Shown one piece after another: positions 1 to 64,000 of a stretch of 64,000 nt of DNA. This DNA comes from Agathobacter sp. GTDB taxonomy: Bacteria > Bacillota > Clostridia > Lachnospirales > Lachnospiraceae. Numbering within the stretch: position 1 is the stretch's first letter; each line of letters opens with the position of its first letter. The position numbers and the translations under genes were made by a program. The stretch is from the NCBI GenBank assembly GCA_022769125.1, contig JALEKN010000033.1:1-64000 (forward strand). The letters are read 5' to 3'. The notes under the pieces are model-generated. The model searched no databases and had not been told where the DNA came from. It worked only from the letters and a program-made list of their open reading frames with translations.

Positions 1-39
1 AAAGTTTTCCCTAGTAGATTTTCCGTCCAAGTTCTTGGG

Positions 40-231
40 TTAGGTTTTTTCTCTTTTTCTCCGCTTTAACCCCAAAACCGAGGAAATGGATTTCCTCAGT
101 TTGACAGTAGTGGCAACAAAATTCCTCCCTGCATTTTGAGATATGGTTCCAATCAGAGAAGGACACTCAGATAAACGAAGCATGAAGCAGTCTGGTTCGT
201 ATACAGTGTTGCTTAATGGAATACTGGACAA
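40..231 (-). CDS. Doubtful small ORF, 63 aa
   Basis: A 63-residue open frame with a basic C-terminus (LKRRKREKT). I recognise no domain, signal peptide or membrane segment. No convincing Shine-Dalgarno sequence precedes the ATG, and there is no partner gene. It could be a relic of a larger gene or chance. The neighbourhood, with a terminator-like hairpin and a tandem repeat to the right, looks like non-coding or decayed DNA. Confidence 0.15.
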   Translation of the reverse strand: MSSIPLSNTVYEPDCFMLRLSECPSLIGTISQNAGRNFVATTVKLRKSISSVLGLKRRKREKT

Positions 232-293
232 TCCTTTATTTAGACTGACTGTATGAAGTCAGCCTTATTGCTATGCCTGTTTTTATACAAAAT

Positions 294-340
294 AAAATAC
301 CTACCAAAAATTTTTTCTACGATAGGTATTTTTGATTTTT
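294..340 (+). terminator. Terminator-like hairpin
   Basis: AATACCTA (296-303) pairs with TAGGTATT (323-330) across an A/T-rich loop and is followed by a T-rich stretch on the plus strand. The 241-356 region also holds a small CTGACT/AGTCAG hairpin (245-262). No gene ending here on the plus strand is visible, so it may terminate a gene left of the window. Confidence 0.4.
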
Positions 341-390
341 AGACAGTCTTAACAATATGTTATGTTCATCACGAGTTTATTTCTATCTAT

Positions 391-656
391 TATGGGGCAT
401 CATCGCTTCAATTCGTCCGCTATGCCCCGCTCACTCTAGCCTCCGGGGTATTACCGCTTCATTATGCCTGCTATGCCCTGCTCGCTCCTTCCTCCGGGGT
501 ATCACCGCTCCAATACGCCTGCTATGCCCCGCCCGCTCCTTCCTCCGGGGTATCACTGCTTCAATTCGTCTGCTATGCCCCGCTCGCTCCTTCCTCCGGG
601 GTATCACGCTTCAACCACGTCTGTCATACCCCGGTAGCCCCAGCCTTCAAATTATC
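391..656. repeat. Tandem 51-bp repeat array with a hairpin in each unit
   Basis: Four clear units plus degenerate flanking copies repeat at exactly 51 bp: the element CCGGGGTA recurs at 443, 494, 545 and 596. In each unit ATGCCCCG pairs with CGGGGTAT across a loop of about 15 nt, giving an 8-bp stem with one G-U wobble if the plus strand is transcribed. A degenerate fifth unit follows (CATACCCCGGTAGCCC). Because 51 is divisible by three, one plus-strand frame (357-683) reads as 17-residue repeats, but that frame has no ribosome-binding site. I regard the array as a minisatellite or structured RNA element rather than a gene. Confidence 0.75.
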
Positions 657-727
657 ACTACTTCGCTGCTCGCCAAAACGTAGAAAGAATAAGCACTGGA
701 AAGATAAACACATAAAATGATAATCGC

Positions 728-759
728 AAAAAACGGATCTTGCCTTAAGCAAGATCCGT
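728..759 (-). terminator. Intrinsic terminator of the 98-aa gene
   Basis: A perfect 11-bp stem (733-743 with 749-759, arm ACGGATCTTGC) with a 5-nt loop is followed by six T on the minus strand. It lies about 90 bp beyond the stop codon of the 852-1148 gene, which supports that gene being a real transcription unit. Confidence 0.8.
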
Positions 760-851
760 CTCTATTCTTCACTATTAAAATAATTCTCATTTAAATTTAC
801 CAGATCAGATAACAATAGCACATGCATCCCCAATACCGGCAATTCTTCAAC

Positions 852-1148
852 CTACGCTGCCTGCAATCCCAACTGATACTGGTAACGCCATTTCTGTCTG
901 GTGTACTGCAAGTAAGCCCTTGCATTCTTCCAAGGTGAAAAATCCTTGTTGTAATTGAAGCGGGTATCATACTCGATGCCCTGACGATTGCACCAGCTAT
1001 ATATATCACGAAGTCCTATCTTCTTGACTGTGCGGATATTGTGCATAAAAATCTCGATCTTGGATACTTCGTTCTCATTCTTTACATATAAACGAAAAAT
1101 AGTGTTCGGACATTCGATCATGATCTGTCCTCTTTGGTTCTTCTCCAT
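852..1148 (-). CDS. Hypothetical protein, 98 aa
   Basis: A small soluble protein rich in aromatic and basic residues. I recognise no family. The start is placed at the ATG at 1148 because GGGGGAG lies about 6 nt upstream; an upstream ATG at 1163 would overlap that ribosome-binding site. No signal peptide or membrane helix is visible. It is a single-gene unit followed by a strong intrinsic terminator at 728-759, which favours it being expressed. Function unknown. Confidence 0.5.
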   Translation of the reverse strand: MEKNQRGQIMIECPNTIFRLYVKNENEVSKIEIFMHNIRTVKKIGLRDIYSWCNRQGIEYDTRFNYNKDFSPWKNARAYLQYTRQKWRYQYQLGLQAA

Positions 1149-1208
1149 ACGGCTCCCCCACAAGTTATTCTCATATTGTTATGCTACTATGGTACTATAA
1201 CTCGTAGG

Positions 1209-1234
1209 AAAAATCTAGCCACTATTTCTAGTGG
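1209..1234 (-). terminator. Terminator overlapping the radical SAM gene stop
   Basis: CCACTA/TAGTGG forms a 6-bp stem with a 4-nt loop followed by ATTTTT on the minus strand. The stem overlaps the last codons and the TAG stop of the upstream radical SAM gene, so its final residues (STRNSG) are encoded by terminator sequence. Confidence 0.5.
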
Positions 1235-2189
1235 ACAGCACGCCCTCGCAATCAAAATGTGGGATGAAACTTTCTTCGGCGACCTCATGCTCCTGCGTAA
1301 AACCGTTTGCAATTCCAAGCTGTTCGGCGTAGTGTACCAGATGCGCATACGCCTCCTCACTTACGCGCTTCGTCAGCTCCGGATAATCCTTCACATGTGC
1401 AAGTGGAGTATACTGGCTCATCAGGCTGTAATAGATCTGGTTGCCGTACTGCTCATACAGATATTTTAAAATATGTTTCGAATCGTAGAGGAGCCCCGGA
1501 AGCAGAAGGTGCCGCACAATCACCCCCGCCGTCATAACCTGAATCTGTGTCTGTACTTTCCGTTCTGTATCATTATCCGATCCCACCTGCGGCTCCGGCA
1601 CAAATCTCGCCTGCGGCTGCTGACGCACCATCTCCGCAATTGCCGCCTTTGCCGCCTTCGGATAATCCTTTGCATGGGAATATTTCCCGGCGAGTTCCGG
1701 ATCCATGTACTTAAAGTCCGGCAGATATACATCCACGATTCCCTCCAGGGATTTGATCGTGTCTACCGTCTCATAGCTGCCGGTATTGTAGACGATCGGG
1801 ATGCACAGGCCCTGCCTCCTTGCGGACTCCACTGCTGCAATGACATGCGGCGCGTAGTGTCCCGGTGTGACCAGATTGATGTTGTTCGCATGCTGCTCCT
1901 GAAGTTCAAGAAAGATCTCCGCCAGCCGTTCATCAGAGATTTCGACTCCCGCCTGTCCGGTTGCGATTTCCCGGTTCTGACAAAAAACGCATTGCAGTGA
2001 GCAGCCGCAGAAAAAGACAGCACCCGATCCGTTTGTCCCCGAAATGCAGGGTTCCTCCCAAAAGTGAAGTGCTGCCCGCGCCAGCTTGACGTTCGCGCTC
2101 TGCCCGCATACGCCGCGCGCTCCCGCCGTACGGTTCACTCCGCACGCTCTCGGACATAGCATACATGTATCATAAGTTTGCATTTTCAT
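1215..2189 (-). CDS. PflX-type radical SAM protein
   Basis: About 324 residues. The radical SAM cluster motif CSLQCVFC (CX3CX2C) is at about residues 68-75. An N-terminal CMLCPRACGVNR and a further Cys motif are typical of the pyruvate formate-lyase activating-enzyme-like PflX group (COG1313), whose substrate is unknown. By family, it should bind a [4Fe-4S] cluster and cleave S-adenosylmethionine. The start is set at the ATG at 2189 because AAGGTGG lies 7 nt upstream; a TTG at 2207 is less likely. No glycyl-radical enzyme lies nearby, so the context gives no partner. It is divergent from the L,D-transpeptidase gene. Confidence 0.85.
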   Translation of the reverse strand: MKMQTYDTCMLCPRACGVNRTAGARGVCGQSANVKLARAALHFWEEPCISGTNGSGAVFFCGCSLQCVFCQNREIATGQAGVEISDERLAEIFLELQEQHANNINLVTPGHYAPHVIAAVESARRQGLCIPIVYNTGSYETVDTIKSLEGIVDVYLPDFKYMDPELAGKYSHAKDYPKAAKAAIAEMVRQQPQARFVPEPQVGSDNDTERKVQTQIQVMTAGVIVRHLLLPGLLYDSKHILKYLYEQYGNQIYYSLMSQYTPLAHVKDYPELTKRVSEEAYAHLVHYAEQLGIANGFTQEHEVAEESFIPHFDCEGVLSTRNSG

Positions 2190-2222
2190 ATTATTACCAC
2201 CTTGCAATTTCGTGGAATATCC

Positions 2223-2251
2223 TTGCTTATCCCACCCGATAAGATTACAAT
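2223..2251 (+). promoter_or_regulatory. Sigma-A-type promoter of the L,D-transpeptidase
   Basis: TTGCTT (2223-2228), a 17-bp spacer and TACAAT (2246-2251) lie 43 bp upstream of the start codon. The CGGAGG ribosome-binding site is at 2279-2284. Confidence 0.65.
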
Positions 2252-2293
2252 ATTCTTAGTAAAAATGAAAGTCTTTCACCGGAGGTTTTACAA

Positions 2294-3856
2294 ATGAGAA
2301 AAAAGAAAAAGAGAAACAGGGCATCGTCCATTGGCAGAGCGATCGGCATAACACTTGGCATAATTCTCGGAGCCGCCCTGCTCGTATATCTCGGTATCGC
2401 TTTTCATTTCAAAAGCCATTACCTGTTTCATACTACAATAGGAAGCTCGGATTGCAGTAATCAGACGCCGGAATATTCCATCTCCCGTACATCCATGATC
2501 GTTGAAAGCTATCTGCTTACCATTTATGATCGGAACGGTACCAAGTTCCTGCTGAAGGGTCCTGATTTTTCCTATTCCTATGTTCCAAACGGGGAGGAGG
2601 AACGCATCCTGGAATCACAGAACGCATTTGCGTGGCCGGCTTCCCTGTGGAAGGAATCAAGCTATGAGCTGGATACCTCCGTCTCCTATGACAAAGACCA
2701 GCTTGCAGATGCCCTGCGCAAGCTTGAATGCTTTTCTTCCAAGGATTATATTGCCGCACCGGAAAATGCATCACTTATCCTAGGTGATGACGGATATGAA
2801 ATCATTCCAGAAACCTACGGAAATACGTTGATTTTTGACAAAGTACTTTCTTTCATTACAGATGCTGTGGAACACCAGGTAACTTCTGTCACACTCTCCG
2901 ATGATTATTACGAAGTGCCAGAGATTCTGTCAAGTGATCCTTCCATAACAGCTCTGACCGATCAGCTTGACACCTACATGAATTCAACTGTCACCTACGA
3001 TATCAGCGGTGCTGAGGAAGGACTTACCTCTTCCGATATCTACCATATGCTTGAAATTGACGAGGACAATCAGGTCACACTAAACGAAGATAAAATTGCC
3101 CGCTATGTGCAGCATCTGGCAAGCACCTATAATACATACGCTGACCGGCGCAGCTTTGCTACATCCAAAGGTGACACCATTGAGATTGGTGGCGGCGATT
3201 ACGGCTGGGTCATCAATAAACCCGCAGAAGCCAAACAGCTTTTGGAAGATCTTTCCGGTGGTACTCCTGTGGAGCGCGAGCCAATCTATGAACAGACTGC
3301 AAGGGAACCCGGACCAGATGATATCGGAAACACCTACATTGAAGTTGATTACACCAACCAGCATCTGTGGTACTACAAGGACGGTGATCTGGTTATTGAC
3401 AGTGATTTTGTGAGTGGAAATATATCAAAGGGAAACGGTTCCCCTGACGGTGTATTCAAGATTGTATACAAGCAAAAAGACGCTACGCTTGTGGGGGAGA
3501 CTTACGAATCTTCCGTTGATTATTTTCTTCCGTTTGCATACAATGTCGGTTTCCACGATGCAAGCTGGCGAAGTTCCTTCGGTGGAGATATCTACAAGAA
3601 AAAGGGGTCTCATGGCTGCATCAATCTTCCTCACGATGTTGCAGAGACACTCTATAAAGATGTAGAGGTCGGCACTCCGGTCGTTGCATTCTATCGTGAG
3701 GAAATACAGCTTACCTCCGAGAATGCCCGCATTACCAATGCCTATTCCTATGTAGATCCGGCGACTCTCATCCCTCCTGAACCAGAGGCACCTGAGGATT
3801 CCGGCACCGACAAGAGCGCGACTTCCGAAGATGCAGCGTCCACCGATACCAATTGA
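2294..3856 (+). CDS. L,D-transpeptidase with N-terminal membrane anchor
   Basis: A 520-residue envelope enzyme. A basic N-terminus and one hydrophobic helix (about residues 15-38) anchor it outside the membrane. A central peptidoglycan-binding/YoaR-like region covers about 60-330. The YkuD catalytic domain is at about 345-470, with SHGCINL giving catalytic His440 and Cys442. The last ~30 residues are an Asp/Ser/Thr-rich tail. By family, it forms 3-3 peptide crosslinks or attaches proteins to peptidoglycan. It is a single gene with its own promoter (2223-2251), a CGGAGG ribosome-binding site and a strong terminator at 3871. It is one of only a few plus-strand genes here. Confidence 0.92.
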   Translation: MRKKKKRNRASSIGRAIGITLGIILGAALLVYLGIAFHFKSHYLFHTTIGSSDCSNQTPEYSISRTSMIVESYLLTIYDRNGTKFLLKGPDFSYSYVPNGEEERILESQNAFAWPASLWKESSYELDTSVSYDKDQLADALRKLECFSSKDYIAAPENASLILGDDGYEIIPETYGNTLIFDKVLSFITDAVEHQVTSVTLSDDYYEVPEILSSDPSITALTDQLDTYMNSTVTYDISGAEEGLTSSDIYHMLEIDEDNQVTLNEDKIARYVQHLASTYNTYADRRSFATSKGDTIEIGGGDYGWVINKPAEAKQLLEDLSGGTPVEREPIYEQTAREPGPDDIGNTYIEVDYTNQHLWYYKDGDLVIDSDFVSGNISKGNGSPDGVFKIVYKQKDATLVGETYESSVDYFLPFAYNVGFHDASWRSSFGGDIYKKKGSHGCINLPHDVAETLYKDVEVGTPVVAFYREEIQLTSENARITNAYSYVDPATLIPPEPEAPEDSGTDKSATSEDAASTDTN

Positions 3857-3870
3857 CATAGCGCTAAAAA

Positions 3871-3912
3871 AGAGAGAAGTATCTGTTCACTCCGATACTT
3901 CTCTCTTTCTTT
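3871..3912. terminator. Bidirectional intrinsic terminator
   Basis: A perfect 13-bp stem (3871-3883 with 3894-3906, arm AGAGAGAAGTATC) with a 10-nt loop, flanked by an A run on the left and a T-rich run on the right. It sits between two converging units, the L,D-transpeptidase (plus) and the FN3-protein operon (minus), and can serve both. Confidence 0.85.
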
Positions 3913-3930
3913 TATTTATGGTACTTCTGA

Positions 3931-6111
3931 TTATTTTATCTCACTGACCGCATCGCGCTTTGCAGTAGACACATATACGTCCTTGGCCTTTATCTGCGGC
4001 ACAACATATACATAATAGGTCGCATTCTTCTCAATGCTGCTCTTGCCGTATTTCTTAATCTGGAACGTCGTCTTGTCTGTAACTGCACACTTCTTATAAC
4101 CGTACGTCTTATTCTTTGAAATATAGACAGCATAGCGGTCAGCCCCATTCACCTTTGACCAGCTTGCCTTGATCGTATTTGAACTTCTGGAGAGTGTTAC
4201 CTTCTGCGGTGCCGTCATATATGTCCAATCTGACCATGCCCCATAGACCTTTTTCCCTGCGACTGTAATATACGCACGTACTCTCATCTTAAATACATTG
4301 GCGCTCTTTAGCTTTTCACTCTGGATTGCTACAGAGGAATAACTGGTAGAGTAAGCCGTCTTGATCTTGGTGTCCTTATCCTTATACGCGGTGTACACCT
4401 GATATTGATATCCGTCCGCACACGCAATCTGATTGGTTCCCGCGATCACCTTGCCAAGACTTGACCAATATTTCTCTACGGCAGGCTTATCTGCTTTTCC
4501 CGGCTTTACCGGAATATTATACTTCGCCGTATAATTTGTCTCATCGACTGCAACAAATCCACTTGCACTCTTCTTGTACGGCGTTACAAAAACATGATAT
4601 TCCTTGTCGGTTTTCAGCTTTGTCAATTTGATCGTATTCTTCTTAACCGACTTGTGGATCTGCTTTGTGCTGCCTGCACAGTAGTAATCCACATAGTACC
4701 CGCTCGCACCGGAAACTTTATCCCACTGGACAGTAAATCCTGTTTTGGTCGCCTTCGTCTGAGTAATTGATCTCGGCTTGGTGCTCGGTGCCGTCACGAT
4801 CTCAAAGGCAGCGGAAGCCGTTCCATACAAGCGGGCATCCTGATCACTGGTAGAATTCTGATTCTTATAAAAAGGAATAATGCGCACATAGTAGGTGCTG
4901 CCACCCTTTAAATCTGAAAATGTATATTCGCCGTCTGTCACAGTTGCAACTTCACTGAATTGTCCGGTTGCACTTCTGCTTAACTGTACGGAATAGGAAA
5001 CGTTCGCATCCTTTAATGCATTAAAAGTAATTTGCGCACTATCCACCGTTGCATCGACCTGCGAAAGTCCGCTTATTTTTCCAGCCGGACCTCCTGCGGT
5101 TGCAATCGCAAACACATCGGAAGCAGTTCCGTATACACGGTCATACTGCTCATTTAAATAGTTCCAATTCTGATAAAACGGGACAACGCGAACATAGTAA
5201 GTCGTTCCAACCTTCAGATCAGAAAATGTGTACCTGCCCTCGGTAACAGCCGCACATTCTTCAAAACCGGTTGTAGCATTCTGGCTCAACTGTACAGAAT
5301 AGTACGCCGCTGCATCGTTAAGTGTTGTAAAAGTGATCTGCGCACTGTTATTCGTTGCCTGCGTCTGCGCAAATCCTGTGACTTTCCCCTGCGGCGTGCC
5401 GCTGTTTGATCCTGAGATTGCCAGATTGCTCTTGCTGATCACAAGGGAACTGTCATACGCCACATAGCCAGCTTCACTCATACGGTATGGGGTAACATAA
5501 GCCGTATACTTCTTGGAAGATATCACGCCATACAGATTGGCACTTGTTGATCCGGAGGTTATTCTTACCTTCTCGGAGGCGGTGCCGTCTGTCAGGCAAT
5601 AATCCACAAAATATCCGTTGGCACCGGAAACCTGACTCCATGCTATAGTGATATAATTAGCGCCGCTTCCTGTCTGCGTGATTGCTGCCGGTGCTGCCGC
5701 CGGTGATGTTACCACTGACAGCACAGAGGACTCGGCTCCGTATGTATTGCCTGCACCATCAGCGCCTGCATAAAAAGGAACAACTTTGATGTAGTAAGTG
5801 TTTCCTGCAGCCAGCCCGGATAGTGTTGTAAAACTTGCGGAAGTCGTTGTCATCGCGGTATAACCGGAATCTGCCTGCGTACTCACGCGTATCTCATACT
5901 GCGCCTGTGTGTCCAGCAGTGTATTAAACTGAAGATCCACACTGCTTGTTGTTGCTCCGGTCTGCTTTACTCCGTCCACAGTTCCGCTTGGTGCTTCCGC
6001 TGCGTAGACGTTTTGCTTTGCTCCGCCCATGAGGACAGCAAGCGAGAAAAGCAGTCCCATAACAAACATTGTGATATATTGTTTTCTGGTTTTCATAGTT
6101 ATAACTTTCAT
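3931..6111 (-). CDS. Secreted multi-FN3 repeat protein, 726 aa
   Basis: A signal peptide (about residues 1-38, basic start, hydrophobic core, VYAAEA cleavage region) is followed by about seven fibronectin type III-like modules, near 42-135, 138-230, 240-340, 343-443, 445-535, 540-635 and 637-726. Modules 3 and 4 are close copies (both contain YTFSDLK and YYVR), which indicates recent duplication. There is no LPXTG or catalytic domain, so it is probably a soluble or wall-associated binding or scaffold protein. Its ATG overlaps the upstream stop by 4 bp (ATGA), so it is translationally coupled to the MacB-like gene and is last in the transporter operon. Confidence 0.85.
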   Translation of the reverse strand: MKVITMKTRKQYITMFVMGLLFSLAVLMGGAKQNVYAAEAPSGTVDGVKQTGATTSSVDLQFNTLLDTQAQYEIRVSTQADSGYTAMTTTSASFTTLSGLAAGNTYYIKVVPFYAGADGAGNTYGAESSVLSVVTSPAAAPAAITQTGSGANYITIAWSQVSGANGYFVDYCLTDGTASEKVRITSGSTSANLYGVISSKKYTAYVTPYRMSEAGYVAYDSSLVISKSNLAISGSNSGTPQGKVTGFAQTQATNNSAQITFTTLNDAAAYYSVQLSQNATTGFEECAAVTEGRYTFSDLKVGTTYYVRVVPFYQNWNYLNEQYDRVYGTASDVFAIATAGGPAGKISGLSQVDATVDSAQITFNALKDANVSYSVQLSRSATGQFSEVATVTDGEYTFSDLKGGSTYYVRIIPFYKNQNSTSDQDARLYGTASAAFEIVTAPSTKPRSITQTKATKTGFTVQWDKVSGASGYYVDYYCAGSTKQIHKSVKKNTIKLTKLKTDKEYHVFVTPYKKSASGFVAVDETNYTAKYNIPVKPGKADKPAVEKYWSSLGKVIAGTNQIACADGYQYQVYTAYKDKDTKIKTAYSTSYSSVAIQSEKLKSANVFKMRVRAYITVAGKKVYGAWSDWTYMTAPQKVTLSRSSNTIKASWSKVNGADRYAVYISKNKTYGYKKCAVTDKTTFQIKKYGKSSIEKNATYYVYVVPQIKAKDVYVSTAKRDAVSEIK

Positions 6112-7142
6112 AATTTTTTCCCCTTTGCCCGATCTAGCAGATGTTCAAATGTTTTTCGGATGGAAAATTGTTTGCATCGCCGGATGAGTGCGATCACACC
6201 CCGGATCAGCATAATTCCCGGAAAAATAAGAAACAGGATTTCCACCAATAGAAATAAGGTTGCTACATCCTCATACGCTCTCGCCCGGTTCTCCCAATAT
6301 GGATACACCAATTCATTTTTATGCATGGATCTCTGCCCAAATGACCTTAGCACTTCCCACCGGTGTTTGAGTGAGAAACGGGTGGAATTCTCAACCATCT
6401 CATAAGAGTTCTCATCCAGCCCCATCGCATCCTTTAACTGGCTTGTTCCAAAGTCTGCTACCGGCGAATTGATCAAGAGCTCATAATTTTCAATGCTGGT
6501 GAGTGAATCTCCCATCTGTTCCTTTAGAATCTTATATGACACATAAACGGTCGGCGTATCTTCTTCCGCAGCCTTAGAAAACATTCCTGCCTTGCGCCGG
6601 ACAACACCGCGTACCGGATATGCCGCATTGCCGATCGTAATCTCCATCCCGGCAACGTCATACGATCCGAACAGCTTCCACGCAACATCCTCATCAAGTA
6701 TCACGCCATCCTCATTCAGATCGTCGCCATCGAAGTAGTTCCCGGACAGCAATTCCATCGGATGAAACAGGAAAAAATCCCCGCCTACTCCAACAGCCCG
6801 TTCTGTCGTTGAGGTTCTTGAACTCTCCATGGTTACCTGACCGATGCTGCTGTATGCATCTACCATATTTCTTCCTGTCTCTGTATCATCAATACCGATC
6901 GCAGCATCTGATAGTGCCTGATTCAGCTTATAGCGAATTGGAACCAGCATTTGCTCCGTCATTGCGGCACTGCTCTTAAAGAAACAGGTAACCTGTGAGA
7001 AAGAACCGTCCTCCGTCCACCTGCTGGCAAGTGTCTGACTCGTCAGCTGCCCGGTAATTCTATGTTCTGCAAAAGAAAGTATCAGAGTACATATGACAAA
7101 AATAACTGCCACAATGGGGCTTATATATCTTTTTTTGTCCAA
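6108..7142 (-). CDS. MacB-like periplasmic-core membrane protein without FtsX domain
   Basis: 344 residues. One N-terminal helix (about 10-28), an extracytoplasmic MacB-PCD-like region (about 30-285) and one C-terminal helix (about 290-320) with a basic cytoplasmic tail. Full MacB/FtsX-type permeases have four transmembrane helices and work with a cytoplasmic ATPase; here three helices and the ATPase are missing, and I see no frameshift. The start is a TTG at 7142 preceded by AGGGGG. It lies between the HlyD-like adaptor and the FN3 protein and is coupled to the latter, so these may form one envelope complex. Assignment to the MacB-PCD fold is by motif and layout only. Confidence 0.65.
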   Translation of the reverse strand: MDKKRYISPIVAVIFVICTLILSFAEHRITGQLTSQTLASRWTEDGSFSQVTCFFKSSAAMTEQMLVPIRYKLNQALSDAAIGIDDTETGRNMVDAYSSIGQVTMESSRTSTTERAVGVGGDFFLFHPMELLSGNYFDGDDLNEDGVILDEDVAWKLFGSYDVAGMEITIGNAAYPVRGVVRRKAGMFSKAAEEDTPTVYVSYKILKEQMGDSLTSIENYELLINSPVADFGTSQLKDAMGLDENSYEMVENSTRFSLKHRWEVLRSFGQRSMHKNELVYPYWENRARAYEDVATLFLLVEILFLIFPGIMLIRGVIALIRRCKQFSIRKTFEHLLDRAKGKKL

Positions 7143-7154
7143 GCTCCATTCCCC

Positions 7155-8777
7155 CTATTCTTCTGTTGCAAGTCGTACCATCTGGTTTGCTTCTACCGGT
7201 TTCGTTGTGGTTGTAATCACATATTCTCCGCCTTCAAGCGTACCGGTAACTGCCGAACGCGAATCATCAGAAGTGATAACCTGAACATCAACACGTCTTG
7301 CATAATAACGGTTTCCAAGCGGTGTGCTCTTTGCCTCGATTGTCAAAATGAATTTTCCATTCTTATCTTCCTTGATACAGCTTGTCGGAACGACAAAATC
7401 ATAGCTTGCACTCTGTTCACCGATGGAAACCGTATAGCTGTCGCCGGCATTTACATCACCGGACAATTCACATACAACAATCGTATTATCACGGTTGTTC
7501 GGGTCGCGGTGCATTCCGCTTACCTTTGCTGAGACATCATTGCCATAGTAATTGTACATGATTTCTGCATTGTCCCCAACCTTGATTCTCTTTGCCTGAT
7601 TTGAGGTTACGGAGAACTGCAAGGTATACGCCTTGTTCTGAGGCTGGATGGTCATAACTGTCTCCTGCGGTGCCGTAGTCTGTCCTGCCGTGTACATGAT
7701 ATCCACGATCGTACCGCTGATTGGTGCTGTAATCTCAGCTCCGCTGGCATTTTCCTTGAGTTTTGCCACTTTATCCTCAAGCTTAACAATCGACTCATAC
7801 TGGGTGCGAAGGCTTACCTCAGAAGAATATTTCTTGCTTAAGTTGGTGTAATCGTTTGTTGCCTGCTCAAGTGCTCTGTTTGCAGCCTCAAGTTTTACGG
7901 CAACCTCACTTGACGCAGTTGAATTGTCTGTTGAATTCTTTGCATCATCAAGATCCTTTTGTGCCTGCGTTGCGATTGCATTCAATTCATTATAGGTAGT
8001 TGTTGCATCCAAAAATGCTTCATATGCTGCCTGCATCTCATTTCTCGCATCCTCAAGCTCGGTTGCATCCTGCTGGCTGTCATCCATATCGCCACCGGAA
8101 GTTGAGCTGTCCCCGGAAGAAGCAGCCTTGAGTTCATCATAGCGGTCCTTTGCATTCTGATATGCAGTCTCCTTATTGGTCTTATCCACCTCGGCATCTG
8201 CAAGATCCTTTTGCGCCTGCGCGTAAGCCTTCGTCTCCTCTGATGTATCTACCGTTGCATTGTCGAGAGATGTCTTTTTCGCAGTAAGCTCATTGACTTT
8301 GTCCTGTGCATCATCGATTGTTGCTTTCGCTGCAAGCAGGGCATTCTGCTTTTCTGTCAGGGATACATCCGTTCCGTTTTCAATTGCTTTTCGCTCATCC
8401 GGAGTAATCCCGGCATCTAAAACCGCAAGCTCATAATCCCTCTGGGTGGAAAGAAGGGTATCCTGGGCAGTAGTCAGTTCATCACTTTCCGTCTCAGTAA
8501 GGGTGAACAATACCGTTCCCTGATCAATCTCCTGTCCGGTTTTTACATTGATGGTTGCAATCTTTCTGCTCTCATTGATGGAAACCGCATATGTGTCCCC
8601 TGCGGTTGCTGTTCCGCTTCCACGCACCTTTGAGGTGATGGAATCCCCGGAAATCATCTGTGTACTTACTTCAACCAATGAGCGATTCATAATCGTATTT
8701 GAGAAAAACGTCAGCACCAGCAGAATAGCCAAAAATACGATTGCAATATTTTTTATTGTATCTTTTCTGTTTTTCAT
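7155..8777 (-). CDS. HlyD/RND-type periplasmic adaptor protein
   Basis: 540 residues with one N-terminal membrane helix (about 9-27), a split lipoyl-like domain (about 50-95 and 340-385, containing APISGTI), a long Ala/Lys/Glu/Gln-rich coiled coil between them (about 95-335), then beta-barrel and membrane-proximal regions. This is the membrane-fusion-protein architecture that normally links an inner-membrane exporter to outer envelope parts. The ATG at 8777 is preferred because AAAGGTG lies 7 nt upstream; a GTG at 8786 is the alternative. It follows two sugar-importer permeases in the same operon, which is unusual company. Confidence 0.85.
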   Translation of the reverse strand: MKNRKDTIKNIAIVFLAILLVLTFFSNTIMNRSLVEVSTQMISGDSITSKVRGSGTATAGDTYAVSINESRKIATINVKTGQEIDQGTVLFTLTETESDELTTAQDTLLSTQRDYELAVLDAGITPDERKAIENGTDVSLTEKQNALLAAKATIDDAQDKVNELTAKKTSLDNATVDTSEETKAYAQAQKDLADAEVDKTNKETAYQNAKDRYDELKAASSGDSSTSGGDMDDSQQDATELEDARNEMQAAYEAFLDATTTYNELNAIATQAQKDLDDAKNSTDNSTASSEVAVKLEAANRALEQATNDYTNLSKKYSSEVSLRTQYESIVKLEDKVAKLKENASGAEITAPISGTIVDIMYTAGQTTAPQETVMTIQPQNKAYTLQFSVTSNQAKRIKVGDNAEIMYNYYGNDVSAKVSGMHRDPNNRDNTIVVCELSGDVNAGDSYTVSIGEQSASYDFVVPTSCIKEDKNGKFILTIEAKSTPLGNRYYARRVDVQVITSDDSRSAVTGTLEGGEYVITTTTKPVEANQMVRLATEE

Positions 8778-8793
8778 TGTTATCACCTTTCGA

Positions 8794-9690
8794 TCAACCT
8801 TTCACGCTTCCCTGATATGCAACACCCTCTACCAAAGACTCCTCACCGTATAAAAACAGCAGTAAGCTTGGAACCATATAAATCGTTGCAACTGCAAATG
8901 CAAGTCCCACATCCATCGTATTGATCTTGGACAAGAAAATGGATAACGGGTATTTGTCACTGTCAGAGAAGAACAGCAAAGGTTGCTCTACCATATTCCA
9001 ATAATCTATAAACACCAAAATGGCACATGTCGTAATAATGCTCTTGCTGATTGGCAGACATATCTTTGAGAACAGCTGCCACTCGTTCGCCCCATCAATC
9101 TTTGCGGCCTCCATGATTGATCCCGGTATCCGCTTCATGTACTTCGTGATCAGATATACCGAAAATGGAGAGAAAATACCAGGAAGCCATATAGACCAAT
9201 TCGTATCAAGCAGTCCCATCTTCTTTAATACAAGATAGTTTGGAACAAGCGTTACCTGATTTGGCATCATCATCAATATGATATAGACGAAGAAGATGAT
9301 CGCCGCGACTTTCCCCTTTGTCCTGGTAAAACCATAGGACGCGAGAACCGCTACCACAAGCTGAAAGATTACAATTGGGACAACCAGAATAACAGAGTTC
9401 CAAAACTTCAGCAGGTAATCCGGAGTCTTAAACAGAACCGTTGCATATTGGGAAAAGGATACCATATCCGGAATCAGCTTTAAGTTGACCGTCTTACCGA
9501 TAAATACTTTACCGCCCGTATCTGTTGTCTGAAAAATCGCACCATAGTTGGAGGATATTTCAGCAGAGGACATAAAAGAATTGGCAACCGTAAGTATAAT
9601 CGGTGTCAAAAACATCACTGCAAGTACAAGGGCAATTATGGTCCGACATGCAATGCCAATGATGCGCTTTTTCTTCTTGCGTCTCGTCAT
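8794..9690 (-). CDS. Carbohydrate ABC transporter permease, MalG type
   Basis: 298 residues with six predicted membrane segments and the cytoplasmic EAA loop (EAAKIDGANEWQLF, about residues 190-205) that docks onto the ATPase. Family knowledge: second permease of CUT1-type sugar importers. Its ATG overlaps the stop of the MalF-type gene (ATGA, 9687-9690). No ATPase gene is in the operon, so it probably uses a shared MsmK/UgpC-like ATPase encoded elsewhere. Confidence 0.9.
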   Translation of the reverse strand: MTRRKKKKRIIGIACRTIIALVLAVMFLTPIILTVANSFMSSAEISSNYGAIFQTTDTGGKVFIGKTVNLKLIPDMVSFSQYATVLFKTPDYLLKFWNSVILVVPIVIFQLVVAVLASYGFTRTKGKVAAIIFFVYIILMMMPNQVTLVPNYLVLKKMGLLDTNWSIWLPGIFSPFSVYLITKYMKRIPGSIMEAAKIDGANEWQLFSKICLPISKSIITTCAILVFIDYWNMVEQPLLFFSDSDKYPLSIFLSKINTMDVGLAFAVATIYMVPSLLLFLYGEESLVEGVAYQGSVKG

Positions 9691-10553
9691 TCTTCTTCCA
9701 TGTCCTTTCCATAATGATTCTCCACCACAAGCATGACTGCGATGATCACAATCATAACCAATGACATATAAATCGCTGCAGTTGACAGCTTCTGATAGTC
9801 AGCGGAAGAGAATGTATTGTTCATATAATGCTGTAACATGTACATCGCCCCAAACGGATACTCTCCTGTAAGGAGATAGATTTCACGGAATACCTTAAAG
9901 GAGTTGATCATTGAAAGAATCGTTGTAAAAACGATCATCGGGGATAAATAACGGAGCTTTACATGCCAGAAAACCCGGAATGCCCCTGCACCATCAAGCT
10001 CTGCAACCTCCACGATATCCGATGGAACATTTCCAAGTGCCGATAAAAACAGGATCATGTTGTATCCCAGATTCTTCCACAGGAACAACAGAATAATTAC
10101 AAATATTCCCGAGGATGACTTCAGCCAGTCGGTTCTCGTATCCGTCCAATTTGCCAATATATTGTTGATTACGCCGTTGTAGTCAAACAATACCTGAAAA
10201 ATCAATACAATAGAAGCAATCGGAACCATAAGAGGTGTCAGAAAACTGCTTCGCAGGAAACTTCGAAACGGTATTTTTACATCTAGCAACAATGCCAGCA
10301 AAAGTCCAAGAATCACTGCAAGCGGAACTGCAATGACAGAAAATACCAATGTGTTTTTTACCGCTGTCCGGAATGCTGTGTTCGCAATCACATTCGTATA
10401 GTTTTCCAATCCAACAAATTGTAAAGAAATCGGGTTATCCACAAAGGAATAATAGATAACTACGAAAAACGGCAATACAAAAAATAATAGTACCCCGATT
10501 ACGCTCGGCGCCAAGAAGGCGCCGGCCACGGGGAATCTTTTCTTTCTTTTCAT
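9687..10553 (-). CDS. Carbohydrate ABC transporter permease, MalF type
   Basis: 288 residues with six membrane segments and the EAA-like loop EVAELDGAGAFRVFWHVK in the last third. It is the partner of the MalG-type permease and begins one nucleotide after the stop of the binding-protein gene, so translation is probably coupled. CUT1 importers move mono- or oligosaccharides; the substrate cannot be read from the sequence. Confidence 0.9.
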   Translation of the reverse strand: MKRKKRFPVAGAFLAPSVIGVLLFFVLPFFVVIYYSFVDNPISLQFVGLENYTNVIANTAFRTAVKNTLVFSVIAVPLAVILGLLLALLLDVKIPFRSFLRSSFLTPLMVPIASIVLIFQVLFDYNGVINNILANWTDTRTDWLKSSSGIFVIILLFLWKNLGYNMILFLSALGNVPSDIVEVAELDGAGAFRVFWHVKLRYLSPMIVFTTILSMINSFKVFREIYLLTGEYPFGAMYMLQHYMNNTFSSADYQKLSTAAIYMSLVMIVIIAVMLVVENHYGKDMEEE

Positions 10554-10554
10554 A

Positions 10555-13032
10555 CTACATTGTCTCGCTCAAATAAATCTCGATACGGCTCTGGATGATT
10601 GCTGCAACATCTTTTGCAGTCTTCTGTCCAGAGAAGTACGCAGAAGCTTCTTCCTTGATGATATTTAACACACCGGTAGATACCGCGCCGTTTACCGCGG
10701 TGCTGTCTAAGATAATATTCTTTACAGTATCTACTTCTTCCTGGCTAGGCGCATGAAGATCAGTTGTGAAATTGCCCCAGCCCCAGCTTGAGCCTTCATA
10801 GTTCTCCTTCTTTGTTGCATCTGCAAAGAACTTGTCAAACTCAGAAATCAGAATAGAACCATTATAATAACTAGCATCGTAATAATTATTATCAGACGGC
10901 AGATAGAGCTGACGTAAGAACTCCCACGCCATGTCTGTATGCTCGCAGTATTTGGTAATACCAGTGAGGTTATTAAGGTTCATCATCGTTCCGTTGCCGG
11001 AAGATGTCGGGTATCCGATGTAAGTCAGATCATCTCCAAAGATAGTTGCAAGCATCTGCATCTGTGAGAAATTCGGAAGATCTGTCTGGTAAAGCAGGAT
11101 CTTACCTTGATTCATAAGATCTGTCTCGTCATTGTCCTCATCGTAGGTGTATTCCTCCGGGAACAGACCAACCAGCTCAAGTACGTTTACGAAATCATCA
11201 TTATTAAAGTTGCAGGTCTTATTCTCAAGGTCGATAAATTCACTGTATCCGAGGCTGATGAAGGTACTGAATGCATCATCTCTTGAGGTGTAGCTCAAAA
11301 GCTGGGTACCAGGCTCCTTAGACTCATACAGCTTCTTCATATCGGCAAATGTCCATCCCGGCTCTGTTCCGACATCGGATACCTTACCAACCAGCGTGTT
11401 GACACTGAAAGAGCTCGGCAGTGCAACCAGCTTGCCATCATAAGTACATGCATTGATGATATTTGGCAGGATCTTATCTGCGCTAAGGTCGGAATCACCT
11501 GCAAGTACACTGTTCATATCTATCAGCAATCCCTTTGCTGCGAAATTGAGCATCTGGCTGTAATCATTGAAGCATACCACATCAATGCTGCTATCGGAAA
11601 CGATCTCCGTCATAAATGCATCCAATGCATCCTGATACTCCACATCACTGCTCCAATCATAATAAGTTTTCAGATTGATGTGGTAATCCGTATGTTTCTT
11701 ATTAAATGCTATTGCTGCATTCTCCATATTGTAATCAGAATAGAAGCATGCAACATTGATCGGGGTGATCGCCTTTGCCTCCTCTTCACTGATTTCAGTC
11801 AGTATCGCAATATCGCTGTTTGATCCATCAGCAGTCCAATCCTGGACATACACGGCAAGTGTTCCGTCTGACAGCATGCTAAAGCTGCTGACACTGCTGC
11901 TGGAAAGATTGCAATCAAGCCAGGTAAGATACTTCTCTGTCTCCTCTGTCTTGGTATCATACGTATATAATCCGCTATCACCGCTGTAGAGATACGTGTG
12001 GTCATCTAAAACAATGGCATTATTGACGCTTCCGCTTCCAATCTTCTGTCCCTCACCGATGGAAAGCGTATCCGCATCGATCGGTGCAAGATTATATCCA
12101 TTGCCATCCGCGGACCATGTTAAGTATGCGCACTTGCCATCTGTTGTGGTAAGCAGGCTTGAAACATAATCTGTTCCAAGATCAATCTTGCCAAGTACAG
12201 CTCCTGTCGGATCCAATGCAGTGATATAATTTGCATTATTATCATCAGACCACTCTTCCATTGCAACGTAGATATTGCCCTTGTCATCTACTCCGATCGC
12301 GTCACAGTAGCCATTGGTGCTATCCATAACGATCTCGCTCTTAAAAGTCTCTGCACCTGTGGTATCATACTTTGCCAGATAGGTATGGCGGATGTAATTA
12401 TCATCCGTTGCTTCATAGCGTAAAAGCATATCCCCATAAGAATAACCTCCCTGAAGGATATCGCTTTCGTTATCATTTACATACTTCTCGGCATCTTCAT
12501 AGCTGTCATAGCCCCAGTTTGTGTAAATATAGTTGATAAAATCCTCTTTTGTTGCATTGGCATATTTATCCTTGTCAATGGTGCTCTCGTCAATCTGAGA
12601 GGTATTAAGCAGTACATACAGATTGCCTTCCGCATCCGCACAAAACTGATTAAAAGATGAGGTCTCAGCATAGATATCTGCCGTTCCGCTATCGGATGCA
12701 GTCGTAAAATACTGTGTATTCTCTCCCGTCAGAACATCTAACGCATAGACTGTCTGCTCGGAATAATCATCATTGTATGCAGAATAAAAAATCTTGTCTC
12801 CGCGGAACATTGTCATATTGCCGGAACTCTTGCGAAAAGTATCTGGAAGATCTCCGAGATAATCCGCACGGAAATAATGTGCTGCGCTTGAACTTGCGTC
12901 CGTTGTGTTGTCTTTCTTTCCCGAGTCACCCTTGCCATCTGAGTTGTCCTTGCCGCCGCATGCGATCAATGAGAGCGTCATGCCCGCAACAAGTGCGAGG
13001 GAAAATGTTTTCCTAAGCCACATCTTCTTCAT
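10555..13032 (-). CDS. Large lipoprotein solute-binding protein with N-terminal propeller-like region
   Basis: 825 residues. The signal sequence ends in a lipobox (SLIAC, lipidated Cys at residue 25) and is followed by an acidic/Ser-rich linker. Residues ~55-410 contain repeated short strand patterns with phrases such as VYALDVLTGE and NIYVAMEEW, suggesting a beta-propeller. Residues ~420-825 resemble a type 1 extracellular sugar-binding protein. Usual family length is about 400-450, so the N-terminal half is an added domain. It is the first gene of the operon, with AGGAGG 7 nt upstream of the ATG and a promoter at 13128-13156. It probably captures a carbohydrate for the two permeases; the propeller may bind a polymer or partner. 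Confidence 0.8.
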   Translation of the reverse strand: MKKMWLRKTFSLALVAGMTLSLIACGGKDNSDGKGDSGKKDNTTDASSSAAHYFRADYLGDLPDTFRKSSGNMTMFRGDKIFYSAYNDDYSEQTVYALDVLTGENTQYFTTASDSGTADIYAETSSFNQFCADAEGNLYVLLNTSQIDESTIDKDKYANATKEDFINYIYTNWGYDSYEDAEKYVNDNESDILQGGYSYGDMLLRYEATDDNYIRHTYLAKYDTTGAETFKSEIVMDSTNGYCDAIGVDDKGNIYVAMEEWSDDNNANYITALDPTGAVLGKIDLGTDYVSSLLTTTDGKCAYLTWSADGNGYNLAPIDADTLSIGEGQKIGSGSVNNAIVLDDHTYLYSGDSGLYTYDTKTEETEKYLTWLDCNLSSSSVSSFSMLSDGTLAVYVQDWTADGSNSDIAILTEISEEEAKAITPINVACFYSDYNMENAAIAFNKKHTDYHINLKTYYDWSSDVEYQDALDAFMTEIVSDSSIDVVCFNDYSQMLNFAAKGLLIDMNSVLAGDSDLSADKILPNIINACTYDGKLVALPSSFSVNTLVGKVSDVGTEPGWTFADMKKLYESKEPGTQLLSYTSRDDAFSTFISLGYSEFIDLENKTCNFNNDDFVNVLELVGLFPEEYTYDEDNDETDLMNQGKILLYQTDLPNFSQMQMLATIFGDDLTYIGYPTSSGNGTMMNLNNLTGITKYCEHTDMAWEFLRQLYLPSDNNYYDASYYNGSILISEFDKFFADATKKENYEGSSWGWGNFTTDLHAPSQEEVDTVKNIILDSTAVNGAVSTGVLNIIKEEASAYFSGQKTAKDVAAIIQSRIEIYLSETM

Positions 13033-13127
13033 TCTTTTTCCTCCTAATCAGCGCTCACGAAGGAGCCGCCACCGAAAACACGCTGTCTGTGTTCCCTGAA
13101 ATTTCCTGTTACATATTTATCTTATAT

Positions 13128-13156
13128 TATATATTCAATCGTATATTTATGAACAA
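13128..13156 (-). promoter_or_regulatory. Promoter of the binding-protein/HlyD operon
   Basis: On the minus strand TTGTTC (13151-13156), a 17-bp spacer and TATATA (13128-13133) lie about 95 bp upstream of the ATG at 13032. The -35 region overlaps 11-bp direct repeats, which suggests activation or repression there. Confidence 0.5.
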
Positions 13157-13165
13157 TTTATGAAC
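13145..13165 (-). promoter_or_regulatory. 11-bp direct repeat, OmpR/PhoB-class-like site
   Basis: GTTCATAAAT occurs twice on the minus strand (13156-13165 and 13145-13154), one helical turn apart and overlapping the -35 hexamer. TTCATA-N5-TTCATA resembles Pho-box-type direct repeats bound by OmpR/PhoB response regulators. No response regulator is adjacent, so the regulator is unknown. Confidence 0.4.
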
Positions 13166-13236
13166 ACAAACTTGATTTTTTCTTAAGGGCAAATTAAGTT
13201 ATTCTTGCGCCTTTTAAGTTGCCGGAAATACCGTTC

Positions 13237-15000
13237 TTACGCGAACTGGCTGTTATATAGATTTGCGTAAAAACCGCCTTTTTTGATCAGGCTGTCATGA
13301 TCTCCCTGCTCAATGATCTTTCCATCTTTCATGACAAGAATTATATCGGATTCACGGATCGTTGACAGACGATGGGCAACAATAAAGCTTGTTCTTCCCT
13401 TCATCATTGTAAGGAACGCTTTCTGAATCCGGATTTCCGTTCTTGTATCAATAGAGGAGGTTGCCTCATCCAAAATCAGCATCGGAGGTAAGCACAACAT
13501 TACACGTGTAATGCAAAGCAGCTGTTTCTGTCCCTGGGACAGATTTCCTCCATCCTCTGTGATCATGGTATCATATCCATTCGGCAATCTCTTGATAAAA
13601 CTGTGTGCATGTGATGCCTTTGCCGCTGCAAGTATTTCTTCATCCGTAGCATCCGGCTTTCCCATGATGATATTGTCACGGACGGTTCCCCGTTTAAGCC
13701 AGGTTTCCTGCAGAACCATGCCATAATTTCTCCTAAGGCTGCTTCTGGTCATCTGCATAATGTCCGTACCGCTGACAGAGATTGTGCCACTGTTGACATC
13801 GTAAAAACGCATCAGCAGATTGATAAGTGTTGTTTTTCCGCATCCTGTCGGTCCGACGATTGCCACCCTCTGTCCCGGCGTTACATGAAGATTAAAATCT
13901 TCAATCAGATGCTGCTGTGGAACATAAGAAAATGACACAGCCTCAATATCCACGCGTCCATCAGCCTGTGAAAGCTCTATTGCATCCGGCGCATCCGGCA
14001 TCTCTGCCGGTTCCTCAATAAGCTCAAAAATACGCGCCGCACATGCAAGAGCATTCTGGAGCTCTGTGATAACACCTGAAATCTCATTGAAAGGCTTCGT
14101 GTACTGATTTGCGTAGGTCAGGAAGCAGGATAACTGTCCAATGGTAATTCCTGCACCAGTAATTGCTGATAACGCACCTGTGATTCCAACTCCCGCATAC
14201 ACCAGACTGTTTACAAATCTCGTACACGGATTGGTAAGGCTTGAGAAAAAGATTGCACGAAGGGAATATTTCTGCAGTCTTCCGTTAATCTCATCAAACT
14301 GTTCCAATGCCTCATCTTCATGGTTAAACGCCTGAACCACCTTCTGGTTTCCAATCATTTCCTCAATCAGTGCTGTCTGTTCTCCCCTTGTCTTGGACTG
14401 TAGCTGAAACATGGAATAGGTCTTATTAGCGATAAAACTTGCAACAAACAGAGAAACCGGAGTGATTAACACTACAACAAGCGTGATCTTTACATTGATC
14501 GTGAGCATAAAGATCAGCGTTCCGATGATCGTTGCAACACCGGAGAACAACTGTGTAAATCCCATCAAAAGACCATCCGCAAAAGTATCTACATCCGCGA
14601 TGATACGGCTTACCATATCGCCGTGGGAATGACTGTCTATATAAGAAAGTGGAAGCTTTTCCAGCTTATCAAACGCATCCGTACGGATGTCTCTTACAAT
14701 TCCGTATGTCATACGGTTATTGCAGGTGTTCATCAGCCACTGTGCAACACCTGTAATCAGCGCAATGATACCTGCTTTGGTCAGAATAGAAAGTATGCCG
14801 TCAAAGTCTACCAGCCCCTTATCAATGATCCGGTCAATTGCGCGCCCGGTCAGAATTGGGAAATAGAGTGTAAGTGCCACACTGACCGCAGCGAATATGA
14901 GGGATAAAATTAAAAGAGGAATATATTTTTTCATATACCCGAATACTTTTCCAAGGGTCTGCATCTGCCCTTGCTTCTTTTTCTTATCGGTTGTGCTCAT
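13237..15000 (-). CDS. ABC exporter half-transporter (second subunit)
   Basis: 587 residues: six-helix ABC_membrane domain (about 20-310) and nucleotide-binding domain (about 340-580) with Walker A GPTGCGKT, signature LSQGQ and Walker B MLILDEA followed by TSSID. The signature is slightly altered (LSQGQ, not LSGGQ). Start is set at 15000 because AAGGAGG lies about 8 nt upstream; the frame stays open further upstream but that would run deep into the preceding gene. It overlaps the other half-transporter by 17 bp, the usual arrangement of a heterodimeric multidrug/peptide exporter. Confidence 0.9.
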   Translation of the reverse strand: MSTTDKKKKQGQMQTLGKVFGYMKKYIPLLILSLIFAAVSVALTLYFPILTGRAIDRIIDKGLVDFDGILSILTKAGIIALITGVAQWLMNTCNNRMTYGIVRDIRTDAFDKLEKLPLSYIDSHSHGDMVSRIIADVDTFADGLLMGFTQLFSGVATIIGTLIFMLTINVKITLVVVLITPVSLFVASFIANKTYSMFQLQSKTRGEQTALIEEMIGNQKVVQAFNHEDEALEQFDEINGRLQKYSLRAIFFSSLTNPCTRFVNSLVYAGVGITGALSAITGAGITIGQLSCFLTYANQYTKPFNEISGVITELQNALACAARIFELIEEPAEMPDAPDAIELSQADGRVDIEAVSFSYVPQQHLIEDFNLHVTPGQRVAIVGPTGCGKTTLINLLMRFYDVNSGTISVSGTDIMQMTRSSLRRNYGMVLQETWLKRGTVRDNIIMGKPDATDEEILAAAKASHAHSFIKRLPNGYDTMITEDGGNLSQGQKQLLCITRVMLCLPPMLILDEATSSIDTRTEIRIQKAFLTMMKGRTSFIVAHRLSTIRESDIILVMKDGKIIEQGDHDSLIKKGGFYANLYNSQFA

Positions 15001-16738
15001 TTGCCAAATCCTCCTTCTTAAACTGGGACTCATATATCTCGCGGTATACCTCGCATGTGTCAAGCAGTTGTTCATGCGTTCCGATGCCGACAGCTTTTCC
15101 ATCGTCCAATACTACAATCTGATCCGCAAACTGGATAGATGAGGTTCTCTGCGATACAATAAATATTGTCTTCTGTCCCTGAAGATTCTTAAGCGCAGCA
15201 CGCAGTTTTGCATCCGTTGCAAAATCGAGTGCCGATGCACTATCATCTAGTATCAAAATATCCGGATCCTTCACGATAGCTCTTGCAATCGTAAGTCTCT
15301 GCTTCTGTCCGCCGGAAAGGTTCTTTCCACCCTCCTCGATTTTCTCATCAAGTCCGTTTGTTTTCCCTTTTACAACATCAACTGCCTGTGCAGCTTCAAG
15401 AGCCTTCCACATCTGTTCTTCCGTTGCATCCGGATTACCCCATCGGAGATTTTCCCGGATACTTCCGGAGAAAAGAACGGCCTTCTGCATAACAACACCT
15501 ATCTTATCACGTAATTCCGTAAGTTCATATGCGCGGACATCCTTACCATCCACATAGAGCGCACCGGACGAAACATCATAAAAACGTGGAATAAGATTGA
15601 CCAATGAAGATTTTCCGGAACCAGTTCCGCCGATAATGCCGACAGTCTGTCCTGCCCTTACCTTCAGATTAATATCTGTAAGAGACTCCTCCGTTGCTCC
15701 GGCATAAGTCATTCCGACATGATCAAATACCACACGTTCATCGCCATTCCATGTTGCGGAATCTTTATCAAACGCATTCTGCACCTGCTCCAATGTCGAG
15801 GTTGTATTTAAAATTTCCTCAATACGATTTGCGCACGCGAAGCTTTTGGTCAGGTTAATGATCAGGTTTGCCAATTTAACAAGCTCTACAAGTATCTGCG
15901 ACATATAACTTACCAGCGCAACAACCTCACCCTGTGTAATAACACCTTCATATACCTGCTTGCCACCGATCCAGATTACCGCAATGATAGAAGTATTGAT
16001 AATGATATAAGTTAACGGATTTGTCAGTGCAGACAGCCGTCCTACAACCACCTGCATGTTTGTCAGAAAATTATTGCTTTCTTCAAAAGCAGCACTCTCG
16101 TCTGCCTCTTTGTTAAACGCCCGGATAACCCTTGCTCCTGCAAGATTCTCGCGGGTATGTCCCAACACTACATCAAGTCCGCCCTGTACCTTCTTGTACA
16201 GCGGCATAGTAAGCGCCATAACGCCAAACACTACAATGGAAAGTAACGGTATGGTCACTACAAACACAAGCGCTGCCTTCACATCAACCGTAAACGCCAT
16301 GATCATTGCCCCAAAAACAATAAATGGTGATCTCAAAAACAATCGCAACAACATGTTTACGCCAGACTGCACCTGATTGACATCGCTGGTCATCCGCGTG
16401 ATCAGCGTTGAATTGCCTATTGTATCCATTTCTGCAAATGAAAGTGTCTCCACATGTGAAAACAAGGAATGGCGCAGCTTGGTTGACACACCTACCGCGG
16501 CCTTTGCAGAAAAATACTGTGCTGTAACAGCACAGGTCAGTCCGATCAGTGCAAGCACGATCAGAATTCCGCACATGCGAAAAATAAACGGTTTGTCCGC
16601 GTTTGCAATTCCCTTGTCAATGATTGATGCCATTACAAGCGGAACTATCAGTTCAAATGATGCCTCAAGCATTTTAAACAGAGGAGCCATCACCGCTTCA
16701 AGCTTGTAATCTTTCAAATACATCAGCAGCTTTTTCAT
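14984..16738 (-). CDS. ABC exporter half-transporter (first subunit)
   Basis: 584 residues: membrane domain (about 10-300) and ATPase domain with Walker A GGTGSGKS, signature LSGGQKQR and a Walker B segment ILILDDSASALD. The residue after the Walker B Asp is Asp-Ser rather than Glu-Ala, the usual sign of a degenerate catalytic site in heterodimeric exporters such as TM287/288. The partner has the normal DEA. It is transcribed from the promoter at 16782-16810, divergent from a DtxR-type regulator that may control it. Substrate unknown. Confidence 0.9.
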   Translation of the reverse strand: MKKLLMYLKDYKLEAVMAPLFKMLEASFELIVPLVMASIIDKGIANADKPFIFRMCGILIVLALIGLTCAVTAQYFSAKAAVGVSTKLRHSLFSHVETLSFAEMDTIGNSTLITRMTSDVNQVQSGVNMLLRLFLRSPFIVFGAMIMAFTVDVKAALVFVVTIPLLSIVVFGVMALTMPLYKKVQGGLDVVLGHTRENLAGARVIRAFNKEADESAAFEESNNFLTNMQVVVGRLSALTNPLTYIIINTSIIAVIWIGGKQVYEGVITQGEVVALVSYMSQILVELVKLANLIINLTKSFACANRIEEILNTTSTLEQVQNAFDKDSATWNGDERVVFDHVGMTYAGATEESLTDINLKVRAGQTVGIIGGTGSGKSSLVNLIPRFYDVSSGALYVDGKDVRAYELTELRDKIGVVMQKAVLFSGSIRENLRWGNPDATEEQMWKALEAAQAVDVVKGKTNGLDEKIEEGGKNLSGGQKQRLTIARAIVKDPDILILDDSASALDFATDAKLRAALKNLQGQKTIFIVSQRTSSIQFADQIVVLDDGKAVGIGTHEQLLDTCEVYREIYESQFKKEDLANEHNR

Positions 16739-16781
16739 TTTGTTTTCCTCTCAGATTCATGTAAATTATTTCCAAAATGGT

Positions 16782-16810
16782 ATTATATCAGTTTCCATAA
16801 ACGTACACAA
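16782..16810 (-). promoter_or_regulatory. Promoter of the heterodimeric ABC exporter
   Basis: TTGTGT (16805-16810), a 17-bp spacer and TATAAT (16782-16787) on the minus strand, about 45 bp upstream of the ATG at 16738. The divergent regulator gene begins at 16929, so a common control region is likely. Confidence 0.6.
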
Positions 16811-16928
16811 GTATACCTATTTTTGTTTTATGCTGGAACTTTTTGACTTACTATGTTATACTGCTTCTAAATATATTAAATTGTAACTGTTTCACACAGA
16901 TACCGCACATATGTATTGGGAGAAAAAA

Positions 16929-17297
16929 ATGCAAATAAACGAATCATCCGAGAATTATCTCGAAACCATCCTTATATTAAGTAAGAAGCTTCCTGTTGTC
17001 CGCTCTGTTGACATTGCCAACGAGCTCGGTTTCAAGAAATCAAGCGTAAGCGTTGCTATGAAGAATCTCCGGGAGAAGAACCATATCACCGTCACCGATG
17101 CCGGTTTTATCTATCTGACCGAGGAGGGACGCCAGATTGCTGAGATGATCTATGAACGTCATGAAATGATCTCCGGCTTTTTGGAAAAGCTTGGCGTATC
17201 CAAAGAGATTGCTGCTGAAGATGCCTGCCGGATCGAGCATGTCATCAGTAAAGAAAGTTTCTCTGCCCTAAAGGATTTCATCCTTTCTATGAAATAA
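16929..17297 (+). CDS. DtxR/MntR-family metal-dependent regulator
   Basis: 122 residues: N-terminal winged helix (about 1-60, SSENYLETI and SVSVAMKNLREK recognition region) and the short dimerisation/metal-binding domain of the MntR class. Residues matching MntR metal ligands are present: an acidic pair in ENYLE, the His of ERHEM, and Glu/His in CRIEHVIS. There is no SH3-like C-terminal domain. The ATG at 16929 is chosen because GGGAG lies 8 nt upstream; an ATG at 16911 has none. It is divergent from the ABC exporter and may repress it in response to a divalent metal. A target motif was not identified in this gap. Confidence 0.85.
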   Translation: MQINESSENYLETILILSKKLPVVRSVDIANELGFKKSSVSVAMKNLREKNHITVTDAGFIYLTEEGRQIAEMIYERHEMISGFLEKLGVSKEIAAEDACRIEHVISKESFSALKDFILSMK

Positions 17298-17310
17298 TCC
17301 ATGATTTTAA

Positions 17311-17345
17311 AAAATTCCGCAGATATTTTCTGCGGAATTTTTATA
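17311..17345 (+). terminator. Intrinsic terminator after the DtxR-type gene
   Basis: A 13-bp stem (17311-17323 with 17329-17341, arm AAAATTCCGCAGA) with a 5-nt loop and a T run. The A run on its left side could also serve the converging EAL gene. Confidence 0.8.
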
Positions 17346-17373
17346 GTTACATTCTTTTCCTATCGTAAGAGAT

Positions 17374-19038
17374 CTATGCAATGCATACATACTCCTGCTC
17401 AAATACTTCTCTCTGGCATGGCTTGCCAAAAAAGTATCCTTGTATAAAATCTGGATTTAATTTCTTAATTTTTGTCAATTCCTCTTCTGTCTCAATTCCT
17501 TCAATACAGATCTTTAAGTTGATGCTATGCACCATCTCAATGATGTGACGCATGATACGGTTCTCATAATCACTATGCAGTGCCTTCATGGTAAAGCCAC
17601 GATCTAATTTGACAACATGCGGAGTCAGATTACCAATGCTCTGAAGGTTGGAATAGCCCGTTCCAAAATCATCAATCGCAATAGATACTCCAAAATCTTT
17701 CAGGTGCTCCCATACTTTACGGACAGATGGTGTGTTCTCAAGATAACCACTCTCTGTGATTTCCACAATCAGACTCTCAGGTGCCACTCCGGACTGCCTT
17801 ATGTGCTCATAGATTTCATCCGTAATGGAACTTTTTAATATCTGGATATAGGACAAATTGATGCTGATTCTGAACTCCGGAATAAACTGTTGTACTCTTA
17901 AACACATAAGAATCGCCTGATCTAACACCCAGCGTCCCACCGGAATGATAAGTCCGCTCTCCTCGAGCACCGGTATAAACTCAACCGGAGAAATCCGTTC
18001 TCCGCTTGGCAGCTGGAACCTTAATAACGCTTCCGCCGCATAAAGCTTACCGCTGTCTGCATGGACAATCGGCTGAAAGAACAGTTCAAACCCCTCGAAC
18101 TCATCCTCAACCGCCTGTCTTGCAAAGCGCAGTATCTCTTTATTTCTAAGATATTTCTTGTAATCCTCCGGTGCAAATACATATGCCTGATTCTTACCAC
18201 GCTTTTTGGCTTCGCCAAGCGCGAACTGCGACAACCGCATGACCTCTTCATAACTAGGGTTTTCAAGTTCCCCATATAACAGGATGCCTCCGGAGATTGT
18301 ATACACTGCCTCATAACAGTCCGATGCGATAAATTCATCAATTGCACACCGGATTCTCCGGTACAGATGCATTGCTTCAAGTCTGCTTCCCTGCTCAAAA
18401 TCCGTGATCAGGTAACCGTCCGCCAAGATTCGAAACACCTTCTGTCCCGGAATCAATGCCTTCTCAATACATTTTTCAACTCCGTGCAGAATATAGTCAC
18501 CATACTCTATCCCTTTTCTGGCATTGATATCTTTAAAATCATCAATACCGATCCGAAGAATAAATCCCTCCCTGTGTGTATTTCCATACGCATTCAGGAT
18601 ATTCTCGATCGCAATACTCTCCAACAAGCCACTGACATTATCTGCAAGCGGTTTGCGTCCCACTTCGTTTACACATCCGATCATGTATTTCGGATGATCA
18701 TTCTCGCAAAGAATTCTTCCCCTGCAATTGATCCAGATTGGTTCATGATTCTTATCCAGCCACCGGTAGGTAATATTATGCTGATCCTGTTCCCCGGAAA
18801 TCATCCTTTCTAGATCCTCGGATAACCTGCCAATGTCTTCCGGATGTACAAAAAGCGCGTAGGTGGCAGTCGCATTGTCAAAGAAATTGGATGGCATGCA
18901 AAACCGCTCGGCTGCCTGCTCAGAAATATAGTAAGTATCCCGTTCCATATCCAGCACAAACAGATAATCATCCATACAGGAAGAGAACGCACGGATTGCT
19001 TCACACAGTTGTTCAAATGTATAGTTCTTCGCCGACAT
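17374..19038 (-). CDS. PAS - GGDEF-like - EAL protein (c-di-GMP phosphodiesterase)
   Basis: 554 residues. A PAS domain (about 15-125) is followed by a GGDEF-type domain (about 135-285) in which the GG(D/E)EF signature is replaced (region LADGYLITDF), so cyclase activity is unlikely. The EAL domain (about 295-545) keeps AEALLRF, the NLSYIQ strand, EITESGY and IDDFGTGYSN, consistent with an active c-di-GMP phosphodiesterase. No membrane helix, so it is cytoplasmic. AAAGGGG precedes the ATG. The degenerate GGDEF may be a GTP-sensing regulatory module. Confidence 0.9.
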   Translation of the reverse strand: MSAKNYTFEQLCEAIRAFSSCMDDYLFVLDMERDTYYISEQAAERFCMPSNFFDNATATYALFVHPEDIGRLSEDLERMISGEQDQHNITYRWLDKNHEPIWINCRGRILCENDHPKYMIGCVNEVGRKPLADNVSGLLESIAIENILNAYGNTHREGFILRIGIDDFKDINARKGIEYGDYILHGVEKCIEKALIPGQKVFRILADGYLITDFEQGSRLEAMHLYRRIRCAIDEFIASDCYEAVYTISGGILLYGELENPSYEEVMRLSQFALGEAKKRGKNQAYVFAPEDYKKYLRNKEILRFARQAVEDEFEGFELFFQPIVHADSGKLYAAEALLRFQLPSGERISPVEFIPVLEESGLIIPVGRWVLDQAILMCLRVQQFIPEFRISINLSYIQILKSSITDEIYEHIRQSGVAPESLIVEITESGYLENTPSVRKVWEHLKDFGVSIAIDDFGTGYSNLQSIGNLTPHVVKLDRGFTMKALHSDYENRIMRHIIEMVHSINLKICIEGIETEEELTKIKKLNPDFIQGYFFGKPCQREVFEQEYVCIA

Positions 19039-19137
19039 GCAGTACCCCTTTCACCATCCGCACTTTATAGTCCTAAATTCATATCTTAATTATATATGTT
19101 TTCACGCTTTTTTGCAATCAACGCACAAAAAAGCCAG

Positions 19138-20331
19138 TCATTTTCTGTCATTTCCAGCAAGTGCCATCTTAAGACGTTCCAATCCGTCGGCAACCTTCCT
19201 GCTCTGACATGCAATATTCATCCTTAAGAAGCATTTTCCGCTCTCGCCATACTCCAACCCGTCAGAAAGATACAGCCCCGTGCATTTGCGGATATACCCG
19301 GCAAGGGCAACAGAATCTGTAATTCCGAGAAATCCGCCCGCTCTGGTCAAAAGTGCGCTACAGTCAAGCCACAGCAGATATGTTGCTTCACCAGCTACAA
19401 CCTTTATCTCCGGGAGTTCCTTTTCTACAAAGGTTTCAACCATATGACGATTCTCCCAGATATAGGTACGAAGTTCTTCCAGCCATTCCTCGCCCTGTTC
19501 AAACGCAGCGATCGTTGCTGCCATTGCAAATGCATTCGGTTCTGCCACTTCATCGGTGTTAAGCCCTCTCCACACCTTGTGACGAAGCTGCGGATCCGGC
19601 ACGCATACTGCCGCCGTCTGAAGTCCTGCCAGATTAAATGTCTTTGTCGGTGCAATGCAGGTAATACTGATTTCCCTGCAGGTATCCGAAACCGATGCGA
19701 ACGGTGTATATTTCAGCCCCGGCTTCGTAAGATCACAGTGGATTTCATCCGCAATTACCGTAACATGATGTTTTTTGCACAATTCTCCGATATGTGCAAG
19801 CGTTTCCCTATCCCAGATTTTTCCGATCGGATTGTGTGGATTACACAAGATCATAAGTGTTGTCTGTGGATCGGAGAGCTTTTCTTCAAGGTCTGTAAAA
19901 TCAATTTCGTATACCCCATCTTCATAGCGCAGAGGGCTCTCTAATACCCGGCAGCCGTTATTGATAATTGAATTAAAGAAAATATTGTATACCGGTGTCT
20001 GGATCAGCACGTTTTCATTCGGGGTGGTAATTTTCCGCACGATGCTTGAAATTGCAGGCACTACACCTGTGCAAAAGATCAGCCATTCTTTCTCCATCCA
20101 GAATCCGTGGCGTCTGCCCCACCAGTTCCTATATGCTTCGCTCCATTCATCTGGCACAATCGAATATCCAAAGGTTCCATTGTCCAGCCGTTCCTGCATT
20201 GCTGCAATGATCTGCGGCGCAGCCTTAAAGTCCATGTCAGCCACCCACATCGGAAGTTCGTTTTTCTCGACATCCCACTTCAGAGAATAAATCTTTGTTC
20301 TATCTGTCGGTTCATCAAAATTATACTTCAA
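19138..20331 (-). CDS. patB: MalY/PatB-family PLP-dependent C-S lyase or aminotransferase
   Basis: 397 residues, the usual length. Fold type I PLP motifs: DEIHCDL (cofactor Asp) and APTKTFNLAGL with the Schiff-base Lys. The N-terminus (WDVEKNELPMWVADMDF) is typical of MalY/PatB cystathionine beta-lyases that cleave C-S bonds of cystathionine or cysteine conjugates. The start is a TTG at 20331 behind GAGGAG. It is a single gene; a 456-bp palindromic element lies directly upstream and could affect its expression. Confidence 0.88.
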   Translation of the reverse strand: MKYNFDEPTDRTKIYSLKWDVEKNELPMWVADMDFKAAPQIIAAMQERLDNGTFGYSIVPDEWSEAYRNWWGRRHGFWMEKEWLIFCTGVVPAISSIVRKITTPNENVLIQTPVYNIFFNSIINNGCRVLESPLRYEDGVYEIDFTDLEEKLSDPQTTLMILCNPHNPIGKIWDRETLAHIGELCKKHHVTVIADEIHCDLTKPGLKYTPFASVSDTCREISITCIAPTKTFNLAGLQTAAVCVPDPQLRHKVWRGLNTDEVAEPNAFAMAATIAAFEQGEEWLEELRTYIWENRHMVETFVEKELPEIKVVAGEATYLLWLDCSALLTRAGGFLGITDSVALAGYIRKCTGLYLSDGLEYGESGKCFLRMNIACQSRKVADGLERLKMALAGNDRK

Positions 20332-20411
20332 AATACTTCTCTCCTCATCTCATATCATCTATTCGCCAGCCCCAACAGCTGCACTGCATTCTGCTGTACA
20401 AATGTTTATCC

Positions 20412-20867
20412 TTTTACACTTCACCTTTTGAGAAAAGCAATTCCACAAAAATTGTAGAAATTCTTCCAACCGTTCCGGCGGTGATAGGGTTGTGTCTTCT
20501 ATTGGCTTTGACACTCCAAGTCCGACTGTCTCACGGTAGGCGAACTTTTCTGTCGGCCTTCCTAGTCTCCCTAAGCGGGCGGCCTCACAAAGTTGTTATT
20601 AGGAGCATGCCCCTCAAAACTCGCGCTATACACGTTCTCTATATTGACATGGTAAGCTCAGACAGTCGGGGCATGCTCCCATTTTGCTCGGCACGCCCGC
20701 CAAGGGAGACACGAAAGACCTCGGAAGAAAAGTCCGTCTACCGCGAACAGCCGGGCAGGAGTGTTCAAACCTTTAGAAGACAAAACTTATAACTAAACCG
20801 CCGGCCGGTTGGATTAGAATTTCATAATTTTTAGTGGAATTGCTTTTCTCAAAAGGTGAAGTGTAAA
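20412..20867. repeat. 456-bp near-palindromic element (MITE-like or structured RNA)
   Basis: The whole 590-bp gap between the PatB-type and DUF3737 genes is dominated by one large imperfect inverted repeat. The outer ~43 bp (20412-20454 against 20825-20867) are nearly identical when reverse-complemented, starting TTTTACACTTCACC. Similarity continues at roughly 75% through arms of about 200 bp to an inner 12-bp perfect stem (GGAGCATGCCCC, 20602-20613 with 20668-20679) and a 54-nt terminal loop. I see no transposase or credible ORF inside and no clear target-site duplication. It may be a non-autonomous mobile element or a large hairpin RNA. Confidence 0.85.
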
Positions 20868-20924
20868 ATAGGAGATACTCTTGTCAGCAGAATGCACATA
20901 TGCTTTATGGCTGGCTGTTATTGA

Positions 20925-21779
20925 TTAGTTTGCTCCGGTGACGGTTATGATAGTCTTGGAAGGATCGATTTTGTCCCTCTCCATGATAAGTTCTCCGATT
21001 TCGCCTGCAGTGATCGTACCGGATGTCGGATTGATAACACTGTCGACCTTTCCGTTGATCTGCACATCGCAGGTAGAATACTCAAATGCAAGTGTTGTGT
21101 TGATGAGTTTGCAGTTCTTCATCACAAGATTGTCGATGTAACACATGCCCTGAAGACTTTCGATGGTACAATTGATCAAGGTCAGGTTCTTTGCATTCCA
21201 GCCTAAGTACTCGCCGGAGATGAAAGAATCATATACGGTGACGTTTTCGCTGTTCCAGAACGCATCCTTGCTAAGCAGCTTGGAATTGCGGACGGTCATA
21301 TTGCGCACTCCGTCAAAAGAATAATTGCCGACAAGTGAAAAATCATTCAATTCCAGATTACTGCAATTCATAGCAAAATAATCGCCCTTTGCGCTTACAC
21401 GATTAATCTTTACATCGCTGCAGTTCCACAGGGTCTCCTCTGCATCCGTAAAGGTTACATTGTCGAGTGTCAGGCCATTGCAGCGCCGGAAGTTCTTCGG
21501 TGCCTCAATAAGGGCATTCTTCACCTCTATATTGTCTGTATACCACACTCCGGCACGAGCCATATTAAACCAGTAGCAGTCTGTGGTCTTAACGTCCTTG
21601 CAATACCACAGAGGATATTTCCAGCGGAACATGCTGCCCTCCACCTCAATATCACTGCTCTCCTTCAGCGGAGACTCACCATCCTCAAAAATGGAATCCA
21701 CTACTTTTATATGATGACTGCCAAACAAAGCCCGCTCGCCGGTTAGTCTTTCCTGTTTTATAAGCTTCTTTTCGTCCAT
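20925..21779 (-). CDS. DUF3737-family beta-helix protein
   Basis: 284 residues made of short repeats with the look of a right-handed beta-helix, including runs such as LDNVTF, INRVSAKG and LINCTIES, one turn per ~20 residues. The N-terminus (ERLTGERALF) and overall length fit DUF3737, a family of unknown function common in gut Firmicutes. There is no signal peptide, so it is probably cytoplasmic. It lies 39 bp downstream of the ABC-F gene on the same strand and may be co-transcribed with it. Confidence 0.85.
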   Translation of the reverse strand: MDEKKLIKQERLTGERALFGSHHIKVVDSIFEDGESPLKESSDIEVEGSMFRWKYPLWYCKDVKTTDCYWFNMARAGVWYTDNIEVKNALIEAPKNFRRCNGLTLDNVTFTDAEETLWNCSDVKINRVSAKGDYFAMNCSNLELNDFSLVGNYSFDGVRNMTVRNSKLLSKDAFWNSENVTVYDSFISGEYLGWNAKNLTLINCTIESLQGMCYIDNLVMKNCKLINTTLAFEYSTCDVQINGKVDSVINPTSGTITAGEIGELIMERDKIDPSKTIITVTGAN

Positions 21780-21818
21780 TTTATTTCCTCGTCTTTCTGT
21801 ATAACATACATTACTATA

Positions 21819-23363
21819 TTACCACTCGATCACTCTTGTTGCAATCTTCTTGCGGAAGCAGACGTCATGATCGACCAATAGCATCGTAGGGCGATACTTT
21901 AAGATCAGATTCTCAATCTGCATTCTGGAAAAAACATCGATATAGTTAAGCGGTTCGTCCCAGATATATAAGTGAGCCGGAGTGATAAGGCTTGCAGCAA
22001 TCAAGACCTTTTTCTTCTGTCCTTCCGAGAAGTCCTCTATTGGCTTGCAAAACTGCATCCGCTCCATATCCAGCTGGCGGAGCAGTGCAAGCAAAAGGCT
22101 CTCATCCAGATGCTTCTCCTTACAAAAAACAGACAGGCTGCCTCTTAGGAATGAAGTATCCTGATTAATATAAGAAATCACAAGCCCGGATGCGACATCC
22201 AGAGTTCCACTTCTTATGATTGGATTATTTTGTGCGCATTCTTCTGATTTATCCGATGCTGTTTTATTTTGTGCAAGGATTGCCTTTATAAGTGTTGACT
22301 TACCGCAGCCATTCTCTCCATGTAAAAAGACACGCTCTCCCTGCACAAGTTCCATGGAAAAATCGGTTATAATATTTTTATCCGGGTCATAGCCAATCGA
22401 ACAAGCCTTCGCCCAGATCAACCTCTCTTTGTGATACTCTAACGGATATAGCTTCAGTTCCGCCGGAGTCTCAATATCCAAAAGCAGCCCCTCCTTCGCC
22501 TCAATCTCACCTGAAATCCGGTTCTCATACTGTTTTACCCTCGCCTGCATCTTCTTGGTCTTTGCACCGATATAAGCCCGGGTATCCAGACAGCGGTCAT
22601 GTTCCCTGACCGGATCAAAGCCAATCTTTGTGCTTTCATTCTTGTCCGCCCATCTTCTGCTTTGGTCTGCCGCTTTCCTTAAGTTCGCAATCTCCTTTAA
22701 GTGTTTTTCATTCTCCATGCGCTCAAAATTATCGCGGCGCATTTTATTCTCCCACCAGCTTGAAAAATTTCCCGCCTGGATTTCGATGCTCTTTCGGTTT
22801 AGAACCAGGACATGGTCGATGCAGGCATCTAACATATCACGGTCATGGGAGACAAGAATAAATCCTTTCTTTGTTGCAAGATATGCTTTTACAACCTCAC
22901 GTGATTCCTGATCCAGATGATTTGTCGGTTCATCGATCAGCAGGAAATCATTCTCCCCTGAGAAAAGCACCGCAAGCAGTACTTTTGTGCGCTCTCCATG
23001 GCTTAGACTTGCGAATGGGCGATACAAAAGTTCTGCAGATGCATGCAGTTTATCCAGCTCACAAATGACACGCCATTCCTCGCATCCGCTTTTTAATTCC
23101 CCGGCAAATTCACCAGCGCACCGGGTCATCTGTTCCTGTGTGACCGGATAAGGAAAATAGTCAAACACTGTCGTTGAACTGATTGTCCCCGTATATTCGT
23201 ACTTTCCCAGAAGCAGGTTCAAAAAGGTTGTCTTACCTTTTCCATTCCTTCCAATAAAGCCCAATTTCCAATTTGTATCCATCGAAAAAGATACATTTTC
23301 AAATACGAAGTCAAAACTTCCCTCGTAACCAAATGTCAGATTCGTAACATTAATTTGTGCCAT
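21819..23363 (-). CDS. ABC-F ribosomal protection protein, Lsa-like
   Basis: 514 residues with two ABC ATPase domains and no membrane segments. First domain: Walker A GRNGKGKT, signature LSHGERTK, Walker B FLLIDEPTNHLD. Linker (about 190-290) with many basic residues. Second domain: Walker A GENGCGKS, signature FSEGQKKK, IWDEPLNYID. The arrangement and length match Lsa/Vga-type ABC-F proteins, which displace lincosamides, streptogramin A or pleuromutilins from the ribosome. It lies behind a 320-nt leader with an intrinsic terminator and upstream ORF, the usual way such genes are induced by stalled ribosomes. The drug spectrum cannot be read from sequence. Confidence 0.88.
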   Translation of the reverse strand: MAQINVTNLTFGYEGSFDFVFENVSFSMDTNWKLGFIGRNGKGKTTFLNLLLGKYEYTGTISSTTVFDYFPYPVTQEQMTRCAGEFAGELKSGCEEWRVICELDKLHASAELLYRPFASLSHGERTKVLLAVLFSGENDFLLIDEPTNHLDQESREVVKAYLATKKGFILVSHDRDMLDACIDHVLVLNRKSIEIQAGNFSSWWENKMRRDNFERMENEKHLKEIANLRKAADQSRRWADKNESTKIGFDPVREHDRCLDTRAYIGAKTKKMQARVKQYENRISGEIEAKEGLLLDIETPAELKLYPLEYHKERLIWAKACSIGYDPDKNIITDFSMELVQGERVFLHGENGCGKSTLIKAILAQNKTASDKSEECAQNNPIIRSGTLDVASGLVISYINQDTSFLRGSLSVFCKEKHLDESLLLALLRQLDMERMQFCKPIEDFSEGQKKKVLIAASLITPAHLYIWDEPLNYIDVFSRMQIENLILKYRPTMLLVDHDVCFRKKIATRVIEW

Positions 23364-23415
23364 ATATGCATTCCCCCCTTTGATCTCAACCGATTCCCCT
23401 TATATTTACTACCGC

Positions 23416-23448
23416 AAAAAAAGGAACCATCTGTTGCCAAACGATTCC
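23416..23448 (-). terminator. Leader terminator (attenuator) of the ABC-F gene
   Basis: On the minus strand GGAATCGTTT pairs with AGATGGTTCC (10 bp with G-U wobbles) across a GGCAAC loop and is followed by seven T. It ends about 50 nt upstream of the ABC-F start codon, so by default it should stop leader transcription. Confidence 0.7.
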
Positions 23449-23530
23449 AAATTCCCAATATTCCTCAAAATCATAATATCAATCAAAAAAGGGTGCAAAA
23501 AAGAGAGAGGAAATGAGAATCCAATCCACT

Positions 23531-23539
23531 TTTGGCAAC
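23531..23539 (-). promoter_or_regulatory. Candidate antiterminator strand in the ABC-F leader
   Basis: The leader RNA contains GUUGCCAAA here, an exact 9-nt complement of UUUGGCAAC in the ascending stem and loop of the leader terminator (23433-23441). Pairing of the two would prevent terminator folding. Confidence 0.5.
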
Positions 23540-23600
23540 ATGAACAAACAGTAAACACTGCCTACTGCAAAATAACCGTGTCATGTTATACAAAAGTCGA

Positions 23601-23612
23601 TTATCTTCTCAT
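23601..23612 (-). CDS. Minimal upstream ORF, Met-Arg-Arg-stop
   Basis: ATG AGA AGA TAA preceded by GGGAGAGG at a good distance. It is about 70 nt into the leader RNA, in the position used by drug-sensing leader peptides. Arg-rich minimal peptides are known to stall ribosomes with some macrolides, but no such activity is shown here. A second, longer frame (ATG at 23585, about 33 codons, starting MTRLF, no clear ribosome-binding site) runs across the antiterminator strand. Confidence 0.45.
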   Translation of the reverse strand: MRR

Positions 23613-23689
23613 TCTTTCACCTCTCCCTGTTTATTCAATCCGCATACGACACACGGGATCACATCTATCTGTCTCAAACAGATAATCAT

Positions 23690-23718
23690 ATATTATCACA
23701 GTTTATGCCACAATGCAA
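23690..23718 (-). promoter_or_regulatory. Promoter of the ABC-F leader
   Basis: TTGCAT (23713-23718), a 17-bp spacer and TAATAT (23690-23695) on the minus strand. Transcription would start near 23683, giving a leader of about 320 nt before the ABC-F start codon. The rest of the 407-bp gap is this leader. Confidence 0.65.
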
Positions 23719-23770
23719 GACAGGTTCATGCTTCGCATTCGGCAGCGACCACGAAGTTAATGCAGTAGGG

Positions 23771-25909
23771 TTACAAACGAACGATAAAATGCAAAACATC
23801 CTGTCCGGTCAATTTTCTACTTCTTGCATCCGGCTGGCTTCCACCAATATAGATATGATATACACCCGGATTTAAAACTTTTTCGCCGGCTTCATTGCAG
23901 AGCATGAAAAGTTCCTTTTTTAAGGAAATCTCTATCGTCTTTTCCTCTCCTGCCAAAAGGGAAACCTTATCAATCCTCTTCAGTTGCGGGTTCGGTGCGC
24001 CTTCAAGTTCTGCCCCGATATAAGTCTGTATAGTTTCAATCCCTTTCATACCACCGGTATTCTTCACACATATCTTACAACGGATTTCCTGGCCATCCTC
24101 AAACGTCTCTGACAGAAGTTTGGCATTGCCATAGCTAAAAGTCGTGTAAGATAGTCCGAATCCAAATGGGAACAACGCCTCATTCTCCATATAACGATAG
24201 GTTCTTCCCCACATAGAGTATTCTTCAAAAGCAGGGAGTTCCTCCGTAGAACGATAAAACGTAACCGGAAGCTTGCCCTGAGGGTTCGCTTCCCCGAATA
24301 AAATCCTTGCGATTGCATTTCCTCCTTGTGCCCCCGGATACCAGCCCTCGATAATTGCATCAAGTTGATCTTCCTCCCATGCAATACTCATTGCGCTGCC
24401 GGACAGCAGAACAAGGATTACCGGCTTGTTACTCTCCTTTGCCACCTTTAAAATATCGTGCTGTAATCCGGGAAGGTTCAGGTTTGGTTTGTCTCCGCTT
24501 CCGTATTCATTGCCGGCATCGCCCTCTTCTCCTTCGAGTGTTGCGTCCAGCCCCATCACAGCAATAACGACATCGCTCTCCTCGCAGACGCCCCGCACCT
24601 CCGCTTCGCGGTCATTTCTCATGGCAAGTCCGCTGGTCCTATCCTTGTATAGATGGCAGCCCTCCGAATAGAGTACCCGCACATCATCCCCTACATAGTC
24701 CATGATTCCCTCTAAGACTGTTACATAACGGGATGCCGTCCCCTCGTAATTTCCAATCAGTGCATTGCGGCTGTTGGCGTTCGGTCCAATCACACCAATC
24801 GTGTGAAGCTTTGTCTTGTCAAGTGGCAGAATGTGATTATTGTTCTTTAAGAGAACGATTGACTGCTCGCTGACAGAGAGATTCAGCTGTCGCATTTCCG
24901 GTGAATCCACAATTGTATACGGGATTGCGTCATACGGGTTATTCCCCGTTTTCTCGAATGCTCCAAGCATCATTCTCGAAGTCAGAAGTCTCGTAACCGC
25001 CTCGTCAATGCACTCCTCCTTTACGAGTCCCTGCTCTACCGCTTGTTTCAGATAGAGGTACAGATTCCCACAGTTTAAGTCACACCCGCTGTTCATTGCA
25101 AGTGCCACCGACTCCACCGGATTTGATGTCACCATATGATGCTCATGAAAATCCTTGATTGCCCCGCAATCTGAAGTAACATGTCCTGCAAAGCCCCATG
25201 TATTGCGGAGCAATTCGGTAAGTAAATGGTAACTTCCACAGCACGGCTCTCCATTTGTCCGGTTGTAAGCACCCATGACAGTCTCAACCTTTGCCTCTTT
25301 TACGCAGGCTTCAAAAGCCGGAAGATAAGTCTCACCAAGATCCTTTTTACTGACGACCGCATCAAACGAGTGGCGCAGGCTCTCAGGTCCGCTATGTACC
25401 GCAAAATGCTTGGCACAGGCTGCCACCTTCAGATAATTTTCATCATGTCCCTGCAAGCCTTCAATATAACGCACTCCGAGCCGGCTGGTCAGATAAGGAT
25501 CTTCCCCGAATGTCTCGTGTCCTCTTCCCCATCTGGGATCGCGGAAGATATTGATATTCGGTGCCCACATTGTAAGTCCCTTATAGATATCGAAATCTCC
25601 TCCCCGCTGCTGCATGTTAAACTTTGCTCTTGCCTCCGTGGAGACTGCATCCCCGACCCTCTCAAGCAGATTTTCGTCAAACGTTGCAGCCATACCGATT
25701 GCCTGTGGAAAAACGGTTGCTGTGCCTGCACGTGCAACTCCATGCAGGGCTTCATTCCACCAGTTATATGCCTTGATTCCCAACCGTTCGATTGCCGGTG
25801 ACTGATACAGTGTTTGCGACACTTTCTCCTCCAGCGTCATCTGTTCCACAAGTGCCTTGGCGCGTGCCCTGTATTCTTCTCTCTTCTTTTGGTTTCGCAT
25901 CACTTCCAT
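23771..25909 (-). CDS. Glycoside hydrolase family 3 (beta-xylosidase/beta-glucosidase type)
   Basis: 712 residues, cytoplasmic (no signal peptide). The GH3 N-terminal TIM barrel (about 15-320) has NWWNEALHGVARAG, typical of the xylosidase/arabinosidase branch, and the nucleophile Asp247 in TSDCGAI. The C-terminal GH3 domain (about 350-590) and FN3-like domain (about 630-705) complete the usual three-domain form. It removes terminal beta-linked sugars from oligosaccharides brought into the cell. GGAGGGG precedes the ATG. It stands alone, not linked to the distant sugar transporter. Confidence 0.9.
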   Translation of the reverse strand: MEVMRNQKKREEYRARAKALVEQMTLEEKVSQTLYQSPAIERLGIKAYNWWNEALHGVARAGTATVFPQAIGMAATFDENLLERVGDAVSTEARAKFNMQQRGGDFDIYKGLTMWAPNINIFRDPRWGRGHETFGEDPYLTSRLGVRYIEGLQGHDENYLKVAACAKHFAVHSGPESLRHSFDAVVSKKDLGETYLPAFEACVKEAKVETVMGAYNRTNGEPCCGSYHLLTELLRNTWGFAGHVTSDCGAIKDFHEHHMVTSNPVESVALAMNSGCDLNCGNLYLYLKQAVEQGLVKEECIDEAVTRLLTSRMMLGAFEKTGNNPYDAIPYTIVDSPEMRQLNLSVSEQSIVLLKNNNHILPLDKTKLHTIGVIGPNANSRNALIGNYEGTASRYVTVLEGIMDYVGDDVRVLYSEGCHLYKDRTSGLAMRNDREAEVRGVCEESDVVIAVMGLDATLEGEEGDAGNEYGSGDKPNLNLPGLQHDILKVAKESNKPVILVLLSGSAMSIAWEEDQLDAIIEGWYPGAQGGNAIARILFGEANPQGKLPVTFYRSTEELPAFEEYSMWGRTYRYMENEALFPFGFGLSYTTFSYGNAKLLSETFEDGQEIRCKICVKNTGGMKGIETIQTYIGAELEGAPNPQLKRIDKVSLLAGEEKTIEISLKKELFMLCNEAGEKVLNPGVYHIYIGGSQPDARSRKLTGQDVLHFIVRL

Positions 25910-26006
25910 AAAATCCCCTCCTTCTATTATTTACCATTTCCCGCTTTTACCATACTCATATATCCGTAAAACTATACGATTTCTATAGCCTTCTGAATAG
26001 TCATCC

Positions 26007-26696
26007 TTACATAAACTGTGCAAAAATGCTCGCCCCGATTACGGTCAGTATCCCTGCAACACCAATTGACAGACTGCTCATCGCTCCTTCTGTCTCACCC
26101 ATTTCAAGTGCCCTTGCCGTTCCAACCGCATGCGCAGACGTTCCGATTGCAATTCCTTTCGCAATCGGCTCTGTAATCTTTCCAACCTTGCAGATAAATG
26201 GTGCAATCACATTTCCTACAACACCGGTGATGATGATTATTGCTGCCGTCAGTTCCGTGTATCCACCCATTTCTTCGGATACCCCGATTCCGATTGCTGT
26301 GGTGATAGACTTTGGCAGAAACGTCACATACTCCTCATGTGAAAATCCAAACAGTATCGCCATAAGCAGAATGCATACAAGACTTGTCAGCACCCCTGTG
26401 GTAATCCCTGCAAAGATTGCTTTCCAGTTGTCTCTCAGCAGACTGATCTTTTCATATAAAGGAACAGCCAGGCATACTGTCGCCGGAGTAAGCAGCCATG
26501 TCAAAATATTTGCCCCTTCATTGTAGGTCTCATAATCTATGTCTGACACTACAAGAACCGCGATGGTAATTGCGATTGATATAAGAAGCGGATTAAAGAT
26601 TGCTTTTTTAAACTTAGATTTAATTAATACTCCAAGTCCGTATGCTAATAGACTAAGGATAATCCCAAAATAAACAGATTCCTCAATAAAGCTCAT
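26007..26696 (-). CDS. lrgB: LrgB/CidB-family membrane protein
   Basis: 229 residues with about six hydrophobic segments. Family hallmarks include [15 protein letters not shown] and [17 protein letters not shown]. LrgB works with LrgA in holin-like control of murein hydrolase activity or, in some bacteria, pyruvate/glycolate transport. The ATG at 26696 overlaps the lrgA stop (ATGA) and has GGAG just upstream; a longer form starting at 26723 would lie inside lrgA and is less likely. No LytSR two-component genes are adjacent. Confidence 0.9.
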
Positions 26697-27046
26697 GACT
26701 TTCTCTCCTTTTTGATGATCCACTGAGTCACTCTTCCGGATACAAGCATCACACAGACTAAGGATACAATTGTTGTGATTGTATACGGAATAATACGTGA
26801 TTGTATCATATCCCAGGAATTCATAAGTCCGACCGCTGCCGGAATAAACATCATCGGCATAATCTCGATCAGAAAAGTTGCCGTATCCTTAACATCCTCC
26901 ACCTTAAGTGCCTTACTCCCCAAAAGAACCAGCATAAGTACAAGCCCATATATACTTGCCGGAACCGGGAGCGGAATCAGGTAGTGAGCAAGCTCACCAA
27001 TGAACGAAATGGCAAGTATGATGCCAAATTGCTTTACGTATTTCAT
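26693..27046 (-). CDS. lrgA: LrgA/CidA holin-like protein
   Basis: 117 residues with four hydrophobic helices and the family pattern PLPVPASIYGLVLMLVLL. The first gene of the lrgAB pair, with AGGAGG before the ATG. Predicted inner-membrane holin-like oligomer. The 114-bp gap upstream contains a weak CAGGC/GCCTG hairpin that may end the helicase transcript. Confidence 0.9.
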   Translation of the reverse strand: MKYVKQFGIILAISFIGELAHYLIPLPVPASIYGLVLMLVLLGSKALKVEDVKDTATFLIEIMPMMFIPAAVGLMNSWDMIQSRIIPYTITTIVSLVCVMLVSGRVTQWIIKKERKS

Positions 27047-27160
27047 ATATCTTTCCTCCTATAAAACCAGCAGTCCAATCATAATGTAAAAACAGGCTTT
27101 CTACAAGATGCATTTTACCCAAAATAGGAGGAAAACTTGCCTGATTGTATGTCAGTTTTT

Positions 27161-30100
27161 CTATAGCTGTCCATACAATTCGATATTTTTTGCATGGTCC
27201 CCACCATACAGGAAGTAGTAACTTATCTGTGCCCTGCCCTCGGTGTAAATATATGGACCATACATCGGAATTCCGCAAAACATAACTGTCTGGTCTGAAT
27301 CAATTGCAAGCGCATATCCCTTTTTAGAAAGCACAAGCGGCTTACGAAGCTGCTTGCCGCCAAAGGAAATATATCTTGCTTTCTTGTCCAGATCCATCAG
27401 ATCTGTTGCAAGAATTCCTTTTGCCTTAAGCTTTTCGTTTTTATCAAATGCAAAAAAATTCCATGTCCTGTTATCTTCCAATAATCTGGGTTCCGCAGGC
27501 TTCTCACTGAGAAGAGGCGTTTTATCAGTAGTTAAAAACTGCAGGGATCCATCCTTCTTATTGATATGGACAATCAGACGTTCCGTTGCAACCTCCACCA
27601 CGGATGGAGACTCTTTTGCTGTCCATCTCACGCGATGTTCCCCGGCAGCCACCTTTTCTTCTGCTGCACTCCTTGAGAAAGCAATGTGTACGCACAACTC
27701 ATTGACCGGTGTGATGGTAAGCACCCCATACCTGCTGGTTACAGCCAACGAAGTCTTAGACTTTTTTACCCAGCGGACAGAAGTATCCGGTCTGGTATGA
27801 CCTTTTACAACAAGCTCCCTGTTATCCGGCTGCTCCCCATATTGATATGGCGACTCATTAATTCTGGCTGTCACCGGCACAACCGGTTCCTGTTTGTTTT
27901 CCGTCCGGATGCTATTATTTGCAGCCGTAGCAGCCGCGACAGCAATACGTTTCGGTCCGATATAATTTCTTTGATCCATCTCACGGCTTCCATCCGCCTT
28001 TTGCTGTTCGAGCAGTTCCTTCGCCGTAAATGTCTGCCCCTTTTCTTCTTCCTCGTCCGAGTCTGTTTCGAACTCTTCCAGATGCTTTTTCTCAGGTACA
28101 TGTGTTGCAATTAAGGATGACAATGTCCCCTGATAAAAAACCGCCAGTTCATGCAAGGCACGCGTTGCTGACACATAAAGCATCTTGGTGTGTCCATTAT
28201 CCTGCGGATACTTTTTCTCCGATGGGTCAAATATCAGAACAGCATCGAATTCAAGACCCTTTGTGTATGCAACAGATAGTACCATCACTCCACTTACAAA
28301 ATCTGCAGTATCCCCTGTGATGTCTTTTACCGCAACATATTGGCCCAGTTCCGTGGAAACCTGCCTTGCCTCCTCATCATCCCTGCAGATGACCGCCAAA
28401 GTTTCATACCCGGTTTGCTGCCACTTAATGATTGTATCTGCACACGCCTTTATCAATGATACCCTGTCACTTCTCTGCTCAATCTTCACATCTTTGCCAT
28501 GCCGGATAATCGGCTCGACGGGATAAATGGCAAAATCCCCGTGACGCAGAATTTCCGTCGCAAAATTTGCAATCTCAACCGTATTCCGGTAGCTTTTGCG
28601 AAGCAGGCAAAACTTATCATATGTGCCTGTAAGCATCAGTTTTTTTAATTCTTCCCAATCGTTTAGACCATACTCAAAATGAATGTTCTGGGAAGTGTCA
28701 CCCATGATCGTGTAGGTGCATCCTCTCATACAGTAATTCAGTGCGGCATATGCCATTATCCCGAAATCCTGTGCCTCATCAATGATCACATGTGTTGCCT
28801 CCCGGACCGGATCGATCTCCTTGATCCGCTTGTACAGGTATGCAAGAGCAGCAAGATCGTAGACATCAAAGGAATTCTCTGCCGTGTCAATATCGAAGCC
28901 TCTTTGTTTCTGCTGTAATAAGAACTCCCGGTACAGTTCAAAAACAGATCCTTTCCACTCATCTTTTCCGTAATATGTACGATATTTCTTTTCCATCTCT
29001 TTCTTTTCTTCCGGTGTAAAAGAAATGTTTTTTCCCAGAATTTCGTTCTCATATTTGGAATAGAGAATTTCATTTAACATCAGCCGTTTGCTCTGCATAG
29101 ACATAAGCGGTGTCGATTCCAGATACGAATGTATCAGCCCTGTTCCCACAAGCAACACGCCTGTCTTGTCCATATAGACAGGTTCATCCGGTATATTTTT
29201 TTGTTCATATCTGCGGCAGAATTCCTCAAGTTCACAAAACCACTGCATCTTTCCCTTAATGCTATTCCGTGCATCATTTTTATCCACATCATGTACACAG
29301 TATTTATGTTCATCCCAATCTTCATACAGCAGGCGGATAAAGAGTTGTTCCATAGTCATCTGCCGCGCACCATAGACATCGAGTTCCGGCAGGACACTCG
29401 TGATGTAATTGAGCAAAATACGATTGCTTCCTATTATATAGAAATCCTCCGGCCGGAATTGGGATTCATAATTATATAAGATATATGAGATTCGATGCAT
29501 TGCAACAGTTGTCTTTCCGGATCCTGCCGCCCCCTGCACAATCATGTTTGTCTTTGGTGACCTCCGGATGATGCGATTCTGCTCCTTTTGGATTGTCGCA
29601 ATGATTTCTCCCAGTACCTCTGTCTTATTCTTAGACAGATACTTTGTCAAAAGTTCATCATTCGCGACCACATCCAGATCGTAAAAATCCTTTAACCGGT
29701 CATTTTCTATCTCATAGCTTCGTTTTCTTTTCAGCTCAATCTCGAAGGTTCCCTCCGTGCTTACCGTATAGGAACCCTTTCCCATCGCATTCTCATAATA
29801 CACGGAAGCCACCGGTGTTCTCCAATCAATAACGGCAGGCTCCATATTCTCGTTTGCGATTCCGACTCTTCCTATGTAGTAGGATTCTTCCTGATTTCCC
29901 TGGCTGTCACAAAAGTCTATCCGCCCAAAATACGGCTTTTTTCTTGCTTTTTCATGGCGCGAGATGTTATTCATCGCTTCCTTTAGCTGTGCCTTTGCGT
30001 TGTTCCAGAGAAATAGCCCCTCCTTATCCCCGGTGCTGTTCACATGCTGCATAATATCTTCTATATCACCGTTTAATTGTATAACCCGTCTCTTCTCACG

Positions 30101-30211
30101 TTCCAGATTTCTCTGTGCAAGCGCAATAGTTTTCGAAAGATACTGCTCCTCTGCCTCTGCCGACACTCCATACACACGCCCGCCACAATCTTTCTGCTTC
30201 GCCTGTCCCAT
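27161..30211 (-). CDS. HelD-type superfamily 1 helicase fused to a GH31 N-terminal-like domain
   Basis: 1016 residues. Residues ~1-705 match the UvrD-like HelD group that releases stalled RNA polymerase: N-terminal coiled coil (about 18-90), Walker A GAAGSGKT (227-234), IIDEAQDFG (476-484) and motif VI region MLYVSATRALHEL (677-689). An acidic linker covers ~706-785. Residues ~787-1016 resemble the beta-sandwich that precedes the barrel of GH31 alpha-glucosidases, with KGILATDLMDL, PLVLSKKGYALAID and YTEGRAQISYYFLYGGD. The chain stops where the GH31 barrel should begin. AAGGAGG precedes the ATG. HelD proteins are usually about 700-775 residues. The GH31 assignment is from memory of the family, not a search. 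Confidence 0.8.
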   Translation of the reverse strand: MGQAKQKDCGGRVYGVSAEAEEQYLSKTIALAQRNLEREKRRVIQLNGDIEDIMQHVNSTGDKEGLFLWNNAKAQLKEAMNNISRHEKARKKPYFGRIDFCDSQGNQEESYYIGRVGIANENMEPAVIDWRTPVASVYYENAMGKGSYTVSTEGTFEIELKRKRSYEIENDRLKDFYDLDVVANDELLTKYLSKNKTEVLGEIIATIQKEQNRIIRRSPKTNMIVQGAAGSGKTTVAMHRISYILYNYESQFRPEDFYIIGSNRILLNYITSVLPELDVYGARQMTMEQLFIRLLYEDWDEHKYCVHDVDKNDARNSIKGKMQWFCELEEFCRRYEQKNIPDEPVYMDKTGVLLVGTGLIHSYLESTPLMSMQSKRLMLNEILYSKYENEILGKNISFTPEEKKEMEKKYRTYYGKDEWKGSVFELYREFLLQQKQRGFDIDTAENSFDVYDLAALAYLYKRIKEIDPVREATHVIIDEAQDFGIMAYAALNYCMRGCTYTIMGDTSQNIHFEYGLNDWEELKKLMLTGTYDKFCLLRKSYRNTVEIANFATEILRHGDFAIYPVEPIIRHGKDVKIEQRSDRVSLIKACADTIIKWQQTGYETLAVICRDDEEARQVSTELGQYVAVKDITGDTADFVSGVMVLSVAYTKGLEFDAVLIFDPSEKKYPQDNGHTKMLYVSATRALHELAVFYQGTLSSLIATHVPEKKHLEEFETDSDEEEEKGQTFTAKELLEQQKADGSREMDQRNYIGPKRIAVAAATAANNSIRTENKQEPVVPVTARINESPYQYGEQPDNRELVVKGHTRPDTSVRWVKKSKTSLAVTSRYGVLTITPVNELCVHIAFSRSAAEEKVAAGEHRVRWTAKESPSVVEVATERLIVHINKKDGSLQFLTTDKTPLLSEKPAEPRLLEDNRTWNFFAFDKNEKLKAKGILATDLMDLDKKARYISFGGKQLRKPLVLSKKGYALAIDSDQTVMFCGIPMYGPYIYTEGRAQISYYFLYGGDHAKNIELYGQL

Positions 30212-30317
30212 ACAACCCTCCTTTTCCTGTCCTTATTATTGATTACCGCCCACAAAGCACCCTCACATACCAGCCAGCATATATCATCCTTTTGAATATT
30301 CTAAAGGTATTCTGCAG

Positions 30318-30347
30318 TTGGCTGTAAGTGCAAATTGGAGATATAGT
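30318..30347 (+). promoter_or_regulatory. Possible promoter upstream of the truncated chemoreceptor
   Basis: TTGGCT (30318-30323), 18 bp, TATAGT (30342-30347). It lies 65 bp before the first ATG of the truncated chemoreceptor frame. If real, it could express a soluble signalling fragment. Confidence 0.3.
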
Positions 30348-30411
30348 ATACTCGATTTTTGATCCGTTTTCAATTGAAAAGCTTGCAATTTGTTGACTTC
30401 TTTCGTTATTT

Positions 30412-31515
30412 ATGGTAGGCCAAAATGCGATCGGCAGAGCCATTGCCAAAGGTATCTCCGATCCTCTTAAGGATCTCGGTGATCGAATGGTAACCTTTGA
30501 AAGTGGAGATGTTTCCTCTCCATTTCCGACTTACGATAAAGATGACGAGGTCGGTGACATGATAAAAGCAGTTGGTTCAACCACATCCAAGCTTCAAAAG
30601 ATCATTGCAGATCTTGAACATCTGTTAGATGAAATGGCCAACGGCAACTTCAATATCACAAGTTCCTGTGAAGAGGAATACGTTGGGGAATTCAACGGCC
30701 TGCTTGTATCTGTCCGCCAATTATACACACATATGTCCTCTGCTCTTTCCGATGTACGCAATGCATCTGAGATGGTATCTGCCGGTGCAGGCAATCTCGC
30801 CGAAGGCGCACAGGCACTTGCCGAGGGTGCTACCGATCAGGCAGCTTCCGTAGAAGAGATGCAGGCTACCATGGATCAGATTACTTCCACCGTAGAGCAT
30901 AATCTCGAAGAAGTAAACGCCGCCTATGAGATGGCAAAACAGTGTGCTGCCGAGGCAGAAGAAAGCCGTGCCGAGATGGAAGTCATGATGGCCGCCATGA
31001 ATGGTATCAGCGAGACATCACAGAAGATCGAACAGATTATCGCCGAGATTGAAAATATCGCAAGCCAGACCAATCTTCTTTCCTTAAATGCAGCCATCGA
31101 AGCGGCGAGAGCTGGCGAGGCCGGCAAAGGCTTTGCGGTTGTTGCCGATCAGATCCGTACCCTTGCAGAACAGAGTGCCAATTCGGCGGTCAACACCAAG
31201 GAATTGATTGAGAATTCCCTTATCGAGGTAGATAACGGTAACAAAGCAGCCTTAAAGGCCTCTGAAGTATTGAGCAATGTTGTAGCATCCATCCAATCCA
31301 TTGCAGAGAGTTCCAAGGCACTCAGCGAATCTTCCCAGCTTCAGGTAGAAGCCATGGAGCAGGCAGACGCAGGAATCACAAGGATTTCCGAGGTTGTCCA
31401 GAACAATTCCGCAACCGCAGAAGAATCCTCTGCTACCAGCCAGGAATTATCTGCACAGGCTACCTGCTTAGACGAATTGGTTGCCAAATTCACTTTAAAT
31501 GAATCTGAACAATAA
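30412..31515 (+). CDS. Methyl-accepting chemotaxis protein lacking its N-terminal half
   Basis: 367 residues holding only a HAMP-like segment (about 10-70) and the cytoplasmic signalling coiled coil with the conserved hairpin tip ([20 protein letters not shown]). Full receptors are 550-750 residues with a periplasmic sensor and two membrane helices; here an in-frame stop lies just upstream (30394) and no helix precedes [12 protein letters not shown]. There is no ribosome-binding site at the first ATG. It is either the remnant of a 5'-deleted receptor gene or a soluble signalling protein. The 3' end is intact with a strong terminator. A full-length receptor converges from the other side. Confidence 0.75.
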
Positions 31516-31520
31516 AATAC

Positions 31521-31553
31521 ATAGCCCGGGAGAAAACTCCCGGGCTATATTTT
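31521..31553. terminator. Terminator between two converging chemoreceptor genes
   Basis: A 12-bp GC-rich stem (31521-31532 with 31537-31548, arm ATAGCCCGGGAG), AAAA loop, then ATTTTT on the plus strand. It is well formed for the plus-strand gene and may also stop the minus-strand receptor gene. Confidence 0.85.
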
Positions 31554-31599
31554 TGATTACATATTCACATTTTATGAGTCGATGTTTAAAATCCCCTGT

Positions 31600-33774
31600 C
31601 TATTCCTCATCCTGTAAACGGAACTCTCCGATCAGGTTCTTAAGCTTTTCTGCCTGAGCTGCAAGTTCCTCGCTGCTTGCAGAGCTCTCTTCCGCCATTG
31701 CCGTATTTTCCTGAATGACAGCAGCAATCTGGTTTGCAGCCTCCGTAACCTGTCCTAAGGACTCTGACTGCTTCTGCGATGCCTGCGTAATTTCCTCGAT
31801 ATTCTTTACAAGCTTGTTCGTTGCATCAACCGACTCCAAAAGCTTTGCAGCGGTCTGGTCAACTACACGCTTTCCTTCTTCGACAGCGTTCATCGCCTGG
31901 ACGATCAGTGCATTTGAACTTTGTGATGCTTCCGCACTCTGCGCTGCAAGAACACCAACCTGCGTTGCCACGACGGAGAATCCTCTTCCGGCCTCGCCTG
32001 CTCTTGCCGCTTCGATTGAAGCATTCAGTGCAAGAAGATTGGTCTGATCCGCAATATCATTGATCGTATTGATAATGGAGCGTATCTGCAAGGAGGTCTG
32101 ATTGATGGTCTCCATTGCATCAACAACCTGCTGCATCTGCTCATTGCTCGCAACAATTTCATCACCGACAACCTTTGCAAGATCATTGGCTGCATTGGCG
32201 TTCTCGGCGTTTTTCTCGACCTGATCTGCTACATGAGTGATCGTAGCCTGAAGTTCATCAACGGAATTTGCCTGATCCATTGCCCCCTCCGTCAGCGATT
32301 GGGCGCCTTCCGAAATCTGTGCGGCATTGGACGCAACCATCTCGGAGGCTTCATTGATCTGCCATAAAGTATGTGACAGATCACTCAGTACTTTTTCCAG
32401 AGCGTCTTCAATCTCTTTGAAATCTCCCACATGTTCAACACCTGATCTGACATTGAAATTACCATCTGCCATCTCCTTAAGGTTGTGCGTAATATCTTCT
32501 ATCGTTGACCGCAGTCTGCTGGCCATCTCAGAGAAGCTGTTGGCAAGACCTCCGATCTCATCCTTATATTGAGCTTCAAGTGATACGGAAAAATCACCCT
32601 GCGCCAACTGCTCTGCGACATTCACAACCTTTGCGATCGGCTTAATGTATTTACGTAACAGGCGCCCGCTCAGCACTATAATAACGCCAAGAGTTGCGGC
32701 TGATACCAAAATCATCAGAAGAACCAGCTTTACGGTACTGCGGTTCAGATCACGCTTTGAAAGAGCGCTTGCCGCCCACCATGTCTGGCCTGCCGCATTA
32801 ATAGGCGCATAATAGCGCACAAGCTGTGTCCCGTCTGCTTTCCTCGTGCTTACATGAAAGCTCTCCCCGGTATCAATTCCAGCCTGTATCTTCGCATAAT
32901 CCTTTGCGGAAATCAGGTCCGGTAACAGCTGCCCCACAAAATCCATGGATTCACTATCATAGATCATCATCCCCTGCGGATTCAAAATATCGACGTACAT
33001 ACTTGGATATTTGGAATCGGTTGACCGCAGGCAGGAAAAAGTATCCAGCTTGATATCTACAAGCACAACACCCTTTGTCTGAACATTGTATACAATCGGA
33101 AAAGATGCACTGATCATGTATACCCCCTGATCCATGTATGGATCCGTAAAGGTACTCTGCTGCGTCTTGGCAGCCTCACGATAGTAATCCTTCTGGCTGT
33201 AGCTTTCGTACTCTCCGTAACTCTCAGCCTTCCCCTTCTTTGCATTCTCCTCATTGACATAGACTGTGTAATCCTTTACATTCGGATCGAACGCATTCTG
33301 CTCGAAGAATACACCTACACCACAGATTGCATCATTGTCCCTGACAATCGTGCTCGCTACGCTTATAATAAATGTCTCGGCCTCTTTATTTGTCTGCTGA
33401 AGTTCAACTTTATCGTAGACAGCACTCATTCCGGTCTGTCCCTTGTATCCCTTTTCCGAAAAAGCATCATAGTGCTTCTGCATATAGTCCTGCAAAATGC
33501 TTGCGGTATTCGAAGCCGTATTAAGGACATTCTGTACCATCAGACCGTTCTCTGTTGCGATACCCTCAAACTCTCCGTTTACCGTCCTGTTCAAAGAGCG
33601 TCCTGCCAAAGTAGCAGTGATCGCGATCAGAAGTGTCAGACAGATGACCAGCAGAAATGCCGTCACAGTAGAAATCTTGTAAATAAGACTCTGATTACGG
33701 AACTTATCCGATGCACTTATCTTCTTTACAATTTCTGTCTCCACCTTGTCGATTGCCTTCTTTTCCTTTGCCAT
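31600..33774 (-). CDS. Methyl-accepting chemotaxis protein with dCache-type sensor
   Basis: About 724 residues: basic cytoplasmic start, first membrane helix (about 35-58), large extracytoplasmic dCache-like sensor (about 70-345; contains [18 protein letters not shown] and DVYVDILNP-like strands), second helix (about 355-378), HAMP (about 380-435), then the signalling domain with [20 protein letters not shown]. dCache sensors bind amino acids, organic acids or similar small ligands. The ATG at 33774 has GGGA upstream; an in-frame ATG at 33810 has no ribosome-binding site. No other chemotaxis genes are in the window. Confidence 0.88.
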
Positions 33775-33902
33775 TTCTAATTCCCAACCCCTTCTCTGTT
33801 TTGTAGTCATAATTATAGCTACAACTATTAACAGTTTAGGGCTTATTGGTCAATTTTGCAATCATTTTCGCTCTTTTTCGTTCTTTTTCGCCACAGCTGA
33901 TT

Positions 33903-34670
33903 TTATTTCTGTTCTCTCACTCCGGTTAAATCCTTTACGATCTCCCCCGCAATGATAAGACCAGCTACCGCCGGTACAAAGGCTGTGCTGCCCGGAATAT
34001 CACGGCGTTCCGTGCACTTATGCGCCGCTCCTGGCGGACAGATGCAGTTCGTCCGACAGCTGATTCCCATATCCTCGACCGGACGTGTCGGCTTCTCATC
34101 AGAAAAAACAACCTTTAACTTCTTAACGCCCCGTTTCTTTAATTCCCGGCGCATTACCTTAGCCAGAGGATCCATCGTGGTCTGGTATATATCCGCGACC
34201 TTAAAGCGGCTGGCATCCAGCTTATTCCCTGCTCCCATAGCACTGATGACCGGGACATTCATCTGCTTCGCGCGCATGATAATCTCAAGCTTTGCAGTAA
34301 CCGTATCTACCGCATCTACCACATAGTCATACTCTTCAAACGGAAAATCATCTGCATTCTCCGGCAGGAAAAAACACTTATGTATGCGCACATCCGCTTT
34401 CGGATTGATTGAAAGTATCCGGTCTTTCATGACATCCACCTTGTACTTGCCGACTGTCTCTCGTGTTGCGATGATCTGTCGGTTCAGATTCGTCAGGCAC
34501 ACCTTGTCATCATCAACCAAATCAAATGCTCCGACGCCGCTTCGCACAAGCGCCTCGCAGACGTAACCGCCTACCCCGCCAATGCCAAACACTGCCACCC
34601 TCATACCATGAAGCTTCTCGATAGATTCTTCCCCGAAAAGCAGACTTGTTCTGGAAAATTGATTTAACAT
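33903..34670 (-). CDS. tcdA: tRNA threonylcarbamoyladenosine dehydratase (TcdA)
   Basis: 255 residues of the ThiF/MoeB/E1-like fold. Nucleotide-binding GIGGVGGYVCEAL, DDDKVCLTNLNRQ, and the C-terminal CRTNCICPPGA region are characteristic of TcdA, which uses ATP to convert t6A37 in tRNA to its cyclic form. GAGG precedes the ATG at 34670. Single gene between the chemoreceptor and HD-GYP units. Confidence 0.9.
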   Translation of the reverse strand: MLNQFSRTSLLFGEESIEKLHGMRVAVFGIGGVGGYVCEALVRSGVGAFDLVDDDKVCLTNLNRQIIATRETVGKYKVDVMKDRILSINPKADVRIHKCFFLPENADDFPFEEYDYVVDAVDTVTAKLEIIMRAKQMNVPVISAMGAGNKLDASRFKVADIYQTTMDPLAKVMRRELKKRGVKKLKVVFSDEKPTRPVEDMGISCRTNCICPPGAAHKCTERRDIPGSTAFVPAVAGLIIAGEIVKDLTGVREQK

Positions 34671-34684
34671 ATAAACCTCACTTT

Positions 34685-34710
34685 AAAAAGCGGATACGTT
34701 TCCGTATCCG
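34685..34710 (-). terminator. Terminator of the HD-GYP/P-type ATPase unit
   Basis: CGGATACG (34691-34698) pairs perfectly with CGTATCCG (34703-34710) across TTTC, with CTTTTTAAAG following on the minus strand. It lies 55 bp beyond the HD-GYP stop codon. Confidence 0.75.
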
Positions 34711-34764
34711 TTTGTATTCCTACTTGTTTAGTAGCTTTTATTGTACCCGCATCTTAAAGTATTG

Positions 34765-35376
34765 TCAAATCTTGTTTCGCACAACACTTGTCACCTCATC
34801 CCAATGGTCGAGCACATACCTGCCAACAATGGGATCATACATTTTGCCGAGATTTTTCTCAATTTCTTCATAGCAGTATTCAAAATCATGGGCCTTACGG
34901 TAGCAGCGGTTTGAGGTAATCGCATCAATGGAATCGCAGATGGCAATAATTCTTGCGCCAATCGGAATGTCCACCCCCGCAACCCCATTCGGATACCCCT
35001 TTCCGTCATACCGTTCATGGTGCATAAGAACAATGTCCGACAACTCACTGAGTTTATGTGATTTTCCAAGAATTTCCGCACCGATGATTGGGTGCTTCTT
35101 TATATATGCGAATTCTTCATCGGTCAGCTTGCCCGCCTTATTAAGCACCGCGTCGGGGACACCGATTTTTCCGATATCATGTAAATGTGCCGCAATATGG
35201 ATTTTCGTGGTATCCTCCTTTTTAAGTCCGATCAGGCGGCATACCTGAAGTGCCATATCACTGACACGTTCCGAATGTCCTGCGGTATATGAATCCCTCG
35301 CATCAAGTGCACATGTAATGCAGTCTATAATCTCATGATAATCAATCTCATTCCCGCAAAATTCACAATCTGTCAT
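34765..35376 (-). CDS. HD-GYP domain phosphodiesterase
   Basis: 203 residues, almost entirely one HD-GYP domain: HLHDIGKIGVP (HD motif) and HHERYDGKGYPNG (GYP motif), plus metal-ligand histidines between them. Such proteins hydrolyse c-di-GMP or related dinucleotides. The N-terminus carries CEFCGNEIDYHE, a possible small metal site. The ATG at 35376 is preferred because AAAGGAG lies 7-8 nt upstream; a GTG at 35382 would sit on the ribosome-binding site. It starts 2 bp after the P-type ATPase stop, so the two are co-translated. Confidence 0.9.
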   Translation of the reverse strand: MTDCEFCGNEIDYHEIIDCITCALDARDSYTAGHSERVSDMALQVCRLIGLKKEDTTKIHIAAHLHDIGKIGVPDAVLNKAGKLTDEEFAYIKKHPIIGAEILGKSHKLSELSDIVLMHHERYDGKGYPNGVAGVDIPIGARIIAICDSIDAITSNRCYRKAHDFEYCYEEIEKNLGKMYDPIVGRYVLDHWDEVTSVVRNKI

Positions 35377-35378
35377 GG

Positions 35379-37484
35379 TCACTCTCCTTTATGTCCGCAT
35401 CCCGGAGTATCTGTTTTCCATCCTTGCATACCACGCATACTGATCATAAGCGTTGACGTATTATGCAACAGTGCGGAGGTGGTCGGCTGAATCACTCCAA
35501 GCACACCAAGCAGAATCAAACCGGAATTAATGCCAACGATCTGACCGTAATTTTTATGGATGCGGTGTACCAGATTTCTGCTGATCGCACGCAATGCGAC
35601 AAGTTCATACAGATTATCTGCCTCAACGGTAATGTCCGCGGCTTCCCTTGCAATCTGGGCGCCATCGCTGATTGCGATACCGACATCTGCTGCCGAGAGA
35701 GCCGGGGAATCATTTACCCCGTCACCGATCATGATAACCTTTCTTCCGAGTGCCTGTTCCTTATCCACAAATGCCGCCTTGTCCTCCGGCAGAACCTCTG
35801 AATAATACTCATCCACGCCTATCTTCTCTGCAACTGCCGCTGCCGTCCGTTCACTGTCCCCTGTCATCATCACAAGCTTTGTAAAGCCAGCCTCACGCAA
35901 CAAGGTAATAACCTCTTCTGCTTCTTCCCTGATTGGATCCAAGATACAGATTACCGCGATAAGCATTCCCTCCATCGCCAGATACAGCTGTGAGCAATCC
36001 TTCGGAAGATTTGCAAAAAGTTCTTCCTTTCCCTGTGGTATTTTACACTGTTCATCCTCAAATACAAAATGATAACTTCCGATCACAACCTTCTTGCCAT
36101 CAATTCTTGAAGAGATGCCATGTGCCACGATATATTCCACTTTGGAATGATTCTCCTCGTGGATCAGGCATTTTTCTTTTGCCGCATTTACGACGGCCTT
36201 CGCCATGGAATGCGGGAAATGTTCCTCCAGGCACGCAGCAATTCTAAGAAGTTCATCCGGTTTTTCCCCATTAAAGGAGATCACCTGGGATACCACCGGC
36301 TGAGCCTTGGTCAGCGTTCCTGTTTTATCAAAAAGGATAGTATCCGCTTCTGCCATCCGCTCCAAGAACTTTCCACCCTTCACCGTAATATGATGCCTGT
36401 TCGCCTCACGAATTGCCGCAAGAACCGTGATTGACATGGAAAGCTTTAATGCACAGGAAAAATCTACCATCAACACGGAAAGTGCTTTCGTTGTATTTCT
36501 GGTAATAAGATAGGTCAGTCCTGTTCCAAGCAATGTGTATGGGACAAGCCTGTCTGCAAGATGTTCTGCGCGGCTTTCCATACCGGATTTCAGTTTCTCG
36601 GTCTCCTCGATCATCGCAACAATCTTTTCGTACTTTGTTGAGCCATTTACTTCCTTGACCTGTACAACCAATTCACCCTCTTCAAGTACTGTTCCGGCAT
36701 ATACATAACCATTTTCTTTCTTCTCCACCGGTACAGACTCCCCGGTCAGCGATGATTGGTTGACCATTCCGGTTCCCCGTATAACAATTCCATCAAACGG
36801 TATGACATTGCCCATATGTATGATCACATAATCCCCGGCTTTTACGGTATTGGCATCTACAAGAACCTCTGTATCTCCTGTTTCCATCCATACCTTTGTA
36901 ATATTAAGCGACATGCTTCGTGCCAGATCGTCCACAGACTTTTTGTGCGTCCACTCCTCCAGTGTCTCACCGATATCCAGTAAGAACATTACAGAGCCTG
37001 CTGTATTCATATCGCCCCGCAGAACAGACACGCCGATTGCTACTCCATCCAGAAGAGCCACCTCAATTTCCCTGTTCCAGACAGACTGCAAAGCCTTTTT
37101 GATATATTTGAGTGACTTAAACGCGGTGATCGTGCACCTTACCGGATATGGCAGAATAACCTTGTTGATATATCGCATCAGTACCTTCTGCGTCAGCTTT
37201 TCCTGATACTCCCGGTTCGTCTGTCTGCCGGATAGTTCAAGAGCCGACTGCGGTACAGAGACATTCTGATATGCAAACTGCTGCAAAATACGGATCATTC
37301 CGGCACGATCCGCACTGTAGCAGATCACAACATCCTGTGTTCTCTCATATACCTTCGCCTCCGTAACCACCTCGCAATGCTCCAGATAATATTGCAGGGT
37401 ATCCGCCTGCTCATCGTTCATCTTCTTCTGCGCAACGTGGATACGCATACGTCCTTTTATCTCATGTAATATCTGAAATTTCAT
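35379..37484 (-). CDS. P1B-type heavy-metal ATPase with SCAL motif
   Basis: 701 residues. An HMA-like N-terminal region (about 1-75) lacks the usual CXXC. The actuator domain has SLTGES, the phosphorylation site is DKTGTLT, and the hinge GDGVNDSPAL is present. The membrane metal site is DFSCALKLS in place of the common CPC, close to the SCA form of CtpC-like manganese/zinc exporters. Metal therefore uncertain; I favour a divalent cation such as Mn or Zn over Cu. A DUF6110-like gene lies upstream and HD-GYP downstream in the same direction. A Fur-like palindrome lies before the DUF6110 gene. Confidence 0.88.
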   Translation of the reverse strand: MKFQILHEIKGRMRIHVAQKKMNDEQADTLQYYLEHCEVVTEAKVYERTQDVVICYSADRAGMIRILQQFAYQNVSVPQSALELSGRQTNREYQEKLTQKVLMRYINKVILPYPVRCTITAFKSLKYIKKALQSVWNREIEVALLDGVAIGVSVLRGDMNTAGSVMFLLDIGETLEEWTHKKSVDDLARSMSLNITKVWMETGDTEVLVDANTVKAGDYVIIHMGNVIPFDGIVIRGTGMVNQSSLTGESVPVEKKENGYVYAGTVLEEGELVVQVKEVNGSTKYEKIVAMIEETEKLKSGMESRAEHLADRLVPYTLLGTGLTYLITRNTTKALSVLMVDFSCALKLSMSITVLAAIREANRHHITVKGGKFLERMAEADTILFDKTGTLTKAQPVVSQVISFNGEKPDELLRIAACLEEHFPHSMAKAVVNAAKEKCLIHEENHSKVEYIVAHGISSRIDGKKVVIGSYHFVFEDEQCKIPQGKEELFANLPKDCSQLYLAMEGMLIAVICILDPIREEAEEVITLLREAGFTKLVMMTGDSERTAAAVAEKIGVDEYYSEVLPEDKAAFVDKEQALGRKVIMIGDGVNDSPALSAADVGIAISDGAQIAREAADITVEADNLYELVALRAISRNLVHRIHKNYGQIVGINSGLILLGVLGVIQPTTSALLHNTSTLMISMRGMQGWKTDTPGCGHKGE

Positions 37485-37518
37485 TTGTATCAGTCCTTTT
37501 ATTTCCTATAAAGTGAAA

Positions 37519-37542
37519 ACACCTGCAGTATCCCGCAGGTGT
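37519..37542. terminator. Hairpin between DUF6110-like gene and P-type ATPase
   Basis: ACACCTGC (37519-37526) pairs with GCAGGTGT (37535-37542). On the minus strand it is followed by TTTTCACTTT, a weak T tract, so it may only partly terminate and set lower expression of the ATPase than of the upstream gene. Confidence 0.45.
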
Positions 37543-37555
37543 CCGTTTTTCTTCT

Positions 37556-37876
37556 TTATTCTTCCGGTGCTGAAGCTTCTGTCTCTTCTGCAGTGGTATC
37601 TTCCCCTGCCACAGTGCTCTCATCTGCATACTCTTCCTGATTCTCAAGGGTATCGTTGATCTGCTGTGCCTCAGCGTAAATATCTTGTGCATTCTCCTGA
37701 ATATTGGTTGCAGTCTTCATAACACATTTCTTTGCCCGAAGAACCGCCGCTGTACACTGTGTGTAAACCTTCTTGGCATCCTTGCTTGACAGGATCTTGA
37801 TTCCTGCAGTTCCAAACAACACACCTGCTGCAAAGATTCCTGTCTTCTTTCCGTCAATTTTCTTTAAAAAACTCAT
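37556..37876 (-). CDS. Small DUF6110-like protein
   Basis: 106 residues: short basic start, a glycine-rich hydrophobic stretch (about 12-30, TGIFAAGVLFGTAGIKIL), a Cys-containing helix (about 35-70), and an acidic tail rich in Glu/Thr. The SSKDAKKVYTQCTAAVLRAK segment fits DUF6110, small proteins often next to metal P-type ATPases. It may be a membrane-associated metal-binding helper of the ATPase (inference). GGAGG precedes the ATG; the acidic tail and two Cys could bind metal. Confidence 0.65.
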   Translation of the reverse strand: MSFLKKIDGKKTGIFAAGVLFGTAGIKILSSKDAKKVYTQCTAAVLRAKKCVMKTATNIQENAQDIYAEAQQINDTLENQEEYADESTVAGEDTTAEETEASAPEE

Positions 37877-37935
37877 CGTTTTGTACCTCCATCTTTGTTT
37901 CTGTAACGGTTTTACAAAATTCTTTCGAGTAATTA

Positions 37936-37964
37936 TTATAGCGCGGGAAAATCGATAGTTCTAT
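37936..37964 (-). promoter_or_regulatory. Promoter of the DUF6110/P-type ATPase unit
   Basis: TATAAT (37936-37941) on the minus strand with a weak -35 (TAGAAC, 37959-37964) at 17 bp. A weak -35 with a palindrome just upstream suggests regulation. Confidence 0.45.
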
Positions 37965-37978
37965 TATTTTCTCTTTAT

Positions 37979-37995
37979 TGAGAATCTTTCTCAAA
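37979..37995 (-). promoter_or_regulatory. Fur-like palindrome
   Basis: TTGAGAAAGATTCTCAA on the minus strand: 7-bp arms around a 3-nt centre (a 7-1-7-style TGAGAAA-G-ATTCTCA), a form seen in Fur-family operators. It lies 14 bp upstream of the -35 of the P-type ATPase unit. No T run follows it, so it is not a terminator of the DUF3793 gene. Confidence 0.45.
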
Positions 37996-38000
37996 AAGCA

Positions 38001-38564
38001 TCAGGCCCCAACCGTCATCTGGACAAGTCTGCGCCCCTTTGAAAACACCTCGCGATATATATCCGTACACCTTTGGAACTTACAAAACATCTGTATCTTA
38101 TCCTGCTCGTTGCAATAAACCTTCCAGATTCCACAGCATTTGCAATTCTGCCCGCCGTTTACGATAAACCCCCGGACATCCTCCGGTGGGTATCCTAAAA
38201 ATATCCCAATCTCATGCGGAAAGCATGCACTTTCACACACCCTTTTTTTCAAATATCCGATGCAGTCCCTTGCATCATTGCCGGCATATCCATACTCTTG
38301 CAGTATTTCAACTGTCTCCGGATTCTGTAATTCCCTCTGCAAATGATTCAGGCGGTATGCATAGATCAGAACGGAATCCTTATTCCAGATGAGCGCTTCC
38401 ACATATACGCCCTTTCCCCACAGCAGTGCATTTACCTGTGTGATCTCTTGTTCTGCTGACTGTCTGCTCTCATAAAAATAGCGGAACAGTCCTGCGCTCT
38501 TTAGTCCTGCAAGTGTCGGTGCGCAGTGATGTATCAGTGCCTTTTCCAATCCTTTTCCATCCAT
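38001..38564 (-). CDS. DUF3793-family protein
   Basis: 187 residues, soluble, with CAPTLAGLKSAGLF near the start and the family core EIGIFLGYPPEDVRGFI followed by CKCCGIWKVY. Function unknown; DUF3793 genes recur next to flavodoxin in Clostridia, as here. The ATG at 38564 has AGGAG 8 nt upstream and leaves a 26-bp gap after the flavodoxin gene; a longer frame to 38627 would overlap flavodoxin. Several Cys residues (CKCC) could bind metal or be redox-active. Confidence 0.85.
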   Translation of the reverse strand: MDGKGLEKALIHHCAPTLAGLKSAGLFRYFYESRQSAEQEITQVNALLWGKGVYVEALIWNKDSVLIYAYRLNHLQRELQNPETVEILQEYGYAGNDARDCIGYLKKRVCESACFPHEIGIFLGYPPEDVRGFIVNGGQNCKCCGIWKVYCNEQDKIQMFCKFQRCTDIYREVFSKGRRLVQMTVGA

Positions 38565-38590
38565 ACCGCTTCTCCTGTATTTTCTTATTT

Positions 38591-39022
38591 CTATACTGCC
38601 GCAAGCTGTTTTCCAAGCGCTTCGCATTCTGTAAGTACAGCATCATCCGGGGTTTCCTGGCATATAACACCCTCACCGTTTACTATCTTTGCACCACATC
38701 CGCTCATGCGGTCCACCCAATCTCTCATCCACTGGCCATCGCCCCATCCATAGGAGCCAAACAAACCGATTGTCTTACCCGGTGCGATTGCCTCCACCTC
38801 GCATACGAAAGGCTCCATTTCGCCCTCTTCAAGCACCTCTGCTCCCATTGCCGGGCATCCGAGTGCAAAACTCTTTGCATCCTTTAACATATCCACAGTA
38901 GCATCTCCGACATAGAGGACAACCGCCTCTTTTCCAGCATCAGTAATACCCTTTCCGACAGCCTCCGCCATCATCTGTGTATTTCCTGACTGTGACCAAT
39001 AAACAACATAAATCTTATCCAT
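38591..39022 (-). CDS. Flavodoxin
   Basis: 143 residues, typical short-chain flavodoxin. The FMN phosphate loop is WSQSGNTQ; the two flanking loops are near LFGSYGWGDG and the aromatic pair region. It carries electrons in place of ferredoxin, often under iron limitation. AAGGAG precedes the ATG. First gene of a flavodoxin-DUF3793 operon with a GTTAG-N6-CTAAC palindrome over its promoter. Confidence 0.93.
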   Translation of the reverse strand: MDKIYVVYWSQSGNTQMMAEAVGKGITDAGKEAVVLYVGDATVDMLKDAKSFALGCPAMGAEVLEEGEMEPFVCEVEAIAPGKTIGLFGSYGWGDGQWMRDWVDRMSGCGAKIVNGEGVICQETPDDAVLTECEALGKQLAAV

Positions 39023-39079
39023 GTTCTTTCTTCTCCTTTTCCATATTATTACGACTGCGCAGCCGTTTTATCCGCCTGA

Positions 39080-39118
39080 ATTATATATAAGCGTCTTTTT
39101 GGTTAGTCATATCTAACC
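39080..39118 (-). promoter_or_regulatory. Flavodoxin promoter with overlapping palindromic operator
   Basis: TATAAT (39080-39085, minus strand). The palindrome GGTTAGATATGACTAACC (39101-39118) covers the expected -35 region, a position suited to a repressor. The same GTTAG-N6-CTAAC pattern occurs at 43727-43742. The rest of the 238-bp gap upstream of flavodoxin shows nothing else. Confidence 0.5.
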
Positions 39119-39260
39119 TGTGTATAAAATAACACACCGCGCACACCGAATCAACCCACTTAACAGAGAGAGTTTCTCATTTACAAACTACTGTCTGCAA
39201 AGAATCCTGCCAACAGCAACATATACTCCCAATAGGTCTGTCTTATGCACGCGGTGTCTG

Positions 39261-39803
39261 TTATAAAAGCTGTTTGTAATCCTCCTCAATAAAGCGGTGA
39301 TAGATGGTATGCCCCATCTCCATACGGATGCAGTAATACCACTCGTCAGGCGTTTTATCCGGGAAATACAATACATAGTCAAAGTCTGTTCCCGGTTCCA
39401 TCTTCCGGCACGCATAACCTTTGTTGTATGTTGCAAAACATGCACAGATTTCTTCCAGAGTCAGATGATGATTCTGTGAAAACAATTCTACAATATTCTT
39501 TAGAAACGGAGGATCGGCAATCTGCTCATGCACATATTCTGCCCCATCTGGTGGAATGCATACCTCGATCCTTTCTCCTTTGCACAGCGTAAACGAAAGT
39601 TTCCCGAGTTCAGAATCCGCTAGTTTCGGTTCCTGCTGCAAGCATGTAAGCATTTCTTTTCCATTTTTACATTCTGTATCCAACAGAATATTTAGGGATG
39701 CAACCGGAAAATACAATCGGATCACTTCCTTTGCAAATCCAAGCTTCAACTGTGCTTCCTTAATCTGTTCCGTTATATTGTTCAAAAATCGTTCTGTGTT
39801 CAT
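39261..39803 (-). CDS. DUF3877-like protein
   Basis: 180 residues, soluble, no signal peptide. The C-terminal half (DEWYYCIRMEMGHTIYHRF) and size resemble DUF3877, a Lachnospiraceae family of unknown role; I recall the family only loosely. It starts 5 nt after the ZIP transporter stop, with AAGGAT as ribosome-binding site, and is last in the ABC-ATPase/FtsX/ZIP operon. Its place suggests a role linked to metal supply (inference). Confidence 0.6.
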   Translation of the reverse strand: MNTERFLNNITEQIKEAQLKLGFAKEVIRLYFPVASLNILLDTECKNGKEMLTCLQQEPKLADSELGKLSFTLCKGERIEVCIPPDGAEYVHEQIADPPFLKNIVELFSQNHHLTLEEICACFATYNKGYACRKMEPGTDFDYVLYFPDKTPDEWYYCIRMEMGHTIYHRFIEEDYKQLL

Positions 39804-39807
39804 ATCC

Positions 39808-40590
39808 TTACCCCAATGCTACATCTAAAATCATCATAACAGAGAATCCCACTCCAAAAAAGACAGTTCCGATATTGGAGTGTGCGCCTTCCGACATTTC
39901 CGGGATCAATTCCTCGACCACCACATGGATCATGGCGCCCGCAGCAAAGCTGAGCAGATACGGAAGCGCCGGCACGATCAGTCCTGCCGCAAGTATCGTA
40001 ACTGCTGCTCCGATCGGTTCCACGATACCCGATATTACACCGCCGCAAAACGCTTTGCCCTTGCTCATCCCCTCCGCCCGGAGCGGCATAGAAATGATTG
40101 CGCCCTCCGGAAAGTTCTGGATTGCAATACCGATTGCAAGTGCCAATGCCCCCATCGCTGTAATATTCGCATTGCCCGCATGATAACCTGCATACACAAC
40201 GCCGACAGCCATTCCCTCCGGAATGTTATGCAGCGTAACCGCAAGCACCAGCATCGTTGTCCGCTGCAGTCTCGTTTTAGGTCCCTCCGATTGCTCACTC
40301 TTTAAGTGCAGATGTGGAATCACATGATCGAGCAGCAAAAGGAATAGGATTCCAAACCAGAAGCCGACCGCCGCCGGAAGGAACGACCATTTCCCCATAT
40401 CTGCCGCCTGTTCCAAAGACGGGATCAAAAGGCTCCACACAGAAGCGGCAACCATCACACCTGCAGCGAACCCTGTCAGGATCCGTTGCAGTTTATCACT
40501 CATGGCATTTCTCATAAAGAATACGCAGGCAGCTCCAAGTGTCGTTCCTATAAACGGGATCGTGATCCCGCAAAGAATCTCTGTTGTCAT
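39808..40590 (-). CDS. ZIP-family divalent metal transporter (ZupT-like)
   Basis: 260 residues, about eight membrane helices. The ZIP metal-site motifs HNIPEGMAVG (helix IV) and QNFPEGAI (helix V) are intact; the cytoplasmic loop HLHLKSEQSEG is His-containing as usual. It imports zinc, iron or manganese. The ATG at 40590 is chosen because GGAGGAG lies 7 nt upstream; a GTG at 40596 is an alternative. It follows the FtsX-type permease in one operon. Confidence 0.9.
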   Translation of the reverse strand: MTTEILCGITIPFIGTTLGAACVFFMRNAMSDKLQRILTGFAAGVMVAASVWSLLIPSLEQAADMGKWSFLPAAVGFWFGILFLLLLDHVIPHLHLKSEQSEGPKTRLQRTTMLVLAVTLHNIPEGMAVGVVYAGYHAGNANITAMGALALAIGIAIQNFPEGAIISMPLRAEGMSKGKAFCGGVISGIVEPIGAAVTILAAGLIVPALPYLLSFAAGAMIHVVVEELIPEMSEGAHSNIGTVFFGVGFSVMMILDVALG

Positions 40591-40605
40591 AGGCACTCCT
40601 CCATT

Positions 40606-42996
40606 CTATTCTGCGCCCTTTAGTATCTCCACCATATCCAGCTTTTTGATCCGGCTGCTGAATAGAAAACTGACAGCCATTGAGATCAGAAGTACAAATA
40701 TACCGGAGAGTAGATAGCAACCCGGTGTGACCATAAGCGCATAGTCAAAGTTCTCGCCGTTTGAGTTCATCATCGCATTTAATGTCATCCTGCCAAACGG
40801 CGCGCCGAGAATAATACCGATAATCGATAACCATACATTCTGTACTGTTAGTATATTACGAATGCTGCCGGATTGTAACCCCAAAACTTTAAGAGTTGCA
40901 AATTCGCTCACCCTCTCATGGAAGGACAGATTACCAGAATTGTAAAGTACGACCACAACGAGGATCGCGGAGAATATGATCATCATCCAGACCATGATGG
41001 ACATTACCTCCATACTCGTCTCGTAGGCTTCCATCATATCTTTCTTGCTGTGGATCGCCGTTACAAAATCAGCGTCCTTGTACGTCTCGAAAGAATCCAT
41101 GCTATAAGCGGTATTCGGGGCATACGTAGCCCCCGTTGCTTCAAAGTCCTCCCTCATAAAGGTAATTCCCTGTGATTCCATGCTGCGGTAAATGTATCCG
41201 ACTTTGGCTTCGTGCCATTCATTCTGTTCGTACACATGCCAATAGAAGGTATCTCCGACACAAAGACCAAGATCCGCGCAGAGCTTGCGGCTGACGCCGA
41301 CCTCGCCCTTATGCTGCGTCAGATCGATCACCTCAAGCTTTTCATCGATCAGACGGTACAGACCTTTTCCCTCAAGCACCGTGATGCTCTCCTTCTTCTT
41401 CTCGGAGGCTGTCGCATCCTTGACCGCAGATACCTCGATCTGACCGGTCATCACAAGCTCGCTGTCCGTTGCCTCCGCCATCGCGTCAACTTCACTTAGC
41501 TTCGCATCGGTGGAAATGCTCATCGCATAGTCTGCGACTTGTACCTTCTTAAAGCTGATTTCTTCCATCTGGTCTACAAGAGAGTTACAGGCAACACCGT
41601 AGATCATCAGAAGCATTCCGACTGCTGTTCCGATCACACCCATTCCGGCGCGCAGCTTTGCCCGCGAAATGTCGCGCAGATTGTACTGGCTGCAAAAGCT
41701 AAGCTTATTCCAAAACGGAAGTCTTTCAAAGATACACCGCTTTCCGCTCTTTGGTGGTGCCGGGCGGAGAGCCTCGGCCGGATGAACTTTTAAAATCTTC
41801 TTACAACTGATATACGCTGCAAGACTGCATACCACAATGATAAGTGCTGCCATCCAGATGTAATTCAACTGGAAGGATGCATGAAGTCCCGGAACAATAT
41901 ACCAGCTTGAGAACAGATCTACCATTATCGGTGAGAGCACCGCAGATCCCACCCACAGTCCGAGCAGGGTTCCGACCACGGATACGAGCAGTCTGTAACT
42001 GATATAGTGCCATGCCACCTTGTACGGCTTCATGCCGAGCGCATTCATTGTTCCGATCTGCGTCCGCTGCTTTGCGACCATACGGCTCATAGCCGTTGCA
42101 ATGACAAGCACCGCGATCCCGACAAAGATGATCACAAACAGCCATGAAAAGGATTCATGCTGTGCAAGCTCACTGTTCAGGCGCTCAATGCCTGCGATCG
42201 AGTGTTCATCGACCATCGCAGCGTATTCCCGGTTTAGTGCCTCTGCGATCTCGTCCTCATGCTCAAGTGCTTTGCCATCGGTTGTCGTCACAAGCATCTG
42301 TGTATACGGCATACGCTTTGCAAGCTGCTCGTCCGTGATCGTTGCCTCCTCCTGCACAAGCTGCGCGCTTAACTTGCCCTGTGCGATCAGATGCTCCACA
42401 TACTCACGGATTGGGAATGCATCGTAGGACATATAGACAAATGCGATATTTTCCACGAAGATATCCGCGTCTCCCTCCGCCTGACGGTACTCATACTCCG
42501 GGCTTTCGATCAATCCCTTGACGGTTCTTGTAAATGTGATGCCGTTGTAGGATATAGTAAAATCATCCCCGACGGAAATTCCGCGCTTATCGGCGAAGGC
42601 TGCCGCCAGCCATACGCCCTCCCGGTCGGTCGGATCAAACTCTGCCCCCGATATGTAATACGGATGGTTTACAATGTCCTCCCTCTCCAGATAGAGATCC
42701 ACCTGCGCCCCATCACACTCCGGAGCTGAGCCGGTCACCGACATGCGCAGCGACGCATCCGCAACGAAGTCAAGATTTCGGACAGCCTCAAGATTCTCCT
42801 CGGAAAATCTCTCCCCATAGATCCACAGATCAGCGAGATTACATTTCTCTTGAAAAGCCGCTCTTGCCGAATGCTGCGCCAGCACATGACCTTCCATAGC
42901 GCAATAGAGAGCCATTGCAAGGAACGCCAACAGCAGGATCGATAAAAACTGTCCCCAGTTACTTTTCATTTCACGAAGAAGCTTACGCCCAAGCAT
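40606..42996 (-). CDS. FtsX-like ABC transporter permease, two-repeat type
   Basis: 796 residues: N-terminal helix and a long extracytoplasmic region (about 40-270), an FtsX domain (about 285-410), an inner helix near 450, a second extracytoplasmic region (about 480-660) and a second FtsX domain (about 670-790), i.e. ten helices in the LolE/BceB-unlike duplicated arrangement. It exports or extracts an envelope substrate, or signals mechanically to it, with the ATPase of 42996-43694. Its ATG overlaps the ATPase stop by one base (TAATG), with GGGAGG upstream. Confidence 0.88.
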   Translation of the reverse strand: MLGRKLLREMKSNWGQFLSILLLAFLAMALYCAMEGHVLAQHSARAAFQEKCNLADLWIYGERFSEENLEAVRNLDFVADASLRMSVTGSAPECDGAQVDLYLEREDIVNHPYYISGAEFDPTDREGVWLAAAFADKRGISVGDDFTISYNGITFTRTVKGLIESPEYEYRQAEGDADIFVENIAFVYMSYDAFPIREYVEHLIAQGKLSAQLVQEEATITDEQLAKRMPYTQMLVTTTDGKALEHEDEIAEALNREYAAMVDEHSIAGIERLNSELAQHESFSWLFVIIFVGIAVLVIATAMSRMVAKQRTQIGTMNALGMKPYKVAWHYISYRLLVSVVGTLLGLWVGSAVLSPIMVDLFSSWYIVPGLHASFQLNYIWMAALIIVVCSLAAYISCKKILKVHPAEALRPAPPKSGKRCIFERLPFWNKLSFCSQYNLRDISRAKLRAGMGVIGTAVGMLLMIYGVACNSLVDQMEEISFKKVQVADYAMSISTDAKLSEVDAMAEATDSELVMTGQIEVSAVKDATASEKKKESITVLEGKGLYRLIDEKLEVIDLTQHKGEVGVSRKLCADLGLCVGDTFYWHVYEQNEWHEAKVGYIYRSMESQGITFMREDFEATGATYAPNTAYSMDSFETYKDADFVTAIHSKKDMMEAYETSMEVMSIMVWMMIIFSAILVVVVLYNSGNLSFHERVSEFATLKVLGLQSGSIRNILTVQNVWLSIIGIILGAPFGRMTLNAMMNSNGENFDYALMVTPGCYLLSGIFVLLISMAVSFLFSSRIKKLDMVEILKGAE

Positions 42997-43694
42997 TACC
43001 ACTCAACCTCCCTTACTGCAGCCGGATGTTCATTGGTCTCAACGGAACGGATCTTTCCGTTTTTCATGCGGATCACCTTATCCGCGCACTGTGCGATGCC
43101 CGCATTGTGCGTTACCAGAATGACGGTCTTGTGCTGCTGTCTGCACAGAGTCTGCAAAAGTTCCAGCACGACCACACCGGTCTCAGAATCGAGTGCTCCG
43201 GTCGGCTCATCACCGAGCAGGATCTTCGGGTTCTTTGCCAGCGCACGCGCGATCGATACGCGCTGCTGCTCTCCACCGGACATCTGTGCCGGGAATTTGT
43301 CTTTGCAATGCTCCAGACCGACCAGCTTAAGCAGCTCGTTTGCATCCGCAGCATCTTTTACAATGCTCTTTACAAGCGCTACATTCTCGTATGCCGTAAG
43401 ACTCGGAAGCAGATTGTAGAACTGGAAGATAAATCCGATCACGTCTGCACGGTATGCGCACATCTGCCTGTCATTCATCGCAGACACCTCATACCCTGCA
43501 ACCTTTACCGTTCCTTCCGTTGGCTGATCCATGCCTCCAAGCATGTTTAATACCGTGGATTTTCCCGCTCCGGACTGACCTAAGATAACAACAAACTCTC
43601 CCTCATCAATCGTAAAGCTGACATGATCCACCGCCAACTGTGTACCTTCTCCCACACCATATTTCTTCACAACGTCTTTAAATTCAACGATCAT
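42996..43694 (-). CDS. ABC transporter ATP-binding protein, MacB/LolD type
   Basis: 232 residues: Walker A GQSGAGKS, Q-loop FQFYNLLP, signature MSGGEQQR, Walker B ILLGDEPTGALD, H-loop VTHN. The LLGDEPTGALD form is typical of MacB/LolD/FtsE-class ATPases that work mechanically. It pairs with the adjacent FtsX-type permease. First gene of an operon with the permease, a ZIP transporter and a DUF3877-like gene; two palindromes lie at its promoter. Confidence 0.93.
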   Translation of the reverse strand: MIVEFKDVVKKYGVGEGTQLAVDHVSFTIDEGEFVVILGQSGAGKSTVLNMLGGMDQPTEGTVKVAGYEVSAMNDRQMCAYRADVIGFIFQFYNLLPSLTAYENVALVKSIVKDAADANELLKLVGLEHCKDKFPAQMSGGEQQRVSIARALAKNPKILLGDEPTGALDSETGVVVLELLQTLCRQQHKTVILVTHNAGIAQCADKVIRMKNGKIRSVETNEHPAAVREVEW

Positions 43695-43726
43695 CTTGAT
43701 TCTCCTTATCTGAAATGACCTTTATA

Positions 43727-43749
43727 GTTAGTTTCAACTAACAATTATA
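43727..43749 (-). promoter_or_regulatory. Promoter -10 and GTTAG-N6-CTAAC operator of the ABC/ZIP operon
   Basis: TATAAT (43744-43749) on the minus strand is followed at once by GTTAGTTGAAACTAAC (43727-43742), a palindrome with perfect 7-bp arms around the expected transcription start. A repressor bound here would block initiation. The half-sites match those at the flavodoxin promoter. Confidence 0.55.
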
Positions 43750-43781
43750 GCATTGTACTATTTTTGTGTATAGATTGGTTG

Positions 43782-43798
43782 TTGATAATGTTTATCAA
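43782..43798 (-). promoter_or_regulatory. Fur-like 7-1-7 palindrome
   Basis: The plus strand reads TTGATAATGTTTATCAA. The inner 15 bases (TGATAAT-G-TTTATCA) differ by one base from the Bacillus Fur 7-1-7 consensus (TGATAAT-N-ATTATCA). It lies about 10 bp upstream of the predicted -35 of the ABC/ZIP operon. Confidence 0.5.
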
Positions 43799-43809
43799 TA
43801 GTATTTATC

Positions 43810-43841
43810 AAAAAAGCTGCAAACCAAACCGGCCTGCAGCT
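43810..43841 (-). terminator. Terminator of the hybrid histidine kinase
   Basis: AGCTGCA (43815-43821) pairs with TGCAGCT (43835-43841), with further pairing (CC/GG) in the loop, and six T follow on the minus strand. It begins a few bases after the kinase stop codon. Confidence 0.75.
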
Positions 43842-43847
43842 CTGCAA

Positions 43848-45558
43848 TTACTGATATAAGATTTTATCCTTTGGAAGATATTTCTGTATGATGGTGCCAA
43901 GTTTTTGGATGTCAATCGGTTTTACGAGGTAGTCATCCATGCCGGCCGCAAGCAGCTGCTCGCGCACACCGGTGATTGCATCCGCCGTAGTTGCAACGAT
44001 CGGTGTATGCCGGCCGGTCGTAACCTCCAGTTCCCGGATCAGCTTTGTTGCCTTTGCCCCATCCATGACCGGCATGTGGCTGTCCATAAAGATCAGGTCA
44101 TAGGCGTTTTGCTTTGCCTTTTCTACCGCCTCTTTTCCGTTCTCCGCCTCGTCGATTGTCATCTGAAACGGCTCTAAGATTGCCTGCAATACACTGCGGT
44201 TGATCTCGTTATCGTCCGTGACTAAGATCCTCGCATCGCGCATCACAAAGCTTTGCACATTTTCCTGTGCGTTCTGCTGCTCTGCTTCGCATTCCTTTAA
44301 TGAAATGATCTTCTGTGGGATGGAAAATGAAAAGGTGCTTCCCTTTCCATAGACACTCTCGACCGCAACGGTTCCATTCATCTTGTCCACAAACGTCTTA
44401 CTGATGGCAAGCCCGATTCCCGTTCCTTCTTTCCCGTGATGCCTCTGTTCGTCAAACTGATTGTACATGGTAAAAAGCTTTGGAAGATTCTCCTCCTTGA
44501 TCCCGTAACCGGTATCCTTCACCTTGTAGATGAGGTTGACAACGCCATCCCCTGCCTGCTCGCAGGAAAGAAACACATCGATCTGTCCGTTCTCGGTGTA
44601 CTTGATCGCGTTAGAGGCATAATTTAACATAACCTGCTTGATTCTCACAGCGTCCCCCCCGCAGCGCCTGCGGCATATTCTCCTGCACATGGTAATAGAC
44701 CGGCACCTTATGCTCAATATTTCTCGCATTGATCACCGCAATGGCATCATCCACCAGCGACTCCGTGGTATAATTCTCTTCAATAATGCTGACCTTTCCG
44801 GCTTCCACCTTAGACAGATCCAGAATGTCGTTGACGATCTCCAAAAGCCCTGTGGAGGAAGATTTGATGACCGTCAGATCCTTCCTTAAATCCTCGTCCA
44901 TATCCCTTCGCAGCGCAACATCCGTCATGCCGATGATCGCATTCATCGGAGTGCGGATCTCATGTGACATATTGGAGAGAAATGTGCTCTTCATCCGGTT
45001 CTCGTAGGTGGCGTTGTTGCGCTCTTCCATCATGTTCTTCGCCCGCTTTACGATCAGATACAGGACACTGCCTACGATCACATACTCGATGGTAAAGCCA
45101 AGCGCATACGCGATAAAGATATGCGTGCGTGACATTCCCATAGCCACGACCTCGTATTTGCCTGCGGAGTTGATGTACAGTGCAATCAGCATAAAGATAT
45201 AGGAAAAGATGCTGCTCTCCACGACCAGATACGGTTCAAAATACAGGCAGCTTAAAACAGGCACCAGAATATAGGTGATGTAAATTCCGATATGGTTGCT
45301 CGTCCCAAGGATACCGATAAATATCGCTGCCATCCCGAGCATATAGTATTTTAGGGCACCCTCCGGCAGAATGTAGCGCAGCACACTTGGGCTTATCGAA
45401 AGCAGAAGTCCCGCTATAAATACCGTTCTCGTATATTCCGTGCCAAATTCAAACACGCCATAATGCGAGCATACCACCATGATCAAAATCGGGATCGCAC
45501 ACATGGCAAAGATCCATGTCATCATCCGGTTGACTTGTTTTGTGTTCTTTTCAAGCAT
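43848..45558 (-). pseudogene. Hybrid histidine kinase interrupted by a frameshift in a G7 run
   Basis: Two frames together encode one protein of ~570 residues. The first part (45558 to 44611) has about six to seven membrane helices (10-190) and HisKA with SHEIRTPMNAIIG; it then ends out of frame after MPQALRGG. The second part (in frame to 43848) has the HATPase N box, GYGIKEENLP, GTGIGLAISK, and a receiver domain with DDNE and DLIFMDSHMPVMDG. The break is at seven C on the plus strand (44654-44660); six would give the expected ALRGDAVRIKQV. So there is one extra base. It may be a sequencing error, a true null, or a switchable homopolymer. GAGG precedes the ATG. Confidence 0.88.
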
Positions 45559-45616
45559 ATCATTTCCTCAATTAACATGATGCGTGATCACAGGGATCAG
45601 GCTTCACCAACTGTAA

Positions 45617-45646
45617 ACAGCCTCCCGTACAAACACGAGAGGCTGT
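45617..45646 (-). terminator. Hairpin after fucO
   Basis: ACAGCCTC (45617-45624) pairs with GAGGCTGT (45639-45646) with extra CGT/ACG pairing inside. On the minus strand it is followed only by a short TTTAC tract. Likely a terminator for fucO, 20 bp past its stop. Confidence 0.55.
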
Positions 45647-45665
45647 CTGTTTACCTTATATCTGA

Positions 45666-46814
45666 TTATAGCAATGACTTGTAAAGCTCTGCGATCTCCT
45701 CAACGCTTGTCTCGCGCGGATTACCCGGACGGCATGCATCGTCATAAGCAGACTGTGCAAGGAACGGAATGTCCTCCGGCTTTACGATTTCCTTTAAGTC
45801 AGCCGGGATTCCAACATCCTGTGAGAGCTGTCTTACGGCATCGATTGCTGCCTTTCTGTATTCTTCCTGTGTCATGTCATCGACACCCTTTACACCCATT
45901 GCTCTTGCGATCTCACGGTACTTCTCACCGGTAGCCGGAGCATTATACTCCATAACGGTCGGAAGGATGATCGCGTTGGCAATGCCGTGCGGCGTATCAT
46001 ACAGAGCACCTAGTGGATGTGCCATGGAGTGAACGATTCCAAGTCCTACGTTTGAGAAGCCCATTCCTGCAACATACTGTCCGAGTGCCATATCCGCTCT
46101 GCCCTCCGGTGTATTGGCAACAGCGCCGCGCAGGGAGCGCGCGATGATCTCGATTGCCTTTAAGTGGAACATATCGGAAAGCTCCCATGCTCCCGCGGTG
46201 ATATATCCCTCGATCGCATGTGTGAGCGCGTCCATTCCGGTAGCAGCCGTAAGTCCCTTCGGCATGGAGGACATCATATCCGGGTCAACAAAAGCGACAA
46301 CCGGGATATCCTTCGGATCTACGCACACCATCTTGCGGTTCTTCTCAACATCGGTGATAACATAATTGATCGTAACCTCTGCTGCTGTTCCGGCAGTTGT
46401 CGGTACTGCAAAGATTGGAACACATTTATTCTTGGTAGGAGCAACGCCCTCTAGGCTTCTTACGTCTGCAAAATCCGGATTATTGATGATGATGCCGATT
46501 GCCTTTGCGGTATCCATGGATGAACCGCCGCCGATCGCGATGATATAATCTGCGCCGGATGCCTTGTAGGCTGCCACTCCGGTCTGTACATTCTCGATGG
46601 TCGGGTTTGGCTTGATGTTGGAATATAGCTCATAATCAAGCTTTGCTGCCTCTAATACGTCGAGTACCTTCTTGGTCACTCCAAACTTCACAAGATCCGG
46701 ATCAGAGCATACAAAAGCCTTCTTGAAGCTTCTTCCGATTGCCTCGTCTGCGATGCTTGCGATCGCTCCTGCGCCATGATAAGACGTCTCGTTCAGTACA
46801 AATCTGTTTGCCAT
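45666..46814 (-). CDS. fucO: Iron-containing alcohol dehydrogenase, lactaldehyde reductase type
   Basis: 382 residues, the length of E. coli FucO and very similar to it by eye across the chain: ANRFVLNET start, GGGSSMDTAKAIG for the NAD site, TTAGTAAEVT, and iron ligands in DALTHAIEGY, HSMAHPLGA and DTPHGIANA. It reduces lactaldehyde to 1,2-propanediol or a related aldehyde. The ATG at 46814 has GGAGGG 9 nt upstream; a longer frame to 46913 has no support. Single gene. 1,2-propanediol use needs B12 in some bacteria and the B12 operon is nearby, but that link is only suggestive. Confidence 0.9.
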   Translation of the reverse strand: MANRFVLNETSYHGAGAIASIADEAIGRSFKKAFVCSDPDLVKFGVTKKVLDVLEAAKLDYELYSNIKPNPTIENVQTGVAAYKASGADYIIAIGGGSSMDTAKAIGIIINNPDFADVRSLEGVAPTKNKCVPIFAVPTTAGTAAEVTINYVITDVEKNRKMVCVDPKDIPVVAFVDPDMMSSMPKGLTAATGMDALTHAIEGYITAGAWELSDMFHLKAIEIIARSLRGAVANTPEGRADMALGQYVAGMGFSNVGLGIVHSMAHPLGALYDTPHGIANAIILPTVMEYNAPATGEKYREIARAMGVKGVDDMTQEEYRKAAIDAVRQLSQDVGIPADLKEIVKPEDIPFLAQSAYDDACRPGNPRETSVEEIAELYKSLL

Positions 46815-46935
46815 AAAATTTACCCTCCTGCTTGTAGATAATAGTAATTTTATCTTATAGAAAAATCTGCTTCTCCGGCGGAAATTTTCTAGTCCTATTG
46901 TACCATATTTCACTCTGCATCACAACATTTAAATT

Positions 46936-47262
46936 CTAAAGAATATGTATCAAAAGCATGCACGTTGCGGTTCCAAGCAGAATGCTGACAAGGGTATTGT
47001 GCTTCCACTTGTAAGAGGCTGCTGTAGCGATCACACCGGCGATCTCCGGTATCCCGGTATGTACCCAGTCCGTCCGCACATCCTTTAGGCAATATACGAT
47101 CAGAACCGCCATAATTGCCTGCGGAAGCAGCTTTCCCAGCCGTTCCAGCCAGCCCGGCATCCCATGTTCACCCCGAAAAGCAAGAAACGGTAATGCGCGC
47201 AGGAAAAATGTGATTGCTGCCGACAATGCGATCGCAGCAGCGATATATCCGTACTTACTCAT
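46936..47262 (-). CDS. azlD: AzlD-family branched-chain amino acid export subunit
   Basis: 108 residues, four hydrophobic helices, typical short AzlD partner. The stretch FLRALPFLAF and LPQAIMAVLIVYCL are family-typical. Works with AzlC as an exporter of branched-chain amino acids or analogues. Overlaps the azlC stop by 8 bp. Confidence 0.9.
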   Translation of the reverse strand: MSKYGYIAAAIALSAAITFFLRALPFLAFRGEHGMPGWLERLGKLLPQAIMAVLIVYCLKDVRTDWVHTGIPEIAGVIATAASYKWKHNTLVSILLGTATCMLLIHIL

Positions 47263-47935
47263 GTGCCGCTCCCTTCTGCCCTGTCATGGCGATCAGGATT
47301 CCGGAGGTGACAAGCAGTGCCGGAAGCATGAAGGAGGATGCGCCAAAGATAAACAGACACACGATTCCCACGGCAAGCCCGATAAGTGCCGGTCTGTGTG
47401 AGGTATTTTTCTCCCACTGATCAATAAAAATGATCACAAACAGCGCCGTCATACAGAAGTCGATCCCCTCCATATCATACGGGATCAACTGTCCGAGCAC
47501 GCCTCCAAGCACGGCTCCGAGCATCCAATAACCGCGTGAAAACAATGCAACATAAAACATCATATCCTGCCGCTCCTTTTTCGGCATATCCGCCTCCAAG
47601 GTCGTATTCACCGCAAAGGTTTCGTCCGTCATCGTGTGGATCATATACCATTTGCGCTTTCCCATCGCTTTAAATTCATCCAGAAACGCAAGGCTGTAAA
47701 AGCTCTGCCTGCTGTTCATCAAAAAAGCGGTCAGTGCGATCGTCACAAGCGATGCCCCGCCGCTTAAGAATGTAATAAGAACGAACTGGAAAGCCCCAGT
47801 GTAAACCGTCATGCTGACAAGCAAAGACAGATACCATGCAAACCCGGACTCCTCCATCATAATTCCATACGCCATTGCCACAAAGATATAACTGCACATG
47901 ATCGGCAATGATTTGATAAATGCTCTTTTCTTCAT
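47255..47935 (-). CDS. azlC: AzlC-family branched-chain amino acid permease
   Basis: 226 residues with about eight helices and the AzlC patterns YTGAFQFVLI and MNSRQSFYSLAFL. Large subunit of the AzlCD exporter. It starts 22 bp after the Cys-rich protein of the corrinoid operon on the same strand with no obvious terminator between, so read-through from the B12 genes is possible. Confidence 0.92.
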   Translation of the reverse strand: MKKRAFIKSLPIMCSYIFVAMAYGIMMEESGFAWYLSLLVSMTVYTGAFQFVLITFLSGGASLVTIALTAFLMNSRQSFYSLAFLDEFKAMGKRKWYMIHTMTDETFAVNTTLEADMPKKERQDMMFYVALFSRGYWMLGAVLGGVLGQLIPYDMEGIDFCMTALFVIIFIDQWEKNTSHRPALIGLAVGIVCLFIFGASSFMLPALLVTSGILIAMTGQKGAAHE

Positions 47936-47957
47936 ACTTATACTCTCTTTTGCATCT

Positions 47958-48194
47958 CTATTTCTTTAAAAACTGTATGATGATGTCGTAATTCTCCGGC
48001 TGATGCGGGAATGTACAGTCTGTACAGACCTTGATCGTCCTTCCGTTCTTCTCCATGTAGCCTGGCTTGCCCGGACAGTGTTCCCTGTTGTACAGCGGGC
48101 AGTAGCAGAACAGGCAGTTAAAATCCGAAAGTCCCTTGTGGCACGGAAAATACTTGCATGCCCGGTTTTCAAAAAAGCGATACGAATTTTCCAT
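47958..48194 (-). CDS. Cysteine-rich small protein of corrinoid operons
   Basis: 78 residues with eight or nine Cys: ACKYFPCHK, CLFCYCPLY, REHCPG and VCTDCTFPH. This pattern is the Cys-rich small domain family often found by or fused to cobalamin genes; role unknown, possibly a metal or iron-sulfur protein delivering cobalt or electrons. It follows cbiA by 6 bp, so it is co-translated in the B12 operon. Confidence 0.85.
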   Translation of the reverse strand: MENSYRFFENRACKYFPCHKGLSDFNCLFCYCPLYNREHCPGKPGYMEKNGRTIKVCTDCTFPHQPENYDIIIQFLKK

Positions 48195-48200
48195 ATCCGC

Positions 48201-49574
48201 TTACTTCCTTTCCTTATGGTATTGTGCTGCGATCTCGACAATATGCGCCGCAAACGCCGGATTGGACGGATAGTAAAGATGCGGAAACCCGATAAACCAC
48301 CGTGCATTTTTGTTCACGCACGCATAGGTTCTTCCCGTTACCGGCTTTAAAGCCACGCAGTCCGTTCCGTTTGCCTCACTGTCAAAATAGTGGAACTCAT
48401 GTCCGCGGATATGTCCGTTCTCCGGCAGGAAAGCAGGCTCCTTCTCGGACAGCTCAATGTAGCCGAACCGGACCAATCTGCCCGTATCGTAGCATTTGGC
48501 ATCCAGCACCCCAGCCATAGGATACGCCTTTCCATCCCTCGTTTCAAGAGACGTATGCAGATACATAAATCCGCCGCACTCCGCCACGACCGGCATACCG
48601 CCCTGTATCGCACGCCGGATCTCACACAGCATACTGCTGTTGGCACTAAGCTGTGCGGCGTACAGTTCCGGGTAGCCGCCTCCAAGCAGAAGGGCGTCAC
48701 AGCCGTCCGGGAGCGCGCTGTCGTGGATCGGTGAGAAGAAGGCAAGCTCTGCTCCTGCCTCCTCCAACAGACGCAGATTATCCTCATAATAAAAGCAGAA
48801 TGCCTCATCTTTCGCCACCGCGATAACCGGATGTTCTTTCTCCGTTATGGTAGGCGCAGCTTCTCTTAGACCGTTATCCAATGCTTCTGCACTTTGCGCG
48901 ATCTTTGTAATTGCCGAAAGTGAAACCGTCTTTTGCAGCTCATCTGCAGTCTGCTTTAACTGCTGCTTTATGCCTGCGATCTCGTCCGGCAGCTTCAGTC
49001 CAAGGTGTCTGCTTTCGAGTTGAAGCTCCTTCTGCTCCGGGAAGTAACCTACCACTTCAATGTGCAGTTCCTCCTCCAGAAGCGGCTTTAAGGTCTCGTA
49101 ATAGCCCTTTGACATCCGGTTGAGCAGAACCCCTTTGATCAGATGTTCCTTATCATACGCTAAAAAGCCCGCAATTGCAGCGATAACCGAGCGTCCCATT
49201 CCTTTCGCATCTACGACCAGAAGGATCGGTGTCCTTGTGATGGATGCCAGATGGTAGGAGGAGCCTTCCTTTCGGATTCCGCCCAGCCCGTCGTACAGCC
49301 CCATCACACCTTCTAAAACCGCAAAATCCTGCGGCGTGTAGTTCTGCAAAAAGAGCTGCTTCGTCTCCTCTTCCCCTGTAAAGAAAGTATCAAGGTTTTT
49401 GGAGGAAATATCAAGTATTTTTTTGTGGAACATCGGATCGATATAATCTGGACCGCATTTGTATGCAACCACCTGCTCTCCCGCATCCTTTAACGCCTGT
49501 AAGAGCGCGCAGGTGATCGTTGTTTTTCCGCTTCCGCTTTTTAGCGCGGCAATCATGATTCGATTACGTTTCAT
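48201..49574 (-). CDS. cbiA: Cobyrinate a,c-diamide synthase (CbiA)
   Basis: 457 residues, standard length. N-terminal ATP-binding domain starts IAALKSGSGKTT; the C-terminal class I glutamine amidotransferase domain has GGGYPELYA and VVAECGGFMYL with the catalytic Cys, and a late His region (GHEFHY). It amidates the a and c side chains of cobyrinate using glutamine. Its ATG overlaps the stop of the CbiJET gene (ATGA). Confidence 0.95.
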   Translation of the reverse strand: MKRNRIMIAALKSGSGKTTITCALLQALKDAGEQVVAYKCGPDYIDPMFHKKILDISSKNLDTFFTGEEETKQLFLQNYTPQDFAVLEGVMGLYDGLGGIRKEGSSYHLASITRTPILLVVDAKGMGRSVIAAIAGFLAYDKEHLIKGVLLNRMSKGYYETLKPLLEEELHIEVVGYFPEQKELQLESRHLGLKLPDEIAGIKQQLKQTADELQKTVSLSAITKIAQSAEALDNGLREAAPTITEKEHPVIAVAKDEAFCFYYEDNLRLLEEAGAELAFFSPIHDSALPDGCDALLLGGGYPELYAAQLSANSSMLCEIRRAIQGGMPVVAECGGFMYLHTSLETRDGKAYPMAGVLDAKCYDTGRLVRFGYIELSEKEPAFLPENGHIRGHEFHYFDSEANGTDCVALKPVTGRTYACVNKNARWFIGFPHLYYPSNPAFAAHIVEIAAQYHKERK

Positions 49575-51622
49575 ATCCTAACCTCATTTTCCTCTTGTTC
49601 GCAAAAGGTAAAAGCGCATACCCAGACCGGATTCTCCGCCTGCATCAGATGGTAACTTCCTGCCACCTTCGTCCTGCTGACCTGCATCTGCACCATCTCT
49701 TCGTGCTCTACAGGATACCGATGGAGCAGCTCCTGTACCTTGCAGATCGTCTCTACCGTGATCGCGTTGAGCACCACTCGCATCCCTGGATTGATCCGGT
49801 ACAGGGTCTGTAAAATCTTCTCCAGATTACCGCCGCTGCCGCCAATAAATGCGTGTGTTGCCTTCGGAAGCTCCGCCAGCCCATCCGGTGCATCCGCCTG
49901 AATGATCTTAATATTTTCAAATCCAAAATGGGCTTTGTTCTCTTCAATTAAACAGACCGCTTCCGGCTTCTTTTCTATGGCAAACACCGTTACATCATCG
50001 GATAGGCCCGCTATCTCCACCGCGATCGATCCTGTTCCGCTTCCGATGTCATACACCACCGCGCCCCTGTAAAGTCCCAGCTTGCAGATACTGACTTCCC
50101 GCACTTCTTCTTTTGTCATAGGAACTTTCCCACGGATAAATGCCTCATCCGCCCATCCGTGCGTAAGGGCTTTTGGTCTTACGTTTGGGTTTTTGATCAG
50201 GCAGATATAAAGCCCTTCTTCCGTGACATCTCTGCACGCCTCCGGGGTCAATGTCTTAATTTCCTGCTGCGGATAAGAGAGCTGATATCCCACCATGACA
50301 TCACAATCATTCAGTCCATGTTCGCACAAAAGTTCCCCAAGCTTTCTTACATCCTTTGCCCCCGACATCAACAGAAATACTTTCTGCTCCTGCCGGATCT
50401 TTTCTGCCAGATTTGGAAGTTTCTTTCCATGAATGCTGTATATCGCCGCATCCTGATAACTTTCCCTGGTACATGACGCGAAATATGCCACCGAAGAAAT
50501 TCCCGGCAATACACAGATGGAAGCTCGCAGCCGTCCTGCAGTCACTTCATTCTGCAACGCCTGGCAGAGTGCCTGACAGCCGCTGTAGAATCCGCTGTCC
50601 CCAGAAAACAGGATGACAACATTTTTCATGTTTGTACAAACTTCCGTTTCCTGCAATTCCATCAAATATGGAATGATCCGGTCAGCAGAATAAAAAGGCC
50701 TTTTCTCCAGCCGCGGCTGATACGGTTCGATCAGTCTTGCCGCACCTAACAAAATGTCCGCACTCTCGATTGTTTCAAACACTTCTCTCGTAAGGCTTTC
50801 CCTGCTACCCATGCCAACGCCTGCCAGCACAATATGAAATTGTTGCTGTGCCATAATCTCTACGCCACAAATGCGTTCTATGCCCTTACATACCTCTGTA
50901 AAGGTGCTGCCCTCCGGCTCCTCTTCACGTCCGATGACAAGGACCGGAATATTTGCATTCTTTGCCGCTTCAAGCTTCTCCTGAAATCCCCCGGTTCTTC
51001 CGCTTTGTTTTGTGACCAGACATCCTATCTGATACTGCCGGATTATTGCCTCGTTCATCTCAGCGGTAAACGGTCCCTGCAATGCAAGGATCTGTTTTCC
51101 AGCAATCCCTTGTTCCATACAGATTCCAATGCTTTCAAGTCCCGGAAGTACGCGTACATACAGCCTGTCCTTCAGTTCCTTTATGCCTGCATACACCGGA
51201 AGCTCCTTGCTTCCCGTTGTCAGCAGGATATTTCCTGGAATGTGCTTTAATGCATCCGCGCACGCCTCATTACTTTCAAAGTAGGAGATATTTTCATAAT
51301 CGCTTTTCTGACCAAACTCCCGCCGCAGGCGAAAATACGGGATGTCCATTCCCGAAAGGGCAGCCTTTATGTTGTCCGTTACTACCTTTGCATACGGGTG
51401 GGTGGCATCCACGACCGCCGCGTAGTCCCGCTCCTTCAAAAACGCATGGATTTCTTCCTGATCCATTCTTCCGCAGTGGACACTTACGAGCGGATGCTCC
51501 TTTTGCACGATCTCTCCATATTCCGTTGCGACGCATACTGTATGTCTGATGCCCACGTCCGCCAGACACTCAGAGAGTCGTCTGCCCTCCGTTGTCCCCG
51601 CAAATATCAGTATTTCCTTCAA
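49571..51622 (-). CDS. cbiJET: CbiJ-CbiE-CbiT three-domain fusion
   Basis: 683 residues joining three enzymes. Residues ~1-255 are CbiJ/CobK, cobalt-precorrin-6A reductase (IFAGTTEGRRL, VDATHPYA). About 258-460 is CbiE, a tetrapyrrole methylase (VLAGVGMGSRESL, LFSGDSGFYSG). About 470-683 is CbiT, the decarboxylating methylase (VYDIGSGTGSIAVEIA, FIGGSGGNL). Together they reduce cobalt-precorrin-6A, methylate C5 and C15 and decarboxylate C12. CbiE-CbiT fusions (CobL) are common; adding CbiJ is less so. The start overlaps the cbiH 3' end by 53 bp. Confidence 0.93.
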   Translation of the reverse strand: MKEILIFAGTTEGRRLSECLADVGIRHTVCVATEYGEIVQKEHPLVSVHCGRMDQEEIHAFLKERDYAAVVDATHPYAKVVTDNIKAALSGMDIPYFRLRREFGQKSDYENISYFESNEACADALKHIPGNILLTTGSKELPVYAGIKELKDRLYVRVLPGLESIGICMEQGIAGKQILALQGPFTAEMNEAIIRQYQIGCLVTKQSGRTGGFQEKLEAAKNANIPVLVIGREEEPEGSTFTEVCKGIERICGVEIMAQQQFHIVLAGVGMGSRESLTREVFETIESADILLGAARLIEPYQPRLEKRPFYSADRIIPYLMELQETEVCTNMKNVVILFSGDSGFYSGCQALCQALQNEVTAGRLRASICVLPGISSVAYFASCTRESYQDAAIYSIHGKKLPNLAEKIRQEQKVFLLMSGAKDVRKLGELLCEHGLNDCDVMVGYQLSYPQQEIKTLTPEACRDVTEEGLYICLIKNPNVRPKALTHGWADEAFIRGKVPMTKEEVREVSICKLGLYRGAVVYDIGSGTGSIAVEIAGLSDDVTVFAIEKKPEAVCLIEENKAHFGFENIKIIQADAPDGLAELPKATHAFIGGSGGNLEKILQTLYRINPGMRVVLNAITVETICKVQELLHRYPVEHEEMVQMQVSRTKVAGSYHLMQAENPVWVCAFTFCEQEENEVRI

Positions 51623-52349
51623 TGTCGTACCCTCTCTTTGTAATCAGCTTTCCATCGATCTGCTTTGAGCCGGAATTTCCGATGAACACGGTCGTAAACA
51701 TATTGACCTCGGTATCCCGCAGTTCCGCTAACGTACAGGTGGCGGATCTCGTTCCCTCTCTTCCGATATTCTCCACATAGCCGCAGGCTCTCTGCGGCTC
51801 GATCACCCGAAGCAGGATGTCACAGGCACGCTTCAGATAATCCTTGCGCTTGTGGCTCGAAGGGTTGTAGATTGCAATAGCAAAATCTCCCTGCGCCGCT
51901 GCAAGCAGCCGCCGCTCGATCTTTTCCCACGGTGTGAGCAGATCGCTTAAGCTGATGACGCAGAAATCATGGTTTAACGGTGCACCAAGGACAGCCGCCC
52001 CGCTTGTCGCTGCCGTGATTCCCGCAATGACGACAAGCTCCGTATCCGGGTACTCCCTTCCGACCTCAAACATCAGGGACGCAAGCCCGTATACCCCGGC
52101 ATCCCCGCTGCAGATAAGTGCTACCTTTTTTCCTTTTTGGGCTTCCTCAAAACACAGCTGGCACCGTTCGGTCTCCTGACGCATTGGTGTCGTTTTCATC
52201 TCTTTCTTTGCAAACCGTTCGCCCAAAAGCTTCACATAGACAGTATAGCCGACAATAACATCTGCCTGATCTAAGGCGTAAAGTGCCTCCTGCGTCATCA
52301 TCGCTTCTTTCCCCGGTCCGATTCCCACAATGTATATCGTATTCTTCAA
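51570..52349 (-). CDS. cbiH: Precorrin-3B/cobalt-factor III C17-methyltransferase (CbiH)
   Basis: About 259 residues: IYIVGIGPGKEAMMTQEAL (SAM-binding start), CSGDAGVYGLASLMFE, ITAATSGAAVLGAPL and AIYNPSSHKR are CbiH/CobJ features. It methylates C17 and contracts the ring. No ATG is near the start; a TTG at 52349 has GGAG 8 nt upstream, a GTG at 52358 is closer to it. cbiG overlaps this gene by about 200 bp in another frame; removing one A from the A5 run at 52368-52372 would join the two as one protein. Confidence 0.9.
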   Translation of the reverse strand: MKNTIYIVGIGPGKEAMMTQEALYALDQADVIVGYTVYVKLLGERFAKKEMKTTPMRQETERCQLCFEEAQKGKKVALICSGDAGVYGLASLMFEVGREYPDTELVVIAGITAATSGAAVLGAPLNHDFCVISLSDLLTPWEKIERRLLAAAQGDFAIAIYNPSSHKRKDYLKRACDILLRVIEPQRACGYVENIGREGTRSATCTLAELRDTEVNMFTTVFIGNSGSKQIDGKLITKRGYDIEGNTDICGDNGGQTTL

Positions 52350-53406
52350 ATGACACACTCCATTCTCTTTTTGCGATTGCGATCGTCATACCATCCCTCG
52401 CACACTTTGGCAGTACAAGCGCCGCATGTTCCCCACACGCCTTCAGCGCTGCCCGCTCACATACATTATCCACACCAACCTGTTCCTGTACAAAATCCGA
52501 CGCGTGAATGCTTCCCGCAACTGCGTTAAGTTCTTCCGCCGTATAGGTTAAAAATGGAATATTCTCTTTCCTGCTCCAATCCAGAAAGCAGGCTTCATCC
52601 TTTTTCCGGTCGATCGAGGCAAGTGCCGCTACACATTCCTTTGCGATCCCCGCTTCGCCAAGCTTTTCCTCGATAAACTCTGTGACCGTCTGCGGTTCCT
52701 TTCCCCGCTTACAGCCCATTCCGATCGCATAAGCCTTCGGACACAGCCAGAGCTTTGCGCTGCCGTCTGCCGGCTTTTCCTCTGCGACTAAGACATCCAC
52801 CGGTGCCTCCGGTGGATACGGAATAAGCACAACCTCTTCCGGTATCCTTGTCCCTTCAGCCAGATGCCCGGATGCAACCGACATGGTGATCCGCTCACCG
52901 GCAAGAACCTTTGCCGATACCTTTGCAATCCCATCCTTATTGACCACGGACAGGCGGTTTTTCTTTGCGAACAGGTCGATCGCCAGCCTGCCGTTTAGAT
53001 CTGTTGCGGTCGTGATGACCGCCGTTGCTCCAAGCAGAGCTTCCACCTGCCTCGCAAGTGCATTCGCGCCGCCTAAATGACCGGAAAGGATCGGGATGAC
53101 ATAAGCCCCCATTTCATCCATGACAAGTACCGGACTGTCGCTTCGCTTATCTGCGATAAATGGGGCGATTGCCCTCACCGCAATGCCGCATGCACCGATG
53201 AAAATAAGGCCTTTTTTCTCCCGCATCTGCGCACCTGTCCAGTCTGCAAGGCTCTCTGTGATCCATTGGATCTCTCCGTGATCCCCGCTGTTTTTCAGCT
53301 GTGAACACTTCGTATAGAGTTGTAGCTGCTCTGTCTGCATCCGCTCTGCAAGACGCAGGGAAAGCTGCATCCCACGCTCCGTAAAACTGACAACACTTAG
53401 CTTCAT
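52147..53406 (-). CDS. cbiG: Cobalt-precorrin-5A hydrolase (CbiG) with out-of-frame tail
   Basis: 419 residues as read. Residues ~1-345 are a normal CbiG: IFIGACGIAVRAIAPFI, LSGHLGGANALA, TATDLNG and the C-terminal GMGCKRGKEP and VDNVCERAAL. It opens the lactone to release acetaldehyde. After IAIAKREW (about 52365) the sequence stops looking like CbiG and is simply cbiH read in another frame for about 210 bp to the stop at 52147. The true functional end is near the A5 run at 52368-52372, so the C-terminus is either an indel product or a read-through tail. Confidence 0.88.
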   Translation of the reverse strand: MKLSVVSFTERGMQLSLRLAERMQTEQLQLYTKCSQLKNSGDHGEIQWITESLADWTGAQMREKKGLIFIGACGIAVRAIAPFIADKRSDSPVLVMDEMGAYVIPILSGHLGGANALARQVEALLGATAVITTATDLNGRLAIDLFAKKNRLSVVNKDGIAKVSAKVLAGERITMSVASGHLAEGTRIPEEVVLIPYPPEAPVDVLVAEEKPADGSAKLWLCPKAYAIGMGCKRGKEPQTVTEFIEEKLGEAGIAKECVAALASIDRKKDEACFLDWSRKENIPFLTYTAEELNAVAGSIHASDFVQEQVGVDNVCERAALKACGEHAALVLPKCARDGMTIAIAKREWSVSFEEYDIHCGNRTGERSDDDAGGTLRLRSGRCYCRLYCLCEAFGRTVCKERDENDTNASGDRTVPAVF

Positions 53407-54170
53407 CTTTCCGTTTCCTCAGCTTTCCTGTACTCCGTTGAAAAATCTGGTGCGTACAATCTGGATTTCTTGTAATTCTGATGTGCGATCACGTCCCCCA
53501 CCAGAACCAACGCCGTCTTTTTGATCCCGTGCGCTCTTGCGACCTCCGGAAGTGTCTTTACTGTACATACATACGCTTCCTCCTCCGGCCAGGTTGCCTT
53601 ATAGACAAGTGCAGCCGGTGTTTCCTCCCGGTATCCTCCGGCAATCAGACTCCTGCTTAACTCCTCAAGCATCCCGGTACTTAAGTAGATTGCCATCGAT
53701 GCCTGATGTGCCGCAAAGCTCTCGATGCTTTCCTTTGGCGGAACCTTTGTCCTGCCCTCCATCCGGGTGATAATCAATGATTGGGAGATTTCTGGCAATG
53801 TATATTCCAGATTCAGCGAGGCTGCTGCCCCAAAGCATGCGCTAACCCCCGGACAACTCTCGTAAGCGATTTTAAGCTGCTCAAGTTCATCCATCTGCTC
53901 CCGCACGGCACCATATATACTCGGATCTCCCGTGTGCAGGCGGACGGTTGTGTTTCCCTTTTCTTCTGCTTCCTTTATGACTGCGATCACCTCATCCAGC
54001 GTCATCTTTGCGCTGTTATGGATTTCACAGCTTTGCTTCGCATATTCAAGCAGCTGTGGATTCACCAATGATCCCGCATAGATGATCACATCTGCTTTTT
54101 CAAGCAGTCTCATTCCCCGGACGGTGATCAGATCTGCTGCTCCTGTTCCTGCTCCAACAAAGTAAACCAT
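53403..54170 (-). CDS. cbiF: Precorrin-4/cobalt-precorrin-4 C11-methyltransferase (CbiF)
   Basis: 255 residues of the tetrapyrrole methylase family: VYFVGAGTGAADLITVRG, IYAGSLVN, LHTGDPSIYGA, CPGVSA and the ITRMEGRTKVP stretch are CbiF/CobM hallmarks. It methylates C11. Its stop overlaps the cbiG start (ATGA, 53403-53406) and its start lies inside the end of cbiD. Confidence 0.95.
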   Translation of the reverse strand: MVYFVGAGTGAADLITVRGMRLLEKADVIIYAGSLVNPQLLEYAKQSCEIHNSAKMTLDEVIAVIKEAEEKGNTTVRLHTGDPSIYGAVREQMDELEQLKIAYESCPGVSACFGAAASLNLEYTLPEISQSLIITRMEGRTKVPPKESIESFAAHQASMAIYLSTGMLEELSRSLIAGGYREETPAALVYKATWPEEEAYVCTVKTLPEVARAHGIKKTALVLVGDVIAHQNYKKSRLYAPDFSTEYRKAEETER

Positions 54171-55264
54171 TGTTCTGCCCCCCTGCTCTTTGCCAACTCT
54201 CCAAACTCATTTGCATACATAATACAATCAATCTGCAATTTCTGTTTTGCACGCTTTTGCAGATAGTAACAGATGCGTTCCATCGTATAATCCATGACTG
54301 CCTGCTGCAGCCCGCATTCCTTTAGTACCCGCACTGCCTCTTCCGTTGTGACGCACTCCATGATTTTTTTCAGTGTCTTGGAATCTGCGCCGAATTTCGC
54401 GGCAAACGCCGTAAGCAGCTCCATCCGGCAGTCGCCCTCCGAAGAGTGCGTATTCATGATCCCGCCGGAAAGCTTGACCAGCTTTCCGATATGCCCGGTC
54501 AGAAGCAGTCTCTGAAAGCCCAGCTCCACCGCCATATCGATCGTTGCGCCGATAAAATTGCTGCACTTTACGCTCCGGTCGAGATCGTATCCATAAGTGT
54601 TTTTCATATAGTCGAGTCCGTAATTTCCGGGTGCAACCGCAACATAGTCAAAGCCCAGCGATCTTCTCTGCCGCAATTCTACCCGGATGGTATCTAGGAT
54701 TGCCTGATTGCTCATCGGCTCCACGATCCCGCTGGTTCCTAATATGGAAATTCCTCCTACGATTCCGAGTCTCGGATTAAAAGTCTGCGCTGCCAGCGAT
54801 TCCCCGGCCGGCACAGAAATTACAACCAAAAGCCGCCCTTTATAATCAAACAGTTTACATACTTCAAGAACCTCTTTCGTGATCATCTCTCTTGGCACAT
54901 GATTGATTGCAGCATTTCCGACAGGCTGGTCAAGCCCCGGCTTTGTTACCCGTCCGACGCCGTTCCCTCCGTCAATTACAATCTGCGCCTGCTCATCAGG
55001 CTCCTTCCTATCCGCTTCCTCAACAGACACCGTTGCGTAGATCAGTGCTCCTGTCGTAATGTCCGGGTCATCCCCACCATCTTTTTGCACGGCACAGCTT
55101 ACACAGTTCTCTTTTCGGTCAATGTCTAAAACGGTTGCCGTAAAAGTAATTCCTTTTGGTGTCTGAATTGAAATCTCCTCTTTGCGATTTCCTGACAGCA
55201 GCATGTATGCCGCCGCCTTTGACGCTGCCGCCGCGCAGCTTCCTGTTGTAAAACCATAGCGCAT
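54128..55264 (-). CDS. cbiD: Cobalt-precorrin-5B C1-methyltransferase (CbiD)
   Basis: 378 residues. N-terminal RYGFTTGSCAAAASKAAAY and IDGGNGVGRVTKPGL are diagnostic of CbiD, as is SNFIGATIDMAV. It methylates C1 in the anaerobic pathway, so its presence marks the oxygen-independent (early cobalt insertion) route. AAGGAAG precedes the ATG. Overlaps cbiF by 43 bp. Confidence 0.95.
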   Translation of the reverse strand: MRYGFTTGSCAAAASKAAAYMLLSGNRKEEISIQTPKGITFTATVLDIDRKENCVSCAVQKDGGDDPDITTGALIYATVSVEEADRKEPDEQAQIVIDGGNGVGRVTKPGLDQPVGNAAINHVPREMITKEVLEVCKLFDYKGRLLVVISVPAGESLAAQTFNPRLGIVGGISILGTSGIVEPMSNQAILDTIRVELRQRRSLGFDYVAVAPGNYGLDYMKNTYGYDLDRSVKCSNFIGATIDMAVELGFQRLLLTGHIGKLVKLSGGIMNTHSSEGDCRMELLTAFAAKFGADSKTLKKIMECVTTEEAVRVLKECGLQQAVMDYTMERICYYLQKRAKQKLQIDCIMYANEFGELAKSRGAEQWFTLLEQEQEQQI

Positions 55265-55276
55265 TGTTTTGCTTCC

Positions 55277-55924
55277 TTAATCTCTTCCCAACTCATAAAT
55301 AATAGCATTACAGATTGCCGCTGCGACATTGCTTCCGCCTTTTCTTCCGCGGTTGATGATATACGGCACATCGGTTTTTAAGATCAGCTCTTTTGCAGGC
55401 TCGACATTTACAAAGCCAACCGGTACACCGATGATAAACGCCGGAGTATACGTCCGATCCTGTATCATTTCATACAGGCGGATCAGTGCCGTAGGTGCAT
55501 TGCCGATTGCAAAGATGACAGGCTTTGTCCGCTTTGCCGCCATCTCCATGCTGACTGCTGCGCGCGTGATGCCCCGTTCTTTTGCAATCTTCGCGACCAT
55601 CTCATCTGCCATATAGCAATGAACCTCTCCACCATAGCGGGCAAGCATCTTTTTGTTGATGCCCGCAAGTGCCATATTGGTATCGGTCACAATATCTGCT
55701 CCCTGCAGGATGAGATCTTTTGCAATCTGCACTGCATGGTCTGAATAAGTGAGCGTATTTACATAATCAAAATCTGCACTTGTATGGATGACGCGCTTCG
55801 TGATAAGTGCCTCCTCCTCCGGCAGCTCGATCCCACGGCATTTTAACTCCTCCGCAATGATTGCAAAACTTCTTTTTTCAATTTCTTCCGGTCGTAACTG
55901 CTCGATTTCTTTCAATCCACTCAC
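55277..55924 (-). CDS. cbiC: Precorrin-8X/cobalt-precorrin-8 methylmutase (CbiC)
   Basis: 215 residues: RVIHTSADFDYV with the catalytic His, DTNMALAGINK, IGNAPTALIRLYEM and PVGFVNVEPAKE. It moves the C11 methyl to C12. No ATG start is available: the frame opens with GTG at 55924; a TTG at 55915 behind AGGTGAG is equally plausible. It overlaps cobD by about 40 bp and ends 12 bp before cbiD. Confidence 0.94.
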   Translation of the reverse strand: MSGLKEIEQLRPEEIEKRSFAIIAEELKCRGIELPEEEALITKRVIHTSADFDYVNTLTYSDHAVQIAKDLILQGADIVTDTNMALAGINKKMLARYGGEVHCYMADEMVAKIAKERGITRAAVSMEMAAKRTKPVIFAIGNAPTALIRLYEMIQDRTYTPAFIIGVPVGFVNVEPAKELILKTDVPYIINRGRKGGSNVAAAICNAIIYELGRD

Positions 55925-56939
55925 CTATCTCTGATAACAGCCTTTCATTTTCATTTCTGGTCCGAATCGCAATCCGGTAATATCCCTTTCCAAGTCCCCG
56001 GAAATTGGAACAATCACGGATAAGGAATCCCTTTTGTAATAGCTCTTCATATAGCGGTATCTCACTGTACAGCAGGATAAAATCTGCCTCACCCACAAAA
56101 ACCTTTAAGCCGATTTCTTGCAAACCATCGGTCAAAAATTTTCTCTCCGTCCTCACATATGCAACTGATTCATCCAAATACTTCTTCTGTCCGATGCAGG
56201 CGATTCCTGCCTGTTGTGCAAAAGTCGAGAGGTTCCATTCCGGAAGCTGGCGTTTTATCCGCGTAAGCAGAGGTTGATTACAGCTTGCCAGGTATCCGAG
56301 TCTTACTCCGGGAATCGCATAAATCTTGGTAAAAGCTCGCACAACAATCAGGCTGTCATACATATCCAGCTCATTTATCATGGAAAAACTGTTCCCGCAG
56401 AACTCAATAAAACATTCGTCTAACACGACCCATATACTCTTCTGCCGACAGATCTGCAGAATTCTCCGCAGATACACCCCATCGAGTCTCTTTCCGGTCG
56501 GATTATTTGGATTTGCCAGAAAGAGAAGATCGATATCGTCCGTCAACCATTCAAGAAACGCCTCCCCAAGTTCCAAGTCTTCAGCTTCATTGCAGCGGTA
56601 AAACACAAGCTCACTTTCTGCCGCCTGCGCCGCGTATTCATATCCCAAAAAGGACGGAACCGGTATCAGGATCTTCTTTGGCTTTATTGCATGTACGATC
56701 GCCATAAATAGCTCGGACGCACCATTTCCAAAGAGCAAATATTCCTCCGGGATTTCGAGCATCACGCCGACAGACCGTCGTAACGCGGCATGTTCCGGAT
56801 CCGGATATTCCGTGCAGTGCGCCACCGCTTCATGTAGTTTTTCGCTTACCTCCTTTGGCATTCCAAGCGGATTGCCATTGACAGAAAAGTCCACCTGCAC
56901 CTGATTCCTATATATGTCACCACCGTGTACTGCTGCCAT
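55878..56939 (-). CDS. cobD: Threonine-phosphate decarboxylase (CobD)
   Basis: 353 residues, fold type I PLP enzyme of the HisC-like group: HGGDIYR and DFSVNGNPLG at the start, LFLANPNNPTG, DECFIEF, and the PLP Lys in VVRAFTKIYAIPGVRLGY. The HGG and DFS..NPLG start together with its place among cbi genes marks CobD rather than HisC. It makes aminopropanol phosphate for the lower-ligand arm. It ends inside the start of cbiC. Confidence 0.93.
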   Translation of the reverse strand: MAAVHGGDIYRNQVQVDFSVNGNPLGMPKEVSEKLHEAVAHCTEYPDPEHAALRRSVGVMLEIPEEYLLFGNGASELFMAIVHAIKPKKILIPVPSFLGYEYAAQAAESELVFYRCNEAEDLELGEAFLEWLTDDIDLLFLANPNNPTGKRLDGVYLRRILQICRQKSIWVVLDECFIEFCGNSFSMINELDMYDSLIVVRAFTKIYAIPGVRLGYLASCNQPLLTRIKRQLPEWNLSTFAQQAGIACIGQKKYLDESVAYVRTERKFLTDGLQEIGLKVFVGEADFILLYSEIPLYEELLQKGFLIRDCSNFRGLGKGYYRIAIRTRNENERLLSEIGEWIERNRAVTTGRN

Positions 56940-56949
56940 AGTTTACTCC

Positions 56950-57945
56950 TTATCCATTCATTCTGATGCAGTAGAAAGCGGTCAACAGTGCCAGACACAT
57001 AAGCTCGCCCGCCCACGCCGTTATGTACATCAGACGGTTGACTCGCCGGATATCTTCCGTTTCTACGCCACGCAGGGCATCTCCAATATATGGCTTTTTT
57101 ACGAGTTTTCCAAAGTAGCTTGCATCTCCCGCCAGACGGATTTTAAGTGCCCCCGCGCACGCCGATTCGGTCTGTGCAGAATTCGGGCTTGCATGATTCC
57201 GGTTGTCTCTTTTATATATCTTTGCAGCTTGTTTCCCGTCAAGGTCCCTGCCACCGATATATGCGGCAAAGATCATCACATACGCGCTGATCCGTGCAGG
57301 CAGGTAATTCATCACATCATCCAGCTTTGCTGCTGCTCTGCCGAAGTCCAGATACTTCTCATTCTTATAGCCTACCATAGAATCCATCGTATTCACAGCT
57401 TTATAAAAAAAACCAAGCACCGGTCCGCCGAGTGCGTCATAGAGCATCGGAGCGATCACACCGTCGGAGGTATTCTCCGCCACCGTCTCGATTGCAGCCT
57501 TCGCCACGCCCTCCTCATCGAGCACCTCTGTATCTCTTCCGACGATCATAGACACTGCTTTTCTTGCTGCCGCAAGATCTTCCTCTTTTAAACAGCGGTA
57601 CACTTTCATACTCTCTACTTTTAAGCATTTTGCTGCCAATGTCTGGTATGTCATGACTGTTTCCACCGCTATTCCAAGCCACGGATGAACCATATATGCC
57701 AGCACCAGCAGCACCGCAGCTACACACACGGTCGTTCCCGTCACCGCCACGACAAGCAACCTGCCCTTTTTCCGCTTCTCCTGTGCTACGGCTTCTTTAT
57801 CAAGCAATCGCTCTTCCAGCCTTGAAATCAGTGTCCCGATCAGTCTTATCGGGTGTGGCAGGCAATACGGATCACCCAATATCATATCTAAAATAAAACC
57901 CAATCCAAATGCAATTATGTGATACCCGACAATCCTCATCCGCAT
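56950..57945 (-). CDS. cbiB: Adenosylcobinamide-phosphate synthase (CbiB)
   Basis: About 331 residues, five or six membrane helices. FILDMILGDPYCLPHPIRLIG, ENTSDGVIAPMLYDALGG, NTMDSMVGYKN and SPNSAQTESACAGAL are CbiB signatures. It attaches aminopropanol (phosphate) to the f side chain of adenosylcobyric acid in the membrane. AAAGGAG precedes the start; ATG at 57945 is used, ATG at 57939 also possible. A hairpin element separates it from cobC upstream. Confidence 0.94.
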   Translation of the reverse strand: MRMRIVGYHIIAFGLGFILDMILGDPYCLPHPIRLIGTLISRLEERLLDKEAVAQEKRKKGRLLVVAVTGTTVCVAAVLLVLAYMVHPWLGIAVETVMTYQTLAAKCLKVESMKVYRCLKEEDLAAARKAVSMIVGRDTEVLDEEGVAKAAIETVAENTSDGVIAPMLYDALGGPVLGFFYKAVNTMDSMVGYKNEKYLDFGRAAAKLDDVMNYLPARISAYVMIFAAYIGGRDLDGKQAAKIYKRDNRNHASPNSAQTESACAGALKIRLAGDASYFGKLVKKPYIGDALRGVETEDIRRVNRLMYITAWAGELMCLALLTAFYCIRMNG

Positions 57946-57973
57946 CACGCTCCTTTCCCTCTAGCCTGTATCT

Positions 57974-58059
57974 CTAGGCAATTACAAAATGCATTTTACC
58001 AACCAGCAAAAATGCGTCAATGTATTAAATAGTTGCAAATGTATTTCGTAATTGCCTAG
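57974..58059. repeat. 86-bp inverted-repeat element inside the corrinoid operon
   Basis: The arms 57974-57996 and 58037-58059 match at 21 of 23 positions when reverse-complemented (outer part CTAGGCAATTAC is perfect). A 40-nt loop holds a smaller ATTTT-rich hairpin. The right arm begins directly after the cobC stop codon. There is no T tract, so it is more likely an RNA-processing or stability hairpin or a small mobile repeat than a terminator. Confidence 0.75.
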
Positions 58060-58671
58060 TTAAAGTTTACGGAGGAGCTTAAGGGTGGTCTGCTGCGGAG
58101 TGCAATGGAGTTCGCACAGGTAGCCTGCTCCGTTTGGCACTTGATAGTCGAAATAATCTCCGCCACAGAAGTGGCTCATGATCGACATGATGGTGCCACC
58201 ATGTACAAGCAGTCCGACCGTGATATCCGGTTCCGTATCCGAGAGCTGGTCAAGCATCTCATAAAAGCCCTGTCGGCAGCGCTTTTCAAACTGTGCCCGG
58301 CTCTCCCCGTTCGGAAACGGCAGAGTCCCGTTGCTGTCAATCCAAGTCTGATATCTCGGGTCATCCTTCAAATCCTGATAGTTCTTTCTTTCAAAATCAC
58401 CAAAGGCCATCTCCCGCCAATCAGATATGACAATGGGAATCTGCCCGGGATATAAAAGTTTTCCGGTCGATATGCAACGCTTCATCGGGCTGGAAAACAC
58501 GACATCCACATCAGGGTAAGTGCCGGAGGCTTTTGCCAGCAGCAGGGCTTCCCGCCCCTCCTGGCTTAAGTCCTCATCGGTGCTTCCCAGATAGCGGTGC
58601 TCCTTGTTTGCCGGGGTTGCACCGTGCCTGATAAGCGCGATTTTTATTTGATTTTCTGACCAATCCCACAT
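58060..58671 (-). CDS. cobC: Histidine phosphatase, alpha-ribazole phosphatase type (CobC)
   Basis: 203 residues with the phosphoglycerate-mutase-like catalytic core: ALIRHGATPANKEHRYLG (phosphohistidine), FSSPMKRCISTG, and the second His in LLVHGGTIMSI. In a B12 operon between cobU-like and cbiB genes this is most likely CobC, removing phosphate from alpha-ribazole phosphate or adenosylcobalamin phosphate. It overlaps the cobU-like gene by 28 bp. Confidence 0.88.
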   Translation of the reverse strand: MWDWSENQIKIALIRHGATPANKEHRYLGSTDEDLSQEGREALLLAKASGTYPDVDVVFSSPMKRCISTGKLLYPGQIPIVISDWREMAFGDFERKNYQDLKDDPRYQTWIDSNGTLPFPNGESRAQFEKRCRQGFYEMLDQLSDTEPDITVGLLVHGGTIMSIMSHFCGGDYFDYQVPNGAGYLCELHCTPQQTTLKLLRKL

Positions 58672-59042
58672 ATTATGCGCACCACCTCATCTGCCTGTTT
58701 TGCGATTTCTATCAGAATCCTTCCGGTTCGTTCCCGGTACTCCCGCTCTAGCGGGTCAATCGGGACAATTCCGTTTCCGATTTCGTCACAGATCACAATA
58801 CAATTTTGATTTTTACGAAGGAAGGGAAACAGCAGCTGCTCCGGTTCCTTTCCTGCTGTAAGCATTTCCCTGATCCATTTGTGAAGATGATTAACCACAA
58901 GAATCCTGTTACTTTCTTCTGCCTCTTTTTGCTGTGTGTCATCCGGGAGACTCGCATCATATATCATGCAATCTGCTTCACCGGTCTTCTGTAAAACGTA
59001 ACACAGTTTTCCCTGCGCATATCCACCAATTACCAATTTCAT
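58644..59042 (-). CDS. Degenerate CobU-like protein, 132 aa
   Basis: The last third (NGIVPIDPLEREYRER, GRILIEIAKQADEV, ICGIGQKIK) is clearly from the CobU/CobP family. The N-terminus keeps a reduced P-loop (GGYAQGKL, Ser/Thr after Lys lost) and the chain is 132 residues instead of about 180; the central guanylylated-His region is gone. A complete cobU lies 0.8 kb upstream. It is therefore probably a non-catalytic or altered paralogue, perhaps regulatory, not a broken reading frame: no internal stops, overlapping translation with cobC, and 9 bp after cobS. Confidence 0.8.
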   Translation of the reverse strand: MKLVIGGYAQGKLCYVLQKTGEADCMIYDASLPDDTQQKEAEESNRILVVNHLHKWIREMLTAGKEPEQLLFPFLRKNQNCIVICDEIGNGIVPIDPLEREYRERTGRILIEIAKQADEVVRIICGIGQKIK

Positions 59043-59051
59043 CTTCCGCTT

Positions 59052-59825
59052 CTACCTCACACAAACGTTCCATACGGCGGTCACAAGCACCATCATGCCT
59101 TCACAGAGCAGCACAAAATATCCTGCCGTGTCCCCTGTAATTCCACCGAGTTCCTTTTTGCTTCTGTAACTGTAATACCAAAAGGATGCTAGTGCTGCAA
59201 CAACTGTCGCTATCCCTGCAAGTGGCGACTGCCACACCATAAAACAGGCACATAGGATGCTTTGCAGATACAATGCACCTTTTACGGTTCTCTTGTGTGC
59301 CCCAGATGCGAATGTATATAACATTCCATCTGTTTTTGCCGATGGAAGTGTCACTACACCGATTCCACTTAAACAGCGGCTTAAAGCAAATCCCGCGCAC
59401 AGGATTTTTAACAGTTCTGGATTGCTTACCTCCGAAAGTGCCCCCACATACAACAAGCCATAACAGGCCAGCATGATTACTGCAAATGCACCGATGTGCG
59501 AGTCCTTAAGGATTTCGAGTTTGCGCTCCCTCGGTTGGTAGGAATGGAACGCATCCATCGTATCCATAAAGCCGTCCACATGAAATCCACCGGTGATAAG
59601 CAGCGGAATTGCTGCGCTAATCAATGTCCGACATAGATTGCCAACCTCAATCCTGACACATAGCAGATTCCACAAATAAATGCATGCTCCGATCACAACA
59701 CCCACCCACGGAAAAAAGCACAACATATATCTCATATCCCTTTCTTCCCATTTGAATTGTGGCATCGGTATCTTTGAATACATGGAAAATGCTATGATGA
59801 CTGCCTTTATTATCTGCATTGCCAT
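59052..59825 (-). CDS. cobS: Adenosylcobinamide-GDP ribazoletransferase (CobS)
   Basis: 257 residues, membrane protein with about six helices. FSMYSKIPMP near the start, GGFHVDGFMDTMDAF (metal-binding Asp motif) and DSHIGAFAVIML are CobS signatures. It joins GDP-cobinamide and alpha-ribazole(-phosphate) in the membrane. AGGGCAGG precedes the ATG. Overlaps cobU by 16 bp. Confidence 0.95.
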   Translation of the reverse strand: MAMQIIKAVIIAFSMYSKIPMPQFKWEERDMRYMLCFFPWVGVVIGACIYLWNLLCVRIEVGNLCRTLISAAIPLLITGGFHVDGFMDTMDAFHSYQPRERKLEILKDSHIGAFAVIMLACYGLLYVGALSEVSNPELLKILCAGFALSRCLSGIGVVTLPSAKTDGMLYTFASGAHKRTVKGALYLQSILCACFMVWQSPLAGIATVVAALASFWYYSYRSKKELGGITGDTAGYFVLLCEGMMVLVTAVWNVCVR

Positions 59826-60373
59826 GTCCTGCCCTTTCCCTTGATTTCTATCGGTATTCCAACAACAACTTCTATCACCTCATCTGCCATTGATGCCAGC
59901 TTCTCATTGATGCTGCCCATTGCCCTTAGGTATTCCATTGTTGTCTCGTCGTAGGTTATGCCGTCCTCAAACACGTTGTTGGTGACAATGACCAGATGGG
60001 TAAGCTGCTCGTTTAGCCGAGCGATACCTGCAATGATCTTCTTCGTCACCGCATCTTCCTGTAAGATTCCCTCCGGCATAAACATCTCATTCGCCGTAAG
60101 GTTTGACATACATTCAAGCAGTGCCGCATTGTTGCCGGATGGCTCCTGTATCTTCTCTGCAGCACACTCGATCTGCACCGGCTGTTCGATTGTATAAAAG
60201 CCCTTCCCTGCGCGCATTGTGCGGTGCTTTTCCACCTTTTTCCGTCCCTCTTCATCGTAGACCTGCATCGTTGCAATATAGTATTTTTGACACTGCTCCC
60301 CGATTCTTAGCAGATAATCTTCTGCAAAGGCCGATTTTCCGCTGCCGCTTCCTCCGGTGACGATTGTTAACAT
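59810..60373 (-). CDS. cobU: Adenosylcobinamide kinase/guanylyltransferase (CobU)
   Basis: 187 residues, full length. P-loop GGSGSGKSAFAE, the EKHRTMRAGKGF stretch with the guanylylated His, and LLECMSNLTANEM. It phosphorylates adenosylcobinamide and activates it with GMP. Although the C-terminus (VVGIPIEIKG) is a little divergent, all key motifs are present. It starts 5 bp after the cobT stop. Confidence 0.92.
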   Translation of the reverse strand: MLTIVTGGSGSGKSAFAEDYLLRIGEQCQKYYIATMQVYDEEGRKKVEKHRTMRAGKGFYTIEQPVQIECAAEKIQEPSGNNAALLECMSNLTANEMFMPEGILQEDAVTKKIIAGIARLNEQLTHLVIVTNNVFEDGITYDETTMEYLRAMGSINEKLASMADEVIEVVVGIPIEIKGKGRTWQCR

Positions 60374-60378
60374 ATTAT

Positions 60379-61473
60379 CTAAAACCTCTCATATTGCTCT
60401 ATTTTGCTGTTTGAAAACGTGGAACCGCTGTTATAAATTGCCAATGCCATATCCAAAAGCGGAAACAGCATAACAGCCCCCGTTCCTTCACCAAGTGCCA
60501 TTCCAGCGTCAATGACCGGAGCCAGCCTTAACTCCTTTGTCAAAAGTTTTACCGCCGGCTCCTTGCCTTTATGAGACGGAATAAGGTATTCTCTTACTCC
60601 CGGGAACAGCCGCTCCGCGACAAGTGCCGCGACCATGCTGATCACACCATCCAGCACGATCGGCAGGTGGCAGATCGCGCCTCCGATGCAGACACCGGTA
60701 AGTCCTGCAATGTCAAGTCCTCCAACGGTCTTTAATATCTCAAACGCATCCACGTGATAAAGGTCGTATTTCTCTATCGCTGCCCGGATTACTTCCTGCT
60801 TTCTAATCAGCCCGGCATCGCTTAATCCTGCCCCTCGTCCGGTTACTTTTTGGGCATCACACTTTAATAAAGCGGCAGCAACAGCACTGCTTGTCGTTGT
60901 GTTGCCGATTCCCATCTCCCCGGTTGCAAGAATGCGATACCCTGCTTCCTTGCAGGAGAAAACAAGCTCAATGCCTGTTGCGATCGCTTTTACCGTCTGC
61001 TCCTCAGTCATCGCCGGTGCCTTGCTAAAGTTAGCTGTTCCGTTAGCAATGCGTCTGTTTTTCACACCTTTTAAATCTGTTACTGCGGAGTTGATCCCGA
61101 TATCCACAGGAATAGTATCCACGCCTGCCACCTGCGCCATTTTTCCAACAGATGACAGGTCCTTTCCCATCAGCCCGGCAACAGCGGCAGTAACCTCCTG
61201 TCCGGTCTGGCTGACTCCTTCCTCCACAATTCCATTGTCCGCACACAAAATGATCACTGCACGTTTCGAAATATCAATCCTATCCGATCCGCAGATTGCG
61301 CCGATCCCGGCAATCATCTTTTCGAAACCTCCAAGTCCGTCAAGTGGTTTCGCAATCCTGTCCCAGTTTTGAATCACCTGCCTGCGGACCGCTTCATCCG
61401 GTATATCGATGGAAATGTGCTCTAATTCCTGCCTCGTATATTTATTCCAGATGGGCTTCTGTAAGCATCCCAT
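60379..61473 (-). CDS. cobT: Nicotinate-nucleotide:dimethylbenzimidazole phosphoribosyltransferase (CobT)
   Basis: 364 residues. [57 protein letters not shown] and the Glu of [11 protein letters not shown] are CobT hallmarks. It makes alpha-ribazole phosphate, the lower nucleotide loop; its base choice cannot be told from sequence. Overlaps cobQ by 32 bp. No blu or bza genes for base synthesis are in the window. Confidence 0.95.
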
Positions 61474-62926
61474 AGATTTCCTCCATATTCAGATACAAAC
61501 GCAGCGTCTCCGCGAGTTTGTCGTATTCTCTGTCCTTAAAGCTCTTATAGTCCATAAAAGCTGCGTCATCTAGTTGCACGCCCTTCTTTTTGGCAAGTGC
61601 CTGCACGATTGCATCTGCAATGCTTCCCTCGTCAAACAGTCCGTGAATATAAGAGCCGCATACGTTCGTATTGTCCTTCGCCTGCACCACCGATGGTAAC
61701 TCCCCGTCTCTGCCATCCGCACATACCGTCTTTCCCATGTGGATCTCATACCCTGTGTAGGAGCAGCCGGATAGCTCTTTTAATGTTCCGTCTATGGATT
61801 CGAGCATACCGCTTGTCTGGCAGCGTCTCTTTTCCTTTTGCAGCACGGTGACGATCGGCAGAAGCTCCATGCCCCGCATAACGCCGCCTTCCTCAATGCC
61901 ATCCGGATCGGAGATCTCGTTGCCAAGCATCTGGTATCCGCCGCAGATTCCGAATACCGGGATCTCCTCAGCCAGCTTTTTCACCGCACTCTCCAGCCCG
62001 TTCTGGCGCATCCACTTCAGATCTCCCATCGTGTTTTTGCTTCCCGGAAGGAATATCATATCCGGGGTCTGCAATTCGCTGATAGAGGTCACATAGCGCA
62101 CTGATACCTCCGGGAACTGTTCAAACACGTTAAAATCCGTAAAGTTGGAAATTCTCGGATAGTGGATGACTGCAAGATCGATCAGCCCTTTTCCCCTGTG
62201 GTCAAACCGTTCCGAAAGGCTGTCCTCATCCTCAAGGGATAAGTTCATGTAAGGGACAACCCCTACCACCGGCACATTTCCCTTTTCCTCAAGCATCTCG
62301 ATTCCCGGATCGAGAATAGATTTGTCTCCCCGGAATTTGTTGATGATAAGCCCTTTTACCCGGTTCTTCTCATCGTCGGTCAAAAGCATGAGCGTTCCGA
62401 GAAGCTGCGCGAACACGCCTCCCCGGTCAATGTCTCCCGCCAGAAGCACCGGAGCATCCACAAGCTCTGCAAGTCCCATGTTTACAATGTCATTCTCTTT
62501 TAGATTAATCTCCGCCGGGCTTCCTGCACCCTCGATCACGATGATGTCCGCATACTCCTCCAGCTTGCGAAATGCCTTTTTGATCTGCGGCACCAGCTGC
62601 TTTTTGTAGGAGAAATAGTCCCTCGCGCTCATATTGCCGAGCACCTCTCCGTTTACAATAACCTGTGAACCAGTGTGGTTTGTCGGCTTTAGCAGGATCG
62701 GGTTCATGCACACCATCGGCTCTATCCCGGCAGCCTCCGCCTGCATGACCTGCGCCCGCCCCATCTCCAGACCTTCCGCCGTAATGAATGAGTTGAGAGC
62801 CATATTCTGCGATTTAAACGGAGCTACCCGGTAGCCATCCTGCTTAAAAATCCGACACAGTCCAGCCACCAGAAGGCTTTTTCCGGCTCCAGACATCGTT
62901 CCCTGTATCATGATCACTTTTGCCAT
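61442..62926 (-). CDS. cobQ: Cobyric acid synthase (CobQ/CbiP)
   Basis: 494 residues: P-loop-like [42 protein letters not shown], and a C-terminal glutamine amidotransferase domain with [13 protein letters not shown] (catalytic Cys) and YIHGLFD (His). It amidates side chains b, d, e and g of adenosylcobyrinate diamide. Overlaps the upstream ABC ATPase gene by 13 bp. Confidence 0.95.
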
Positions 62927-64000
62927 ATCTTGATATCCTTTTCGCAGACTTTTGCATACTCCAAAAGCTGCTCATTGTATTTTTCCAAAGCTGCAAAATG
63001 CGCTTTCGTGCATATCACCTTTTCGCAGCTTCGTATGCTCTTCTTTGCTTCGTCCAACAGTGTATCTCTGACCGGCTCGAATGCCGCCGCCCCGATCACG
63101 CTTCCTGCCAGTGCCTTTGCCACCGGATAGTCCAGATCATTTTCGTACAATATCCCGGTTGCAAACGGAACGCACGCTCTCTGCAAGTAGCGGAATGCAC
63201 GCCTTCCGGTGCCGCCACCGGCAATCACAAAGACCTTCGGGCTTCCTTCTGCCGCCTTTAGCTCCATGCCGGTCGTTGTCTCATCAAATGTCCCGGAAGT
63301 GATGTGGAACAGCTTCGATATGTAGCCCTCCTCAAAAATCTCCTCCGGTGTTCCGAAGCGCTCAACACACTTTCCGTTGATGCAGAGGATCTTGTCCGAC
63401 ACGCGCTCCGCCAGATCCAGCTCATGCAGCGACATGATCACCGTGATATTTTTTTGCTTGCGCAGCTCCTGCAGGATAGACAAAAACTCCAGCTTGTATT
63501 TCACATCCAGATAGGAGGTCGGCTCATCCAGCACGATGATATCCGGCTCCTGACACAGCCCTTTTGCAAGCATTACGCGCTGGCGCTGCCCGTCACTGAT
63601 CTTGGAAAAATCCTGATCCCGCAATTCCGTGACGTGTACCAGTTCCATCGCTTCCTCCACCGCGCGGTGATCCTCCTTGGAAAGCACACCGAAACGTCCG
63701 GTATACGGATACCGCCCCGTCTCGATCACATCCTCACAGGTCATCAGCTCTGTCCGGATCTTATCGGTCAGCACCACGGACATTCTTTGGGAAAGCTGCT
63801 GCTTGGAGAACCCGGCAATATCCCGATTTTCCATATATGCCGCACCACCGAGCAGTTCAAGCTGCCGTGCAATGCTTTTTAAAATGGTCGATTTTCCTGC
63901 CCCGTTCGGTCCGATCAGAGTCAGGATCTCGCCCTTATTGATTCCAAATTCAATCTCTTCGACCAAGGGGCAGCCGTGATAGCCGACACTTAATTTTTCT
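62914..64000 (-). CDS. Corrinoid/iron-type ABC ATPase with C-terminal extension (5' partial)
   Basis: At least 361 residues; the frame stays open to the window edge (residues [14 protein letters not shown] before the TTG at 63966), so the start lies beyond 64000. ATPase part: Walker [10 protein letters not shown]-loop region VVLTDKIRT, signature ISDGQRQR, Walker [14 protein letters not shown]-loop SLHELD, as in BtuD/FecE. Residues from about 255 to the end ([18 protein letters not shown] and KVICTKAHF) form an added domain of ~110 residues not found in BtuD. It is probably the ATPase of a corrinoid or cobalt-complex importer whose other subunits are upstream of the window. Confidence 0.88.

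Follow-up and report, generated by a model that had tools for sequence, protein, structure and literature searches.

Lachnospiraceae HelD helicases with a C-terminal domain related to the N-terminal domain of GH31 glycosidases

A HelD-type helicase encoded in the window, the whole stretch of 64,000 nucleotides that was analysed, almost certainly joins a HelD motor to a beta-sandwich of the kind found at the N-terminus of GH31 enzymes. The added domain is exapted: GH31 fold and core are retained without the barrel, and the loop aligned with the sugar-pocket loop is replaced. On the HelD tree the fusion was gained once, with no clean loss, and purifying selection acts on the fused domain. A fusion of single origin that is kept vertically, with an exapted GH31 N-terminal domain that would dock on a partner, is the best explanation as a whole and is put forward with modest confidence.

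The gene and its parts are listed in Table 1. The best model for the motor is the NCBIfam equivalog NF041464 (HelD_BACSU), whose cut-off of 419 bits is not reached (350 bits), and the protein is therefore filed as a HelD of its own branch. The SF1 ATPase motifs, Walker A and motif II, are present; all 51 fused proteins in alignment A3 keep them unchanged except at position 228. Residues 82-336 represent the HelD-specific N-terminal arm and align to residues 88-349 of B. subtilis HelD. By homology, the fused HelD probably binds and recycles RNA polymerase as in B. subtilis. A sequence-only reading of this DNA had named a HelD helicase with a GH31 N-terminal beta-sandwich, which is borne out by profile and PDB matches and by the predicted fold. 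The Walker A and DEAQD motifs that it located are both present and kept in fused proteins.

Table 1. Parts of the fused helD gene and their positions in the window.
Feature	Position	Strand	Basis
Whole gene, 1016 aa: HelD helicase, linker and GH31 N-terminal-like domain	27161..30211	-	open reading frame, translation; homologous fusions
HelD motor, residues 1-705	28097..30211	-	NCBIfam HelD_BACSU, E 3e-104; PDB 6wvk_H, E 1.2e-74
W130 of the DWR motif, B. subtilis HelD W137 by alignment	29822..29824	-	alignment; W137 as given in PMC7749167
Walker A motif, residues 227-234 (GAAGSGKT); K233 corresponds to B. subtilis K239 by alignment	29510..29533	-	sequence, alignment; K239A result as given in PMC7749167
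DEAQD, residues 478-482	28766..28780	-	sequence; the same in all 51 fused proteins in alignment A3
Linker, residues 706-795, poorly conserved	27827..28096	-	alignment
GH31 N-terminal-type beta-sandwich domain, residues 796-1016	27164..27826	-	profile matches of relatives, predicted fold
Rewritten N-loop region, residues 933-956; fused-clade consensus K944-A945-R-Y947-I948-S949-F-G951-G...R956	27344..27415	-	alignment; putative N-loop placement
C979, one-residue insertion relative to GH31; Cys in 80/81 fused proteins, gap in 12/12 GH31 enzymes	27275..27277	-	alignment
Residues 997-1000, SYYF here; D at 997 in 80/81 fused proteins; retained core motif of the GH31 N-terminal domain	27212..27223	-	alignment

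The C-terminal domain is unrecognised in single-sequence profile searches with the window protein. Seven of 12 relatives match the PF13802 (Gal_mutarotas_2) profile at a lenient E <= 1 (best 9.2e-6); the window sequence alone gives no match. Tested against the GH31 N-terminal fold (PF13802, galactose-mutarotase-like), the model is a predicted GH31 beta-sandwich. Its rewritten loop is modelled less confidently than most of the domain, and low model confidence extends to domain residues 51-60 (mean 61), 61-70 (71) and 1-10 (64). The (beta/alpha)8 barrel with its catalytic residues is absent. No match to the GH31 barrel is found in the window protein at E <= 1, and 73-81 of 81 fused proteins have gaps in the barrel columns. 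The domain terminates at the barrel junction, in agreement with the earlier statement that the chain ends where the barrel would start.

Columns of 81 fused domains were compared with those of 12 GH31 enzymes, conserved columns being the same in at least 10 of the 12. In fused proteins, 18 of the GH31-conserved domain columns are retained at a frequency of >=80% and 21 at <20%. Retained positions include E903, E926, G932, P958, S962, G965, Y966, G985, Y987 and the DYYF motif. The fused proteins lack a stretch of about 40 residues. The conserved GH31 loop residues G180, G187, Q200 and N202 (numbering of GH31 enzyme L138) each occur in at most one of the 81 fused proteins. Residues 933-956 are the putative equivalent of the GH31 N-loop, which contributes to the active-site pocket; in glucosidase II, Asp303 touches the +1 sugar (PMC4742823). 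The fused consensus at positions 945 (A), 948 (I) and 951 (G) is part of a new motif in place of this loop. Ser 949 (81/81), Lys 944 (73/81), Arg 956 (76/81) and Cys 979 (80/81) are conserved in the fused clade; Y947 is also present in many GH31 rows. One alignment of fused domains with GH31 leaves out L066, a row from a wrong open reading frame.

The linker comprises 61-181 aa in 66 fused proteins, counted over residues 701-796. It had been described as acidic; acidity is not a feature of the family, and on this ground an acidic linker acting as a mimic of the delta tail was rejected.

Homologues with the same fusion, to be looked for in other Lachnospiraceae, were found in many genera. Domain relatives were detected only with the family alignment as query; a contig scan with the single window domain sequence found none. 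The genus, family, order, class and named sets overlap. Alignment A1 finds matches in 22 of the 62 genomes of the window's genus at E <= 1e-5, 19 of them at E <= 3.1e-78 with the helicase in the same frame in 19/19, while the three weaker matches are GH31 enzymes. HelD occurs in 29/62 genus genomes (E <= 1e-40), as fused form (19), unfused sister (7) or distant paralogue only (3). At family level, matches at E <= 1e-10 come from 39 of 299 genomes, 24 of them reaching E <= 3.2e-32. These 24 comprise 21 frames of 1011-1145 aa and three short frames, which are due to contig ends in G133 and G091 and to a break within the linker in G234. The remaining 15, with E values from 1e-10 to 1e-17, have frames of 133-859 aa; on that size they are regarded as GH31 enzymes, and one was checked (G292, L141). 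HelD was found in 78/299 family genomes (E <= 1e-60), and 23 of these 78 belong to the 24 with strong domain matches. Six of 295 genomes of the order match at E <= 1e-20. Five are from the window's own family, with frames of 1016-1080 aa in which the helicase was checked except in G995 and G1000, and one GH31-sized frame (809 aa) is from another family. In the class, 13/391 match at E <= 1e-8, and the 12 besides that of the window have no helicase in frame. All fused genomes with a family assignment belong to the window's family.

The domain is in frame with HelD sequence on 68/68 named contigs, and no stand-alone copy or copy on a non-HelD partner was found among these 68 loci. Named carriers are Roseburia faecis M72, Mediterraneibacter catenae SW178, Catenibacillus scindens DSM 106146, Blautia sp. 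An81 and Eubacterium plexicaudatum ASF492, the last with a broken helicase part. In two broken named copies the domain and the remainder of the helicase still share one frame. In L040, L070 and L165 the fused gene is split over two overlapping frames, twice within the helicase and once in the linker, suggesting gene decay or sequencing mistakes in individual genomes. A distant HelD paralogue, L198 (G117:C53, 1057-4152, minus strand), lies in one frame of 1032 aa behind an N-terminal part that resembles ketopantoate reductase by eye. This frame from one genome is perhaps a one-off gene fusion or an error.

The helicase tree excludes frames below 600 profile positions, and removal of identical sequences reduced 131 rows to 108. 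It was calculated by a quick method with SH-aLRT support only, and long-branch warnings include the fused L171 and L173. On this tree of 108 HelD motors, 81 fused proteins and L165 form one branch (SH-aLRT 95). L165 is scored as unfused only because its domain sits in an overlapping frame. L174 and L171, the latter a long branch, are the basal fused members; L169, L170 and L172 are the nearest unfused ones. Helicase and domain distances correlate over 66 proteins (r 0.87), a value reached in 0 of 999 permutations, indicating that the unit was inherited whole. Weak or partial GH31 profile matches and rows of >=75% identity were removed from the domain tree (94 to 67 rows). Its 57 fused and 10 GH31 rows require two label changes, L174 stands beside GH31 rows, and one origin appears in 8% of 200 bootstrap trees. 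The domain tree is compatible with a basal L174 and by itself leaves one origin unproven.

Median dN/dS is 0.092 for the helicase, 0.134 for the domain (44 pairs) and 0.285 for the linker (43 pairs); the pairs are non-independent, and three with very low domain dS gave 0.48 to 1.17. Mean pairwise identities are 0.68, 0.50 and 0.28, respectively. The closest GH31 enzyme found, L137, is 33% identical to L174. It also has the highest mean identity to the fused domains among the 10 GH31 rows (0.28). The window's own genome has four strong GH31 barrel matches and one weak. An origin by copying of a resident GH31 gene was rejected: L033, the sole own-genome enzyme in the tree, has the lowest mean identity (0.19). 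A capture after loss of a glucosidase gene, as the sequence-only reading had considered, is unsupported as a local event because the old HelD branch spans many genera and the genome retains GH31 barrels; a recent capture of this kind was rejected. An assembly join or chimera was rejected as well; the same fusion is present in many assemblies, and GC is similar.

B. subtilis HelD works with the delta subunit of RNA polymerase, and dimers of RNA polymerase, delta and HelD look like hibernating polymerase (PMC7749165). The delta subunit (TIGR04567, E <= 0.001) was not found in 62/62 genus genomes, fused or not; the control search gave matches in 2/14 named genomes, B. subtilis and L. lactis. With delta in 0/62 and HelD in 29/62 genomes, HelD seems to work without delta in the window's genus. 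A replacement of delta by the domain was rejected and fails to explain the fusion, because no delta was found, whether HelD is fused or not.

Downstream of helD, lrgA and lrgB (26007-27046, minus strand) follow on the same strand after about 115 bases. A promoter-like match lies at the 3' end of helD before lrgA/lrgB, in a scan whose total is at chance level. Nothing is claimed for rifampicin-alarm promoters, with 9 promoter-like sites against 8.4 expected. On the other side, helD is adjoined by genes for methyl-accepting chemotaxis signalling domains (30412-31515, plus strand, and 31600-33810, minus strand), the first divergent from helD. No conserved gene neighbour was found, the commonest neighbour cluster occurring in 17/69 contexts, and no conserved operon was seen in flanks of <=7 kb, often shorter.

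HelD has been described as recycling RNA polymerase and, in some bacteria, as shielding it from rifampicin. It opens the polymerase by two arms, and the 2A head moves during the cycle (PMC7749167). In the proposed mechanism, the HelD part would open RNA polymerase and strip nucleic acids in the B. subtilis style. The C-terminal domain would hang from the 2A head on the long, probably flexible linker and could dock onto a partner via its rewritten barrel-facing surface. The SF1 helicase PcrA contacts RNA polymerase through a Tudor domain, which a long linker connects to its C-terminal end (PMC5397179; PMC8318588). Fused HelD shares this plan with a different domain, and tethered docking is proposed on this basis. 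Many gut Lachnospiraceae keep the combination, which points to a new job of the domain, most likely docking; this docking mechanism, an argument from analogy, is about evenly balanced between right and wrong. The sequence-only reading had suggested reuse of the domain for binding a ligand or partner: the reuse fits, and the binding itself is only inferred. Unfused sister HelDs serve in 7/62 genus genomes, so the domain is probably dispensable for basic recycling.

The domain may instead bind a sugar, sugar phosphate or other metabolite and tune HelD, tying recycling or storage of RNA polymerase to carbon status. Such a ligand sensor is rather unlikely. Its scaffold derives from a carbohydrate enzyme, the newly conserved Ser, Lys, Arg and Cys could serve it, and the loop, which is conserved and modelled with less confidence, could act as a lid over a ligand. 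However, the GH31-conserved residues of the segment aligned with the pocket N-loop are lost. In glucosidase II, most of the sugar contacts listed come from the barrel (PMC4742823), which is absent here, and no neighbouring gene cluster is conserved.

Less likely still is an intramolecular regulator: packed against HelD, at its 2A head, clamp arm or ATP gate, the domain would control the ATPase or the release from RNA polymerase. The helicase part and the domain have diverged together, as such packing would have it, but vertical descent alone also predicts this co-divergence. Ten helicase positions, including R85, R90, F325, E388 and E390, are nearly fixed in the fused clade and clearly separate it from 17 unfused relatives. 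The ten changes include several conservative ones (A/I, L/I, R/K, V/A), and so few positions offer no obvious docking patch on HelD. The long, variable linker suggests a free tether and counts against packing.

An inert or recent tail (capture accident, assembly join or decaying remnant without function) would suit a domain missed by single-sequence searches and three disrupted copies, but is very improbable, being already contradicted by selection with invariant residues and by the distribution as one old branch over many genera in independent assemblies, including those of R. faecis M72, C. scindens DSM 106146 and M. catenae SW178. Pairing with a barrel from another protein to restore glycosidase activity is hardly credible: the domain ends at the barrel junction and other GH31 genes are in the genome, but conserved loop residues and the segment of about 40 residues are lost.

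Tethered docking on a partner is preferred to these readings. More speculatively, the rewritten sugar-pocket loop might sense a carbohydrate or metabolic signal or form a docking site for RNA polymerase, and so gate HelD recycling or storage in gut Lachnospiraceae; this is possible rather than probable.

A survey of HelD classes covers Lachnospiraceae, e.g. Roseburia intestinalis and Blautia, with no extra domain mentioned in the passages considered here; wording for a C-terminal part, an extension, an additional domain or a glycosidase does not occur in its main text (PMC8655204). No description of a HelD/GH31-domain fusion is among the literature matches listed, which are noisy as "HelD" is also the word "held". 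The HelD literature cited here treats the bare motor. An exapted enzyme domain carried by HelD across a lineage illustrates how the motor can gain new inputs. It is a clear example of a glycosidase domain that selection has maintained in the absence of its catalytic partner. A single genus contains both fused and unfused HelD, which provides a natural comparison, and the conserved rewritten loop is singled out as testable.

B. subtilis HelD (Class I; PDB 6wvk, 6zca) has the same SF1 motor, N-terminal arm, DWR Trp motif, Walker A, DEAQD and 2A head, whereas the window protein has about 90 extra linker residues and a 221-residue GH31 N-terminal domain. Within the family, the helicase is most closely related to unfused sister HelDs (L169, L170, L172); such unfused sisters have open frames of about 680-762 aa, which stop at the 2A domain and lack the extra domain. 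In GH31 enzymes (PF13802; e.g. FjDex31A, 6jr6, and BoGH31A, 5jou), the N-terminal domain is followed by the catalytic barrel, which fused HelD lacks, and the fused domain differs by replaced loop residues, about 40 fewer residues and an extra conserved Cys. The C-terminal Tudor domain of PcrA/UvrD has another fold and origin than the predicted GH31 beta-sandwich; PcrA/UvrD and fused HelD are alike in being SF1 helicases whose C-terminal end bears a small beta domain, joined by a long linker.
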